Source: Microvirga lupini (GTDB lineage Bacteria; Pseudomonadota; Alphaproteobacteria; Rhizobiales; Beijerinckiaceae). Taken from it: a DNA stretch of 64,000 nt. Of the stretch, positions 1 through 64,000 are shown piece by piece (the first letter of the stretch is position 1; each line of letters begins with the position of its first letter). Under the pieces are notes generated by a model that worked only from the letters and a program-made list of their open reading frames with translations, did no database searches and had not been told where the DNA came from. Both the position numbers and the translations under genes were made by a program. Location of the stretch: contig NZ_JACHWB010000003.1 in assembly GCF_014191055.1 (NCBI RefSeq), forward strand, positions 682,066 through 746,065, in the 5' to 3' direction.

Positions 1-888
1 TCCGGAAGCGTGTCCTTCCCGGCCATCGCCACGATCCTGCAGGGCAATGTCGGCATCGGCGCCATCGTCGGTCTCGTCTTCGTGGCCGCCGGCATCGCCT
101 TCAAGATCTCCGCTGTGCCGTTCCATATGTGGACGCCCGACGTCTACGAGGGCTCGCCGACGCCGGTCACCGCCTTCTTCGCCGCCGCTCCCAAGATGGC
201 CGGCATGGCCATGGCCACCCGCGTGTTCATCGATGCTTTCCCGGGCATCCTGGTGCAGTGGCAGCAGATCATCGTCTTCATCTCGATCGCCTCCATGGCG
301 CTCGGCTCCTTCGCGGCGATCGGTCAGCGCAACATCAAGCGCCTGATGGCCTATTCCTCCATCGGTAACGTGGGCTACGCGCTCATCGGCCTTGCCGCCG
401 GCACGGCTGAGGGTGTCCAGGGCGTCATCGTCTACATGGCGATCTACCTCGCCATGACGCTCGGCACCTTCGCGGTCATCCTGGGCATGCGCCGCGGCAA
501 CGTGATGTACGAGACGGTGGAGGACCTGTCCGGCATGGCCCGTACCCATCCGGTGCTCGCCTTCTGCCTCGGTATGATGATGTTCTCGCTTGCCGGTATT
601 CCGCCGCTTGCCGGCTTCTTCGCCAAGTTCGCGGTTTTCAACGCCGCCATCGAGGCCGACCTGGTGGCGCTTGCCATCATCGGTGTGGTGACGAGTGTCA
701 TCGGCGCCTATTATTACCTGCGTATCGTGAAGGTGATGTACTTCGATGAGCCGGCCGAGCGCTACGACGCCATGCCCGCGGGCGTGAAGCTCGTGCTCGC
801 CCTGTGCAGCATCTTTGTCGTCCTCTTCGGCATCGTTCCGGCACCGCTGGTGGCGGCCGCGCGGGCTGCCGCGAGCTCCCTGTTCTGA
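1..888 (+). CDS. nuoN: NADH-quinone oxidoreductase subunit N, C-terminal part
   Basis: This is a membrane subunit of respiratory complex I, an antiporter-like proton-translocating subunit in the inner membrane. The reading frame is open from base 1, so the 5' end lies outside the window and about 295 residues are visible. The visible part has many hydrophobic helices and the conserved stretch [20 protein letters not shown], whose lysine and proline-rich loop typify the NuoL/M/N family. [13 protein letters not shown] and [14 protein letters not shown] are also typical of NuoN. It ends 3 bp before the birA start. In alphaproteobacteria birA and rnj commonly follow the nuo operon, which supports the call. 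Confidence 0.96.
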
Positions 889-890
889 TC

Positions 891-1718
891 GTGCACCTGT
901 CGCCCGAGACCGAGTCCGCCGGATACAGGCTGCTCTCCCTCGAGGCGACAGGCTCGACGAATGACGACGCCCTTCAGGCAGCCCGGTTGGGTGATCCGGG
1001 TCAGCTTTGGATCGTCGCCGCCGAGCAGCTTGCAGGCAGGGGGCGGCACGGTCGGCAATGGTCGTCGCCTCCAGGTAACCTCTATGCCAGCCTTCTGCTG
1101 ATCGATCCTTGCGACGTGGCCTCTGCGCCGCAGCTCGGCTTCGTGGCAGGGCTTGCCTTGCACGAAGCCATCGAGGCAGTCACCGGCCTTGGCGCTCCGC
1201 GTCTCGCCCTCAAATGGCCGAACGATCTTCTGCTGGATGGTGCCAAGATCTCGGGCCTTCTTCTGGAAGGACACAGGCTTCAGCCTGAGGGGCCGCTCGC
1301 CATTGTGATCGGCTTCGGGGTCAACGTTGCGTTCGCTCCGTCAGGGACACCGTATCCGGCAGCAAGCCTGCAACAGGTCAAGGCGAAACTGACCCGCGAC
1401 GAGGTATTCACCGCTCTCTCTTCCGCCTTTGCCAAGACGTTTGCCGCGTGGCGGGCATCATCTCGCATGAATATGTCCGATCCGTTCGGCGCCATTCGCA
1501 AGCTCTGGCTCGAGCGCGCCGCCGGAGTCGGGCAGGAAGTCACCCTGCGACTGCCCTCAGGCGAGAAGCGCGGCATCTTCGAAGGGCTCGATCAATTTGG
1601 GCGCCTGCAACTCAAAGGCGCCAGCGTGGAACTCATCGACGCCGGCGACCTTTATTTTCCCAATTTGCTGCACGATATAGCCACGCCGGGCGCTGGCACG
1701 AAAAGGTCTCAGGATTAA
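891..1718 (+). CDS. birA: Biotin--[acetyl-CoA-carboxylase] ligase
   Basis: This cytoplasmic enzyme activates biotin with ATP and attaches it to the biotin carboxyl carrier protein of acetyl-CoA carboxylase and related carboxylases. The 275-aa product has the ligase signature: a substrate loop GRGRHGRQW followed by SPPGNLYAS, and the catalytic block LKWPNDLLLDGAKISG. An N-terminal DNA-binding domain is absent, so this is a monofunctional ligase and not a repressor like E. coli BirA. I chose the GTG at 891 because it begins 3 bp after the nuoN stop and gives the normal family N-terminus. An upstream extension would lie inside nuoN. Its stop overlaps the next start by 1 base (TAATG). Confidence 0.93.
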   Translation: MHLSPETESAGYRLLSLEATGSTNDDALQAARLGDPGQLWIVAAEQLAGRGRHGRQWSSPPGNLYASLLLIDPCDVASAPQLGFVAGLALHEAIEAVTGLGAPRLALKWPNDLLLDGAKISGLLLEGHRLQPEGPLAIVIGFGVNVAFAPSGTPYPAASLQQVKAKLTRDEVFTALSSAFAKTFAAWRASSRMNMSDPFGAIRKLWLERAAGVGQEVTLRLPSGEKRGIFEGLDQFGRLQLKGASVELIDAGDLYFPNLLHDIATPGAGTKRSQD

Positions 1719-3391
1719 TGGCTTCCCACCAGGACGAATTGGTTTTCCTCCCTCTTGGCGGTCTCGGCGAGATCGGTATGAACGCTGCCCTCTACGGTTT
1801 CGGGCCTGAGGACGACCGGCAGTGGATTCTGGTCGATTGCGGCATGGGCTTCGGCGGTGAGGAGAACCTGCCTGGCATCGATCTCGTCTATCCGGATCTG
1901 CGTTTCATCGAAGAGGAGCGCCATAACCTTCTGGGTATCTTCATCACCCATGCTCACGAGGACCATATCGGCGCCCTTGTCGAGATGTGGCCGCGTCTTC
2001 AGGCACCCGTCTACGCCACGAAGTTCGCTATCGGCCTCCTTGAAACGCGCCGTCTGTCGGAGCCCAACGCACCGAAGGTCGACCTCAGGGAAATCGTGCC
2101 GGGCCAGCGTCTGAAGCTCGGTTCCTTCGATATCGAGTATGTGCCTGTTGCCCACTCGATCCCGGAGTCCAACGCCCTGGCCATCCGGACACCGCATGGC
2201 CTTGTGGTGCATACCGGCGACTGGAAGCTCGACAGCACACCTTACCTCGGCAGCCTCACGTCCGAGGAGGCCTTCCGCGCTCTCGGCGACGAGGGCGTAC
2301 TCGCCCTCGTGTGCGATTCCACAAACGTGGTGCGCGAAGGCACGAGCCCGAGCGAGGCCGATGTCTCGAAGAACCTGGCTGCCCTGATCAAGGATGCGCC
2401 GCACCGGGTTGCCGTCACGACCTTCGCGTCCAATGTCGCCCGCATCCGCTCGGTCGCAGAGGCTGCCCGCGAGTGCGGACGCGAAGTGATCGTTGTCGGC
2501 CGCGCCATGGACCGGGTGGTCGACGTGGCGAAGGAGTGTGGCTACCTCGATGACCTGCCCGAGTTCCGCTCGGCGGAGAACTTCGGCTACATGCCGCGCG
2601 ACAAGGTCGTGGCCATTCTCACGGGTTCTCAGGGCGAGCCCCGTGCCGCCCTGGCCCGCATCGCCCAGGACGAGCACCCGGATATTGCGCTCTCCGCCGG
2701 CGACCGGGTGATCTTCTCCTCCCGGGCGATCCCAGGCAACGAGAAGGCCGTCGGGTCCATCATCAACAGCTTGATCGAGCAGGGCATCGAGGTCATCACC
2801 GACCGCACGGAGCTGGTTCACGTGTCAGGCCATCCACGCCGGGGCGAGCTCGCCCAGATGTACCAGTGGACGAAGCCTCGCATCGCAATTCCGGCTCACG
2901 GCGAGCCCCTGCATCTGAGCGAGCATGCGAAGTTCGCCCGCCAGCAGGGCGTGCAGGAGGTGGTCCGCGCAAAGAACGGAACCCTGGTGCGCCTCTCACC
3001 CGGCCCGGCCGAGATCATCGACAATATTCCGGCCGGACGTCTCTACAAGGACGGCAACATCATCATCGGGGCAGGGGAGCGGGCCTTGCCGGAGCGCCGC
3101 AAGCTTGCCTTTGCCGGCATCGTGACGGTCGCGATCGCCATTGACGACCGAGGCGAACTCGTCGGCGATCCGGTCATCGACGCCATGGGTCTGCCGGACA
3201 AGAACCGTCAGGGCCGTGATTTGACCGACATAATCGCCGATACGGTCGCGGACCTGCTCGACGGGTTGCCTAAGGCCAAGCGCCGGGACCCCGAGGCTGT
3301 CGAAAACGCGGTCCATCGGGCTGTCCGCGCGGCGGTGAATCAAGAATGGGGCAAGAAGCCGGCCTGCCATGTGCTCGTCATCGAGGCATAA
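1718..3391 (+). CDS. rnj: Ribonuclease J
   Basis: This is a metallo-beta-lactamase / beta-CASP ribonuclease with 5'-3' exonuclease and endonuclease activity in rRNA maturation and mRNA decay. The 557-aa product carries the zinc motif HAHEDH at about residues 78-83. It also has further metal histidines (for example in VAHSIPESNAL and HTGDWK), the CDSTNV motif and the beta-CASP region with SGHPRRGEL. The frame stays open upstream, but the ATG at 1718 gives the expected N-terminus (ELVFLPLGGLGEIGMN) and overlaps the birA stop by one base, which suggests translational coupling. It replaces RNase E-centred decay functions in part in many alphaproteobacteria. Confidence 0.96.
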   Translation: MASHQDELVFLPLGGLGEIGMNAALYGFGPEDDRQWILVDCGMGFGGEENLPGIDLVYPDLRFIEEERHNLLGIFITHAHEDHIGALVEMWPRLQAPVYATKFAIGLLETRRLSEPNAPKVDLREIVPGQRLKLGSFDIEYVPVAHSIPESNALAIRTPHGLVVHTGDWKLDSTPYLGSLTSEEAFRALGDEGVLALVCDSTNVVREGTSPSEADVSKNLAALIKDAPHRVAVTTFASNVARIRSVAEAARECGREVIVVGRAMDRVVDVAKECGYLDDLPEFRSAENFGYMPRDKVVAILTGSQGEPRAALARIAQDEHPDIALSAGDRVIFSSRAIPGNEKAVGSIINSLIEQGIEVITDRTELVHVSGHPRRGELAQMYQWTKPRIAIPAHGEPLHLSEHAKFARQQGVQEVVRAKNGTLVRLSPGPAEIIDNIPAGRLYKDGNIIIGAGERALPERRKLAFAGIVTVAIAIDDRGELVGDPVIDAMGLPDKNRQGRDLTDIIADTVADLLDGLPKAKRRDPEAVENAVHRAVRAAVNQEWGKKPACHVLVIEA

Positions 3392-3416
3392 GAACGGCGA
3401 ATTCTCTGAGAGGACC

Positions 3417-3824
3417 ATGATGATCGGACGTCTCAACCATGTGGCCATCGCCGTGCGCGATATCGCGGCGGCTTCCGAACTCTATCGCAGCACCCTTGGC
3501 GCTCAGGTTTCTGCGCCCGAGCCGCTCGAGGAGCACGGCGTCACTGTCGTCTTCATCACGCTTCCCAACACCAAGATCGAGCTGTTGGAGCCTCTCGGCG
3601 CCGAATCTCCTATTGCCCGGTTTCTTGAGAAGAATCCGGACGGCGGCATGCACCACATCTGCTATGAGGTTGACGATATCAACGCTGCCCGAGATCAGCT
3701 TGTGAATTCCGGGGCCAGGGTGCTCGGCTCCGGCGAGCCGAAGATCGGAGCGCACGGAAAACCCGTGCTTTTCCTGCACCCGAAGGATTTTAACGGCACT
3801 CTGATCGAGCTTGAACAAGCCTGA
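3417..3824 (+). CDS. mce: Methylmalonyl-CoA epimerase
   Basis: This VOC-fold metalloenzyme interconverts (2R)- and (2S)-methylmalonyl-CoA in propionyl-CoA metabolism. The 135-aa protein has two betaalphabetabetabeta modules. Metal ligands are visible in GRLNHVAIAV (His near the N-terminus), MHHICYEV (His in the second module) and the closing GTLIELEQ (Glu). The start is one of two adjacent ATG codons (3417 or 3420) after the purine-rich stretch GAGAGGA. The gene follows rnj by 25 bp and overlaps the beginning of the DUF1467 frame by up to 14 bp. The length matches the family. Confidence 0.92.
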   Translation: MMIGRLNHVAIAVRDIAAASELYRSTLGAQVSAPEPLEEHGVTVVFITLPNTKIELLEPLGAESPIARFLEKNPDGGMHHICYEVDDINAARDQLVNSGARVLGSGEPKIGAHGKPVLFLHPKDFNGTLIELEQA

Positions 3825-4170
3825 GGACAAGCTGTTGATAAACGTTGTAAAAACTCTTTCCGGCTCGCTCTGGTCCACTCTGGGCGTGGTGGTGGTCATC
3901 TCCGCGATCGCCATTGCCGTCGTGGTCAACGGCTTCGACCTGCGCCTGAGCGGCGGCTTGGCCCTCTACTTCGTGATCTGGTGGATCCTGCTCTTTGCCG
4001 TTCTGCCCTTCGGCGTCCGCAGTCAGACGGAGGCTGGTGAGGTGGTTCGGGGCAGCGAGCCGGGAGCGCCTGCGCTTCCTGCCCTGCGGGAAAAGGCGAT
4101 CTGGACCACACTCGTGGCCTCAGTGGTGTTGATCATCGTCGCGGCGGTCTTCCCTCTGGCAGGACTTTAG
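3811..4170 (+). CDS. DUF1467 family inner-membrane protein
   Basis: This is a small membrane protein of unknown function found mainly in alphaproteobacteria. The hallmark is the segment LYFVIWWILLFAVLPFGVRSQ in the middle, followed by a polar loop rich in Gly/Pro and a last hydrophobic helix at the C-terminus. The frame used here (119 aa, TTG start, overlapping mce by 14 bp) adds an extra N-terminal hydrophobic helix. Family members are often shorter and begin close to the FVIWW helix, so the true start may lie downstream (TTG 3835 or one of the GTG codons). Its position directly after mce is the usual context. The function is not known and I do not infer one. Confidence 0.8.
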   Translation: MNKPEDKLLINVVKTLSGSLWSTLGVVVVISAIAIAVVVNGFDLRLSGGLALYFVIWWILLFAVLPFGVRSQTEAGEVVRGSEPGAPALPALREKAIWTTLVASVVLIIVAAVFPLAGL

Positions 4171-4268
4171 AGCATCGAACGCAAAAGTGGGCAGCGGTCT
4201 TGCGTGGAAAGATGCGTCAAACCAGAAACTTATAGCATCGAACGTGAGTTGGGATTCACGGCCGATGC
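4168..4268. repeat. Rhizobiales-type palindromic intergenic repeat (partial)
   Basis: The sequence just after the DUF1467 stop contains AGCATCGAACGCAAAAGTGG and then, about 65 bases later, AGCATCGAACGTGAGTTGGG. A TCTTGCGTGGAAAGATGCG segment lies between them and is partly complementary to the first arm. This arm-linker-arm layout resembles short interspersed elements that I recall as common between genes of Rhizobiales. The family assignment is from memory and would need a genome-wide search. Confidence 0.55.
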
Positions 4269-4304
4269 CTTTACGCGCCTCGGACGGCTCACCAAAAAAG
4301 AAAA

Positions 4305-4346
4305 GCAAGGCTTTCGCCTTGCCTAAACTGCCTTTTGGCAATTTTT
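4305..4346 (+). terminator. Terminator-like double hairpin after the DUF1467 gene
   Basis: Stem GCAAGGC/GCCTTGC (4305-4311 with 4316-4322) is followed by a small hairpin TGCC-TTTT-GGCA (4329-4340) that runs into ATTTTT. The second hairpin plus U-run is terminator-like. It separates the nuoN-birA-rnj-mce group from proS. Confidence 0.6.
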
Positions 4347-4667
4347 GACCCCTGGCTTTCTCAGGCCGGCGCCTGTCTGGCGCTTAGGGGTCTTGTTCCT
4401 CCCGAAACTCGGACCGTAGCCTCTGACCTTTCAAGGTCTCAAGACGTTAGGACTTTGTTTATAGTCACCTTCCCTTGGGGTGTCACCGTTCCTAGGCCGC
4501 CGATGATGCAAATTTCGGCATTTCATGTATTCATCTTTGGTCTAATCCGCCTTGCCGCAGGCCCTGCGAACCGATGACAGCTTGTCTTTTGCCCGGGGCC
4601 TGTGTTGTGTGCGGGAAACGAGTCGTTACTCAGCCTCTGTTCAGATCGAGACCTTAAAAGGCGTCCC
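4347..4667 (+). other. Long structured leader or intergenic region before proS
   Basis: About 320 bases precede proS with no convincing gene. A long hairpin is visible: GACCCCT (4347-4353) pairs with AGGGGTC (4386-4392), and inside it GCGCC (4369-4373) pairs with GGCGC (4379-4383). A further small hairpin GACC-TTTCAA-GGTC follows near 4426-4438. The remaining 200 bases are moderately A+T-rich with no clear promoter that I can defend. I recognise no known RNA family here. It may be a second terminator plus the proS promoter, or an untranslated leader. Confidence 0.4.
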
Positions 4668-5996
4668 ATGCGTTTGAGCCGCTACTTCCTCCCCATCCTC
4701 CGCGAAACGCCGAAGGAGGCGGAGATCGTCTCCCACCGCCTGATGCTGCGCGCCGGCATGATCCGCCAGGAAGCGGCGGGCATCTATGCTTGGCTGCCGC
4801 TAGGCTTGAGGGTCCTGAACAAGGTCAATGCCATCGTCCGCGAGGAGCAGAACCGCTCCGGCGCCATCGAGCTGCTCATGCCCACGATCCAGTCGGCGGA
4901 TCTGTGGCGCGAGTCGGGCCGCTACGACGCCTATGGCAAGGAGATGCTGCGCATCCAGGACCGGCACGAGCGTGAGATGCTCTTCGGCCCCACCAACGAG
5001 GAGATGGTCACGGAGATCTTCCGGGGTTACGTGCGCTCCTACAAGGACCTGCCGCTGAACCTTTATCACATTCAGTGGAAGTTCCGCGACGAGGTGCGCC
5101 CGCGCTTCGGGGTCATGCGCTCCCGCGAGTTCCTGATGAAGGACGCCTATTCCTTCGATCTGGATCAGGCCGGCGCCGTGCATTCCTACAACAAGATGTT
5201 CGTGGCGTATCTCCGCACCTTCGCCCGGATGGGCCTGAAGGCGATCCCGATGCGGGCGGATACGGGCCCGATCGGCGGCAACCTGAGCCACGAGTTCATC
5301 ATCCTGGCTTCCACCGGCGAGAGCGAGGTGTTCTGCCATGCGGATTACCTGAACTTCGACATCCCGGCCGAGAACACCGATTTCGACGACATTCCGGGGC
5401 TTCAGAGCACTGTCGACAAATGGACGTCGCTCTATGCCGCCACGTCCGAGATGCATGATGCAGGTGCCTTCGAGGCGGTGCCCGGCGACAAGAAGATGTC
5501 GGCACGCGGCATCGAGGTCGGTCACATCTTCTATTTCGGCACCAAGTATTCCGAGCCCATGGGCGCCAAGGTGATGGGGCCGGACGGGCAGGAGAGGCCC
5601 GTGCATATGGGCTCCTACGGCATCGGCCCGAGCCGCCTGATCGCCGCAATCATCGAAGCCAGCCACGACGAGAATGGCATCATCTGGCCCGAGGCCGTGG
5701 CGCCCTTCGATGTGGCGATCCTCAACCTGAAGGCGGGAGATGCCGGGACCGATGCCGCCTGCGAGCGTCTCTATCGCGAGCTCTCCGCCGCTGGTCGCGA
5801 TGTGCTCTACGACGATCGCGACGAGCGTCCCGGCGGCAAGTTCGCCACGGCCGATCTCATCGGCGTGCCATGGCAGGTGGTGATCGGACCGAAGGGTCTT
5901 GCCGAAGGCAAGGTGGAACTCAAGCGCCGCGCCACCGGCGAGCGTGAAACGCTCTCTCTCGACGACGTGGCCGCGCGCCTCGTCGGCCAAAAATAA
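4668..5996 (+). CDS. proS: Prolyl-tRNA synthetase (short alphaproteobacterial type)
   Basis: This class II aminoacyl-tRNA synthetase charges tRNA-Pro in the cytoplasm. Motif 2 ([14 protein letters not shown], then [17 protein letters not shown]) and motif 3 ([16 protein letters not shown]) are clear, and an anticodon-binding domain fills the C-terminal ~100 residues ([20 protein letters not shown]). At 442 aa it is about 130 residues shorter than the E. coli enzyme. The space between motifs 2 and 3 is too small for the INS editing domain, a known feature of alphaproteobacterial ProRS. The ATG at 4668 gives the family N-terminus [15 protein letters not shown]. It precedes lolC/E by 6 bp. Confidence 0.96.
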
Positions 5997-6002
5997 GCTC
6001 TC

Positions 6003-7292
6003 ATGGCCAAGGCACCGGAAGCCAAAGCGGCACCTACTGGGACGAAGCCCTTCTCGCTCTTCGAGTGGATGCTCGCCGGGCGCTACCTGCGCACACGGCG
6101 GCGGGAGGGGTTCGTCTCGGTCATCGCCGGCTTCTCGTTCCTGGGAATCATGCTCGGCGTTGCCACGCTGATTGTGGTGCTCTCGGTCATGAACGGCTTC
6201 CGCAAAGAGCTGCTCGACAAGATCGTCGGCATCAACGGCCATATCTTCGTAGCGCCTCTGGAGAGCCCACTGACAGATTACCCAGAGGTCGCGGCGCGGA
6301 TTGCCGCCGTGCCGGGCGTCCGGCGTGCCATTCCGCTGGTGGAAGGCCAGGCTTTCGGCTCCTCGCAGTATAATGGCAGCGGTGTTCTCGTGCGTGGCAT
6401 CCGCCCTGAGGACCTGCGGAAGATCGAGCATATCTCCGGCAATATCCGCCAGGGCACGCTTGATGATTTCGACGAAGGCGAGGGGGTGGCCATCGGCCGG
6501 CGGCTCGCCGATGCCCTTTCGCTCCAGGCGGGCGATACCTTCACACTGATTACCCCGCGCGGCGCTTCCACGCCCTTCGGCACGGCGCCACGGGTGAAGG
6601 GCTACCCGGTGAAGGCGATCTTCGAGATCGGCATGTCGGAGTTCGACTCCACCTTCGTGTTCATGCCGCTCACAGAGGCTCAGAACTACTTCAACCGCCA
6701 GGGCGACGTGCAATTGATCGAGGTCTATCTCGACAATGCCGACCGGGTGGACGAGGCGCGTGCGGCCATCGACGAGGCAGCCGGCCGGCCGATTCTGATG
6801 ACCGACTGGCGCCAGCGCAATCGAACCTTCTTCGGCGCGCTCGAGGTCGAACGCAACGTGATGTTCCTCATTCTCACGCTTATTGTGCTCGTGGCGGCGC
6901 TCAACATCATCTCCGGCCTCATCATGCTCGTGAAGGACAAGTCGGAGGACATTGCGATCCTGCGTACCATGGGTGCGACGCGCGGTGCCATCATGCGGGT
7001 TTTCCTGATCACCGGAGCCTCCATCGGCATCGTCGGCACGATTGCCGGCTTCGGTCTTGGCCTCCTGCTCGCACTCAATGTCGAGACTATCCGCGATGTC
7101 ATCTCGCGGCTCACGAGCACGAACCTCTTCCCGGCGGAGCTCTACTTCCTGAGCCGCCTGCCGGCCGATGTGAATCCAACCGAGGTGGCGACCATCCTGA
7201 TCATGGCGATGGTGCTCTCATTGCTCGCGACCCTCTACCCGTCCTGGCGGGCCGCGAAGCTCGATCCCGTCGAAGCCCTGCGTTACGGTTGA
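6003..7292 (+). CDS. lolC: Lipoprotein-releasing ABC transporter permease (LolC/LolE family)
   Basis: This is the inner-membrane permease that, with LolD, extracts outer-membrane lipoproteins and hands them to LolA. The 429-aa protein begins with a cytoplasmic tail, then [20 protein letters not shown] and a first membrane helix (about residues 40-65). A large periplasmic domain follows, then three further helices in the C-terminal third, ending in the typical [18 protein letters not shown]. Only one permease gene is present, so the transporter is probably a homodimer of this LolC/E-type subunit, as in many alphaproteobacteria. It overlaps the upstream in-frame extension of lolD, indicating tight coupling. 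Confidence 0.92.
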
Positions 7293-7294
7293 GT

Positions 7295-7990
7295 ATGTCG
7301 CCAGCCCAATCCCAGCCCGCCCTGTACCTGTCGAAAGTCGAGCGTCGCTACCCGCAGGGCGACAGCTTCCTCGAGGTGCTGCGTGGGGCAGACCTTGCAA
7401 TCTGGCCGGGCGAGATCGTAGCGCTCATTGCGCCCTCAGGCACCGGCAAGTCCACCTTGCTTCATCTTGCGGGTCTGCTCGAGAAGCCGGATGGCGGCGA
7501 GGTGTTCGTCGGCTCGAAACAGACAGCCGCCATGAACGACCAGGAGCGCACGCGCATCCGGCGCGAGGAGCTCGGCTTCGTCTACCAGTTCCACCACCTG
7601 CTGCCTGAATTCTCGGCTCTCGAAAACGTCGTGATCCCGCAGCTCATCCGCGGCCTGCCGAAAACGGAGGCTCAGGATCGGGGCAGGCAGCTCCTGACCT
7701 TCCTCGGTTTGGGCAAGCGCTTGGACCACCGCCCCGGCGAACTCTCCGGCGGCGAGCAGCAGCGCGTCGCCATTGCCCGCGCGGTTGCCAATGCGCCCCG
7801 CCTGCTGCTGGCCGATGAGCCGACCGGCAACCTCGATCCTCATACCGCTGACCGGGTGTTTCAGACCCTCGTGGCCATCGTCCGCGCGTCGAAGCTCGCG
7901 GCCCTCATCGCTACCCACAATATGGATCTCGCCGCCCGCATGGACCGGCGCGTGACCATCCGCGATGGGCTGATCGTTCAGCTGCCCTGA
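7295..7990 (+). CDS. lolD: Lipoprotein-releasing ABC transporter ATP-binding protein
   Basis: This is the cytoplasmic ATPase partner of the LolC/E permease. The 231-aa protein has Walker [10 protein letters not shown], the Q-loop in [16 protein letters not shown], the signature [14 protein letters not shown], Walker [14 protein letters not shown] and the switch histidine in ATHNMDL. The ATG at 7295 starts 2 bp after the lolC/E stop. A TTG two codons earlier overlaps that stop and is less likely. It forms an operon with proS and lolC/E. Confidence 0.93.
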
Positions 7991-8058
7991 GGTTTCACTC
8001 TCTCACCGAGACTGCAACAGGCGCCTCCTAGGCGTGCCTGTCTGCGCCTGATTGCGCC

Positions 8059-8073
8059 TTAACCATTCGTTGA
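8059..8073 (+). promoter_or_regulatory. CtrA-like box upstream of the micro-gene
   Basis: TTAACCATTCGTTGA fits the alphaproteobacterial CtrA pattern TTAA-N7-TTAA with one mismatch in the second half (TTGA). The first half has the favoured TTAACCAT form. It lies about 90 bp upstream of the 33-aa gene at 8162. A single match in G+C-rich DNA is suggestive only. Confidence 0.35.
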
Positions 8074-8111
8074 CTCCGTCCCAAAGGCGGGCTCTGCACA
8101 CGCTTTACACA

Positions 8112-8126
8112 GAACATCCAATGAAC
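8112..8126 (+). promoter_or_regulatory. LexA (SOS) box 1 upstream of the micro-gene
   Basis: GAACATCCAATGAAC is an exact GAAC-N7-GAAC direct repeat, the LexA operator type of alphaproteobacteria (GTTC-N7-GTTC on the other strand). The same pattern is found in the lexA promoter of this window at 33147-33161. A possible -35 (TTTACA, 8104-8109) sits just upstream, so the box would overlap the core promoter. Confidence 0.75.
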
Positions 8127-8132
8127 AAGGAT

Positions 8133-8147
8133 GAACATATTGGGAAC
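8133..8147 (+). promoter_or_regulatory. LexA (SOS) box 2 upstream of the micro-gene
   Basis: GAACATATTGGGAAC is a second exact GAAC-N7-GAAC, 6 bp after box 1 and 14 bp before the ATG at 8162. The four GAAC half-sites start at 8112, 8123, 8133 and 8144. That is 10 to 11 bp apart, so they lie on one face of the helix, which would allow side-by-side LexA dimers. Confidence 0.72.
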
Positions 8148-8161
8148 ACGGAGATCAGACC

Positions 8162-8263
8162 ATGCTTCGCTTCATCATCGAGACCACCGCCGAAATCGCT
8201 TCTCTGGCCATGTTCGGCTCCGCCGTGGCAATCTGGGCTCTGGTCCTTTCTCCCATCGCTTGA
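8162..8263 (+). CDS. 33-aa single-pass membrane micropeptide, probably SOS-controlled
   Basis: This is a 33-codon frame with a good ribosome-binding site (GGAGA, 8150-8154, 7 bp before the ATG). The product begins MLRFIIETTAEIASLAMFGS, a short amphipathic start with one Arg and two Glu. It continues into a hydrophobic stretch (about residues 12-33) containing one Trp and ending SPIA, enough for one membrane span. Two LexA-type boxes lie directly upstream. The setting between lolD and dnaE, the size and the SOS boxes recall SidA of Caulobacter crescentus, a 29-aa SOS-induced inner-membrane peptide that blocks division through FtsW. Homology is not established here, and the analogy is inference. 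It is too short for usual gene callers. Confidence 0.65.
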   Translation: MLRFIIETTAEIASLAMFGSAVAIWALVLSPIA

Positions 8264-8382
8264 TACCGGGAATCCACAACAACCCACCGCGATTCACAGG
8301 AACATAGTCCTCGACGTCCCGGGTTAGGATTTCTGGGGGAAGAATCGTGCCACTATGCGTGCCATTGGGTGAGTAGAGTTTC

Positions 8383-11300
8383 ATGGCGCGCATTCTTCAG
8401 GATATCGGCTTCGTTCATCTGCATGTTCACTCCTCGTATTCGCTGCTCGAGGGTGCCCTGAAGGTCGCGCAACTAGCGAAACTTGCCACTGCCGACAAGC
8501 AGCCGGCACTGGCGCTCACCGACACCAACAATCTCTTCGGCGCCCTTGAGTTCTCCGAGAAGATGGCGGGCTCCGGCATCCAGCCGATCGCCGGCGTTCA
8601 GCTCTCGGTGTGTTTTGAGGAGGCGGACCCGGTGGCCCGCGTGGTCCCTCAGCCCGCCGATATCGTGCTGCTGGCCCAGAACGAGGAGGGCTATCGCAAC
8701 CTCATGCGCCTCGTGAGCCAAGCCTATTTCGGCGTGCCGCTCGGCGAGAACCCGCGTGTTGCGGCTCCGATATTGTCGACCCACAGCGAAGGGCTGATTG
8801 CGCTGACGGGCGGCTTCACCGGGCCCCTTGACAGCGCCCTGCGCAATGGCGGGCGCCAAGATCTGGCGCAGGCGCGGCTGAATATCCTGAAGGAAGCCTT
8901 CGGCCATCAGCTCTATGTGGAGATCCAGCGTCATGGACTGGAAGATGGACGCCTGATTGAGGGCGAGCTGCTGACGCTTGCCGACCGCAATGGTCTGCCG
9001 ATCGTTGCCGCCAACGAACCCTTCTTCTCCTCGGCTAAGGATTACGAGGCGCACGATGCGCTGCTCGCCATTGCGGAAGGGCAGATCGTCTCCAACCCGG
9101 ATCGCCGCCGCCTCTCGCCGGAGCACCATTTCAAGACGCGTCAGCAGATGATGGAGCTGTTCGCAGATCTGCCGGATGCGCTGCAGGCGAGCGTCGAGAT
9201 CGCCATGCGCTGCGCGACGCGCGTGAGGACCCGCAAGCCTATCCTGCCGAGTTTCGGCACCGGCCCGGACGCCGCCACTCTCGACGAAGGAGAGGAGTTG
9301 CAGCGCCAGGCTGAGGAAGGTCTCGCCAAGCGCTTAGCCGCGCACGGCCCGGCCCCAGGGCTGACCGAGCAGGATTACCGCGACCGCCTGGCCTTCGAGG
9401 TCGGCATCATCCGCAAGATGCAGTTCCCCGGTTACTTCCTGATCGTGGCGGACTTCATCAAATGGGCGAAGGACCACGACATTCCCGTGGGTCCGGGCCG
9501 TGGTTCCGGTGCGGGTTCGCTCGTGGCCTATGCGCTCACCATCACGGATCTCGATCCTCTGCGGTTCAGCCTTCTCTTCGAACGCTTCCTGAATCCCGAA
9601 CGCGTATCGATGCCCGACTTCGACATCGACTTCTGCGTGGAAGGTCGCGAGCGCGTCATCCAATATGTGCAGCAGCGCTACGGCGAGGAGCAAGTCGCGC
9701 AGATCATCACCTTTGGTACGCTGCTTGCCCGTGGTGTGCTGCGCGACGTGGGTCGTGTGCTCGAGATGCCGTACGGCCAGGTGGACAAGCTCACCAAGCT
9801 CGTGCCGCAGAACCCAGCCAACCCGGTGACGCTCGCGCAGGCCATCGAGGGCGAGCCGAAGCTGCAGGCTGCCATCGAGGAGGAGCCTGTCGTCAAGCGC
9901 TTGCTCGAAATTGCGCAGAAGCTCGAAGGCTTGCACCGTCACGCCTCGACCCACGCGGCCGGCGTGGTGATCGGCGACCGCCCCTTGCAGGAACTGGTGC
10001 CGCTCTATCGAGACCCGAAGACCGGGATGCGGGTGACCCAGTTCAACATGAAATGGGTCGAGCAGGCAGGCCTCGTGAAGTTCGACTTCCTGGGGCTGAA
10101 GACGCTTACGGTTCTGCGCACCGCCGTGGACCTGATCCGGCTGAAAGGCATTGAGGTCGATCTATCGTCCCTGCCGCTCGACGACCGCAAGACCTACGAG
10201 ATGCTCCGGCGCGGTGAGACGGTCGGCGTGTTCCAGGTGGAATCGGCGGGCATGCGCAAAGCCCTCGTCGAGATGGAGACCGACCGCTTCGAGGACATCA
10301 TCGCCCTCGTGGCACTCTACCGTCCGGGTCCTATGGCGAACATCCCGGTCTATTGCGCCCGCAAATTGGGCAAGGACGAGCACAACAAGAAGGACTGGTA
10401 CCCTCACGACAAGCTCGAGCCGATCCTGCGCGAGACCTTCGGCATCATCGTCTACCAGGAGCAGGTGATGGAGGTAGCGAAAGTCCTCTCCGGCTACTCG
10501 CTCGGCGACGCGGACCTTCTGCGCCGCGCCATGGGCAAGAAGATCAAGGCTGAGATGGATGCGCAGCGCGAGCGCTTCGTCTCGGGCGCGAAGGAGGGCG
10601 GTCTCGACAAGGCGAAGGCCAACGAAATCTTCGACCTGCTCGCGAAGTTCGCCGATTACGGCTTCAACAAGAGCCACGCGGCCGCTTACGCGCTCGTCGC
10701 GTTCCAGACCGCCTATCTGAAGGCCAACTACCCGGTCGAGTTCCTGGCCGCGTCCATGACGCTCGATCTCGACAACACCGACAAGCTGTCGGAATTCCGC
10801 CGCGAGGCGCAGCGGCTCGGTTTCAAGGTCATCCCGCCTTCCATCAACCGGTCCGGCGTGGTGTTCGATGTGCAATACGATGCGGAGGGCCAGGGGCAGA
10901 TTCTCTATGCGCTGGCCGCCGTGAAAGGCGTGGGCCGGCAGGCCATCGAGAGCGTTGTCGAAGCTCGCGGGGACAAGCCCTTCAAGGATCTCGCCGACTT
11001 CGCTCGGCGCATCAATCCGCGCATGCTCAACAAGCGCACGCTGGAGAACCTGATCGCTGCCGGGGCCTTCGATGAACTGGAGCCGGACCGGGCCAAGGCC
11101 TGTGCCTCCATCGACGCCATGATGAGCCTCGCCCAGCAATCCCACGAAGCCGCCAATGGCGGCATGATGGACATGTTCGGAGGCGTTGCTTCGGCCGATG
11201 TTCAACTGCGGATCGGCCCTTACGATCCCTGGCCGTCGGCCGAGCGGCTGCAGCGGGAATATGACGCGGTCGGCTTCTTCCTTTCAGGCCATCCGCTCGA

Positions 11301-11856
11301 CGAATACGGCGACCTTCTCAAGAAGCTTCGGGTGCAGACCTGGGTCGAATTCTGCCGCTCGGTGAAAGCGGGCAATTCCGTGGGCCGGGTTGCCGCCACC
11401 GTGCTCGACCGGCAGGAGCGCAGGACCAAGACCGGCAACAAGATGGGCATTCTCATGCTCTCGGATCAGACCGGGCAGTTCGAGGCCATTATCTTCTCGG
11501 AGGGCCTCATGCGTTTCCGAGAAGTGCTCGAGCCCGGCGCCGCCGTCGTCCTGATGCTCCAGGCCGGGATGGAAGGCGAGGAGGTGAGGGCGCGAATCGG
11601 CATCGCCGAGCCTCTCGAAGAGGCTCTCGCCAAGCACCAGAAGGGCATGCGGATCTTCCTGAGAGACGAGCGTCCCATCTCAAGTGTGCAGGAGCGTCTG
11701 AAGGCGAGAGGCGAGGGTGAGGTATCCCTGGTCCTGATTCTCGACGATGGCGACCGCGAGGTTGAGGTCAAGCTTCCCGGCAAGTACATGGCCTCGCCCC
11801 AGATTGCCGGCGCTCTCCGGGCGGTGCCGGGGGTCGTGGACGTGCATATGAATTGA
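8383..11856 (+). CDS. dnaE: DNA polymerase III subunit alpha
   Basis: This is the catalytic subunit of the replicative polymerase. The 1157-aa protein starts with a PHP domain (FVHLHVHSSYSLLEGALKV). The palm domain contains PDFDIDFC with catalytic aspartates near residue 410, and GPGRGSGAGSLVAYAL lies just before it. Next come the helix-hairpin-helix and OB-fold regions (KTGNKMGILMLSDQTGQFEAIIF). Length and the presence of a full C-terminus point to the main DnaE1 and not the error-prone DnaE2/ImuC. It lies 119 bp after the micro-gene. Whether the SOS boxes also influence dnaE by read-through cannot be told from sequence. Confidence 0.96.
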   Translation: MARILQDIGFVHLHVHSSYSLLEGALKVAQLAKLATADKQPALALTDTNNLFGALEFSEKMAGSGIQPIAGVQLSVCFEEADPVARVVPQPADIVLLAQNEEGYRNLMRLVSQAYFGVPLGENPRVAAPILSTHSEGLIALTGGFTGPLDSALRNGGRQDLAQARLNILKEAFGHQLYVEIQRHGLEDGRLIEGELLTLADRNGLPIVAANEPFFSSAKDYEAHDALLAIAEGQIVSNPDRRRLSPEHHFKTRQQMMELFADLPDALQASVEIAMRCATRVRTRKPILPSFGTGPDAATLDEGEELQRQAEEGLAKRLAAHGPAPGLTEQDYRDRLAFEVGIIRKMQFPGYFLIVADFIKWAKDHDIPVGPGRGSGAGSLVAYALTITDLDPLRFSLLFERFLNPERVSMPDFDIDFCVEGRERVIQYVQQRYGEEQVAQIITFGTLLARGVLRDVGRVLEMPYGQVDKLTKLVPQNPANPVTLAQAIEGEPKLQAAIEEEPVVKRLLEIAQKLEGLHRHASTHAAGVVIGDRPLQELVPLYRDPKTGMRVTQFNMKWVEQAGLVKFDFLGLKTLTVLRTAVDLIRLKGIEVDLSSLPLDDRKTYEMLRRGETVGVFQVESAGMRKALVEMETDRFEDIIALVALYRPGPMANIPVYCARKLGKDEHNKKDWYPHDKLEPILRETFGIIVYQEQVMEVAKVLSGYSLGDADLLRRAMGKKIKAEMDAQRERFVSGAKEGGLDKAKANEIFDLLAKFADYGFNKSHAAAYALVAFQTAYLKANYPVEFLAASMTLDLDNTDKLSEFRREAQRLGFKVIPPSINRSGVVFDVQYDAEGQGQILYALAAVKGVGRQAIESVVEARGDKPFKDLADFARRINPRMLNKRTLENLIAAGAFDELEPDRAKACASIDAMMSLAQQSHEAANGGMMDMFGGVASADVQLRIGPYDPWPSAERLQREYDAVGFFLSGHPLDEYGDLLKKLRVQTWVEFCRSVKAGNSVGRVAATVLDRQERRTKTGNKMGILMLSDQTGQFEAIIFSEGLMRFREVLEPGAAVVLMLQAGMEGEEVRARIGIAEPLEEALAKHQKGMRIFLRDERPISSVQERLKARGEGEVSLVLILDDGDREVEVKLPGKYMASPQIAGALRAVPGVVDVHMN

Positions 11857-11912
11857 GGCAGTGCGGAGGTCCTCACTACCAGAGAGGGCTACGCAATGTT
11901 CCCACTTTGTTC

Positions 11913-11941
11913 TTGACAATTCTCCTAAGCTGGGCTATATC
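11913..11941 (+). promoter_or_regulatory. Sigma70-type promoter without an obvious gene behind it
   Basis: TTGACA (11913-11918) and TATATC (11936-11941) are separated by exactly 17 bp. The -35 is a perfect consensus match and the -10 is good. Transcription would begin near 11948. No ORF with a ribosome-binding site follows, so it could make a small RNA or a long rpsB leader. Confidence 0.6.
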
Positions 11942-12228
11942 ATGGTTCATCCTCGTCCACAGAGGGGCGCGCTCGCGAGGCGTCGCAGATGCGGGACGAG
12001 GCGCGGTCTCGCCGCAGGTCTCGCACGCCTGTGATCGCGGGTGGCCGATCCTGGCTCAGATCCAGGTCCGCTGAAACAAACCGCGCGTGACGAGCAGGTC
12101 TGGCTCTTCGCTTCTCACCACACCCATCGAGCCGGGCTGCCCAGCACGCCTCCCTCGACTGACCTGACGGCTCGCAGCCCACCCGCTGCGGGCCCGAAGG
12201 CGCTGGTTGTTTGACAGGCCATCACACA

Positions 12229-12410
12229 CGTCATCCCGGACGAAGCGCAGCGCAGATCCGGGATCGCAGGACCAGTCCAGCACCGTCATCCCGGGGCTGC
12301 GCAGCCGAGCCCGGGGTCCATCGCCGCCGACGGTGCAGACAGAGGTGCAACGCTGATCGACATAGTTTGAAACGTTGGCGCTTCTGGATTCTCGCTTGCG
12401 CGAGGATGAC
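12229..12410. repeat. Three REP-like palindromic elements
   Basis: Three short units stand in a row. The first is CGTCATCCCGGACGAAGCGC ending in ATCCGGGATCG (12229-12266). The second is CGTCATCCCGGGGCTGCGCA ending in CCCGGGGTCCA (12284-12320). The third contains CTGGATTCTCGCTTGCGCGAGGATGAC (12383-12410). Each folds into a hairpin. Such CGTCATCCCGG elements are interspersed in many alphaproteobacterial genomes. Related sequence occurs at 58385-58480. Confidence 0.6.
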
Positions 12411-12455
12411 ACCGGGGAGTAGACGGCGCCATGCCCCGGCAGGAGAACGCCCCGC

Positions 12456-12484
12456 TTGCGTTTCCTCGCGTTTCCCCCTATATG
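12456..12484 (+). promoter_or_regulatory. Likely rpsB promoter
   Basis: TTGCGT (12456-12461) and TATATG (12479-12484) have a 17-bp spacer. It lies about 105 bp before the rpsB ATG and upstream of the leader hairpins. Confidence 0.5.
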
Positions 12485-12509
12485 CGCCCGCATCCCACAC
12501 GCGGAATCC

Positions 12510-12556
12510 CCTCATATCCCATGAGGAAACCCCGGTGGCCGGAATGTCCGGTCCAC
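12510..12556 (+). promoter_or_regulatory. Paired hairpins in the rpsB leader
   Basis: CCTCAT-ATCCC-ATGAGG (12510-12526) and GTGGCCGG-AATGT-CCGGTCCAC (12535-12556, one bulged T) stand in tandem, 30 bp before the ribosome-binding site of rpsB. In E. coli S2 represses rpsB-tsf through the mRNA leader. Whether these hairpins play that role is inference. Confidence 0.4.
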
Positions 12557-12588
12557 TGTTCCGCGGAGGCTTAACCGGAGAATAGATT

Positions 12589-13611
12589 ATGGCGCTTCCT
12601 GATTTCTCGATGCGCAGCCTGCTTGAGGCTGGCGCTCACTTTGGCCACCAGGCCCACCGCTGGAACCCGAAGATGGGTCAGTTCATCTTTGGTACCCGCA
12701 ACAACATTCACATCATCGACCTCGCCCAGACGGTTCCGATGCTGCACCGCGCCCTCCAGGCCGTCAGCGACACGGTGGCCAAGGGCGGTCGCGTGCTCTT
12801 CGTCGGCACGAAGCGTCAGGCTTCCGATGCGGTCGCCGATGCGGCCAAGCGTTCGGCCCAGTACTACGTGAATTCCCGCTGGCTCGGCGGCATGCTGACC
12901 AACTGGAAGACCATCTCCGGCTCCATCTCCCGCCTGCGCAAGGTGGACGAGATCCTCGCCGGCGGCGGCCAAGGCCTCACGAAGAAAGAGCGCCTCATGC
13001 TCGCCCGCGAGAAGGAAAAGCTCGAGCGCGCCCTCGGCGGCATCAAGGACATGGGCGGCACGCCCGACCTGATCTTCGTCATCGACACCAACAAGGAGCA
13101 GCTGGCGATCCAGGAGGCCAAGCGCCTCGGCATCCCGGTGGCGGCCATTGTCGATACGAACTGCGATCCGGACGGCATCACCTTCCCGGTTCCGGCAAAC
13201 GACGACGCCGGCCGTGCGATCTCGCTCTATTGCGATCTGGTGGCCCGCGCTGCCCTTGACGGCATCTCCCGCGGTGCCGGCGACATGGGCATCGACATCG
13301 GTGCATCCGAGAACCCGATGGCTGAAGAGCTTCCGGCCAACGACACTGCAACCGCTGCCTATGAGGGCGAGCAGTTCGAGCGTCTGGCGGCTCCCCGCGG
13401 CGCTCCGGACGACCTGACCAAGCTCAACGGCGTTGGCCCGCAGCTCGAGAAGAAGCTCAACGAGGCCGGCATCTTCCACTACTGGCAGCTTGCTGCCATG
13501 CAGCCGGCCGATGCCGCCCAGCTCGACAAGGACCTGAAGCTGAACGGCCGCCTCGAGCGCGATGGCTGGATCAACCAGGCCCGCTCGATGATCGAAGCCG
13601 CTGCTGCGTAA
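12589..13611 (+). CDS. rpsB: 30S ribosomal protein S2 with C-terminal extension
   Basis: This is a small-subunit ribosomal protein located at the head-body junction. Residues 1-~235 are standard S2, with [37 protein letters not shown] and [26 protein letters not shown]. At 340 aa it is about 100 residues longer than E. coli S2. The extra tail has an acidic linker and then a helix-hairpin-helix-like module ([20 protein letters not shown], followed by a WI-QAR segment). The module resembles one found at the end of several alphaproteobacterial proteins such as L21 and NuoE. It heads the rpsB-tsf-pyrH-frr cluster and has a good Shine-Dalgarno (CCGGAGAAT). Confidence 0.96.
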
Positions 13612-13617
13612 GCCTTA

Positions 13618-13684
13618 CGGCGCCGCAGAATGCAGCGCCGCTTGAACGATTGACCGAGCCCGGCGTTCCACGAGCGCCGGGCTC
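13618..13684 (+). terminator. Two hairpins between rpsB and tsf
   Basis: CGGCGC...GCGCCG (13618-13640) is followed by a 10-bp stem GAGCCCGGCG/CGCCGGGCTC (13656-13665 with 13675-13684). No U-run follows, so this may be an attenuator or RNA-processing/stability element and not a full terminator. Confidence 0.5.
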
Positions 13685-13716
13685 CCTCTATGCGTAAACC
13701 TTTGAAAGGAAATGCC

Positions 13717-14646
13717 ATGGCGAACATTACCGCTGCGATGGTGAAAGAGCTGCGCGAGACCACCAGCGCCGGCATGATGGACTGCAAGGCCGCCCTCGCC
13801 GAGACCAACGGCGACATGGAAGCCGCCATCGACTGGCTGCGCAAGAAAGGCCTCTCGAAGGCTGCCAAGAAGGCTGGCCGCGTCGCCGCCGAGGGCCTCG
13901 TGGCCGTCGAGTCGTCGGGCCACACCGCGACGATCCTCGAAGTGAACTCCGAGACGGACTTCGTCGCCCGCAACGACCAGTTCCAGGCCTTCGTCCGCGA
14001 AGCCGCCAAGATCGGTCTCATGGGCAATGGCACCATCGAGTCGCTGGAAGCTGCTCACTTCCCGGGTTCGCAGACGACCGTGAAGGACCGTCTGCAGGAG
14101 CTCATCGCCACCATCGGCGAGAACATGACCCTGCGCCGTATCGCCAAGCTGGAAGTCTCCAAGGGCGTGATCGCGACCTACGTCCATAACGCCGTGACTG
14201 AAGGCCTCGGCAAGATCGGCGTCCTCGTTGCGCTCGAATCTGAGGGCGATGTCACGGTCCTCGGCGCGCTCGGCCGCCAGATCGCCATGCATGTGGCTGC
14301 CACCAGCCCGGTGGCCCTCGATGCCTCCGGTGTCGATCAGGCGACCATCGAGCGCGAGAGCGCAATCCTGCGCGACAAGAACGCCGGCAAGCCGGACCAT
14401 GTCATGCAGAAGATCATCGAGAGCGGCCTGAAGAGCTACTTCAAGGAAGTCACCCTCCTGGAGCAGCCCTTCGTGCACGATCCATCCAAGACCGTGACCC
14501 AGGTGCTTAAGGAAGCCGAGTCCAAGGCCGGCAAGCCGGTCACCCTCAAGGCCTTCGTCCGCTATGCCCTCGGCGAGGGCATCGAGAAGGAAGAGGCTCC
14601 GGACTTCGCGGCGGAAGTCGCCGCCCAGGCCGGTCTCAAGGCCTAA
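13717..14646 (+). CDS. tsf: Translation elongation factor Ts
   Basis: This is the guanine-nucleotide exchange factor for EF-Tu. The 309-aa protein has the N-terminal UBA-like domain with the signature [16 protein letters not shown], then [17 protein letters not shown] and two dimerisation subdomains. The ATG at 13717 follows the ribosome-binding site GAAAGGA at 8 bp. An in-frame ATG nine codons earlier is less likely because it would precede that site. It is the normal partner of rpsB. Confidence 0.96.
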
Positions 14647-14662
14647 ATCGAACCCAAGTAAG

Positions 14663-14688
14663 ACGGCGGCTCTCGGGCCGCCGTTTTC
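14663..14688 (+). terminator. Rho-independent terminator after tsf
   Basis: An 8-bp stem ACGGCGGC/GCCGCCGT (14663-14670 with 14677-14684) with a TCTCGG loop runs into TTTTC. It lies 16 bp after the tsf stop and separates rpsB-tsf from pyrH. Confidence 0.75.
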
Positions 14689-14718
14689 ATGAGAGGCTTC
14701 GAAAAGAAAGGTCTGACG

Positions 14719-15432
14719 ATGGCGACGTTCCGGCGCATCCTGGTAAAACTCTCGGGCGAGGCCCTGATGGCTCCCGACGGCTACTGGCTCGATCCTCAGA
14801 TCCTGTCATCCCTGGCTCAAGATCTGGCCCAGGCCACCCGCGCCGGCTTCGAGATCGCCGTCGTCATCGGCGGCGGCAACATCATTCGCGGCGCTCGCAT
14901 GAGTGCCGCCGGCTGGATCGACCGTCCCACGGCCGATTCCATGGGCATGCTCGGCACGGTCATGAACTCGCTTGCCATCGAAACGGCCCTGAACGCCGCT
15001 GGTGTGCCGGCCCGCACCATGTCGGCGGTTTCCATGCCGACGATCTGCGAGACCTATGCCCGCCAGCCCGCCCTGCATCACCTGGATAAAGGCCAAGTGG
15101 TGGTTCTGGCCGGCGGCACCGGCAACCCGTTCTTCACCACCGATACCGCCGCTGTCCTGCGTGCCGCCGAATTGCGCTGCGATGCGGTGCTCAAGGCGAC
15201 CCAGGTGGACGGGGTCTACTCGGCCGATCCCAAGAAAGACCCGCACGCGGTCCGATTCGACCGACTGACCCATGACGAGGCCATCGCCAGGGACCTGAAG
15301 GTGATGGATACGGCAGCCTTCGCTCTGGCCCGCGAGAGCAAGCTGTCGATCATCGTGGGCTCGGTGCATGCCCCCAGCTCAGTGACGGCTCTTCTCCAGG
15401 GGAAAGTGCCCTCCACGGTTGTTGCCCCTTGA
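14719..15432 (+). CDS. pyrH: Uridylate kinase
   Basis: This is a bacterial-type UMP kinase, a hexameric amino-acid-kinase-fold enzyme that makes UDP from UMP for pyrimidine synthesis. The 237-aa product shows RRILVKLSGEALM, the glycine-rich IGGGNIIRG, DSMGMLGTVMNSLA and VVLAGGTGNPFFTTDTAA. The ATG at 14719 follows AAAGG and gives the family N-terminus. A frame extension ten codons upstream overlaps the terminator hairpin and is rejected. It is followed by frr, as usual. Confidence 0.95.
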   Translation: MATFRRILVKLSGEALMAPDGYWLDPQILSSLAQDLAQATRAGFEIAVVIGGGNIIRGARMSAAGWIDRPTADSMGMLGTVMNSLAIETALNAAGVPARTMSAVSMPTICETYARQPALHHLDKGQVVVLAGGTGNPFFTTDTAAVLRAAELRCDAVLKATQVDGVYSADPKKDPHAVRFDRLTHDEAIARDLKVMDTAAFALARESKLSIIVGSVHAPSSVTALLQGKVPSTVVAP

Positions 15433-15502
15433 TCCAGGGGTCTTGATGCTGGACCCTGGGGGGCGTAAGCCCGTTTAGAAAGTTCGCGTAAGGACAAAAC
15501 CG

Positions 15503-16063
15503 ATGGCTACGACCTTTGATATCGCCGATGTGAAGCGCCGCATGCAGGGCGCCATCAACGCTTTCAAGAACGACCTGGGCAGCCTCAGGACGGGCCGCGC
15601 CTCGCCGAACCTGCTCGACCCGATCCAGATCGATGCCTATGGCGCATCGATGCCGATCTCGCAGGTGGCCACTGTCAACGTGCCGGAACCGCGCCTGCTC
15701 AGCGTCCAGGTCTGGGACCGGGGCATGGTCGCCGCCGTGGAAAAGGCCATCCGCGAGTCGGATCTCGGCCTCAACCCCCAGACGGAAGGTCAGGTGATCC
15801 GCCTGCGCATCCCTGAGATGAACGAGCAGCGCCGCAAGGAAATGGTGAAGGTCGCGCACAAATACGCCGAAGAGGCGAAGATCGCCGTTCGCCACGTGCG
15901 CCGCGACGGCCTGGACCTGCTCAAGAAGCTTGAGAAGGACAGCGCGATCAGCGAGGATGACGGCAAGCGTCATGCCGATCAGGTGCAGAAGGCGACGGAT
16001 CAGTTCGTGGCCGAGGTCGACACCATTCTGGTCGCCAAGGAAAAGGAAATCATGCACGTCTGA
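15503..16063 (+). CDS. frr: Ribosome recycling factor
   Basis: This protein splits post-termination ribosomes together with EF-G. The 186-aa protein has the full three-helix-bundle family profile: [21 protein letters not shown] near the N-terminus, [18 protein letters not shown] in the middle and [20 protein letters not shown] leading into the long C-terminal helix. The length is normal. It starts 70 bp after pyrH and is followed 30 bp later by uppS. Confidence 0.96.
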
Positions 16064-16093
16064 TCCTTAAGGCGTGCATTGGAACAGGACATC

Positions 16094-16861
16094 ATGAGCG
16101 GCGAAGCCAAACGGTTGGATCCAGGCTTTGCCTGCAGGGAAGCAGGCGAGGGGATGCCGGCCCACGTTGCCATCATCATGGATGGGAATGGCCGCTGGGC
16201 TGCTCAACGGGGCTTGCCTCGCTTCGAAGGGCACCGGCGCGGTGTCGAGGCGATCCGCCGGGCCGTGCGCATAGCGGGAGCCTTGGGGATCCGGTACCTG
16301 ACAGTCTACAGCTTCTCCGCCGAGAACTGGCGGCGCCCGGCTGAGGAGGTCTCGGACCTCATGGGCCTCCTCAAGCGCTTCGTCAGGCACGATCTGGCCG
16401 AACTCCATGCCAACAACATCCGGGTTCGGATCATCGGCGAGCGGGACGGGCTGGCCTCCGATATCCGCCTCCTCCTGGATGAAGCCGAGCAGCTCACCCG
16501 CTCCAACACGGGTCTCACCCTGGTCATTGCCTTCAACTACGGTGGGCGGCAGGAGATCGTCGGCGCCATGCGGGCGCTTGCACGGCGAGTGAAGGAAGGC
16601 AGTCTCGATCCAGCCGATATCGACATGGATTCGGTTGGGGCAGCTCTCGACACCCATGGCATACCGGATCCGGATCTGGTCATCAGGACGTCCGGGGAGC
16701 AGCGGGTCTCGAACTTTCTGACGTGGCAGACAGCCTATTCCGAGTTCGTGTTCCTGCCGTGCTACTGGCCTGATTTCGACGAGACCGCGTTCAAATCGGC
16801 CATCGATGAGTATTGCAGACGAGACCGCCGGTTCGGTGGGCTGAGCGCCCGGGCTGTCTGA
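16094..16861 (+). CDS. uppS: Isoprenyl transferase (undecaprenyl diphosphate synthase)
   Basis: This cis-prenyltransferase makes the C55 lipid carrier for peptidoglycan and surface polysaccharides. The 255-aa product has [13 protein letters not shown] with the catalytic Asp near residue 30, then the [11 protein letters not shown] helix, [20 protein letters not shown] and [19 protein letters not shown]. The ATG at 16094 is preferred, and a TTG five codons earlier is possible. It is followed 2 bp after its stop by cdsA, so the genes are probably translated from one message. Confidence 0.94.
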
Positions 16862-16863
16862 CG

Positions 16864-17718
16864 ATGGTTGCGGACGAAGGCTCATCGCCGCCTCACCCTA
16901 AGCCGGTCCCGTCCAGGGAACTATCGACCAGAGTTCTATCGGCCCTTGTCATGGTAGCCGCCGCGCTGCTCACAGCCTATCTGGGCGGCTGGGCCTTTGC
17001 CCTGTTCTGGCTGGCGGCCGGCATCGCCATCGTGGTCGAATGGACCGATATGACAGGGATCGAGCCCAGGCGCCTTGTTCAGGGGATCCTTGGTCTCGGC
17101 CTTGTGGCCTTGACGCTCCTCTTCCTGCTCGGTGCCGGATTTTGGCTGACCTCTGCCGTAAGCCTTGCCTTCTTGGCAGCCGGTGCCTTTATCGCCTCAG
17201 GCGCTCAGAAGCGAGTTTGGGCCGTTTCGAGCTTTATCTATGCGGCCCCGATCGTCCTTGTTCCGCCGATCGTGCGCGACCATCCCGATCTTGGGATCCT
17301 CGGTCTGCTCTGGATGTTCGCCGTGGTTTGGGCCACCGATATTGCAGCCTACTTTACCGGTCGTGCCCTCGGAGGGCCGAAGCTCTGTCCCCCCATCAGC
17401 CCTAAGAAGACGTGGTCCGGCTTCATCGGCGGGGTCGTTGCTGCGACGGTAGCCGGGCTCCTTGTCGCATCGTTTGGCCAGCGCTATGGCGCCAGCCTGC
17501 CTCTGACTCTTCCTGGCATTGCCGCTCTTTCAGTCGTGGCATCCGTCGCCAGTCAGGTTGGCGACTTAGGCGAGTCGGCCCTCAAGCGTCATTGTCAGGT
17601 CAAGGATTCGAGCCATCTCATCCCAGGCCATGGCGGCGTGATGGACCGTCTCGACGGCTTCTGGGCTGTTTGCCTCATCGTCGCCCTTGTTCTGCTGACC
17701 GTTGATCCCACCGTATAG
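16864..17718 (+). CDS. cdsA: Phosphatidate cytidylyltransferase
   Basis: This inner-membrane enzyme makes CDP-diacylglycerol from phosphatidate and CTP, the branch point of phospholipid synthesis. The 284-aa protein is mostly membrane helices. It carries the CDP-alcohol signature near the C-terminus (SQVGDLGESALKRHCQVKDS, then PGHGGVMDRLDG) and the upstream loop PPISPKKTWSGFIGG. The ATG at 16864 lies 2 bp after uppS. A longer frame would overlap uppS. It precedes dxr by 6 bp. Confidence 0.94.
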   Translation: MVADEGSSPPHPKPVPSRELSTRVLSALVMVAAALLTAYLGGWAFALFWLAAGIAIVVEWTDMTGIEPRRLVQGILGLGLVALTLLFLLGAGFWLTSAVSLAFLAAGAFIASGAQKRVWAVSSFIYAAPIVLVPPIVRDHPDLGILGLLWMFAVVWATDIAAYFTGRALGGPKLCPPISPKKTWSGFIGGVVAATVAGLLVASFGQRYGASLPLTLPGIAALSVVASVASQVGDLGESALKRHCQVKDSSHLIPGHGGVMDRLDGFWAVCLIVALVLLTVDPTV

Positions 17719-17724
17719 GCCCTG

Positions 17725-18909
17725 ATGACCCGTTCCCTCACGATTCTTGGAGCAACCGGCTCGATCGGCCGTTCGACGGCGGATGTCGTGCTGGCGCATC
17801 GCGACGAGTTCAGGGTCGAGGCTGTTGTCGGCGGCCGCAATGCCCTGGCCTTGGCGGAGGTCGCCCGCCGGCTTGGGGCGAGATTTGCAGCACTTGCCGA
17901 TGAGGGCGGAGCCGCGACCTTGCAGCAGGCGCTCTCGGGGACAGGGATCGAGAGCGGAGCAGGACAGAGCGCTGTACTGGAAGCCGTCGAGCGTGAGGCC
18001 GACATTATCCTTGCCGCCATCAGCGGAACTGCAGGCCTTGTGCCGACCTATGCCGCCCTTAAACCGGGGAGGCGCATTGCCCTGGCCAATAAGGAAAGCC
18101 TTGTCTGTGCCGGCGACGCCTTCATGACGGATGCTCGCCGCCTCAATGTCGAGATCATGCCGGTCGATTCCGAGCACAACGCTCTGGAGCACGCCTTGGC
18201 CGCCGGTCTCAACCGGGATGTGGAGAAGGCCGTGATCACCGCTTCGGGCGGCCCATTCCGGACTTGGTCCCGGCAGCGGATTTCAAGCGCCAGCGCCAAG
18301 GAGGCTTCTGCTCATCCGGTCTGGTCCATGGGATCGAAGATCAACATCGACTCGGCCACCTTGATGAACAAGGGTTTGGAACTGATCGAGGCTCATCACC
18401 TGTTCGGTCTCGGCGCAGAGCGCCTCGATGTCCTCGTCCACCCGGAAGCCATCGTTCACGGCTTGGTTCAATGGACCGATGGTGCCGTGACTGCAGGGCT
18501 CGCTCTGCCGGACATGAAGGTTCCTATCGCCAATGCTCTCCGGGGCGACAGGCGCCTGAGAATGGAGCTGCCTCGTCTCGATCTTGCCGCGATTGGCCGT
18601 TTAAGCTTCGAGCGACCCGATGACGACCGTTTTCCGTGCCTGGCCTTGGCAAAGGCGGCGCTCCGGGCCGGAGGGGCGATTCCCACGGTCTTGAATGCCG
18701 CCAACGAGATCGCCGTAGAGGCCTACATGGCAGGCTCAATCGGATTTTATGATATCCCGGAGACGGTTGAGAGAGTTTGCTCGACTTTCTCTGGAAGACA
18801 GATTTCAACACCTGCGACCGTCGCGGAGGCCCTGGCCATTGATCGGGAGGCCCGGCAGACGGCGTGCAGGCTCATTCCAGCCCCTGTTGAGGCCGTGCAG
18901 GTTCGATAG
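17725..18909 (+). CDS. dxr: 1-deoxy-D-xylulose 5-phosphate reductoisomerase
   Basis: This enzyme catalyses the committed step of the non-mevalonate isoprenoid pathway, making MEP with NADPH. The 394-aa protein has the nucleotide-binding ILGATGSIGRSTADV, the substrate loop LANKESLVCAG, the metal-site PVDSEHNAL and GSKINIDSATLMNKGLELIEAHHLF. Length and motifs are normal. It is clustered with uppS and cdsA, which use isoprenoid and lipid precursors, and with rseP 18 bp downstream. Confidence 0.95.
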   Translation: MTRSLTILGATGSIGRSTADVVLAHRDEFRVEAVVGGRNALALAEVARRLGARFAALADEGGAATLQQALSGTGIESGAGQSAVLEAVEREADIILAAISGTAGLVPTYAALKPGRRIALANKESLVCAGDAFMTDARRLNVEIMPVDSEHNALEHALAAGLNRDVEKAVITASGGPFRTWSRQRISSASAKEASAHPVWSMGSKINIDSATLMNKGLELIEAHHLFGLGAERLDVLVHPEAIVHGLVQWTDGAVTAGLALPDMKVPIANALRGDRRLRMELPRLDLAAIGRLSFERPDDDRFPCLALAKAALRAGGAIPTVLNAANEIAVEAYMAGSIGFYDIPETVERVCSTFSGRQISTPATVAEALAIDREARQTACRLIPAPVEAVQVR

Positions 18910-18927
18910 GGCGCGAAAGGGACACAG

Positions 18928-20091
18928 ATGGAATTTCTTTCGATGATCAGCGGTGCGACGGGCTCCTTGTTCCTGACCCTGATCGCTTTCCTCGTGGTGC
19001 TCACGGTAGTCGTCTTCGTCCACGAGTTCGGCCATTTCTGGGTCGGGCGGCTGTGCGGCGTCGGTGTCACGGCTTTCTCCGTCGGATTCGGGCGCGAGCT
19101 GATCGGCTGGACGGACAAGAAGGGGACGCGCTGGAAGATCTCCGCTATCCCTCTTGGAGGGTACGTGAAGTTTGTCGGCGATCTCAACGCCGCCAGCGTC
19201 CCGGATCAGGGCCAACTCGATCAGATGCCCGTCGAGCAGCGTGCCATCAGCTTCCCTCACCAGAATGTTGCAAAGCGGGCCGCCATCGTAGCGGCAGGCC
19301 CGATCGCCAACTTCATCCTGGCAATCGCGATCTTTGCGGGTTTCAACTACTTCAACGGGCGGGCAGTTCTGGAGCCTCGGATCGAGGCGGTTCAACCCGG
19401 GAGCGCGGCCGAGAAGGCGGGCTTCCAGCCCAAGGACCTGATTCTGACCGTCGACGGCAGGACCATACAGACCTTTGCGGATATGCAGCTCATCGTGAGT
19501 TCCAGCGCAGGTGAACCCCTTGCGTTCACGGTGGAGCGCAATGGCGAAACGGTTGCCCTAACGGCAACTCCGAACTTCGTCGAGCGGACCAGCCCGTTCG
19601 GCAAGCAGCGGATCGGCCTGCTGGGGGTTGAGGCCTCTCGCGACCCCTCGGCGATCAAGCGCCTGACCTATTCCCCCTGGGGCGCCTTGAAGGCCGCCGT
19701 GGTTGAAACCTGGAACCTCGTCGAGCGCACGCTCAACTTCATCCGCCGTCTGGTGATGGGGGTGGAATCGGCCGATCAGCTCTCGGGGCCCATTGGAATC
19801 GCCCGTGCCTCCGGCACCGCCTTCGACATCGGCGGGGTCTACAGTCTGGTCAGCCTGATCGGCTTCATGTCGGTTTCCATCGGCCTTATTAACCTTTTCC
19901 CCATTCCCCTGCTGGATGGCGGCCATCTTCTGTTCTATGCCATTGAGGCTGTGCGCGGCCGTCCTCTAAGCGAAAAAGCCCAGGAAATTGGCTTCAGAAT
20001 CGGGTTTGCCCTGGTGGCGATGCTCATGTTGTTCGCCACTTGGAATGATCTTGTTCACCTTGGCACCAGTTTTATGAGCCCGGGATCGTGA
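18928..20091 (+). CDS. rseP: RIP metalloprotease (site-2 protease family)
   Basis: This intramembrane zinc protease cleaves anti-sigma factors and leftover signal peptides in the inner membrane. The 387-aa protein has the zinc motif HEFGH at residues 32-36 in the first membrane helix and a central PDZ domain (AVQPGSAAEKAGFQPKDLIL). The second metal motif is in the penultimate region (NLFPIPLLDGGHLLFYAIE). It precedes bamA, the usual order in proteobacteria, where both act in envelope homeostasis. Confidence 0.95.
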   Translation: MEFLSMISGATGSLFLTLIAFLVVLTVVVFVHEFGHFWVGRLCGVGVTAFSVGFGRELIGWTDKKGTRWKISAIPLGGYVKFVGDLNAASVPDQGQLDQMPVEQRAISFPHQNVAKRAAIVAAGPIANFILAIAIFAGFNYFNGRAVLEPRIEAVQPGSAAEKAGFQPKDLILTVDGRTIQTFADMQLIVSSSAGEPLAFTVERNGETVALTATPNFVERTSPFGKQRIGLLGVEASRDPSAIKRLTYSPWGALKAAVVETWNLVERTLNFIRRLVMGVESADQLSGPIGIARASGTAFDIGGVYSLVSLIGFMSVSIGLINLFPIPLLDGGHLLFYAIEAVRGRPLSEKAQEIGFRIGFALVAMLMLFATWNDLVHLGTSFMSPGS

Positions 20092-20258
20092 CAAGGACGC
20101 CACGCAGGATAAAAATCGCTACTCTGTTGTGGACGCGCCGTTTGCAATAGCGGCGAAAGTTTGTACAAGCGCTTCACATGGATAAGGTTGGGGGCACGCG
20201 TCTCCAGCCTGCGGGGACACCCCTGCTAGGGATATAAAGACAAAGAACGGGCCAGTTG

Positions 20259-22553
20259 ATGATGTCGACGACCACGCCTCGCCGGAAGAAGCCGGCCACC
20301 GCCGCCGTTATCGCGATCAGCGCGCTGATGGCTGGAATTACTGTCGCGGAGAGCGCCTTCGCGCAGCAGGTGGCCCCAAGGAATCGCCGTGCCTCGGCCG
20401 CGCAAGGTCCCATCGTCAACCGTGTTGTGATCGAGGGGAATAAGAAGGTCGATAGCGCGGCCTTCCAGGATCAGTTCCAGGCCCGTGCCCGCGCTCCCTA
20501 CAGCCAGGCCGCCGTCGATGCAGACGTGGGTCGCATCCTTGAGATCTACCGGCAGTCCGGCCGGGGTCTTGCCCAGGTTACGCCGCGCGTGGTCGATCTC
20601 CCCAATGGCACGGTGGACGTGGTCTACACCGTGGTCGAGGGTGACAAGACGGGCGTGAAGGAAATCCGCTTCGTCGGCAACAATCAGGTCTCGTCGAGCC
20701 GCCTGCGCGGTGTCATGCAGACGACCGAGACGAATCTCCTGAGCTTCCTCAAGAGCACCGACGTTTATGATCCGGCCCGCATCGCCAACGATCTGGAGCT
20801 GATCCGCCGCTATTACCTGAAGAACGGCTATGCGGATTTCCGCATCGTCTCTAGCGATGTCGCATTCGACGCCAATGCAGGCGGCTACGTCGTCACGATT
20901 GCGGTTGAAGAAGGCGAACAGTACCGGGTCGGCAGCGTGAGCGTCGATCCGCGCCTTCCTGGAGTCGATCCTGAGGCTCTGCGGAGGGGTATTTCGACCT
21001 CGGAAGGCTCTGTCTACAACGCCGAAGCCGTCGAGAAGTCGGTTCAGAATCTCACCTCGAACGTCGCGCGCCAGGGCAACCCGTTTGCCCTCGCGCGTCC
21101 TGTGGGCAGCCGCGATCCTTCGACCCGCACGATCAACCTGACCTATGTGGTCGAGGAAGCTCCGCGGATCTACATCGAGCGCATCAACGTTCGCGGCAAC
21201 AGCCGCACCCGCGACTACGTTATCCGTCGCGAATTCGAACTTGGCGAGGGCGATGCCTACAACCAGGTGCTGATCGATCGTGCCGAGCGTCGCCTGAACA
21301 ACCTCGGTTATTTCAAGCAGGTGCGTGTCTCCAATGAGCCTGGGTCCTCGGCCGACCGTGTGGTCGTGAACGTGGACGTCGAGGATCAGTCCACCGGCGC
21401 CTTCTCGATCTCGGGCGGCTACTCCACGGCCGATGGCTTCATCGGCGAGGTTTCCGTCACCGAGACCAACTTCCTGGGCCGCGGTCAGTTCGTGCGTCTT
21501 GCGGGCCAGCTCGGTCAGCGCGCCCACGGCGTCGATTTCTCCTTCACTGAGCCGTACTTCCTGGGCTACCGGATGTCGGCGGGTATCGATCTATATTCGA
21601 AGTTCAGCGACCAGACCCGGTACTCCCGCTACGAAAACCGCATGACCGGCGGTACGCTGCGCTTAGGGCTGCCGTTCACGGAAGAGTTCACGATTACGGC
21701 TCGCTACTCGCTTTATCAGCAGGAAGTGACGATCCCGAACGACGCGGATCAGCCTTATAACGACTGCTCGGTGCCGATCCCAGGCGTCACGACTCCTTTC
21801 AACTGTGAAACGAACGGTGAGGCGTCTCTCGCGATCAAGAACGCGCAGGGTGAGACGATCACCTCTCTGGCGGGCCTGACCTTCAACTACAATACTCTCG
21901 ACAGCACGCGTAATCCCCGCAACGGCTTCTATGCCGAGGTCAAGACGGACTTTGCCGGGCTTGGCGGTGATTCTCACTACTTCCGCGTGACCGGCGACGC
22001 TCGCTACTACCGCGAACTCTACGAGGACGTGATCGGTATCGCCCGCGTTCAGGGCGGTCACATCATGGGCTTCGGCGACAATGGTGGAGACGGCGGCGAT
22101 CTTCGCATCATTGACCAGTTCTTCATGGGGCCGTCCTTGGTGCGCGGCTTTGCACCGAACGGCATCGGTCCGCGTGACATCTCGACCGCTGACAGCCGGG
22201 CAAACGCTCTTGGCGGCACCACCTACTTCGGTGGTTCGCTCGAAGTGCAGTTCCCGATTCCGGTCCTGCCGCGTGAATTGGGCCTGAGGGGCGCTGTCTT
22301 CGCCGATGCCGGTACGCTCTATGGCTATGACGGGCCGACCACGTTCGACGATGAGTCGATCGATGTCTTCGACAGCAGCAAGCTGCGCTCGTCGGTGGGT
22401 GCCTCGATCCTCTGGACGTCGCCGCTTGGCCCGATCCGCTTCGATTATGCGTTCGCTCTCACCAAGGAAGAGGGTATCCTGGACGCCAATGGCAATCGGG
22501 TCGGTGGCGACCGCACCCAGGCCTTCCGGTTCACGGGCGGAACGCGCTTCTAA
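20259..22553 (+). CDS. bamA: Outer membrane protein assembly factor BamA
   Basis: This is the central component of the beta-barrel assembly machine. A signal peptide is visible (basic PRRKK, hydrophobic stretch, likely cleavage after AESAFA). Five POTRA repeats occupy about residues 45-425, for example [20 protein letters not shown] and [21 protein letters not shown] 16-strand barrel fills the rest, with the conserved [14 protein letters not shown] loop and a C-terminal strand ending in FTGGTRF with terminal Phe. Adjacent ATG codons at 20259 and 20262 are equally plausible starts. The product is about 764 aa, normal for the family. Confidence 0.96.
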
Positions 22554-22558
22554 TTGGG

Positions 22559-22580
22559 GAGGGCGCCGAACGGCGCCCTC
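22559..22580 (+). terminator. Hairpin between bamA and lpxD
   Basis: A near-perfect 9-10-bp stem GAGGGCGCC-GAAC-GGCGCCCTC lies 5 bp after the bamA stop and is followed by ACTTGTTCTT. It is a likely weak terminator or mRNA stabiliser inside the operon. Confidence 0.55.
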
Positions 22581-22591
22581 ACTTGTTCTTC

Positions 22592-23656
22592 ATGGCTGAA
22601 TCGAACTTCTTCCCGCATAGCCAGACGCTCAATCTGCGTCAGGTGGCGGAGATGGCAAATATAATGCTCCCCGACGGTACCGACGGGGAGTTTTTGCTTC
22701 GTGGGGTTGCCCCTCTCGAAAGCGCAGGTCCTGGCGATCTGGCCTATATGGACAATCCCGCCTATGTTGGGGCTCTGGCAACGACCCAGGCTGCTGCGTG
22801 TCTGGTGACGCCGCGCTACGCCTCCAAGGTGCCGTCCGGGACTGTCGCGCTGATCACGCCCCAGGCCTATCGGGTTTTCGCCCAGGTTTTGGCAGTCCTG
22901 TTTCCGTCCGCCCTGCGGCCGGAATCCTCCTTTGCCGCGACTGGTATCTCGCCTGGCTCCTTTGTTCATCCGTCAGCACGGCTGGAGCACGGGGTTCGCG
23001 TCGATCCTGGTGCCGTCATCGGGCCGCATGCGGAGATCGGGTCGGGAACCCTGATCGGCGCGCACTCGGTCATCGGCCCTAACGTGAAGATCGGGCGTGA
23101 CTGCTCCATCGCGGCGAACGTCACCGTCACTCATGCCTATCTCGGCAACCGGGTCATTCTCCATCCTGGTGTCCGGATCGGGCAGGACGGCTTCGGCTTT
23201 GCCATGGGCCCGCAAGGGCACCTGAAGGTGCCGCAGGTCGGACGTGTTATCATCCAGGACGACGTGGAGATCGGGGCAAATACGACGGTCGACCGGGGTG
23301 CGAGCCGCGACACGGTGATCGGCGAGGGCACCAAGATCGATAATCTGGTTCAGATCGCCCATAACGTCGTCATCGGCCGCCATTGCGTGATCGTGGCCCA
23401 GGTCGGCATCGCCGGTTCGACCACCATCGAAGATTACGTGGCCCTCGGCGGCCAGGTGGCCGTGAAAGGCCATGTCCGCATTGGCATGGGCGCCCAGATC
23501 GCCGCCACCAGCGGCGTGAATGGCGATGTTCCGGCAGGAGCTCGCTGGGGCGGCATTCCGGCCCGGCCCATGCGCGAGTGGTTCCGGGAGATTACCGCGC
23601 TGAAAAAGCTTGCATCCGGGGGCGATTCCGCCAAAGACGACGATGCGTCTTCATAA
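22592..23656 (+). CDS. lpxD: UDP-3-O-(3-hydroxyacyl)glucosamine N-acyltransferase
   Basis: This is the third step of lipid A synthesis, transferring a 3-hydroxyacyl chain from ACP. The 354-aa protein has an N-terminal uridine-binding domain (about residues 1-100). A left-handed beta-helix of hexapeptide repeats follows (for example [20 protein letters not shown]) with the catalytic region around [21 protein letters not shown]. The ATG at 22592 gives the natural N-terminus [10 protein letters not shown]. It is followed by fabZ, lpxA, lpxI and lpxB, the standard lipid A operon. Confidence 0.95.
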
Positions 23657-23696
23657 CGTTTGTTGAAGACATTCCCTACCGTTCGGAGTTCCCGTC

Positions 23697-24160
<464 letters not shown>

Positions 24161-24161
<1 letters not shown>

Positions 24162-24970
24162 TGGAAACGGCGATTCATCCGAGCGCCGTCGTTGAGGACG
24201 GTGCCAAGATCGGTCCGGGCGTGAAGATCGGTCCGTTCTGCACCGTCGGACCTGAGGTGGAACTCGGCGAGGGCTGCCAGCTCCTGAGCCATGTGGCTTT
24301 GGCAGGGCGCACCACCATCGGCCCTCGGACGCGGATCTTTCCTTTCGCCTCCATCGGTCACATTCCGCAGGATCTGAAATACAAGGGCGAGGCCTCGACG
24401 CTCGAGATCGGTGCCGATTGCATGATCCGCGAGGGCGTGACCATGAATCCCGGCACCGAGGGTGGCGGTCTGCGCACGGTGATCGGCGATCGCTGTGCCT
24501 TCCTGGCGAACTCCCACGTCGGCCACGATACGAAGGTCGGCAACGACTGCATCCTCTCCAACAACGTGATGCTGGCGGGCCACGTCACTGTGGGCGATTT
24601 CGTGATCTTCGGCGGTGGTTCCGCCGTGATCCAATTCACCCGGATTGGCTCCCACGCCTTCGTTGGCGGCATGTCCGGTCTTGAGAACGATCTCATTCCC
24701 TATGGCATGGCTATGGGCAATCGCGCACATCTGGCTGGTCTGAACATTATCGGTCTGCGTCGCCGTAACTTCACCCGCGAGCAGATCCACGACATCCGCC
24801 GCGCTTACCGTCTTCTGTTCGCCGACGAGGGCACTTTGGCCGAGCGGGTCGAGGACGTGGCCGGCGAGTTCGACGATCATCCCTTCGTGCACGAGATTCT
24901 CGACTTCATCCGCGACCGCGGGGATCGCGCAATCTGCACCCCGCGGGACCCCGTCAGCTCGTCCGGATGA
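24161..24970 (+). CDS. lpxA: Acyl-ACP--UDP-N-acetylglucosamine O-acyltransferase
   Basis: This is the first step of lipid A synthesis. The 269-aa protein is a left-handed beta-helix with hexapeptide repeats from residue 5 on (IHPSAVVEDGAKIGPGVKIG). It has the catalytic histidine region NSHVGHDTKVGNDCILSNNV and the C-terminal helical domain starting near GLNIIGLRRRNFTREQI. It overlaps fabZ by 1 base and lpxI by 4 bases (ATGA). Confidence 0.95.
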
Positions 24971-25833
24971 TGCCTCAAGGCCCCATCGCAATCCTCGCCG
25001 GGGCCGGGCAGCTTCCGATCCAGCTCTTGAGCCATCTGGAGCGGGCGGGGCAGGACGTCCGAGTCTTGGCTTTCCGCGGCTTCGCGGAGGCCGAGTTGCA
25101 GCGCCGCGCCAACGCCACTGTCGACCTTCTCGATCTCAAGACCATCATGAGCACCCTCGAGGGCTGGCGGCCGCAGGCCGTTTCCCTCGTTGGAGCTGTG
25201 CGCCGCCCTGGCTTCTCAGCGCTTCTGAGTGCCTATTCCCTGCTGCGCAACATGCACGAGGTGAAGGAGGTCATTGCCCGCGGGGACGATCAGGTGCTGC
25301 GCGGCGCCGTGATGCTCCTCGAGGAGCATGGGCACCGGGTCGTCGGCGCCCATGAGCTTGCCCCCGACCTCGTGGCCTCCAACATGCTCACTGGGTCTCG
25401 GCGGCCGGGAGCCGACGATCATAATGCAATTGCCTTCGGGTTGGAGCTTCTTGCCTCCCTGTCGGACTTCGACATCGGGCAGGGGGCCGTTGTCGACCGG
25501 AGGCATGTCCTGGCCATTGAGGGACCGGAAGGCACAGACCGGATGATCCGACGGGTGAGGAGCCTGCGCCAATCGTGGTTCGGCCTTCGCCGCCGCGAGG
25601 AAGGCGGCGTGCTGATCAAAGCCGCCAAGCGCGGTCAGGATCTGCGAGTCGATATGCCGACCATTGGGCCTCGTACGGTGAGGGAAGCAGCCAAGGCGGG
25701 ACTTGCCGGCATCGCGATCGGTGCGGGTTCCACCTTCGTGCTGGAGCAGGAGGAGACCTTGCGGACTGCCGACCGCCTCGGTCTCTTCCTCATCGCCGTT
25801 GATCTGCCCTGGATGGAGAAGTCTCTTGGCTGA
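24967..25833 (+). CDS. lpxI: UDP-2,3-diacylglucosamine diphosphatase LpxI
   Basis: This enzyme hydrolyses UDP-2,3-diacylglucosamine to lipid X. It is the alphaproteobacterial non-homologous replacement for LpxH (former DUF1009). The 288-aa protein begins IAILAGAGQLPIQLLSHLER and has the C-terminal signature DMPTIGPRTVREAAKAGLAG with the acidic and glycine residues conserved in the family. The 4-bp overlap with lpxA and 8-bp overlap with lpxB support one coupled operon. Confidence 0.93.
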   Translation: MMPQGPIAILAGAGQLPIQLLSHLERAGQDVRVLAFRGFAEAELQRRANATVDLLDLKTIMSTLEGWRPQAVSLVGAVRRPGFSALLSAYSLLRNMHEVKEVIARGDDQVLRGAVMLLEEHGHRVVGAHELAPDLVASNMLTGSRRPGADDHNAIAFGLELLASLSDFDIGQGAVVDRRHVLAIEGPEGTDRMIRRVRSLRQSWFGLRRREEGGVLIKAAKRGQDLRVDMPTIGPRTVREAAKAGLAGIAIGAGSTFVLEQEETLRTADRLGLFLIAVDLPWMEKSLG

Positions 25834-26998
25834 GAATGAGCCGCTGACGATCTGGATCGTATCAGGCGAGGAGTCCGGCGATCAACTTGGGTCCAAGCTG
25901 ATGCGTTCCCTGAAGGCCCGACTCGGAGCCGAGCGTCTGCGCTTCGGTGGCGTTGGCGGCCATGCCATGGCGAAGGAGGGGTTGAACTCTCTCTTTCCCT
26001 TGGAGGAGATCGCCGTCATGGGCTTTTCTGCTGTGATCGCGCGACTGCCTGCAATTCTCAAACGCATTCGGATGACGGCAGACGCGATAGTCGCGGCAAA
26101 GCCCGACATGCTGGTCATCATCGACAGCCCGGATTTCACACACCGTGTCGCCAGAGCCGTGCGCCAGCGTGCGCCGGACGTTCCCATTGTCGATTACGTC
26201 AGCCCCTCTGTATGGGCATGGCGTCCCGGACGCGCTCCGAAAATGCGCGTCTATGTGGATCATCTCCTGGCGCTGCTGCCGTTCGAGCCTGAGGCGCATC
26301 GGCGTTTAGGCGGCCCGCCGACGACCTATGTCGGACACCCGCTCATCGAGCGGCTGGATGAGATCAGACCATCGCCCGGGGAACGGCAGCGCGACGAAGG
26401 CCGGCCGATCAAGCTGCTCGTCCTGCCCGGCAGTCGCCGCTCGGAGGTGAGCCGTTTGATGGAGCCGTTTGGTGCTGCTCTGGCACTACTGAACGAACGC
26501 TCGCCACATCCGTTCGAGGTGACGATTCCCGCGGTTTCGCATGTGGCGGATGAGATTAGAGCCCGGGCAGAGAGCTGGGCCGTGAAGCCGCGCATCGTCG
26601 AGGGGGAGGAGGCCAAATGGGTTGCCTTCCGGCAGGCCGATGTCGCACTTGCCGCTTCCGGCACCGTCACGCTGGAACTGGGGATCTCCGGTGTACCGAT
26701 GGTGGTGGCCTACCGGGTCTCGAAGATCGAGGAAGTGCTGAAATATCTGATCAAGGCGCCTTCCATCGTGCTCACAAATCTGGTGCTCGGTGAGAACGTG
26801 ATTCCGGAATTGATCCAGTGGGACTGCACGCCTGAGAAGCTGGTCGAGGCACTTCTGCCCCTGCTCAGCGATACGCCGGAACGCCAACGGCAAATCGAAG
26901 CCTTCGGCAGGCTCGATACCCTCATGAGGATTGGCGAAGAAGCCCCAAGTGAGCGGGCGTCAAGGATCGTTGAAGAGGTGCTTTCAGCGCAAAAGTGA
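25826..26998 (+). CDS. lpxB: Lipid-A-disaccharide synthase
   Basis: This glycosyltransferase joins lipid X and UDP-diacylglucosamine into the lipid A disaccharide at the inner membrane. The 390-aa product shows IVSGEESGDQLGSKLM at the N-terminus, VDYVSPSVWAWRPGRA in the middle and the nucleotide-binding region ALAASGTVTLELGISGVPMV. The start is a TTG at 25826, preceded by GGAGAAG at a good distance and overlapping the lpxI stop by 8 bp. The ATG further upstream would put 41 residues of unrelated sequence in front. It ends the lpx operon. Confidence 0.93.
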   Translation: MAENEPLTIWIVSGEESGDQLGSKLMRSLKARLGAERLRFGGVGGHAMAKEGLNSLFPLEEIAVMGFSAVIARLPAILKRIRMTADAIVAAKPDMLVIIDSPDFTHRVARAVRQRAPDVPIVDYVSPSVWAWRPGRAPKMRVYVDHLLALLPFEPEAHRRLGGPPTTYVGHPLIERLDEIRPSPGERQRDEGRPIKLLVLPGSRRSEVSRLMEPFGAALALLNERSPHPFEVTIPAVSHVADEIRARAESWAVKPRIVEGEEAKWVAFRQADVALAASGTVTLELGISGVPMVVAYRVSKIEEVLKYLIKAPSIVLTNLVLGENVIPELIQWDCTPEKLVEALLPLLSDTPERQRQIEAFGRLDTLMRIGEEAPSERASRIVEEVLSAQK

Positions 26999-27049
26999 TC
27001 CAGTCACCGAGGCGCCATTGAAGCTGCGCGATGCCTCGAATATGCATGA

Positions 27050-27073
27050 AAAAGGGGCCTGTCGGCCCCTTTT
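27050..27073. terminator. Bidirectional terminator between lpxB and gltA
   Basis: AAAAGGGGCC-TGTC-GGCCCCTTTT is a 10-bp perfect stem with A-rich and T-rich flanks. It sits between the convergent ends of lpxB and gltA and can serve both. Confidence 0.85.
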
Positions 27074-27095
27074 CACTGTCATCGCGTCGATGTCA

Positions 27096-28388
27096 TCAGC
27101 CGCGCTGGGCGACCGTCACATAATCGCGCGCCGCTTCGCCCGTGTAGAGCTGGCGCGGGCGGCCGATGCGCTGAGACGGATCTTCGATCATCTCGCTCCA
27201 CTGGGCGATCCAGCCGACTGTGCGGGCCAGCGCGAACAGCACCGTGAACATGGAGGTCGGGAAGCCCATCGCCTTGAGGGTTATGCCCGAGTAGAAGTCG
27301 ATGTTCGGGTAGAGCTTCTTCTCGACGAAGTACTCGTCCTTCAGGGCGATCTGCTCGAGTTCCACGGCCACGTCGAGGAGCGGATCGTCCTTGATGCCGA
27401 GCTCGTTGAGCACCTCGTGGGTGGTCTTCTGCATGATGCGGGCGCGCGGATCGTAGTTCTTGTAGACCCGGTGACCGAAGCCCATGAGGCGGAACGGATC
27501 GTTCTTGTCCTTCGCCTTGGCGATGTATTCAGGAATGCGATCAGGCGTGCCGATCTCCTCCAGCATCTTGAGCGCCGCCTCGTTGGCGCCGCCATGGGCA
27601 GGGCCCCACAGGCAGGCGATGCCGGCCGCGATGCAGGCGAACGGGTTCGCACCCGAGGAGCCCGCGAGACGCACCGTCGAGGTCGAGGCGTTCTGCTCGT
27701 GATCGGCGTGCAGGATGAAGATGCGGTCGAGTGCGCGAGAGAGCACCGGGTTGACCTTGTACTCTTCGGCCGGGACCGCAAAGCACATCTTCAGGAAGTT
27801 GGAAGTGTAGTCCAGATCGTTCTGCGGATACACGAAGGGCTGGCCGATGGAGTACTTGTACGCCATGGCAGCCAAGGTCGGCATCTTGGCGATCATGCGC
27901 ATGGACGCGATCATGCGCTGGTGCGGATCCGAGATGTCCGTGGAATCGTGATAGAAGGCTGACAATGCGCCGACGCAGGCGACCATGATTGCCATCGGGT
28001 GCGCATCGCGGCGGAAGCCGGTGAAGAACCGGTTCATCTGGTCGTGCACCATGGTGTGGCGCGTGACGCGGTAATCGAAATCGGCCTTCTGAGCGGCGGT
28101 CGGCAGCTCTCCGTAGAGGAGCAGGTAGCAGGTCTCGAGGAAGTCGCCGTGCTCCGCGAGCTGGTCGATCGGGTAGCCGCGGTAGAGCAGGATGCCCTTG
28201 TCGCCATCGATATAGGTGATCTTCGACTCGGTAGCCGCCGTGGAGGTAAAGCCCGGATCGTAGGTGAACATACCGGTCTGGCCATAGAGCTTGGAGATGT
28301 CGATGACGCTCGGGCCGATGGTGCCTTCTTTTACCGGCAGCTCCACGGACTTGCCGTCGACTGAAATGGTGCTGGTGCTGGAACTCAT
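27096..28388 (-). CDS. gltA: Citrate synthase
   Basis: This enzyme condenses oxaloacetate and acetyl-CoA in the first step of the TCA cycle. The 430-aa type II (hexameric, Gram-negative) enzyme has [20 protein letters not shown] and [16 protein letters not shown] with a catalytic His. [14 protein letters not shown] with its His and Arg and the late Asp region are also present. The ATG at 28388 gives the family N-terminus. A six-codon longer frame is possible but adds unrelated residues. It is a single-gene unit with its own terminator, next to gltX in the order usual for Rhizobiales. Confidence 0.96.
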
Positions 28389-28557
28389 GCGTCGTGGCCC
28401 TTTCAAAAGGAGGCCGGGCAGAACCTAGAGCAACCGGGGGAGCGGAGTAGGCCCTCGGGGCTGCCGAACCAGGGTTTGCCGGTCGGTCGGTTTATGGCGC
28501 CTTCGGTAGCTTATCCATAGGAAGGGGGCAAGCACGTCTAAAGGCGAGATTCACCCG

Positions 28558-29988
28558 CTATGCAGCGGTTGCATCCTTGGTCTGGTCGCGTAGGCGCAAC
28601 AGAGTTTCGTCCTTGCCAAGAACCGCCATGACGTCGAAAAGTCCGGGCGAGGTGGCGCGGCCAGTCAGTGCCGCCCGAAGCGGCTGCGCCACTTGCCCGA
28701 GCTTCGCCCCGAGAGCTTCCGCATGCTCGCGCACAACGGCTTCCACGCTCTGGGCTGACCAATCAGAAACAGCCTCGAGCTTCTCGGCAATGCCGACAAG
28801 GCGAGCCCGTCCGTCATCCAGCAGGCTGGCGGCTTTCTCGTCGAGATGAAGCGGGCGCTGAGCATAGAGGTAATAGGCACTGTCGAGGAGCTCGACGAGG
28901 GTCTTGGCGCGCTCCTTCAGGCCTGGCATGGCTGTGATCAGCTTCTGCCGCAGGGCGGGCTTGAAGGTGCGGCCGAGATGGTGCTCGTCCTTGTCCAATT
29001 CCGGCAGCAGATCCTCCAAGGCCTGCACCAACCGCTCGTCATCGGACTGGCGCATGTAATGCCCGTTGAGGTTCTCAAGCTTGGCGAAATCGAACCGGGC
29101 CGGCGAACGGCCGATGCTGCCGAGATCGAAGGCATCGATCATCTCCTGGGTGGAGAAGATCTCCTGATCGCCATGGCTCCAGCCGAGCCGTACAAGATAG
29201 TTGCGGACGGCCTCGGGCAGGTAGCCCATGCTGCGATAGGCCTCGACGCCCAAGGCTCCATGACGCTTGGAGAGCTTGGCGCCATCCGGCCCGTGGATGA
29301 GCGGGATATGGGCCATTCTTGGCACGTCCCAGCCGAGCGCCTGATAAATCTGCGTCTGACGAGCCGCGTTTGTGAGATGGTCGTCGCCGCGGATGACGTG
29401 CGTGACGTTCATGTCATGATCATCCACGACCACGGCGAGCATGTAGGTGGGCGTACCATCCGAGCGAAGGAGCACGAGGTCGTCGAGGTCCTTGTTCTGC
29501 CACACGACGCGGCCCTGAACCTCGTCCTCGACCACCGTCTCGCCCTCGATGGGCGCCTTCAGGCGGATGACCGGCTTCACGCCTGCAGGCGCCTCGGACG
29601 GGTCGCGGTCGCGCCAGCGACCGTCATAGCGCAGTGGACGGCCCTCCTTGCGGGCGGTCTCACGCATCTCCTCCAGTTCCTGCTGGGAGGCATAGCAGTA
29701 ATAGGCCCGGCCTTGGGCGAGCAGGCTCTCGGCGACCTCCTTATGGCGGGCGGCGCGGGAGAACTGGTAGACCACATCGCCGTCCCAATCGAGGCCAAGC
29801 CATTTCAGGCCGTCGAGAATGGCCGCGATGGCTGCATCCGTGGAGCGTTCCCGGTCTGTATCCTCGATGCGCAGCAGCATCTTGCCTCCATGCCGCTTGG
29901 CATAGAGCCAGTTGAACAGGGCCGTGCGTCCCCCTCCGATATGGAGAAAGCCGGTCGGAGAGGGGGCGAAGCGGGTGACGACGGTCAT
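28558..29988 (-). CDS. gltX: Glutamyl-tRNA synthetase
   Basis: This class I synthetase charges tRNA-Glu. The 476-aa protein begins [20 protein letters not shown] with the HIGH-type signature. It has the KMSKS-type loop [20 protein letters not shown] and the C-terminal anticodon-binding helices. It is divergent from comEC with 140 bp between the starts. Some Rhizobiales carry two GltX paralogues, one for tRNA-Gln misacylation. I cannot tell from this copy alone whether it discriminates. Confidence 0.95.
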
Positions 29989-30128
29989 CGCAGGGGAACC
30001 TTGACTAGAAGAAACCTGAGGGGCGCGGCCGTGCTGCCGCAGCCTTCCGACTCAATCCACAGGGCGGCTTGGGGCGGAGCGTGCGGTCGTCTAGCATGCA
30101 ACGGAACCCGCGTTAAGCCGAAGCCGCA

Positions 30129-32405
30129 ATGCAAGACAACCGAGGAAAACCCATGAGGATCCCGCGCAGTGCTGCGCGGGTCATGGCTTTGCCCTCGTCC
30201 TGGGGCACCAGCATCGAGTGGAGGCTCCTCGACGGGCGTGGCTGGCTGTCTAAGGCCATCACCCGCGAGATCGAGCAGCGCCGGCTCTTCCCCTGGATCC
30301 CCGTCTGTTTCGGTATCGGCATCCTCCTGTTCTTCCAGGTTGACAGCGCGCCCGCCCTCTGGGCGCCGTTGGGAGCTTTCGCCGTTTGCGGTGCCGCTGG
30401 CATCGCCCTGCGCCGGCACATGACGGCGCTGGTCGCCATGATCGTACTGTCAGCTGTCTTTGCAGGCTTCTCGGCGGGAGTGATCCGCACCCGGACCGTC
30501 TCCGCTCCAGCCATCACCCGCATCATCATCACGACCATTGCAGGCTTCATCGAGGCGGTGGAGGAGCGGGAACAGGGGCAGAGGCTCCTGATCCGTATCG
30601 TCGAGATGAAGGATGTTACGCCGGCTGAGCGTCCGCGTCTCGTGCGGGTATCCATTCGCGCCGGGGCAGGGCTGAGGGCTGGCGAGTTCGTCACCGGCAC
30701 CGCCCGCTTGCTGCCGCCACCGGAGGCGGCATGGCCCGGCGGCTATGATTTCGCCCGCGATGCCTATTACAAGAGGATCGGCGCCGTCGGCTCCATGGTG
30801 GGGCAGATGAGGCGGATTGATCCGCCAAGTCCGCCGGATTGGTCGCTGACATTGGCTGCCCAGGTGGACGAAGCCCGCAATGCGCTGACCCAACGCATTG
30901 CGACGTCCATCGGCGGTGCGGCCGGCGGTGTCGGGGCCGCCCTGGTGACCGGCAAGCGTGGGCTCATCCCGGAGCCCACGAACGACATCCTGCGCGGAGC
31001 CGGGATCTACCACATCGTGTCCATCTCCGGCCTTCATATGGTGCTGGCCGCCGGCACGTTCTTCTGGCTGGTTCGTGCGCTTCTGTCCTTGGGTTCGACG
31101 GTCGCGCTGCTCTGGCCGGTGAAGAAGATTGCTGCCGTGGCGGCGATGATCGGAGCGACGATCTACTGCATCTTCTCCGGCTCCGATGTCGCGACCGAGC
31201 GGTCGCTCATCATGACCCTCGTGATGTTTGGCGCGGTGCTGGCGGACCGTCCCGCATTGAGCATCCGCAATCTGTCGATCGCCGCTCTGATCGTCCTCGC
31301 CCGCGAGCCTGAGGCGCTGTTGGGGCCGAGCTTTCAGATGTCGTTCGGGGCTGTCGCAGGCATGATGGCCCTGGTGCCGCTGATGCAGCGCAAACCTACT
31401 GAGGGAACAACTGCAACCGTTCTCGAACGAGGCCTACGCTGGAGCAGCAAGGCGATGCTCGGGCTCGTGACCACAACCCTGGTGGCCAGCATCGCCACGG
31501 CTCCCTTCGCCGCTTATCACTTCCAGTCGCTGAACCCATACGGTCTTCTCGGCAATGTGCTTGCCCTGCCGCTCGTCTCGGTTGTGGTCATGCCGTCTGC
31601 CGTTCTGGGCGTGCTGGCCTATCCGTTCGGCCTCGACCGTCCTGTCTGGCAGATGATGGGAGCGGCCGTCGAGCAGGTGCTTGCCGTGTCAGCCTGGGTT
31701 GGAAATTTCAGCGGCTCGACCGTGGTGGTGCCGGCGCTGAGCATCGCCGCTTTGGCGTTTTTGAGCCTGGGCCTGCTCACCCTGACCATTCCGGCCTCGT
31801 CGTTGCGGTGGATCGCTCTCATGCCGGCCGGGATGGGGCTTGCCTTCGCGACGGCTCCGGATCGCCATGACATGTTCATCGATCGCGAAGGGGCGGGGGC
31901 TGCCATTCGCGGCCGCCAAGGGCGGCTGGTTCTTGTCGGACGGCCATCGGACTTCGTGATCGAGCAATGGCTGCGCGCCGATGGTGACGCACGCAACGCG
32001 GATGATGGCAGCCTCAGACATGAGGCACGCTGCGACGGCACCGGCTGCGTCGTCATCGCTGGGCATGGGCGGCGGATTGCCTTCATCCAGGATTATGCAG
32101 CCTTCGAGGAGGATTGCCGACGGGCGAACGTGATCGTCACGCGGCTGCAAGCCCCTCCCACATGCCGGCAGCCCTTCGTCCTCGACGGTGAGGCGCTGAA
32201 TGAGCGCGGAGCCACGACCCTGCGCTTTGGCCCGCACGCAGTCGAGGTCACATCCGTGAGGAAAGGCCGCGAGGTCATGGCCTGGCCCGGCGGCCAGTCA
32301 ATTCAGTCTGCGGGAGCGCCCGCTCAGGGGAGGCCGAGGCCTGCAAGGCCTGTCCCTGAGCAGGATCTTCCTGAAGACGAGATCAGTACCGGCGAACCAG
32401 ACTGA
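30129..32405 (+). CDS. comEC: ComEC/Rec2 family DNA-uptake channel protein
   Basis: This is an inner-membrane protein of the family that transports single-stranded DNA during natural transformation. The 758-aa protein has an N-terminal pair of helices, a soluble OB-like region (about residues 130-230) and the competence domain with [20 protein letters not shown]. Many membrane helices follow up to about residue 560. The last 200 residues resemble a shortened, degenerate metallo-beta-lactamase-like domain without a clear HXHXDH motif. The 3' end overlaps the convergent lexA by 23 bp. Whether the host is competent cannot be told. Confidence 0.9.
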
Positions 32406-33087
32406 CGAGCTTGCCCTGGATCTTGACCCGATCGGGGCCGAGCACGCGGGTCTCATAGGCCTGGTTGGCGGCTTCAAGCGCGATGGACGAGCCGCGGCGG
32501 CGGAAGCGCTTCAGGGTCGCTTCTTCCTCGTCGATCAGCGCTACGATGATGTCGCCCGTATTGGCCGTGTCCTGACGGCGGATCACCACGAGGTCGCCAT
32601 CGAGGATGCCGGCTTCCACCATCGAGTCGCCACGCACCTCGAGGGCGAAATGGTCGCCCTGAGAGAGGAAGTCGCCCGAGAGGGTGATGGAATGGCTGCG
32701 GGTCTGGATGGCCGAGATCGGCACACCGGCGGCGATACGGCCCATGACCGGGATCGACATCTCGCGATCCCGCGGATCGGAGGCCGGCTGCGGCGCAGCC
32801 TTGGCTTTGCCGGCGAGACCACCTTCGACGACGCTCGGCGTGAAGCGCCGCTGGCTGCCGGTACCGCTGGTGCTCTCAGGCAGGCGGATCACCTCCAGGG
32901 CCCGGGCGCGGTTCGGCAGGCGTCGAATGAAGCCGCGCTCCTCGAGCGCCGTGATCAGGCGATGGATACCGGATTTCGACTTGAGATCCAGCGCATCCTT
33001 CATCTCGTCGAAGGACGGCGGAACCCCGGTTTCACGCAGCCGCTCATGAATGAAGCGGAGCAATTCGTGCTGTTTGCGCGTCAGCAT
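32383..33087 (-). CDS. lexA: SOS repressor LexA
   Basis: This is the transcriptional repressor of the SOS regulon, self-cleaved when RecA is activated. The 234-aa protein has a winged-helix N-terminus ([20 protein letters not shown]) and a linker extended by about 30 residues typical of alphaproteobacteria. The cleavage site is Ala120-Gly121 in [10 protein letters not shown], catalytic Ser155 lies in RGDSMVEAG and Lys193 in EEATLKRF. Its promoter contains one GAAC-N7-GAAC box, so it is probably autoregulated. In many Rhizobiales moeA lies next upstream. Here 14.4 kb of RTX genes intervene. Confidence 0.96.
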
Positions 33088-33146
33088 GGCTGGCCCTTAC
33101 TGCCCACAAATGGGCGATTCTGAAACAAATCGAGAACAAGTTAGCC

Positions 33147-33161
33147 GTTCTCGCTGTGTTC
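33147..33161 (-). promoter_or_regulatory. LexA box in the lexA promoter
   Basis: On the lexA strand the sequence is GAACACAGCGAGAAC, an exact GAAC-N7-GAAC, 60 bp upstream of the start codon. It falls in the 17-bp spacer between a possible -35 (TTGCGG) and -10 (TAACTT), the position expected for repression. Confidence 0.85.
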
Positions 33162-33345
33162 CGCAAGTGCGCTGCTCAGGTTGTAGTGAAAGTACTGCGC
33201 CAGCTAGGCTGTTTTTTTAGCATTATTGGCTTAGGCCCGCTTCAGGGCGATCATTAATCTCGACATTGTTACGGAGTTCAGAGTTGCTTTTCCGCACACT
33301 CCTTTGATACATATTAACGTATCGTTACTTCGGGCAGAGGGCAGA

Positions 33346-34776
33346 ATGGCTGTTGAATCCGCTATTTCAAAAGTTGTTAGTCGAGACGACAATTCTGCAA
33401 GAACGTCTGCAACTTCTGTCGCCGTGCTGGCTCCGGGAGCGAATTGGACCGGTACCGATGTCGACGAAATCCACACCGGCACCGAAAACGATGACACTCT
33501 TGATGGGGCCGGTGGAAACGACCAGCTCTCCGGCGGAGCAGGAAACGATACTCTCAAAGGCGGCGACGGTCTCGATACGCTCACCGGCGGCTTGGGGCGC
33601 GACCTCATGGAGGGCGGATTAGGCTTCGATTTCGCTTCGTATGCACAGGCGACAGGTGGACTGACGATCTCGCTTTCCAGCCCGGTCCTGAACACGGGGG
33701 AAGCGGCAGGTGACCTTTACGACAGTATCCAGGGGGTCATCGGTTCGGCCTTCAACGATTGGATCATGGGAAGCCTCGACCACGATCATCTCATCGGCGG
33801 CGAGGGCAGCGACACTCTCGATGGCAGTGCCGGCATTGACACGCTCGAGGGAGGCGCTGGCGACGATGTGTATATCGATCCTTTCGGCGACGTCATCATC
33901 GACAGCGGCGGCATCGATACGATCCGGACGAGCAGAAGCCATTCTCTCGCGGACAACTCGACCATTGAAAACCTCGTGGCGCTCGATCCCGCCGGAAGTG
34001 CTGCGTTGAACCTGACCGGCAACAGCTCGAATAACGTTCTGATCGGTAACCGGGGAGGCAATATCCTTGATGGAGGGAGCGGAGCCGACACTCTGGTGGG
34101 CGGTCTTGGTGACGATGTCTACAGGGTTGACCAGCAGGGAGATCAGATCAGGGATGCCGTCTCCGGGGGCTTCGATATCGTCCTTGCGTCCTCGTCGTAT
34201 TTTCTCGCGAGAGACGCCGAGATCGAGGTGCTGAAATTTGAGGATGTTGCCAGTGAAGCATCTTACAATCTCGGCGGCTCCGATTCATCCAACGTGATCA
34301 CCGGCAATGCTGGGAAAAATCTGCTTAGAGGATATGGTGGGCACGATATCATCCAGGCAGGAGCCGGCAAGGATGTGATCTATGGCGGCACCGGCAATGA
34401 CACTCTGTTTGGCGGTGCGGGCTCGGACAGGCTCTATGGCGAAGCGGGCCGCGACACCTTCGTGTTCGACACTAGGCCAAACAAATCGAATCTCGATCGG
34501 ATCTACAAGTACAATCCAAAGGACGATACGATCTGGCTCGACAATGCGGTGTTCACCAAGCTCGGAAAGGGCACTCTGTCGAAGCCGCAGAAGCTGAAAT
34601 CCAGCATGTTCGCGCTCGACAGCAAGGCCAAAGATTCATCTGACAGGATCCTCTATGACAAGAAAACCGGTTCCCTTTATTATGACAGGGACGGCACAGG
34701 TTCGGCAGCGAAGATCAAGATTGCGACTTTGGATAAGAAGCTCAAAATCTCCTACCACGATTTCTTCGTGATATGA
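33346..34776 (+). CDS. RTX calcium-binding protein, 476 aa, probably type I secreted
   Basis: This protein is of the hemolysin-type calcium-binding family. It has no signal peptide. Nonapeptide GGxGxDxLx repeats lie at about residues 47-100, 225-265 and 320-375. Between them is a ~50-residue module (FASYAQATGGLTISLSSPVL, then an NTGEAAGD segment) that recurs in the 2177-aa neighbour. The last 100 residues form a cassette shared with the other three RTX proteins here and end in the hydrophobic tail YHDFFVI, a likely type I secretion signal. The ATG at 33346 follows GAGGGCAG. The upstream extension has no ribosome-binding site. No enzymatic domain is visible, so the function is unknown. Confidence 0.85.
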   Translation: MAVESAISKVVSRDDNSARTSATSVAVLAPGANWTGTDVDEIHTGTENDDTLDGAGGNDQLSGGAGNDTLKGGDGLDTLTGGLGRDLMEGGLGFDFASYAQATGGLTISLSSPVLNTGEAAGDLYDSIQGVIGSAFNDWIMGSLDHDHLIGGEGSDTLDGSAGIDTLEGGAGDDVYIDPFGDVIIDSGGIDTIRTSRSHSLADNSTIENLVALDPAGSAALNLTGNSSNNVLIGNRGGNILDGGSGADTLVGGLGDDVYRVDQQGDQIRDAVSGGFDIVLASSSYFLARDAEIEVLKFEDVASEASYNLGGSDSSNVITGNAGKNLLRGYGGHDIIQAGAGKDVIYGGTGNDTLFGGAGSDRLYGEAGRDTFVFDTRPNKSNLDRIYKYNPKDDTIWLDNAVFTKLGKGTLSKPQKLKSSMFALDSKAKDSSDRILYDKKTGSLYYDRDGTGSAAKIKIATLDKKLKISYHDFFVI

Positions 34777-35416
34777 TGGGGTCCTATGCAGGTGACCAGC
34801 ACGTCGGGGCAGTGACCGACATTCCCAGCTATGGATCGAGTGAGCTGTTTCTATTGACGGGAAACTGCTCTCTTTTCTTTGCTTGTTCGTATTTCTGACA
34901 AGCAGAGCATCCTGCCGAATGCCCTCTTACTAGATCCCCCATAAGCTGGCTGCGGACACTTCCGGAAATCGAGGGTCCCTCAAAGGACGGATTTGGAGTC
35001 CTGACTCCTTTCGATAAAGAAGTTTTCTTGAAAATAATCCTATAAGAAATTCGTGTGCCGTGATGCACAAGCCTCATATATCCTGATGATGTCAATAATC
35101 TGAGACAATACAAAAGGTCGTTCTTGTCCAAGAAAATATAAATAATAACTATTATTAGGATAATAATCTTAAAATATGATTGTTGAGATTGACTAAAGAA
35201 GAAGAAGCTAAATCCAGACGACCCGCGTGAAAAGGCAGGGCTATATTCTTAGCGTATCATAAAACGACTGAGGCGAAGACCTGGATCAGTCGGTGGTTCG
35301 ACGCCAAGCGGTCCTCGTAAACCATAACACCAAAGATGCTTAAGGGGAGTTTACTCATGGAAAGAAACCTTGTATCAATGATGTAGTATAACGTTAAATT
35401 ACCCGTAAGGTGCACT
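34777..35416. other. 640-bp A+T-richer spacer between two RTX genes
   Basis: No supported gene. A terminator-like hairpin stands at 34842-34880. From about 35020 to 35400 the DNA is clearly A+T-rich (for example AATATAAATAATAACTATTA), unlike the core genome. A short stretch at 35262-35322 could be read as a decayed gene tail on either strand but is not identifiable. The 3' end holds the probable promoter and AAGGTG ribosome-binding site of the next gene. Confidence 0.6.
34842..34880 (+). terminator. Terminator-like hairpin after the 476-aa RTX gene
   Basis: GAGCTGTTTC pairs with GAAACTGCTC (one mismatch) around a CTATTGACGGG-type loop. It is followed by TCTTTTCTTT. Confidence 0.6.
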
Positions 35417-38400
35417 ATGGCGACCCGCTTCGATGGCGAAATCACCTTCAGCTCAAACAATGCGCATGGCACGCAGCCGAAGGTAAAGGCCTTGCCGAAC
35501 GGCGGCTACGTGGTGGTTTATCAGAGTGATTTCGAAGGGCAGGACGTCTGGTTCGAGTTTCGTGACGCTCTGGGGCGCGTCACGAACAATTCCCGCACTT
35601 TCGCCCAGTCCGGTGATCAAGTCGATCACGACGTCGCCGTCCTGACGAATGGGGATGTCGTCATCTTGTGGCGGGATACGGCTTTTAACGACATCAAGGG
35701 GCGTCGCTTCGCGCCCGACGGCGCGGTAAAGTCCGACGAGTTCTTTGTGCGCGACGTCGATGAAACTCAGCTGTCCCCATCCGTCATAGCGCTTGCCGAC
35801 GGAGGATTTGCGACTTTGATGGCGTCGAAGCCGCCGGAGCAAATGAGTGCCTATGCGGTCAATGTCGGCCTTTTTAATGTGGACGGAACCCTGCGCTCCA
35901 ACTTGCTGATACCTGGTGGGATCAACCCCCAGACTGGCCCTGTTCCTATGAGAGATCCGCAGATAGTGCAGCGTCCGAATGGGCAGCTCACTGTAAGCTG
36001 GGAATATGGCGGAGATACGCGCTTCCGAAGCTATCTTCCCGACGGAAGGGCTGCTTCGGCTGAAGAAATTTTGGCCGGTGGCGCTGGGGGCCAAGGTTCA
36101 ACCGCGCTGGCATCTCTTTCGAATGGGAATCTCGTTGCTGCTTTCATCGATACGGGTGCTGTGCCCGGGCAGTCGCTTCTTCGGGGTCGTATAATTGGGT
36201 CATCGACCAATCTCGACTTCAAGATGACCGATAGTGGGGAGTATGCCGAGCCTTCGGTCGCTGTTCTAACCGATGGACGCTTTGTTGTCGCTGTCATGCA
36301 TCGCGTTACCGCGACCGACAAATGGAGCATCCGTGCTCAGGTATTCGACGCGAATGGAACGCCGAGCGCGGGCGAGGCGGAGTTCGTCGTCAACGCCCCC
36401 TCCGCTGGATCGGCGGTTTCGCCGAGTATTAGCGTTCTTCGGGACGGGCGCTTCATGGTCGCGTGGTCCGAGGAGGGTGTGGGTGAGACCCACATCGCTA
36501 AAGGGCAGGTCTTCGACGCGCGCGCATCCGGCGTCGTGGTCAACGGAACATCCGGCAACGATATCTATGTCGCATCGTCCTATGGTGGCGACGAGCTGTA
36601 TGGCAACGGCGGCGATGACCTTCTGATCGATCTAGAAAGCCGCGGGATTTCCACCCAAGCGGGCGACAAATATGACGGCGGTGCGAACATCGACACTGTC
36701 AGCTATGAACGGGTGGGCGCCGGCGTCACGGCAAGCTTAGCGGATTTCGGTGCCCGCAACTCTGGAGCCGCTTTCGGAGATTCCTATTACAATGTCGAGA
36801 ATCTCAAAGGCAGCGCCTATGGCGACGAGCTGCACGGGGATGGTAAGTCTAACACGCTTACGGGCGGGCAGGGTGATGACGTGCTCTATGGGGGAGCAGG
36901 CTCCGTAGGAGATCGGTTTGTAGGCGGGGCCGGAATCGATACAGTCACCTTTGCATATTCCACTGCCGGTGTAGGGGTCGCGATCAATCTCGACGACCCA
37001 TCGGAAAACGCCGGGGAGGCCTCCGGCGATGTCTATGAGAGCATCGAGATCTTTGTCGGGAGTGACTGGGACGATCATTTCGTTGCCGGCCTTGATAGTA
37101 CATTCCACGGCGGAAAGGGGAATGATGTCGCCATCGGTAGTCATCTCAACGACAAGTTTTACGGCGAGAGCGGAAACGATGATCTGAGGGGCTATTTCGG
37201 GAATGACACCCTCGAGGGCGGTTTAGGATCTGATATCCTTTATGGCGAGGACGGAGACGATACCCTTGATGGAGGTGGTGAGAACGACATTCTCCGTGGC
37301 GGCGCCGGTACTGACAGCCTCGTCGGCGGAACTGGCAATGACATTCTAGTCGGCGGATTGGGCGCGGACAGGCTGATCGGCGGAGACGGCACTCAGGACA
37401 TGGCACTCTACGAGGGTGCGCAAGGTGTCATCGCCAACATGACGGACCGCTCCAAAAATACGGGTGAGGCCGCGGGCGATACCTATGATGGTATCGAGAA
37501 CCTCGCCGGAACTGCCTTCAACGACATTCTGACAGGTGCTACGGGTTTCAATGGGCTCTTCGGTCAGGCCGGTAACGACACGCTTGAAGGCATGGACGGC
37601 GATGACGATCTGATCGGCGGGGCCGGCGCGGACAAGCTCGACGGCGGGTCCGGCAACGATTGGGCGATCTATCGTGACGCGAAGGCGGATGCGAACGGCA
37701 ACGGCGTTCGCATCAACCTCAAGACGAACCAGCATGCCGGTGACGAGGCGCTGGGCGACGAGCTGATCAGCATCGAGAATGTGCGCGGATCCGCGCACAG
37801 GGATATTCTCATCGGAAACGCGGCGGCGAACCGACTTGAAGGAGGTAACGGCGACGATTGGCTCTATGGCGGTGCCGGTACTGCTGGCGACACGCTTGTC
37901 GGCGGTGGGCAGTGGAACTATGCCACCTATGAGTACTCTACCGATACCAACGGCATCGTGCTCGATCTCCTCAATCGCGCCAACGATGCCGGTGAAGCCA
38001 AAGGCGACGTGTTCATAGAGATCACCGCATATGGCGGCACGAACTTTTCCGACCGTATTGTCGGATTGAACAGCTATAACGAGTTTAACGGAAACGGTGG
38101 CAATGACACTCTGATTGGTGGTACCAGTGGCGACTACCTGAATGGCGGTGATCACGCTGACAAGCTCATCGGCGGCGCGGGCGCAGATGTTCTCGTCGGT
38201 GGCGACGGGAATGACTCAGCGTCGTATGAGAATGCCTCGGCAGGCGTGAAGGCTTACCTCGATCCGACCAAAGGGACGAACACGGGCGATGCCGCAGGCG
38301 ATCAATATCATTCCATCGAGAATTTGATTGGCTCTGCACACGCTGACCAGCTCTGGGGTAACGGAGCGGGCAACGTCTTGGAGGGGCGAGACAACAACGA

Positions 38401-41400
38401 TGCCCTCTACGGGTTGAACGGCAATGACACGTTGATAGGTGGAAAGGGCGACGATATCCTGAGCGGCGGCGAAGGCAGCGATGTCCTGGACGGCGGTGAT
38501 GGACACGATACGTACTATATCGATAGCAGCGATACAGCAATCGACAGTGGCGCCAGCGGCGACAGGGATACGGTGATTGCGGTTGCCAGTGGATCGTACC
38601 TCCTCGGGGAGGGTATCGAAGACGGTCGCATCGGCACAGGAGTCTCTGGTGTTACTTTGACCGGCAGCAATTCAGAGAACGTTCTAGACGGCAATGAGAT
38701 AGATAATACTCTCGCCGGAGCCGGAGGAAATGATCTCATTCGAGGGCTTCACGGCAACGATGTCCTCTATGGCGATGAGGGCGATGATACTGTCGATGGT
38801 GGCGAGGGAGATGATCGTCTCTATGGGGGAGAGGGTAACGATTCTCTCTATGGGGGCGAGAACGACGACATCCTGATCGGCGGAAGCGGTGAGAACACCC
38901 TCGTCGGTGGTGACGGGCACGATACTTTACGGGCCGGCAACGGTACGAATACGATTCAAGGCGGCTCCGGCAACGACGTGTACTATGTCGGCAAAGGGGA
39001 CAATGTCGAGATCGACGAGTCTGGCATCGATACGGCTTATGTCTATCGCTTCACCTTCGGCGATGACACGGTGGCGCTCAACGACTACATCAGGGATCTT
39101 CGCGACAATAAGGCGATCGAAAACGTCGAGATTGTCGACGGTCTCGAAGAGGAGGGTACCGACGGTGACGATACACTCGAAGGGTCGGAAGGGAACGATA
39201 CCCTCGATGGCGGCAGGGGCAATGACAGCATCAACGGCCATGGCGGGGACGACAGCCTGATCGGCGGCGACGGCAACGACACGCTCAACGGCGGTGAAGG
39301 CAACGACACCCTCGACGGCGGCGTCGGCGACGATGTTGTCAATGGCAACCAGGGTGAAGACGTTCTTTACGGCAGCGAAGGAAACGACACCCTGAGCGGC
39401 GGCGCCAACAACGACACCCTGAACGGCGGCGATGACAACGACAGCCTCGTCGGCGGCGACGGTGACGACAGCCTCGATGGCGGCGTGGGAGACGATACGC
39501 TCGAAGGTGGCCTGGGCCATGACACGCTCGAAGGCGGCCTGGGCAACGACTCCATGGTCGGTGGCGATGGCGACGATGTGTATTACATCCGCCAGGAGGA
39601 GGATTCTGTCGTCGAGACGATAGAAGCATCGGGCGGCACAGATAAGGCCTACATCTTCATCAGCGAGTATGCGCTGAACGATACGATCGGTATCGAAATC
39701 CTTGAGGTTGGTGAGGGAGTGGATTTCGATGTCACTCTCGATGGCAACAGCCTGAACAACACGATCATCGGCGGTGTCGGCAACGACTCCCTGACCGGCG
39801 GTGAGGGTGACGACGTCCTCAAGGGAGGCGACGGAGGGATCGATACGCTCCGTGGCGGTGCCGGCAACGACGTCTATTACGCTGGCGCGGAAGACATCAT
39901 CGATGACGAATCCGGCATCGACACCTTGATGGTGGTCACGTCCGGCACCCACGGCCTCGAAGGTCATGATGAGGTCGAAATCCTGAAGGCTGAGGCCGGT
40001 GTCGAGAATATCTGGCTCGTCGGTCGCCCGGCTGGCGCCAACAATTCGACCCATCTGATTGGCAACGAGCTTGCGAATACGCTCGAAAGCGGAGGTGCCA
40101 ACGAGACGCTGGAAGGCGGCGAGGGTGACGACGTCTATATCGTGACCTCGCTCACTGCTACCATCAATGAGAACGGCACCAGTAATGGCGATGCCATCGT
40201 CCTGCGTGGTGACTTCGAAACGGAAGCCGGCCTGTCGGTTTATATCATGGCTGATGGTGTCGAGATCCTTGATGCTCAAGACGCGACAGGGCTTGAAGCG
40301 ATTCTCGGGAACCAGCTGTCGAATACGATTTATGGCAATAACTCGGGCGTTGCGCTCGTTGGCGGAGAAGGAAACGACACCTACTATGTCGGTATTGGCG
40401 ACAAGGTTACCGAGGGTGCTGGGGAGGGAGCCACTGATACTGTCATCGTCTCAGGGAGCATTTACGCCCTGGAGGAGAACTCCGAGGTCGAGATCCTGAA
40501 GGCGGCTGAGGGTACCCGTGCGATCCACCTGTTCGGCAACAACCTCAGCAACCATCTTATCGGCAACGACGGCAGAAACTATCTGCATGGTGGTGCCGGT
40601 GGGCCTGACCGCTTCGAGGGCGGTGACGGCAACGATACCTACATCTTCTCCAGTACAGGCGATGATCTTTCAGCAGCCGACACCGGCGGCGACATGGATG
40701 TTGCCTATATTTGGGATGATCTCTTCGAAGGAAAAGCGGCCGAGGCCGACCTGTTCGAAGCCTATCTCAAGTCGATGGGCATCGACTATGTCTATCGGAA
40801 TATTACGCCGCCGCCACCGCCATCGGATGGGCAAGGCGAGGGCGACCCAACCGATATTGCACTGAGTTCCTACGAGATCGCCGAGGACGCCGGGGCCCTC
40901 GCCATCGTCGGCGTGCTGAGCGCGACCGATAGCGTCCACGGACCCTTCAAGTACAGTCTTGTCGGTGATGCGGATGAGAAGTTCGAAGTCATCCGACTGA
41001 CCAGCGGACCGGCCGCCGGACAATGGGTGCTCAGGCTGCGCGAAGGCGCTACCCTGGACTTCGAGACCAACGAGTTCCACTTCGTCGACATCGAGGTGAC
41101 CGATATCGATGGGAACCAGTATACCGAGAGAAATATCCAAATCGGTGTGATCGACCGTCCGGAAGAGCCTGGCGGTAATAAACTGCCCGTTGTTGCATTT
41201 GACGCTACAACCGTCCGCGAGCATGCTAATGCGGGTACGACAGTTGGCGTTTTCTCAGCAACAGATGAGGATGGCGATCCACTTACTTATACTCTTGTCG
41301 ACAATGCCGATGGTCGTTTTGTTCTCGATGGACAGAGGCTTAAGGTTGTAGACAACACTCGAATTGATTTCGAAGACATACGTCAGCTCAAGGTATCTAT

Positions 41401-41950
41401 CCGTGTTTCCGATGGAAAAGAGAGCGTCACAAAGGATTTCGATATCGGTGTGCGCAATGTCGCGATTGAAAACGTCACTGGAACAGCGGATGCCAATACT
41501 ATCAGAGGTGGGGCTCGTAACGACATCCTGAACGGAGCAGGTGGTAATGACGTGCTGATCGGCGGCCAAGGAGCTGACCGCCTTATCGGTGGGCTCGGCA
41601 ACGATCAACTGACCGGTGGCTTCGGTAAGGATACTTTCGTATTCAATCAACAGGCTGGTGATCTCAACAAAGATACTATCACCGACTTCAACGTTGCGGA
41701 TGATAGGATCGACTTGGCGCGAAGCATGTTTACGGCCTTTGGTGTAAGTGATGTTGGTGGTCTTAAGTCAACAGCATTCACTATTGGCTCTCATGCAGCG
41801 ACAACTGAGCATCGGATTATCTATGACCAGACAACCGGAGTTCTATCTTACGATGCTGATGGCTCAGGCGGCAGCTTTACTTCGCTCGAATTCGCAACCC
41901 TAAGTACCAAGCCCAACAATCTTACGAACACGAGTTTCTTCATCGTGTAA
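35417..41950 (+). CDS. Giant RTX/cadherin-like adhesin or matrix protein, 2177 aa
   Basis: This is a very large, acidic, repeat-built secreted protein. In order, residues 1-~370 are beta-rich repeats of the DGxFVVxW...VFDANGT type, resembling propeller blades in other RTX proteins. Residues ~375-1790 are RTX blocks, including six copies of an [14 protein letters not shown] module and several DVYYV...VEIL modules. A polyproline linker ([13 protein letters not shown]) lies near 1795 and two cadherin-like domains follow to ~2015. Another RTX block comes next, and the 100-residue C-terminal cassette ends NTSFFIV. It has no signal peptide, so type I secretion is inferred. There is no catalytic motif. 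Likely roles are adhesion, biofilm or surface layer. The ribosome-binding site is AAGGTG. Confidence 0.88.
39180..39570 (+). repeat. 27-bp-period coding repeats (RTX nonapeptides)
   Basis: Units such as GGCAACGACACCCTCGACGG recur about every 27 bases with few changes. They encode GNDTLDGGx nonapeptides that form calcium-binding beta-rolls. DNA similarity is higher here than in the rest of the gene, suggesting recent expansion by slippage or unequal recombination. Confidence 0.75.
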
Positions 41951-41962
41951 CGAGAGTGCAGT

Positions 41963-41987
41963 AGAGAGGGTCTTCACAGGGCCCTCT
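41963..41987 (+). terminator. Weak hairpin after the giant RTX gene
   Basis: A 7-bp stem GAGAGGG/CCCTCTC with an 11-nt loop lies 12 bp after the stop. It has no U-run, so it may not terminate fully. A promoter-like TATAAT follows near 41998, before the next gene. Confidence 0.4.
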
Positions 41988-42042
41988 CATGACGCTATAT
42001 AATAACTTTATATCGTAACATAAAATTGGCAGGAGCCGGATA

Positions 42043-45000
42043 ATGGCTTTCAATCTCACCATCAAGTCAATCCCCAATGCGCAGACCGGCGCCTCGCAAG
42101 GCAACCCTGATAACGTCAATGATCCATACTCTGTCCAGATCAATGAAAACGTTGGGGCAGGTACTGTCATCGGACGCATCGAGGGCTGGGAGGCATCATG
42201 GCCTGTGACCGGCCAGTTGACTTTTTCAGTTCGGGGCGATGATCGCTACGAGGTGATCGGAGACCGCATCAATGGCTTCTTCCTGGTAGTAAAGGACGGT
42301 GGGCCTACAAGGTTTGACTACGAAGATCCTGAAGGACCAATTCACGGTCAGATCACAGTAGACGTATTTGCTCCTGGTCAGGCCGAAACTGTCCACGAAG
42401 GCGTTTACGATGTCTATCTCAAAGATATCGTAAACGAAGGAGGGACGCTCAACCAGCCTCCGTCCGCGCCTGTTGTGCAGGATAGTGTCGTCGCGACGAT
42501 TAATGAAAACCAGGCGGGCGGTGCGTCGTTCAACATAGCCCGTGTACTGTCCTCCGACGATAACGTCGGCGGCACCACCTTGTCCTATGAGTTTGTTGCT
42601 AATCCGGGTGGCCTGTTCTCGATCAACAGCGCCACCGGCCAGATCACCTTCACCGGTTCGGCGCAGGACTACGAGAACAATCCCAACCTGAAGACCGAGG
42701 GCAACCTCAAGTACTTCGAACTTCAGGTGCGGGCGAAGGAGAGCGGTGCCGGCGGCCTGACATCGACCGCTACAACGATCAAGGTCTACCTCAACGACGT
42801 CAACGAGAAGCCCACGGGCATCAGCTACACTGTCAACAATGCTCTCTCAGAGAATGCAGCTGCCGGCGATGCCTTCACGGGTTCGGCCACGGTTGACGAT
42901 CCGGACGGTCCTGCCCAAAACGGCAACTTTGCCTATGCTCTGGTCAATGCGCAGGGCAACCCGATCACTGCGACGAACTTTTCCGTCAATGCCACGACTG
43001 GAGCGATTACGGTCGGTCCTTCCGGCTTGCCTGATATCGCCACGACCACGAATTATACTGTCTATGTCAGGGTGACGGATAAGAATGGAAGTGGGCTGTC
43101 CCATGTCCAACCCGTCACGGTCACGGTCAATCCTGTCGCAACACCGAACCAGCCTCCGTCTGCGCCTGTGGTGCAGGACGGAGGAGTGGTCGCGACGATC
43201 AACGAGAACCAGGCGGGCGGTGCGTCGTTCAACATAGCCCGTGTACTGTCCTCCGACGATAACGTCGGCGGCACCACCTTGTCCTATGAGTTTGTTGCTA
43301 ATCCGGGTGGCCTGTTCTCGATCAACAGCGCCACCGGCCAGATCACCTTCACCGGTTCGGCGCAGGACTACGAGAACAATCCCAACCTGAAGACCGAGGG
43401 CAACCTCAAGTACTTCGAACTTCAGGTGCGGGCGAAGGAGAGCGGCACAGGCGGTCAGCTGTCACCGATCACTACAATCAAGGTCTATCTCAACAACGTC
43501 AACGAGGCGCCGAACACTCCAACCTATACGAGCGGTGGGCCAATCAGCGAGTCTGAGCAGAACGGCCATGTGGTGGGCACTCTGACAGCTACCGACCCGG
43601 ACGGGACGACGCCTAGCTTCGTCTTTGAGGAAACTTCAGGGCTGATCAGCGCGGATGGCGCATTCCGAATTACCCAGACGCCACAGGGAATCTGGCAGAT
43701 CGTCGTGCACGATGCGAGCAAGATCCAGGTCTCCCCGGGCGGTGGAACATTCACCCACCATGTACGCGCCTCGGACGGAACGTTGCAGTCGAGCGGTAGT
43801 GCAACGGTATCGATCTTCGTCAACGATTCTACAGTCAACACGCCTCCGTCTGCACCTGTCGTGCAGAATGCAGGAGCGGTCGCGACGATCAATGAAAACC
43901 AGGCTGGAAACCCGACGGCGCTCAGTATTGCCGCAGTTCTATCAAGTGACGACAATATCGGCGGCACGACGCTGCAATATGAGCTTGTTACCAATCCGGG
44001 CGGCTTGTTCTCGATCAACAACTCTGGCCAGATCACCTTCACCGGTTCGGCGCAGAATTTCGAGAGCAACAACCTTCTGAAAACCGAAGGCAATCTGAAG
44101 TACTTCGAGCTTCAGGTGCGGGCGAAGGAGAGCGGTGCAGGCGGCCTGCAGTCACCGATCACTACGATCAAGGTCTATCTCAACGACGTCAACGAGGCGG
44201 CAGCATCCATCACATTCTCCGAACCGTCCGGCACGATCCAAGCGGGCGTGACCGGAGCTGGTGCTGACGTTGTCGTGGCCACGGCTATCGATCCGGATAC
44301 GGCTTCGGCCTATCAAAACAATCGGTATCGGCTTCTTGGCAATTCAAACGGTCTGTTCCAGATCGATGAGGTGACTGGGGAGATCACCACAGCCCGCGCT
44401 GTGACGGCGAGCGATGTAGGGCTGAAGAACTTGATTGTGGAGGCCTATGACGGCCCCCTCGTTTCGGGCCGGTTCAGCGTCAACGTCACAGTCCACGAAG
44501 CGGGCAACCTCCCGCCGGTCATCTCCGGGGCTGCGAATCCGGTTGTGAAAACGACATCAGATCGAACTGACATTCAACCGTTCTCGGGTCTGAAGATCAC
44601 AGACACAGATTCCAACCTTCTCACTGTTGTCGTAAAAATGGACGATCCTTCGAAGGGGTCGTTCATTGGGAGCGGAGATTATGACAGAAGTGCCGGTACC
44701 TACACGATCGAAGGAACGGCGCTGTTCGTCACAAACGCACTGAAGGCTCTCATTTTCAATGCGCGGGATAAAGCGCCTGGATCGGCCGCCGAGGCGACAA
44801 ATTTCACGATTACCGTCGACGACAATGACAATGGAGTTACCACAAACACGAACGTCAGCGTGAATGCCGAGGCTCCTGCCGTTCAACCACAGAACCAAGG
44901 GCCGAACGACATCGTTGTCCTGAGCGGTGGGACAGTGGCGGAACTCACCGGATCGGGTGTTCCCGTGGCAACGCTCGGCGCAACGGATCCCAATGACACG

Positions 45001-45723
45001 GGAGGCTTTGTCTACTCCCTCGTCAATCCGGATGGCCGGTTCGCGATCAGTGGCAACCAGCTCGTCGTCGCCAACGGCGTCATGCTCGACTTCGAGCAGG
45101 CGACATCTCACACGGTGAGAGTGCGTGTAACGGACAAGAACGGCACCGGTCTCTCCTATGAGGAAAACATCACCATCGGCGTCACGGATGTGACCCAGGA
45201 GAGGATGACGGCCGCCATGGCCAGCCCCCTCAACGACGTGATCAAGGGCAATAAGACCAAGAACTATAAGGACGTCTTCTATGGCGGTGCCGGCAATGAC
45301 AAGCTCTGGGGCGGGTACGGCAACGACACGCTCTGGGGTGGCACGGGCAAGGACGTGTTCGTGTTCGACGGCAAGCTCGGCACGTCCAAGACGGATCGCA
45401 AGGTCAACTTCGACACGATCAAGGACTACAGCGTGAAGGACGACTCGATCTGGCTGGAGAACACCTTGTTCAAGAGCAACAAGTCGCTTTACGCAGCGAT
45501 CAAGAAGGGCACCGAGACCAAGCCGGTGAAACTGGCGAGCAAGTTCTTCACTGTGGGGGACAAGGCGAAGCAAGCGGACGACTACTTCGTTTATGACACG
45601 AAGAAGCGCGTGCTCTACTACGACGCCGATGGCTCTGGGTCGAAGGCTGCGATCGAACTGGCAACCTTCACCAACAACAAGGCCTTGAAGAACTTCAAGG
45701 CTGGTGAGCTCTTCTTTATCTAA
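42043..45723 (+). CDS. Cadherin-repeat RTX-family protein, 1226 aa
   Basis: This large secreted protein is built of cadherin-like beta-sandwich domains of about 100-130 residues. DxNxxPxx and DVNE-type calcium linkers are visible (YLNDVNEKPTGIS, YLNNVNEAPNTPT, YLNDVNEAAASIT). Three homologous copies of one ~100-residue unit (NQPPSAPVVQD...) start near residues 141, 370 and 600. The first two share 239 identical bases. A short RTX motif (FYGGAGNDKLWGGYGNDTLW) and the common C-terminal cassette follow, ending KAGELFFI. There is no signal peptide. It lies 92 bp after the giant gene, with ribosome-binding site AGGAG. Adhesion or cell-cell contact is the likely role, by family only. Confidence 0.87.
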   Translation: MAFNLTIKSIPNAQTGASQGNPDNVNDPYSVQINENVGAGTVIGRIEGWEASWPVTGQLTFSVRGDDRYEVIGDRINGFFLVVKDGGPTRFDYEDPEGPIHGQITVDVFAPGQAETVHEGVYDVYLKDIVNEGGTLNQPPSAPVVQDSVVATINENQAGGASFNIARVLSSDDNVGGTTLSYEFVANPGGLFSINSATGQITFTGSAQDYENNPNLKTEGNLKYFELQVRAKESGAGGLTSTATTIKVYLNDVNEKPTGISYTVNNALSENAAAGDAFTGSATVDDPDGPAQNGNFAYALVNAQGNPITATNFSVNATTGAITVGPSGLPDIATTTNYTVYVRVTDKNGSGLSHVQPVTVTVNPVATPNQPPSAPVVQDGGVVATINENQAGGASFNIARVLSSDDNVGGTTLSYEFVANPGGLFSINSATGQITFTGSAQDYENNPNLKTEGNLKYFELQVRAKESGTGGQLSPITTIKVYLNNVNEAPNTPTYTSGGPISESEQNGHVVGTLTATDPDGTTPSFVFEETSGLISADGAFRITQTPQGIWQIVVHDASKIQVSPGGGTFTHHVRASDGTLQSSGSATVSIFVNDSTVNTPPSAPVVQNAGAVATINENQAGNPTALSIAAVLSSDDNIGGTTLQYELVTNPGGLFSINNSGQITFTGSAQNFESNNLLKTEGNLKYFELQVRAKESGAGGLQSPITTIKVYLNDVNEAAASITFSEPSGTIQAGVTGAGADVVVATAIDPDTASAYQNNRYRLLGNSNGLFQIDEVTGEITTARAVTASDVGLKNLIVEAYDGPLVSGRFSVNVTVHEAGNLPPVISGAANPVVKTTSDRTDIQPFSGLKITDTDSNLLTVVVKMDDPSKGSFIGSGDYDRSAGTYTIEGTALFVTNALKALIFNARDKAPGSAAEATNFTITVDDNDNGVTTNTNVSVNAEAPAVQPQNQGPNDIVVLSGGTVAELTGSGVPVATLGATDPNDTGGFVYSLVNPDGRFAISGNQLVVANGVMLDFEQATSHTVRVRVTDKNGTGLSYEENITIGVTDVTQERMTAAMASPLNDVIKGNKTKNYKDVFYGGAGNDKLWGGYGNDTLWGGTGKDVFVFDGKLGTSKTDRKVNFDTIKDYSVKDDSIWLENTLFKSNKSLYAAIKKGTETKPVKLASKFFTVGDKAKQADDYFVYDTKKRVLYYDADGSGSKAAIELATFTNNKALKNFKAGELFFI
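42508..42746 (+). repeat. 239-bp perfect direct repeat, copy 1
   Basis: This is identical base for base to 43207-43445 by direct comparison, offset 699 bp (233 codons, in frame). It encodes most of one cadherin-like unit. A third, diverged copy lies at about 43888-44137. Confidence 0.92.
43207..43445 (+). repeat. 239-bp perfect direct repeat, copy 2
   Basis: This is the second copy of the repeat at 42508-42746. The flanks on both sides differ, so identity stops sharply. That indicates recent duplication or gene conversion and not a duplication of the whole 699-bp unit. Confidence 0.92.
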
Positions 45724-45751
45724 CGTAAGATACGTTATATTAGACAACATC

Positions 45752-45785
45752 AGGCCGGCCTTCCTGCAAGGGAGGCCGGTTTTTC
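45752..45785 (+). terminator. Strong rho-independent terminator after the 1226-aa gene
   Basis: CCGGCCTTCC pairs with GGGAGGCCGG around TGCAA and runs into TTTTT. It ends the plus-strand RTX cluster. Confidence 0.88.
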
Positions 45786-45988
45786 CATGCGTATATCATC
45801 GAGCGAGCAGTTGCGAAGGATGGATACGTTTCCAGGCCATGACATGGCGGGCGGATGCAAAGCCATTGAGGCTTTGCGTGATTCCGCGAGCGGCAGAGCC
45901 GAGACGAGTGATCAGCCCGGCATGCAAAGAGTCTGGGCGATCACGGTCGGCTGCCAGAGTTTTCCTGCGCCAGTGACAGGCAACAAAA
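45786..45988. other. Short spacer between convergent RTX genes
   Basis: The 320-bp gap between the 1226-aa and 435-aa RTX genes holds a terminator at each end. The ~200 bases between them are G+C-rich with no ribosome-binding site or coding signal that I trust. Confidence 0.6.
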
Positions 45989-46018
45989 AGCCCGCCTTGG
46001 TTATAACCAAGGCGGGCT
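45981..46018 (-). terminator. Strong terminator of the 435-aa RTX gene
   Basis: AGCCCGCCTTGG-TTAT-CCAAGGCGGGCT-type stem (45989-46018, nearly 15 bp) is followed on the minus strand by TTTTTGTTG. It lies 25 bp after the stop of the minus-strand gene. Confidence 0.85.
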
Positions 46019-46043
46019 GCAAACCGTGAGAAGGTGTAAGTTC

Positions 46044-47351
46044 TCAGACGAGGATGAAGTCTGAAGCCGTCAGCTTGAGGTTCTTGTCGAGCGTGGCGAA
46101 CTTGATGGCTGCGGCAGCCGTGCCGGTGCCGTCCGCATCGTAGGAGAGGGCGCCGGTCGACTTGTTATAGATGATCCGGTCACCAGCATCCTTCGCTTTT
46201 GAGCCGATATAGAAGGCCGACGAGGCGAGCTTGCCGCCGCTGAGGGCGGTGAAGATGTCACGGTCGAGTGCGATCCGATCGTCCTTCGTCGAGAAGCCGA
46301 TGATCTTGTCGACATTGCTGCCCAAGGCCGTGTCGAAATAGAAGGTGTCCCTTCCTGCGCCGCCAGTGAGCCTGTCGTTTCCGAGCCCACCCCAGAGCTG
46401 GTCATTGCCGGCGCCACCATCCAATTGATCAACCCCAAGGCGTCCTTCCAGGATGTCGTTGCCGTTCATGCCCTTGAGGGAGTTCTTGCCGGCATGGCCG
46501 ATGAGCAGGTTCGCTTTGGCATTACCGGTCAGATTGATCGACTTGCCTCCAGCGGTCTCATCTGCGGCCAAGCCCTCGAGTTTGTCCTTAGAGGACATGG
46601 TTGTCGTCTTGGACACCATCCGGCTATCGAGGCCGCCGGTGTCGATGACGATGTCGACTTTCTCGTTGAATTTATAGACGTCGTTGCCGTTGCCGCCCTT
46701 AAGAATGTTCGGGCCTTCGCCTCCACCGCCGATCAGGGTGTCGTTGCCCTCACCGCCGTCGAGCACGTCGATGCCATCGCCACCATCGAGATAATCGTTA
46801 CCTGCGTTACCATAGAGCAGGTCGCGACCGTTTCCGGCTGTGACTCGTTCGCCAGCGGCGCTCCCCACAAAGCGATCATCGTTGATCCTTGTCGTATCGG
46901 TATTCATCTCGACCAGAATGGTCTGATTGGCGCGGCTCCATTTTTCAAATACGGTCTTTGAAAGATCGAGGTCGACAGATTCAGAAGCACTAGCAAAGTG
47001 AATCATGTCGATGCCAGTCGCGGATCCGACTACCTTCGATACACCGAAAGAGCTGTTGGCGTTATAGCTCAGGGTTGTTGCAAAATTCAGGGGCGCGAAT
47101 CTTAGGACGTCGATTCCGACGATTGAGTTGAAATGAGCAGAGCCTAAGAGATCGATGGTATCGAATTGCGTATCCGCGAAGTCACCAGCTCCATTAGTTC
47201 CATAGATGCTGGTTTGTGACACGCCTGCATTAACCCTGAAAACGTCATCACCATTCAAACCGTTGTAAATTAGCCCATCTTGACCTGATATGAGTGCGAT
47301 GACATCAAACAGATCGGCATTTTCAGAGCCATTGATGATTTCGACAGCCAT
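46044..47351 (-). CDS. RTX calcium-binding protein, 435 aa, probably type I secreted
   Basis: This is the fourth RTX protein of the island, on the opposite strand. The first ~160 residues ([20 protein letters not shown]) carry beta-rich sequence without close match in its neighbours. RTX nonapeptides follow at about residues 170-235 ([20 protein letters not shown]) and 280-345, then the shared C-terminal cassette with [20 protein letters not shown] and the tail TASDFILV. It has no signal peptide. Its A+T-rich promoter region (47352-47450) differs from core genes. Ribosome-binding site AAGGGG. Function unknown. Confidence 0.85.
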
Positions 47352-47556
47352 TTGTACCCCTTATAAAACTTTAAAGGCCTAGCTTATTTAATATTATATA
47401 GTTTCATAATGTGGGTAGTTAAGCAACTGCCATTGCCTGGAACGCACATGTCTATCGTTTGTGGTGGAAAACGCTTGTTAGAAGCCGGTGCCCATTCAGG
47501 CCCAAAAGTTCTGTCTCTGCTAAGAGATAATGCTTGTAAAAGTGGCTATGTAGTTC

Positions 47557-48813
47557 CTAGCAAAACCGCCCCAACCTAATAACCCGGCAGGGCTCCCCTG
47601 CGGCCGCCGCCGGAGCGTGCGGCGGTCGGACCAGCAGAGCGTCGGAGCGTTCCAGGATGCTCAGCATGGAAGAATCCTGGAGCAGATGCGGGGTTGCAAC
47701 CGGCAGCATCACTCGGGTGGGCCCATGAGCGAGGTGCAAGGGCACGTCCTGCAGTGCAAGCGAGGCCCGCATGTAGTCCTGCCGCTCTTTGTTGGGCGGC
47801 AGATCCGCTCCGAGGATTGCATCCTCCGCCGGATCCTCGGAGGCTCTCTGGTCGCCCAAGAGGGCACGGATTGCGGGCACGAGGAAGAGGACGGCACAGA
47901 CGAGGGAGGAGACCGGGTTGCCGGGAAGGCCCAGGAGCAGGGTCGAGCCGAGGCGTCCGTGCATCAGGGGCTTACCCGGCCTCAGGGCCACGCGCCAGAA
48001 GCCGAGATTCATGCCCTGGCGGCTCAGGGCCTTCTGCACCAGGTCGTGCTCGCCCACCGAGGCGCCGCCCAGGGTGACGAGGATGTCAGCACCCGCATCG
48101 CGCGCGGCCTGAATTCGCTCATCGAGGGATTCGAGGGTATCGCGGGCAATGCCGAGGTCAATGGCTTCGGCTCCGGCTTTCTCGGCCATCAGGATCGTAG
48201 CCGGAAGACTTGAGGCGGTGATCTGATCAGGGCCCACAGACTCGCCCGCCCGCACAAGTTCGTCTCCTGTGGCGAGAATGGCAACACGCGGCTTGCGATG
48301 AACGGGAAGCACCCCATGGCCCATGGCGGCAGCCAAGGCGACATGGCGGGAATCCAAGCGCAGACCCGCCTGCAGCAGCACATCGCCGGCACGGAAATCG
48401 AGCCCGGCCGTGCGGATATGGCGGTCGGGGCGGGGCGCTTCCTTGATCGTCACCCCATCGCCGTTGCGGTCCGCGTCCTCCTGCAGCACCACTGCATCGG
48501 CGCCGTCCGGCATGGGGGCGCCTGTGAAGATCCGAATGGCCTCCAGGGAGGCCACAGTTCCAGAATAGCGGGATCCGGCAGCGCTCGTGCCGACCACCTG
48601 CAAGGTTATGGGGACCTGCGCGCAATCGGCGCTGCGTACGGCATAGCCATCCATGGCGGAGGCCGGGAAGGGCGGCTGGTCGCGCAGGGCGCTCAGATCC
48701 TCGGCAAGGGTGCGCCCCGCGCAGGAGGCGAGGGGGACTTGCTCGGTCTCGAGTGGTTTCTCGACACTCGCCAGCACCCGGGACAGGGCGTCCTCGACCG
48801 AAATCAGGCTCAT
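47557..48813 (-). CDS. moeA: Molybdopterin molybdenumtransferase
   Basis: This enzyme inserts molybdate into adenylylated molybdopterin to make molybdenum cofactor. The 418-aa protein begins [20 protein letters not shown]. It has [48 protein letters not shown] with the catalytic-loop GG-S-GD-type region, and [15 protein letters not shown] with [11 protein letters not shown]. The start overlaps the moaC stop by 4 bp. It is the last gene of a minus-strand run with moaC and trpCDGE. Confidence 0.95.
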
Positions 48814-49286
48814 GGCGCCTCGAAATCCCCCGATCGTCCGCCGCTCTTCCGGCGCAGGCGGACGTTCTCGATCCGCATGCCCTTATCGGCAGCCTTCACC
48901 ATGTCGTAGATTGTCAGGCAGGCGATGGAAACGGCGGTCAGCGCCTCCATCTCGACCCCAGTCTGGCCCGATACCTTCACCTCGGCGCTGACGCGCACGC
49001 CGGGAAGGCTCTCGTCGAGGGTGCAGTCCACCCTCACCTTGGAGATGAGGAGGGGGTGGCAGAGCGGAATGAGTTCGTGCGTGCGCTTGGAGGCCATGAT
49101 TCCGGCAAGGCGCGCCGTGCCCAGAACGTCGCCCTTCTTCGCTTCGCCGTGGCGGATCAGGTCAAGGGTTTCTGCCTCCATGACTACGCATCCCTCGGCG
49201 ATTGCGGTGCGGGTGGTGACGCCCTTGTCCGAGACGTCGACCATGCTCGCCTGACCCGATGCATCGAGATGCGTGAGCTTCGTCAT
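48810..49286 (-). CDS. moaC: Cyclic pyranopterin monophosphate synthase
   Basis: This enzyme completes the first step of molybdopterin synthesis after MoaA. The 158-aa protein has [33 protein letters not shown] with the catalytic-site His, and [20 protein letters not shown] followed by a [12 protein letters not shown] lysine region. It overlaps trpC by 4 bp and moeA by 4 bp. The trpC-moaC-moeA order is common in Rhizobiales. Confidence 0.96.
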
Positions 49287-50083
49287 GCGACCTCGCCGAA
49301 AAGGAGCCTGCGGGTGGCCGCCACGACGTCCGCCTGCCGCATCAGGCTCTCGCCCACCAGGAAGGTACGAATATCGACCTTCGTCAGACGCTCGATATCC
49401 TGGATTGTGAAGATGCCGCTCTCGCCGACAACGATGCGGTCGGAGGGGATCAGGGGCGCCAGCTCCTCGCTGACATCCAGCGAGACCTCGAACGTGCGAA
49501 GATTGCGGTTATTGATGCCGATGAGCTTGGTGCCGAGCGGCAGGGCGCGCTCCAGTTCTGCGCGGTCATGCACTTCGACCAGCACGTCCATGCCGAGGTT
49601 GTGAGCTGTGTCGATCAGCGCCCGGGCCTCCTTGTCCGTGACGCTCGCCATGATCACGAGAATGCAGTCGGCACCCCAGGCGCGCGCCTCGTAGACCTGA
49701 TAGGGTTCGAACAGGAAGTCCTTGCGCAGAGCGGGGAGCCCTGAGGCCTCACGGGCTTGACTGAGATATTCGGGCCTGCCCTGGAAGGATGGCTCGTCGG
49801 TGAGGACGGACAGGCATGTGGCGCCGCCTTCGGCATAGGCGCGGGCGAGACTCGGTGGGTCGAAGTCGACGCGGATCAGCCCTTTGGAGGGGCTCGCCTT
49901 CTTCACCTCGGCGATGAGCGCAGGCCGCCCTTCGGCAAGGTGTCGCTCTATGGCCTGCGCGAAGCCGCGCGGAGGAGAGGCCTCGCGGGCCTGTCGCTCG
50001 ATCTCGGCTTGCGGCACGGCGGCCTTGGCGGCTGCAATCTCTCGGCGCTTGTAGGTTTCGATCCGGCTGAGAACGTCGCTCAT
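49283..50083 (-). CDS. trpC: Indole-3-glycerol phosphate synthase
   Basis: This enzyme closes the indole ring in tryptophan synthesis. The 266-aa TIM-barrel protein has [64 protein letters not shown] and VVGESGIFT, covering the known Lys, Glu and Asn active-site strands. The ATG at 50083 gives the family N-terminus [16 protein letters not shown]. The longer open frame would run into trpD. It lies 7 bp after trpD and is not fused to trpF. Confidence 0.95.
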
Positions 50084-50090
50084 GGTCTGC

Positions 50091-51104
50091 TCAACCGTTC
50101 GAGACTTGGACGAGACGCTCGAGGGTGGCCTTTGAGGCACCGCTGTCGAGGGCCCGGGACGCGCGCTCAAGGCCGTCGCGCAGGTTGGCAGCCTCGTCCG
50201 CCACCACGAGGGAAGCGGCGGCATTGAGCAGAGCGACATCGCGGTATGCTGTGCGGGCCCCGTCGAGAACAGCGTGCAGCTGAGCCGCGTTGTGCTCGGG
50301 ATCGCCGCCTCGGAGGTCATCCAGGGATGCGGTCGGCAGGCCAACCTCCTCCGGCGTGACGGTGAAACGACGGATGGCGCCATTCTCCAGCGCTGCCACG
50401 AAGGTCGGGCCCGTGGTGGTCATCTCGTCAAGGCCGTCGGAGCCGTGCACGGTCCAGACCTTGTGAGAGCCGAGTTCTTTCAGAACTTGCGTGAGAGGCT
50501 CAAGCCAAGCCTCTGAGAAGACACCAAGAAGCTGGCGCTTGGCTCCGGCCGGGTTGGCGAGCGGGCCGAGAAGGTTGAAGATCGTGCGCGTGCCAAGCTC
50601 CACACGCACCGGGGCCACGTGGCGCATGGCGGCGTGGTGGGTCTGGGCAAACATGAAGCAGAGCTTGGTCTCAGACAGGCAGCGCTCTAGGCCTTCAGGG
50701 GTGAGGCCGAGCTTCACACCGAGCGCCGATAGAACGTCCGCCGTGCCTGACTTGGAGGAGGCTGCCCGGTTGCCGTGCTTGGCAACGGGAACACCGCAGG
50801 AGGCTACGATGATCGAGGCGAGCGTCGAGATGTTGTAGCTGCCCTTGTGGTCACCGCCGGTGCCGACGATGTCGACGGCTTTCTCGGGAGCGTTGACCCG
50901 CAGCATGCGCCCGCGCATGGCGGTAACAGCGCCGATGATCTCGTCGAGGGCTTCGCCCCGAACCCTGAGCGCCATTAGGAAGGCGCCACCCTGAGCGGGA
51001 GTGACCTCGCCGGAGAGCAGATCGTCGAAGGCATCCCTGGCCTCATCCCGCGTCAGGGACGCGCCGGTGGCAACCTTGGCGAGGTAGGATTTGAACGATT
51101 CCAT
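50091..51104 (-). CDS. trpD: Anthranilate phosphoribosyltransferase
   Basis: This enzyme transfers phosphoribose from PRPP to anthranilate. The 337-aa protein has the PRPP loop [15 protein letters not shown], then [20 protein letters not shown] and [20 protein letters not shown]. It is a stand-alone domain, not fused to the TrpG glutaminase. The start at 51104 is only 5 bp from the trpG stop, so trpG and trpD are likely cotranslated. Confidence 0.95.
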
Positions 51105-51109
51105 CGGTT

Positions 51110-51739
51110 TTACAGTCCTGCTGGGGCGGCTGTGCCGCCGGTCGCGCGGTGCTTGGCGTTCCAATCCGTCGCGAGCTCGAAGAAGTTACGCATGATCGTC
51201 ACCCCATGCTCCGACAGGATGCTTTCGGGATGGAACTGCACGCCATGGACCGGAAGCGACCGATGGGACAGGCCCATCACGAGTCCGTCTGCGGTCTCTG
51301 CGGTGACGAGAAGGTCGTCAGGGCAGCTCTCCCGATCCACGATGAGAGAATGATAACGGGTGGCCTTGAAGGATCCGTTGATGCCCCGGAAGACGGCCTG
51401 CCCATTGTGCTCCACCTCCGAGACCTTGCCATGCATGGGCAGAGGGGCTCGTGAGACGGTGCCGCCGAAGACTTGGCCGATCGTCTGAAGGCCCAGGCAC
51501 ACGCCGAAGGTCGGGATCTCGGGCGAGGCGCGCTTCACGAGATCGAGGCAGATTCCCGCGTCATTCGGCGTACCCGGACCGGGTGAGATCACGATGGCAT
51601 CCGGCCGATGGCTGAGCACCTCGTCCGTGGAGATGGCATCGTTTCGGACCACGTCGACGGACGTGGCGAGAGGGCCGAGCAGATGCACCAGATTCCAGGT
51701 GAAGCTGTCGTAGTTGTCGATGACGAGAACGCGGGTCAT
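51110..51739 (-). CDS. trpG: Anthranilate synthase component II (glutamine amidotransferase)
   Basis: This subunit supplies ammonia from glutamine to TrpE. The 209-aa class I amidotransferase begins [20 protein letters not shown]. The nucleophile Cys lies in [16 protein letters not shown], and His-Glu in [13 protein letters not shown]. The ATG at 51739 is the natural start. The open frame continues upstream into trpE in another frame and is rejected. A gap of 58 bp separates it from the trpE stop. Confidence 0.95.
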
Positions 51740-51797
51740 GGCGCGCCGACGTTCGCGTATGAGGCGGCGCCGGTCAAGGGAAGCCTTGATGCTGAAC

Positions 51798-53318
51798 TCA
51801 TTGCCCAATCCTCGCCTGGCTGGCGAAGCGTACAGCCTCCTCGGCGGCCCGGAACAGAGCCTTCGATTTATTGATGCATTCCTGCTGTTCTGAGGCCGGA
51901 TCAGAATCGTACACGATCCCGGCGCCTGCCTGGACGGCCATGCGTCCGTCCTTGACGACAGCCGTGCGCAGCACGATGCAGGTGTCCATCTCCCCATTAG
52001 CGCCGAAATAGCCGATGCACCCGGCATAAGGCCCGCGCTTATCCTTCTCCAGCTCGTCGATGATCTGCATGGCGCGCACCTTCGGCGCGCCCGAGACCGT
52101 GCCGGCCGGAAAACCCGCGATGAGTGCATCGAGTGCATCGAAGCTCGGGTCGAGGCGACCTTCCACGTTCGACACGATGTGCATCACTTGGCTGTAATAT
52201 TCGAGGAAGAAGGAATCCGTCACCTGCACGGATCCCATCTCGGCGACGCGACCCACGTCGTTGCGGCCGAGATCGAGCAGCATCAGGTGCTCGGCACGTT
52301 CTTTGTGGTCGGCCAGCAGGCTCTCTGCATGGGCCCGGTCCTCGGCGGCTGTTGCACCGCGCGGGCGGGTTCCGGCGATAGGCCGGATCGTAACCCTGCC
52401 GTCGCGGACCCGCACCAGGATCTCAGGCGAGGAGCAGACGATCTGAAAGTCTTCAAAATCCAGGTAGCACAGGAACGGCGCCGGATTGACCCGCCTCAGG
52501 GACCGGTAGAGTGCGAAGGCGGGCAGGGGAAAGGCGGATTCAAAGCGCTGGGACAGCACCACCTGAAAGATGTCCCCGGCGCGAATGTAATCCTTCGCCG
52601 TGGCGACCATCGCCTCGAACTCCTCCGGCGTGGTATTGGAGACCGGGGGCTCGAAGTGAATGTGCGTCGGATCAGTGCGGTCGTCTATGGGCAGTGGGCG
52701 CTCCAGCGCGGCCGTGACCTCGTCGAGGCGGGCCAGCGCCACCTCATAGGCCGCTCGCGCGGAGATGCCCGCCCGAGGACGCACAGGCGTGATGAGCGAG
52801 ATCTCGTCTTTGACCGCATCGAACACCACCATCACGGTGGGCCGAATCAGGATGGCGTCCGGCACCTCCAGCACGTCAGGGTTAGGCTCTGGCAGGCGCT
52901 CCATGAGCCGGACCATGTCATAGCCCAGATATCCGAAGAGCCCAGCCGCCATGGGCGGCAGATCGTCGAAAAGGGGCAGGGCGCTTTCCTTGATGAGCGC
53001 GCGCAAGCTCTCTAGGGGCGGCTGCTCGTCCACCCGGAACTCCTGCACCCCGCTCAGCGCCTGACGGTCGATGGATGCCACGCCATCCTGGCACCGCCAG
53101 ACGAGATCGGGGTCAAGGCCGATCATGGAGTAGCGCCCGCGGGTCGCGCCGCCTTCGACTGATTCCAGCAGGAAGGCCGAGCCTTTCCTCCCATGCCGCA
53201 GCTTGAGGAAGGCCGCGACGGGGGTCAGCAGATCGCCCACAAGAGTGGCGCGCAGCACGCCCGCCTCGCCGGCTTCATAGGCTGAGGCGAACGTGTCGAA
53301 GGCGGGCGCGACCGTCAT
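51798..53318 (-). CDS. trpE: Anthranilate synthase component I
   Basis: This enzyme converts chorismate to anthranilate with ammonia from TrpG and is normally feedback-inhibited by tryptophan. The 506-aa protein has the N-terminal LLES-type motif (FLLESVEGGATRGRYSMIG) that forms the Trp site in the family. The catalytic half follows with TIRPIAGTRPRGATAAEDRA, LGRNDVGRVAEMGSV, GTVSGAPKVRAMQIIDELE and AGAGIVYDSDP. It lies 3 bp downstream of the ppiD-like gene. I see no trp leader peptide in the short gap, so attenuation upstream of trpE is unlikely here. Confidence 0.95.
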   Translation of the reverse strand: MTVAPAFDTFASAYEAGEAGVLRATLVGDLLTPVAAFLKLRHGRKGSAFLLESVEGGATRGRYSMIGLDPDLVWRCQDGVASIDRQALSGVQEFRVDEQPPLESLRALIKESALPLFDDLPPMAAGLFGYLGYDMVRLMERLPEPNPDVLEVPDAILIRPTVMVVFDAVKDEISLITPVRPRAGISARAAYEVALARLDEVTAALERPLPIDDRTDPTHIHFEPPVSNTTPEEFEAMVATAKDYIRAGDIFQVVLSQRFESAFPLPAFALYRSLRRVNPAPFLCYLDFEDFQIVCSSPEILVRVRDGRVTIRPIAGTRPRGATAAEDRAHAESLLADHKERAEHLMLLDLGRNDVGRVAEMGSVQVTDSFFLEYYSQVMHIVSNVEGRLDPSFDALDALIAGFPAGTVSGAPKVRAMQIIDELEKDKRGPYAGCIGYFGANGEMDTCIVLRTAVVKDGRMAVQAGAGIVYDSDPASEQQECINKSKALFRAAEEAVRFASQARIGQ

Positions 53319-53321
53319 GGC

Positions 53322-55217
53322 TTACAATTCGCCGCCGGTGGCTTGGCGCAGCGCCTGCTGGTTGATGGTCACGCCGAGATCCTGGCGCACCTGGGCGATG
53401 TACTGGTTGATCAGGTCGTCGCCGAAGCCGGTGCGGAGCTGGTTCTCGGTGTTCTGCGCCTGCTGGGTCGAGGTGACCAGGGGCGGTACCGTGGCGGAGG
53501 TGACCTTGAAGACCGCCCGCGCGTCCGTGCCGTTGGTGGCATGGCCCGCCTTGCCGACCGGAACGGCGAAGATACGGTTCACGGCCTCGGCGGTCAGATC
53601 GTCCTTGGCGGCATTTCGGGTGAGATCGGTAGCGGTTTTCACCGTTGCGCCGGCCTCCTGGGCCACGGCTTCGATGGCTTCGCCCTTCTCCAGGCGCTCC
53701 GTCAGCCCGCGCGCTTTCTCGGAGAGACGCTGGGCGACCTGATCCTCGCGCCACTGGGTGGCGACCTGATCGCGGACCTCGTCGAGGTTCTTCTCGCGGG
53801 AGGGCTCGATGCCGGTCACGTCATACCAGACATAGCCGGTGCCGGTGCGCAGCGCCTCATTATCGACGCCGATATCCGACGCAAAGGCTGCCTTCACCAA
53901 GGCATCCTTCTGGGGGATGTCGACGGGGTTGCCGGCCTTATCGAGGCCGTTGGCATCCACCGCGGGGGCTTGCACCAGGGTCAGGCCCTTCTCCTTGGCG
54001 ATGTCCGCCAGTGGCTTGGCGCCGGCGCGCAGATCCTCGATCTCGTCATGGATCCGCTCGATCTGGCCCTGGGCCCGCTCTAGGGCGACTTCCTGGCGAA
54101 GCTCCGCGGCGACCTCCTCGAACGGCCGCACGGCTTCCGGCTGGATCTGCGTCACCCTCAGGATCACGGGGCCGAAGCGGCCGGCTATCGGAGCGCTTGC
54201 CGCGCCCTGTTCCAGACTGAAGGCAGCGTCCGCCACACCCTGATCGAGCATCTCGGCCTTCGTGAAGGTGCCGAGTTCCAGATCCTGCGGGGACACGTTG
54301 CGTTCCGCCGCGACGGATTCGAAGGTCGCACCTTCCTTGATCTTGTTGGCGGCGGCCTCGGCTTCGGCCTGGGACGGGAAGGTGATCTGCTGGATCGTCC
54401 GGCGCTCCGGGCTGCCGTACTTCGCCTTCTGCTGCTCGTAACGCTGGTGGGCATCAGCCTCCGACACGGTATCCGGCTTCGCCAGAGCGGCTGCATCGAG
54501 GGTCATCGCCGTCACGGCCCGGTACTCAGGAGCCCGGAACGAGCTCTTGCGCTCATTGAAGAAGGTCTGGAGCTGTTCAGCCGTGGGAGCCGGGATGTCA
54601 CCCGCCATGGCTGCCGTCAGAACAAAGTAGGCGCTTGCCCGGCGTTCGCTGGCATAGCGATGCAGAGCCTCCTTGGCGGCCAAAGGCACATTGATATCGC
54701 CGGCGATCGCCTCGGCGAGGTGAAGCCGCGCCATGGCGGAGCGCTGCTCCTGAACGAAGCCGGCCTCGGACAAGTTGATGTTGCGCAGAGCCTGATCGAA
54801 GAGGGCGCGGTTGAATTGGCCGTCCGTGCCTTTGAAGGCGGGATTGTTGACGATCGAGGCCGCGACGAGCTGGTCTGAGACGGAGAGGCCCATCTCCCGG
54901 GCCTTCTCAGCCAGGACGGCGTCGGTCACCAGATTGTTGACCACCTGCTGGTCAAGGCCGAAGGCACGGGCCTGCTCGGGGCTGATGACCGTTCGGAACT
55001 GACGTCCGAGACGCTGCAGTTCGTTGGTGTAGGCAGTGCGGGTCTGATCCACCGTGATCGTCGTGTCGCCGACCGTGGCTACTGTGGAAGCAGGCGTTGC
55101 ACGGAAGATGTCGCCGATGCCCCAGATGGCGAAGCTGACGATAAGGGCGCCGAAAAAGATGGTGGCGATGGCTTTGCCGACGACTGTCTGCCCAGCCTTG
55201 CGCATGTTCCGAAGCAT
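53322..55217 (-). CDS. PpiD-like periplasmic peptidyl-prolyl isomerase/chaperone
   Basis: This membrane-anchored foldase family acts in the periplasm on exported proteins. The 631-aa product starts MLRNMRKAGQTVVGKAIATI and has one N-terminal membrane anchor (about residues 12-35). A SurA-N-like chaperone domain follows to ~170, then a parvulin-type region near residues 230-370 (RTIQQITFPSQAEAEAAANK, LGTFTKAEMLDQGV). A further coiled domain completes it. An upstream in-frame TTG would add six residues. In Rhizobiales a gene of this type lies between tpiA and the trp genes, as here. The divergent tpiA start is 136 bp away. Confidence 0.88.
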   Translation of the reverse strand: MLRNMRKAGQTVVGKAIATIFFGALIVSFAIWGIGDIFRATPASTVATVGDTTITVDQTRTAYTNELQRLGRQFRTVISPEQARAFGLDQQVVNNLVTDAVLAEKAREMGLSVSDQLVAASIVNNPAFKGTDGQFNRALFDQALRNINLSEAGFVQEQRSAMARLHLAEAIAGDINVPLAAKEALHRYASERRASAYFVLTAAMAGDIPAPTAEQLQTFFNERKSSFRAPEYRAVTAMTLDAAALAKPDTVSEADAHQRYEQQKAKYGSPERRTIQQITFPSQAEAEAAANKIKEGATFESVAAERNVSPQDLELGTFTKAEMLDQGVADAAFSLEQGAASAPIAGRFGPVILRVTQIQPEAVRPFEEVAAELRQEVALERAQGQIERIHDEIEDLRAGAKPLADIAKEKGLTLVQAPAVDANGLDKAGNPVDIPQKDALVKAAFASDIGVDNEALRTGTGYVWYDVTGIEPSREKNLDEVRDQVATQWREDQVAQRLSEKARGLTERLEKGEAIEAVAQEAGATVKTATDLTRNAAKDDLTAEAVNRIFAVPVGKAGHATNGTDARAVFKVTSATVPPLVTSTQQAQNTENQLRTGFGDDLINQYIAQVRQDLGVTINQQALRQATGGEL

Positions 55218-55353
55218 CGTGAACCCGTTTTCCAAAAACTCGTTAAACCTGCCGATAAACGATCAGCGCCTCCACGAAAAGGGCAAGTCTGGTTGAAAGG
55301 GGGCTCAAGCCTCTGCTAGTGCCAAGTTATCAAGCGTGACAGGAGAGCCTTAC

Positions 55354-56121
55354 ATGAGCGTCGATAGGCCGCGCCCGCTGGTTGCGGGCAACTGGAAGAT
55401 GAACGGGTTGAAGACCTCGTCCAACGTCCTGGAGGAGATCCACGCCGGCTACACCCCGGGCCTCAAGGCCAAGGTTGAACTGGCCGTGTGTCCGCCCGCG
55501 ACCCTGATCGGTCATTTCGCACAGCTCTCGGTCGGCTCCCGGGTCGCCATCGGCGGCCAGGACTGCCACGCCAAGGAATCGGGGGCCTTCACCGGCGACC
55601 TGTCTGCCGAAATGCTGGCCGATGCCGGCGCGACCTATGTGATCGTCGGCCACTCCGAGCGCCGCCAGTATCACAGGGAAAAGGACACAGATGTCTGTGC
55701 CAAGGCGGTTGCCGCCCACCGGGCTGGCCTCACCGCCATAGTCTGCGTCGGAGAGACCCGGGAGGAGCGCGAAGCCGGCAAGGCTCTCGCAGTGGTCAAG
55801 AAGCAACTCCGCGGCTCGATCCCGGTCGATTCGAACAGCCACAACCTCGTCGTCGCCTACGAGCCTGTCTGGGCCATCGGCACGGGCCTGACCCCGACGG
55901 CCGCCGACGTGGCGGAGGTCCATGCCGCCATCCGCGAGGAGCTGCGCCGTCTCGTCGGGAAGTCTGAGGCGCCCAAGGTCCGCATCCTTTATGGCGGCTC
56001 CGTGAAGCCCTCCAATGCCGCCGAACTGATGGCGGTGGACAACGTCAATGGCGCCCTGGTAGGCGGCGCCAGCCTCGTGGCGGCCGATTTCCTGGCCATT
56101 GCAGGGGCTTATCTGGGGTAA
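55354..56121 (+). CDS. tpiA: Triosephosphate isomerase
   Basis: This enzyme interconverts dihydroxyacetone phosphate and glyceraldehyde 3-phosphate. The 255-aa TIM barrel has Lys15 in AGNWKMNG, catalytic His100 in [11 protein letters not shown], catalytic Glu in [14 protein letters not shown] and the phosphate loop [15 protein letters not shown]. The ATG at 55354 follows AGGAGA. A start six codons earlier would lie before that site. It is divergent from the ppiD-like gene and followed by secG. Confidence 0.96.
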
Positions 56122-56239
56122 GTGCGAAAAGGCGGCTTGCGGCCCTTTGATCCTGCGCCCACCTATGCTACAGGCCGCGGCAACGAACGGATTGCGAGCG
56201 GCTGACGCCTTGTGCGCAGCCGCTTGAGGTTTTTAAACA

Positions 56240-56644
56240 ATGCAAACAGTTCTCATCATCGTCCACCTGATCATCGTGCTCGCCCTGATCGGAGTGGTTC
56301 TCCTACAGCGTTCCGAAGGTGGCGGCATGGGCCTCGGCGGCGGTGGAGGTGGCGGTGTCTCCGGCTTCATGACCGGGCGCGGCCAGGCTAATGCGCTCAC
56401 CCGCGCGACCGCGATTCTGGCAGGCCTCTTCTTTCTGACGAGCATTGCGCTCACCGTCATGGCGACCTCGACCCGCGCTCCGCGCTCGATCCTCGACGGT
56501 GCTGCGCCGGCGGCTCCGGGTCAGTCGGCTCCGGCTCAGGGCGGTGGGAACGTGCTCGAGCAGTTGCAGCGCCTCCAGGGCGATCAGCCGGCGACGCCGG
56601 CTCCGAGCTCTCCGGCGCCGGCGCCCGCAGCGCCTCAGCAGTAA
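56240..56644 (+). CDS. secG: Preprotein translocase subunit SecG
   Basis: This is an accessory subunit of the SecYEG channel in the inner membrane. The 134-aa protein has two membrane helices (about residues 3-22 and 55-75) flanking the conserved loop LLQRSEGGGMGLGGGGGGG followed by a GFMTGRG segment. The C-terminal tail of about 50 residues is rich in Ala, Pro and Gln, as is common in alphaproteobacteria. It lies between tpiA and pyrG, the usual order. A terminator-like hairpin follows. Confidence 0.94.
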   Translation: MQTVLIIVHLIIVLALIGVVLLQRSEGGGMGLGGGGGGGVSGFMTGRGQANALTRATAILAGLFFLTSIALTVMATSTRAPRSILDGAAPAAPGQSAPAQGGGNVLEQLQRLQGDQPATPAPSSPAPAPAAPQQ

Positions 56645-56652
56645 ACGAAACC

Positions 56653-56681
56653 AGGGCCGGTGCTTCCGGCCCTCTCTTTTT
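56653..56681 (+). terminator. Rho-independent terminator after secG
   Basis: AGGGCCGG-TGCT-TCCGGCCCT is followed by CTCTTTTTG. It lies 9 bp after the secG stop and 70 bp before pyrG. Confidence 0.8.
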
Positions 56682-56743
56682 GTGGATGGCTTTCGGGTGG
56701 TTCGGTTCGCGATTGCGAATCGGCGCCCGATATTTATGGATAG

Positions 56744-58378
<1,635 letters not shown>

Positions 58379-58384
58379 GACAAG

Positions 58385-58480
58385 CCCCGGCATCCCCGCT
58401 TTCGTCATCCCCGGTCTTGTTCCGGAGATCCACGTCGTGCACGCTCAAACCTGGATGGCCGGGACAAGCCCGGCCACGAT
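58385..58480. repeat. REP-like palindromic repeat after pyrG
   Basis: TCGTCATCCCCGGTCTTGTTCCGGAGATCC is followed by GGATGGCCGGGACAAGCCCGGCCACGATG. Both halves form hairpins and resemble the CGTCATCCCGG family at 12229-12410. It lies in the 3' intergenic space between pyrG and the VOC gene. Confidence 0.6.
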
Positions 58481-58570
58481 GTGTCGATTTTCGATAAGGT
58501 GTAAGCCGGCATCTTGGTCAAAACCTGCACGGCGCTCTAAGTCTATGCTCTCACTGTTGGAAAGAGCCCG

Positions 58571-59434
58571 ATGACCCGCCGTATCGACCATCTCGTTGTT
58601 GCCGTCCAGGATCTTGATCAAGCCGGGCATTTCTACCAGCGTCTCGGATTTCAGGTTGGATCGCGCAACCGGCATCCCTGGGGCACAGAGAACCGGATCA
58701 TCCAGTTTCCCGGCTCCTTCATCGAACTGATCTCCCTAGGCGAGGGGGCGGCCATCGCGCCCCACCAGGCGAGCGCCTTCAGTTTCGGAGCCTTCGTGCA
58801 GGATTACCTTCGGTCCCGCGAAGGTCTGGCCATGCTGGTGCTCGACAGCCAGGATGCCAAGGCCGACGCCGCTCTCTTTTCCGAGAAAGGCATCGGGGCC
58901 TTCGAGCCGTTTCACTTCGAGCGCACCGGACGCCGGCCCAACGGCAGTGAGACCAAGGTCGCCTTCACTCTGGCCTTTGCGTCAGCGGAACTCTCCCCTA
59001 AGGCCGGCTTCTTCGTCTGCCAGCAGCACTATCCTGAGAACTTCTGGAACCCGGAGTTCCAGCGCCACGACAACCAGGCGACTCACATTTCGTCCGTCAC
59101 TCTGGCCTCCCCAGAGCCGGAGCAGCTACGCGCCTTTCTGAGCGCTTTCACCGGCGTGCAACCCGGAAGCCCCGATGGGGATGACCTGTCATTCCGTTTG
59201 GGCGAAAGCCATGTTGACGTCCTGACGCCTGACGATGCCGCGGAGATCTATGGCTCGGTGGAGGCCGAACTCGACGAGCCTTCCTTCGTCGCCTTCGCGG
59301 TTCGCGTCGCGGACATCCACCATCAGGCCAAGTCGCTCGATGCCGCCGAGATTCCTTATCAGCATATCGGCAGCCGGCTCATCATACCGGCGAGCGCTGC
59401 TTTCGGGGTCGCAATCGCGTTCGAGCCAACGTAA
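58571..59434 (+). CDS. VOC-family (glyoxalase-like) protein
   Basis: This is a 287-aa protein with two vicinal-oxygen-chelate-type halves. The first half begins RRIDHLVVAVQDLDQAGHFY with a metal-type His and includes NRIIQFPGSFIELISLG (Glu). The second begins THISSVTLASPEPEQLRAFL and ends with FGVAIAFEP. The arrangement fits the glyoxalase-like domain family (Glyoxalase_5 type) often annotated as VOC family protein. The substrate is unknown. It stands alone between pyrG and a DUF350 gene, with no operon clue. Confidence 0.8.
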   Translation: MTRRIDHLVVAVQDLDQAGHFYQRLGFQVGSRNRHPWGTENRIIQFPGSFIELISLGEGAAIAPHQASAFSFGAFVQDYLRSREGLAMLVLDSQDAKADAALFSEKGIGAFEPFHFERTGRRPNGSETKVAFTLAFASAELSPKAGFFVCQQHYPENFWNPEFQRHDNQATHISSVTLASPEPEQLRAFLSAFTGVQPGSPDGDDLSFRLGESHVDVLTPDDAAEIYGSVEAELDEPSFVAFAVRVADIHHQAKSLDAAEIPYQHIGSRLIIPASAAFGVAIAFEPT

Positions 59435-59490
59435 TCTTAACTATGTTCCCTTAAGCGGTTGAAAATAAACAACCGGTGGGGGACTTTCCC

Positions 59491-59892
59491 GTGGCTTCTT
59501 CTCTCGCGGGCTTGCCCGATTTCTTAATCTTCTTCGTGCTCGCCGTCGCTCTGGTGGGGCTCTATCTCGCCATCTACACCCTTGCGACCATGCACAACGA
59601 ATTCGCCCTGATCCGGGAGAACGTGATCTCGGCGGCCACGGCGCTTGGTTTCAGCCTTGTCGGCTTCGCCCTTCCGCTCGCCAGCGCGATCGTGCATGCC
59701 CAGACGATCGTCGATTGTCTCGTTTGGGGCCTTGTCGCTCTGGCCGTGCAGATCGTCGTCTATTGGCTGGTACGGATCGTCATGCCCAACCTCTCGCAGC
59801 GCATCGCCGCAGGCGAGATGGCGGCGGCCCTGTTTCTCGGAGCTTCATCGCTGTCAGCCGGCATCATCAATGCCGCGGCAATGACGTTCTAA
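59491..59892 (+). CDS. DUF350 family inner-membrane protein
   Basis: This is a 133-aa protein with four predicted membrane helices: LIFFVLAVALVGLYLAIYTL, then VISAATALGFSLVGFALPLA, CLVWGLVALAVQIVVYWLVR and a final AAALFLGASSLSAGIINAAA. The helices match the DUF350/YjfL family, whose function is not established. The GTG at 59491 is preferred because the purine tract GGGGGAC stands 6 bp before it. The earlier GTG at 59476 lies within that tract. It converges with the HTH gene, with only 30 bp between the stops. Confidence 0.82.
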   Translation: MASSLAGLPDFLIFFVLAVALVGLYLAIYTLATMHNEFALIRENVISAATALGFSLVGFALPLASAIVHAQTIVDCLVWGLVALAVQIVVYWLVRIVMPNLSQRIAAGEMAAALFLGASSLSAGIINAAAMTF

Positions 59893-59922
59893 GGTTCGCT
59901 GAGATTATGGGAGGCCTGCCGG

Positions 59923-60192
59923 TCAGGCCTCCATATCGACAAGCCGGGCAAATTGAAGGGCTTCTGCCCGCATGGCGGGCGGCACCATCATCGGGTTCCT
60001 GTGGCGCACCGCGTGGAGCATCGCAATCCGCTCGATAGCCCTGAGATAGAGATCTGGAATCTCGACTTCTCCCCACTCGAAGGCTTGATAATCGCGCAGG
60101 TTCATATCGATCTCATGCGCCATCCTGCTCTGAGTGAAGCCAAGAGCCGTCCGGATCGCAACGAGTTCCTGCATTTTGTCCTGATCTGACAT
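59923..60192 (-). CDS. Small helix-turn-helix (XRE-like) regulator
   Basis: This is an 89-aa protein. Residues ~8-45 (MQELVAIRTALGFTQSRMAH, then DYQAFEWGEVEIPDLYLRAI) form a Cro/C1-type HTH in which GFTQSRMA is helix 2-turn-helix 3. The second half is helical and basic. The start at 60192 has a strong ribosome-binding site (GGGAGG). The open frame extends about 108 codons upstream but lacks such a site and runs through the regulatory region. Two similar 13-mers upstream are candidate operators. Its targets are unknown. Confidence 0.78.
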   Translation of the reverse strand: MSDQDKMQELVAIRTALGFTQSRMAHEIDMNLRDYQAFEWGEVEIPDLYLRAIERIAMLHAVRHRNPMMVPPAMRAEALQFARLVDMEA

Positions 60193-60228
60193 CGGAGCGC
60201 CTCCCGAGCGCCAGCGGTAAATTTTCTT

Positions 60229-60241
60229 AGTGTTTGCAGTG
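60229..60241. promoter_or_regulatory. Candidate operator copy 1 for the small HTH gene
   Basis: AGTGTTTGCAGTG lies 37 bp upstream of the HTH start and shares 11 of 13 bases with 60280-60292. An A[GC]TGTTT[GT]CAGTG pattern fits both. Confidence 0.4.
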
Positions 60242-60279
60242 ACTTCTATAGTCTTTAGCCAATTATCTAAGGGAAGGTT

Positions 60280-60292
60280 ACTGTTTTCAGTG
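60280..60292. promoter_or_regulatory. Candidate operator copy 2 for the small HTH gene
   Basis: ACTGTTTTCAGTG contains the perfect dyad ACTG-TTTT-CAGT. It is 51 bp (about five helical turns) from copy 1, in the region between the divergent HTH and kdsA genes. Confidence 0.4.
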
Positions 60293-60402
60293 CTTACGGT
60301 AAAAATCGGCGCTTCCTCGTAGAATCGCCGTCGCCTCGGAACTCGGGGCCCCATGGCACATCGCCACTTTGCCTTTCGGAGCAAAAAGGCTAGTGACGAC
60401 GC

Positions 60403-61251
60403 ATGACCGATACCAAACAGCACCCTGCCGTCGTCGAGGCCGGCTCCGTCCGCTTCGGGAACCATTTGCCTCTCAGCATCATCGCCGGGCCCTGCGCCAT
60501 GGAAAGCCGCGATCATGCGCTGGAAATGGCCGCTGCGCTCAAGGAGGTCACCGGGAGGTTGGGCCTGGGTCTCGTCTACAAGTCGTCATTCGACAAGGCG
60601 AACCGGACATCGATCTCCAGCGCCCGCGGCATCGGGCTGGACAAGGCACTCGCCATCTTCGCCGAGGTGAAGGAAAGGTACGGGCTTCCAGTCATTACCG
60701 ACGTACACGAGAACGACCAATGCGCCGCGGTGGCAGAAGTGGTCGATATTCTTCAGATCCCGGCTTTCCTCTGCCGCCAGACGGATCTTCTGGTCGCGGC
60801 GGCCAAGACCGGCCGGGTGGTTAACGTCAAGAAGGGCCAGTTCCTCGCCCCGTGGGACATGGCGAATGTCGCCGAGAAGGTGAAGGCGGCGGGCAACCCG
60901 AACGTGATGCTCACCGAGCGCGGCGCCTCCTTCGGCTACAACACCCTCGTGTCCGACATGCGCAGCCTGCCGATCATGGCCGAGACGGGCGCCCCGGTGA
61001 TCTTCGACGCTACCCACTCCGTGCAGCAGCCCGGCGGCAAGGGCACGACCTCCGGGGGGCAGCGGGAATACGTGCCCGTTCTCTCCCGCGCAGCCGTGGC
61101 GGTCGGCGTCGCCGGCGTCTTCATCGAGACGCACCAGGATCCGGACAAGGCACCATCCGACGGCCCCAACATGGTTCCCCTCAAGGAGATCGAGGCGCTG
61201 CTCGCTCAGCTGAAGGCCTTCGACGCTTTGGCTAAGGGTAGGGTGGCTTAA
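60403..61251 (+). CDS. kdsA: 3-deoxy-8-phosphooctulonate synthase (KDO-8-P synthase)
   Basis: This enzyme condenses PEP and arabinose 5-phosphate into KDO 8-phosphate for the LPS inner core. The 282-aa TIM-barrel has [52 protein letters not shown] and [20 protein letters not shown]. Cys31 in AGPCAMES is at the position that separates metal-dependent (Cys) from metal-independent (Asn) enzymes, so this one is probably metal-dependent. It lies upstream of eno, as in many Rhizobiales. Confidence 0.95.
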
Positions 61252-61360
61252 GGTCCTTCCATGATTTTTCAGGAGAGCAGGTCTGCGTTCCTGCTCCCTC
61301 GCGTTGCGGCGAGGCCGTGATAAGCAGTTAGTGCTTTCGCGGCCTCATTCGTAGGATTTC

Positions 61361-62530
61361 ATGTCCTCGCGCAATCTGATCCTGATCCTCGCCACCAGCG
61401 GCTTTGCCAGCACCTTTTCCGGCCGCGCGGTCGAACCCATGGTCGGCGTCATCGCCCGGGACTTGAGCTCCGCGCCGCAGACCATCGCGCTGCTCTCAGC
61501 CGCCTTCGCGCTGCCCTACGCCTTCATCCAGCCGATTCTGGGCCCCATCGGAGATGCGCTGGGCAAGGAGAGCGTCATGAAAGTGGCGCTGGCTCTGCTC
61601 TTCCTGGCCCTGGCCTGCTCCATCTTCGCGCCGAATGCCGAAACGCTCTTCACTCTTCGCGTCATTGCTGGCGCGGCAGCCGGCGGATCCATCCCGGTTT
61701 CCCTGGCGCTGATCGGCGACCGGGTTGAAATGGCCCAACGTCAGGTGGCCTTGAGCCGCTACATGGTCGCCGTCATCATCGGTCAGCTGGCGGGATCCTC
61801 CCTTGCAGGGCTGATGGCAGAATGGGTTGGATGGCGTGGCGTCTTTACATGTTCGACCCTCATGGTGGCTTTGTCCTTGGCAACCATCGTCTTAGGCTTC
61901 CGAAACGCGCCGCCGGGCGGTCAGTTCGATATGAGAAGCGCTCTTTTGCGCTACCGGGACATTCTCTCCAACCCACGCGCACTGACCCTGTTCAGCCTCG
62001 TCTTCGTGGAGGGCATCGCGGTCTTCGGGATCTTTCCCTATATAGCGCCGCTGCTCGAGGAGCGCGGCGGAGGCGGGGCGGCGGAAGCCGGCTTCGCCAT
62101 CGGCGGATTTGCCGTCGGTGGCCTTGTCTATTCCGTCCTGGTGACCTGGATGCTCAGGCGTATGGGCATCGGCAAGATCCTCCTGGGCGGAGGTTTCTTT
62201 GCCGGTGCCGCGCTGGTGATTCTGGGCCTGGGCGGAGACTGGAAGCTCGATGCGGCGGCCCTGGTGCTCATGGGCCTCGGCTTCTACATGCTCCACAACA
62301 CCTTCCAGGCTCAGGTGACGGAGGTGGCTCCAGGCGCCCGAGCGTCGGCCGTGGCGCTTCATGCGTTTTCGTTCTTCTGTGGTCAGGCCTTGGGCGTCGT
62401 CCTGATGGGACTCGGCCTGCGTAACATCGGGCTGACGGGGGCGACATCTGGTGCCGCCCTCGTCATCCTCGGCGTCGGCCTCACGGCATCCATCGTCCTG
62501 ACGCGGCAGGCGGCTCAGCGGGCGCGATAG
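61361..62530 (+). CDS. MFS transporter
   Basis: This is a 389-aa inner-membrane protein of the major facilitator superfamily with about 12 helices. The conserved loop 2-3 motif appears as [20 protein letters not shown], and helix 5 contains [20 protein letters not shown], a motif C-like sequence typical of drug/H+ antiporters. The substrate is unknown; a multidrug or sugar efflux role is possible by family. It starts 109 bp after kdsA, and its 3' end overlaps the convergent queF by 16 bp. Confidence 0.85.
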
Positions 62531-62964
62531 GGAGCAACGCCCTGGTCCGGGAGCCAAAGGTTCTTCGGCAGCTCACCGGTCTGCCAGAACACGTCGATCG
62601 GGATGCCGCCGCGCGGGTACCAGTAACCGCCGATGCGCAGATATCGGGGCTCCAGCAGATCCGCCAAACGCTTGCCGATGGCGACCGTGCAATCCTCATG
62701 GAAGGCGCCGTGGTTGCGGAAGCTGTGCATGTAGAGCTTCAGCGACTTCGATTCGACGAGCCAGGGTCCTGGCACGTAGTCGATCACCAGAATGGCGAAA
62801 TCCGGCTGGCCCGTCACCGGACAGAGCGAGGTGAATTCCGGCACTGTGAAGCGAGCCAGATAGTCGGTGTCGGGATGCGGGTTCGGCACCCGGTCGAGCT
62901 GCGCCGTCTCGGGTGAATCGGGGAGGGCGCTTGCCTGACCGAGCTGGAGAGTGGTTTCTGTCAT
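62515..62964 (-). CDS. queF: NADPH-dependent 7-cyano-7-deazaguanine reductase
   Basis: This enzyme reduces preQ0 to preQ1 in queuosine biosynthesis. The 149-aa tunnel-fold protein has the nucleophile Cys48 in [14 protein letters not shown] with Asp55, the [20 protein letters not shown] motif and the [18 protein letters not shown] region with His and Glu-type ligands. It is the short unimodular type found in many alphaproteobacteria. It is divergent from eno (144 bp apart) and convergent with the MFS gene. I see no preQ1 riboswitch upstream. Confidence 0.95.
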
Positions 62965-63051
62965 ATGATTTCGCCTTGGATCGAGGGGATGAAGCTCTTG
63001 CCGTCCTTGCTCACCTGGGTATTTCGGTCAATAAGCCAATCCATGACTTGA

Positions 63052-64000
<949 letters not shown>

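Follow-up and report, generated by a model that had tools for sequence, protein, structure and literature searches.

A candidate SidA orthologue behind tandem LexA boxes between lolD and dnaE of Microvirga lupini

The gap between lolD and dnaE in the 64,000-nucleotide stretch of Microvirga lupini DNA analysed here (the window) carries two LexA boxes, and it raises the question of which gene they serve: the replicative polymerase gene or a 33-codon reading frame that lies just ahead of it. A first-pass annotation, made from the letters of the window, had favoured the reading frame and suggested that it could be the counterpart of Caulobacter SidA or an SOS micropeptide of another kind. The literature describes SidA as an inner-membrane protein of 29 aa, controlled by LexA and acting on FtsW (PMC4211646). 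Its start codon was corrected via ribosome profiling (PMC4117421), and its gene carries the tag CCNA_02004 (PMC10769358).

The layout held up on re-examination (Table 1). The 33-codon frame and its ribosome-binding site are in place between lolD and dnaE; the two GAAC-N7-GAAC boxes are exact, are separated by 6 bp and end 14 bp ahead of the ATG; and the half-site spacing of 10-11 bp is as described, with starts at 8112, 8123, 8133, and 8144, or steps of 11, 10, and 11 bp. The stop codon lies 119 nt from the dnaE start. A terminator scan found no terminator-like site between the frame and dnaE (shuffles gave a mean of 0.3), and an Rfam scan of 7950-8450 returned no match.

Table 1. Features of the lolD–dnaE region, in window positions
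Feature	Position	Strand	Basis and remarks
lolC/E-type permease	6003-7292		precedes lolD; NCBIfam TIGR02212, above cut-off
lolD, ATP-binding protein of lipoprotein-releasing ABC transporter	7289-7990	+	NCBIfam TIGR02211, E 6e-75, score under the model's curated cut-off
TTAA-N7-TTGA TTAACCATTCGTTGA	8059-8073	+	CtrA-site look-alike, by motif
TTTACA, proposed -35 element	8104-8109	+	conserved across the genus
LexA box 1 GAACATCCAATGAAC	8112-8126	+	exact GAAC-N7-GAAC; fills the 17-bp spacer of the proposed -35/-10
AAGGAT, proposed -10 element	8127-8132	+	by spacing and conservation
LexA box 2 GAACATATTGGGAAC	8133-8147	+	exact GAAC-N7-GAAC; 21 bp (two helical turns) from box 1
GGAG ribosome-binding site	8150-8153	+	read from sequence
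sidA-like ORF, 33 aa MLRFIIETTAEIASLAMFGSAVAIWALVLSPIA	8162-8263	+	conservation, profile homology, one predicted helix
dnaE, replicative DNA polymerase III alpha subunit	8383-11856	+	NCBIfam NF004226, above cut-off

A conserved peptide behind a proposed LexA-box promoter

The peptide is present in 35 of the 36 other genomes of the genus; one genome (G026) gave no match. Across the 36 genus sequences, the window's included, every frame is 33 codons long and dN/dS is 0.20, and the third codon position is the most variable (19, 17, and 31 of 33 columns vary at positions 1, 2, and 3). The ORF is under protein-level selection. A single-sequence structure prediction gave one helix over residues 2-29 with a mean pLDDT of 94, which together with hydropathy bears out the single hydrophobic span first noted. 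Ten peptides were compared with the family databases, this one among them: Pfam matched none, and NCBIfam returned just two chance-level matches. The window peptide had no match in the PDB, nor in plasmids by tblastn, for which so short a query is insensitive. Second copies of the peptide, damaged or shortened, lie elsewhere in two genus genomes (L241 in G027 and L242 in G007), with no exact boxes nearby.

The first-pass annotation had named the lexA promoter as the only other place in the window with such a box. The box there is real (33147-33161), but it is not the only one: an exact box, GAACCTCGCCGGAAC, lies on the plus strand at 37498-37512, and another, GAACAAAGTGGGAAC, on the minus strand at 11898-11912. 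The window thus holds five exact GAAC-N7-GAAC matches, compared with a shuffle mean of 1.98, and 5 of 100 shuffles reach five; the whole genome holds 159, compared with 116 for the reversed pattern. Since single boxes are common in both window and genome, the case against chance rests on conservation. The four-half-site array is complete in 32 of the 36 genus sequences, and the other four keep three half-sites. We considered the tandem array as a mark of the family and rejected it, as the exact pattern occurs in only 5 of 385 class genomes, the window's genome among them. No dnaE adjoins the array in L040 or L043, and in G067 and G358 the array and the listed dnaE match are on different contigs. 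At L043 (G304, from another family of the class), the array is followed by an unrelated 70-aa ORF, which has a single hydrophobic span and may encode a further SOS membrane peptide.

The box at 11898-11912 lies between dnaE and rpsB and is part of a dispersed repeat (11898-12210), in which GTTC-N7-GTTC abuts TTGAC(A)-like and TATA-like hexamers and a conserved GC-rich stretch follows. A 112-nt copy finds matches in 40 of 48 genus genomes and at least 18 in its own genome. We compared 19 stretches of that genome: a copy is present in 17, each with both half-sites intact; ten of these were reached via the box itself, and the other seven, reached by similarity alone, all keep the box. The repeat is present in the dnaE–rpsB gap of 4 of 20 other genus genomes. 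Rfam gave just a chance-level match to it, plasmids and phages gave none, and the fold of five copies found no covariation support. The repeat may perhaps be a family of LexA-controlled promoters or small RNAs.

Ahead of the sidA-like ORF, TTTACA stands 56-59 nt from the start codon in 35 of the 36 genus sequences. Most of these have a -10-like A/T-rich hexamer 17 bp past it (AAATAT, AAAGAT, AATGAT, AATAAT, and others), and two have GAACAT. A generic sigma-70 promoter scan reported none at the locus. With box 1 in the spacer and box 2 just past the hexamer, the putative promoter has the arrangement expected for repression. Further upstream, the TTAA-N7-TTGA motif resembles what we take to be the CtrA-site consensus. 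Of 36 genus sequences, 29 have TTAA-N7-TT(G/A)A in the 170 nt ahead of the ORF, and none of 252 control windows downstream, mostly dnaE coding DNA, has it. Across the order, it lies near the LexA box in just 3 of 43 loci.

Recurrence of box and peptide before dnaE

We surveyed the window's order (taken as Hyphomicrobiales) and the rest of the class with dnaE as the anchor, so that the sampling was independent of the peptide. In the order, dnaE was found in 147 of 150 genomes, and we examined 90 regions, namely the 30 best matches and 60 from mainly new genera; in the class, dnaE was found in 273 of 289 genomes and 85 further regions were examined. The name Caulobacteraceae was assigned by inference. 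Parvibaculum is placed under Hyphomicrobiales by NCBI and outside the window's order by the genome collection used here.

A LexA box on the same strand within 600 nt upstream of dnaE was present in 47 of 90 order genomes (shuffles: mean 1.1, maximum 4), in 21 of 29 Caulobacteraceae (shuffle mean 0.4), and in 8 of 85 other class genomes (shuffle mean 0.6). Same-strand boxes with other spacings occurred in 1-3 of 90 order genomes and 0-1 of 29 Caulobacteraceae, or 0-4 loci per group overall, and opposite-strand boxes in 10 of 90, 0 of 29, and 2 of 85 (order, Caulobacteraceae, and other class genomes). Among 33 named records, nine have the box before dnaE, including Parvibaculum and Lichenifustis flavocetrariae. 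The box is followed by a small hydrophobic ORF, starting within 130 nt of it, at 44 of the 47 order loci, compared with a mean of 7.65 and a maximum of 12 in shuffled downstream DNA, and at all 8 other class loci, all 21 Caulobacteraceae loci, and all 9 named records. Boxes and peptide, which the first-pass annotation had proposed to look for in relatives, are both conserved in the genus and across the order.

Taking as evidence of the gene either a box with a peptide or a match to a profile built without the family concerned, we find it, at a strict threshold, in 50 of the 90 genomes, 42 of the 76 genera, and 26 of the 47 families of the order; the next decoy threshold gives 51 genomes and 43 genera. 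The remaining 21 sampled families have neither box nor peptide within 600 nt upstream of dnaE, a figure to be read as an upper bound on absence because a weak match in G055 sits just past 600 nt. Neither is found before dnaE in the sister genus whose dnaE is nearest to the window's (G343, 73%); about 400 nt upstream of its dnaE (L046/L252) lies ABC-transporter-like sequence, read by eye.

The promoter-like elements recur as well. TT(G/T)AC, -35-like, directly precedes the box at 30 of 43 order loci, compared with 0-6 of 43 at eight shifted positions. A further box, with no more than one mismatch, is found within 45 bp at 15 of 43 order loci, where shuffled flanks would give 6.1, and at all 21 Caulobacteraceae loci, where they would give 3.8. 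Because about 97% of Caulobacter SOS promoters are reported to have a single box (PMC12700426), double LexA control may be a mark of the sidA-like gene.

Relation to Caulobacter SidA

We chose Caulobacter-like genomes by their match to C. crescentus GapR, taken from a PDB alignment; four, all from one genus, matched at 100% over 84 residues. Immediately ahead of dnaE they have an ORF of 29 aa, for example at L298, behind GAACATCTTGTGAAC and one-mismatch boxes, so that a LexA-box promoter, with boxes predicted from sequence, directly precedes the ORF both there and in the window. In several of them, an additional ATG lies further upstream in the same open frame. The place of the ORF agrees with sidA and dnaE being neighbours in C. 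crescentus, as we take them to be in the named strain. The SidA name for the 29-aa ORF rests on genus, length, place, and box. The C. crescentus dnaE is given as CC1926 (PMC1839093).

Direct comparison does not connect the two ends. A search of the window's genome with the 29-aa Caulobacter-like peptide, up to an E of 10, gave no match. A profile of Caulobacteraceae and Parvibaculum-type peptides gave the window peptide 1.4 bits, below the best decoy at 4.4, and just 14 of the 43 order peptides outscored all controls with it. The profile of order peptides, on the other hand, was set against 1,050 shuffles and 275 decoys, and 20 of 21 Caulobacteraceae peptides outscored them all, as did 13 of 17 peptides from other class genomes or named records; one Caulobacteraceae peptide, L317, was a low scorer at 2.9. 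Built without the window's family, the profile gave the window peptide 15.0 bits and the best control 9.2; two window-family peptides (L052 and L053) scored 5.6 and 7.7, below the best decoy of 9.2. With leave-one-family-out profiles, all 43 box peptides beat every one of 66 minus-strand decoys bar one at 21.4 bits, and that lone decoy is a real inverted copy (L113) with its own inverted boxes. The profile set left out L104 as a poor ORF, and at eight loci we chose the ORF by hand, taking the family-like one there (L061, L074, L159, L273, L305, L311, L314, and L315), of which L305, L311, L314, and L315 belong to the 21 Caulobacteraceae test peptides.

As direct comparisons fail and the order profile succeeds, the homology is shown through intermediates, by which the orthology of the window ORF with SidA appears well supported. 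In the family alignment, the window peptide shares with SidA R3, an acidic residue near the N-terminus, and the S and F columns, as well as the place directly upstream of dnaE, the LexA box, a length of about 30 aa, and one hydrophobic span. It differs in being 33 rather than 29 aa long, in having the acidic residue one column off, in E11 where alanine is usual, and in W25, and its two exact boxes 21 bp apart contrast with the one exact box and adjacent one-mismatch boxes of most Caulobacter-like genomes. Place, boxes, size, predicted helix, and profile homology through order genomes together support the SidA counterpart first suggested.

Related peptides also occur away from dnaE. Two genus genomes hold them, L243 with a GAAC-N7-GAAC box 168 nt ahead of the peptide and L245 with one at 175 nt. 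At L243, the adjoining repressor gene matches the phage repressor family phrog_4 (E 3e-14; Peptidase_S24 below cut-off), and the one at L245 looks similar by eye, with a helix-turn-helix match below cut-off. Another related peptide is on an IMG/VR contig (L322) that also has integrase, CI-like, and CII-like genes; the peptide's box lies some 168 nt ahead of it. Judged by these neighbours, SidA-like peptides sit in prophage-like or phage control regions. A tblastn search of deposited phages with the L243 peptide found no match, the short query being insensitive.

We weighed three other accounts of the locus. Coincidence of chance boxes with a chance hydrophobic ORF could draw on the frequency of single boxes in the genome (159 matches against 116) and on the hydrophobic ORF still found at about 8 of 47 loci after shuffling; with boxes and peptide both conserved in genus and order, it is scarcely credible. 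An account that assigns the boxes to dnaE and takes the ORF for an untranslated or mere leader stretch is more serious: C. crescentus dnaE is listed among genes reported to be SOS regulated in a comparative study (PMC3323433), and the terminator scan found none before dnaE. That account fits poorly with the fixed length and dN/dS of the 36 genus sequences and with a peptide kept over many families. At L113, moreover, the sidA-like ORF and its own two boxes, 21 bp apart, are inverted together relative to dnaE and so lie off its strand, and the copies in prophage or phage regions likewise speak against it. We regard it as very unlikely.

The peptide could instead be an SOS-induced single-helix membrane peptide of the TisB/DinQ kind, which would depolarise or slow the membrane; the shared place would then be old and the function different. 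It is small, hydrophobic, and LexA-boxed, as described for DinQ (PMC3567139), and when compared directly with the Caulobacter-like peptide it shows no significant similarity. Toxins of this kind have an antisense RNA that controls their mRNA; the Rfam scan of 7950-8450 came back empty. The position, box type, and profile homology shared with the Caulobacteraceae peptides, and the presence of the gene at the dnaE locus in more than half of the sampled order families, make this reading unlikely. We consider it likely that the ORF is the orthologue of Caulobacter sidA, that LexA cleavage frees its expression, and that it blocks FtsW-dependent septum synthesis.

As a sidA orthologue, the gene would be held silent by two LexA dimers on one face of the DNA, over the promoter spacer and the start region. 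DNA damage would drive LexA self-cleavage through RecA and release the promoter, and the peptide would enter the inner membrane and keep the FtsW/FtsI/FtsN septum-synthesis complex inactive, so that division waits for repair; an inactive complex is the mode proposed for SidA (PMC4211646). By orthology, the window peptide would block division. As the scan placed no terminator in front of dnaE, expression of dnaE could be raised from this transcript as well. The box earlier credited to dnaE probably serves the micropeptide gene first, with dnaE perhaps co-transcribed.

Other division inhibitors resemble the peptide in function more than in build. SulA of E. coli, a soluble protein far larger than the window peptide, is likewise an SOS-induced division inhibitor. 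Its target is FtsZ (PMC4211646). Caulobacter DidA is a small, single-helix, damage-induced inhibitor, but it has 71 aa, is SOS-independent, and binds FtsN (PMC4211646). YneA of Bacillus, SosA of Staphylococcus, and ChiZ of Mycobacterium are also damage-induced membrane division inhibitors; YneA is reported to bind FtsW, and ChiZ, SosA, and SidA were modelled on FtsW with less than high confidence (PMC13396833). An outer domain such as LysM, found in YneA and ChiZ, is absent from the window peptide, with its 33 aa, helix over residues 2-29, and lack of a Pfam match, and Pfam comparison found no sequence relation to YneA, SosA, or ChiZ.

Our literature search found no description of a SidA-like gene in the window's order and no account of how this order delays division after DNA damage. 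The window ORF is likely a SidA in this order. Such a gene is easily overlooked because Pfam and NCBIfam have no model that matches the ten peptides tried beyond chance level. More broadly, it seems to us probable that SidA is an old SOS division inhibitor of much of Alphaproteobacteria (Hyphomicrobiales, Caulobacteraceae, Parvibaculum, and others), overlooked between lolD and dnaE; that the LexA box credited to dnaE is its promoter; and that temperate phages took copies into their early control regions, which would halt division of the host upon induction. The findings suggest that an SOS box ascribed to the gene of the replicative polymerase is that of a micropeptide, and with candidate inhibitor genes at one fixed place, the control of division after damage is open to test in laboratory strains.
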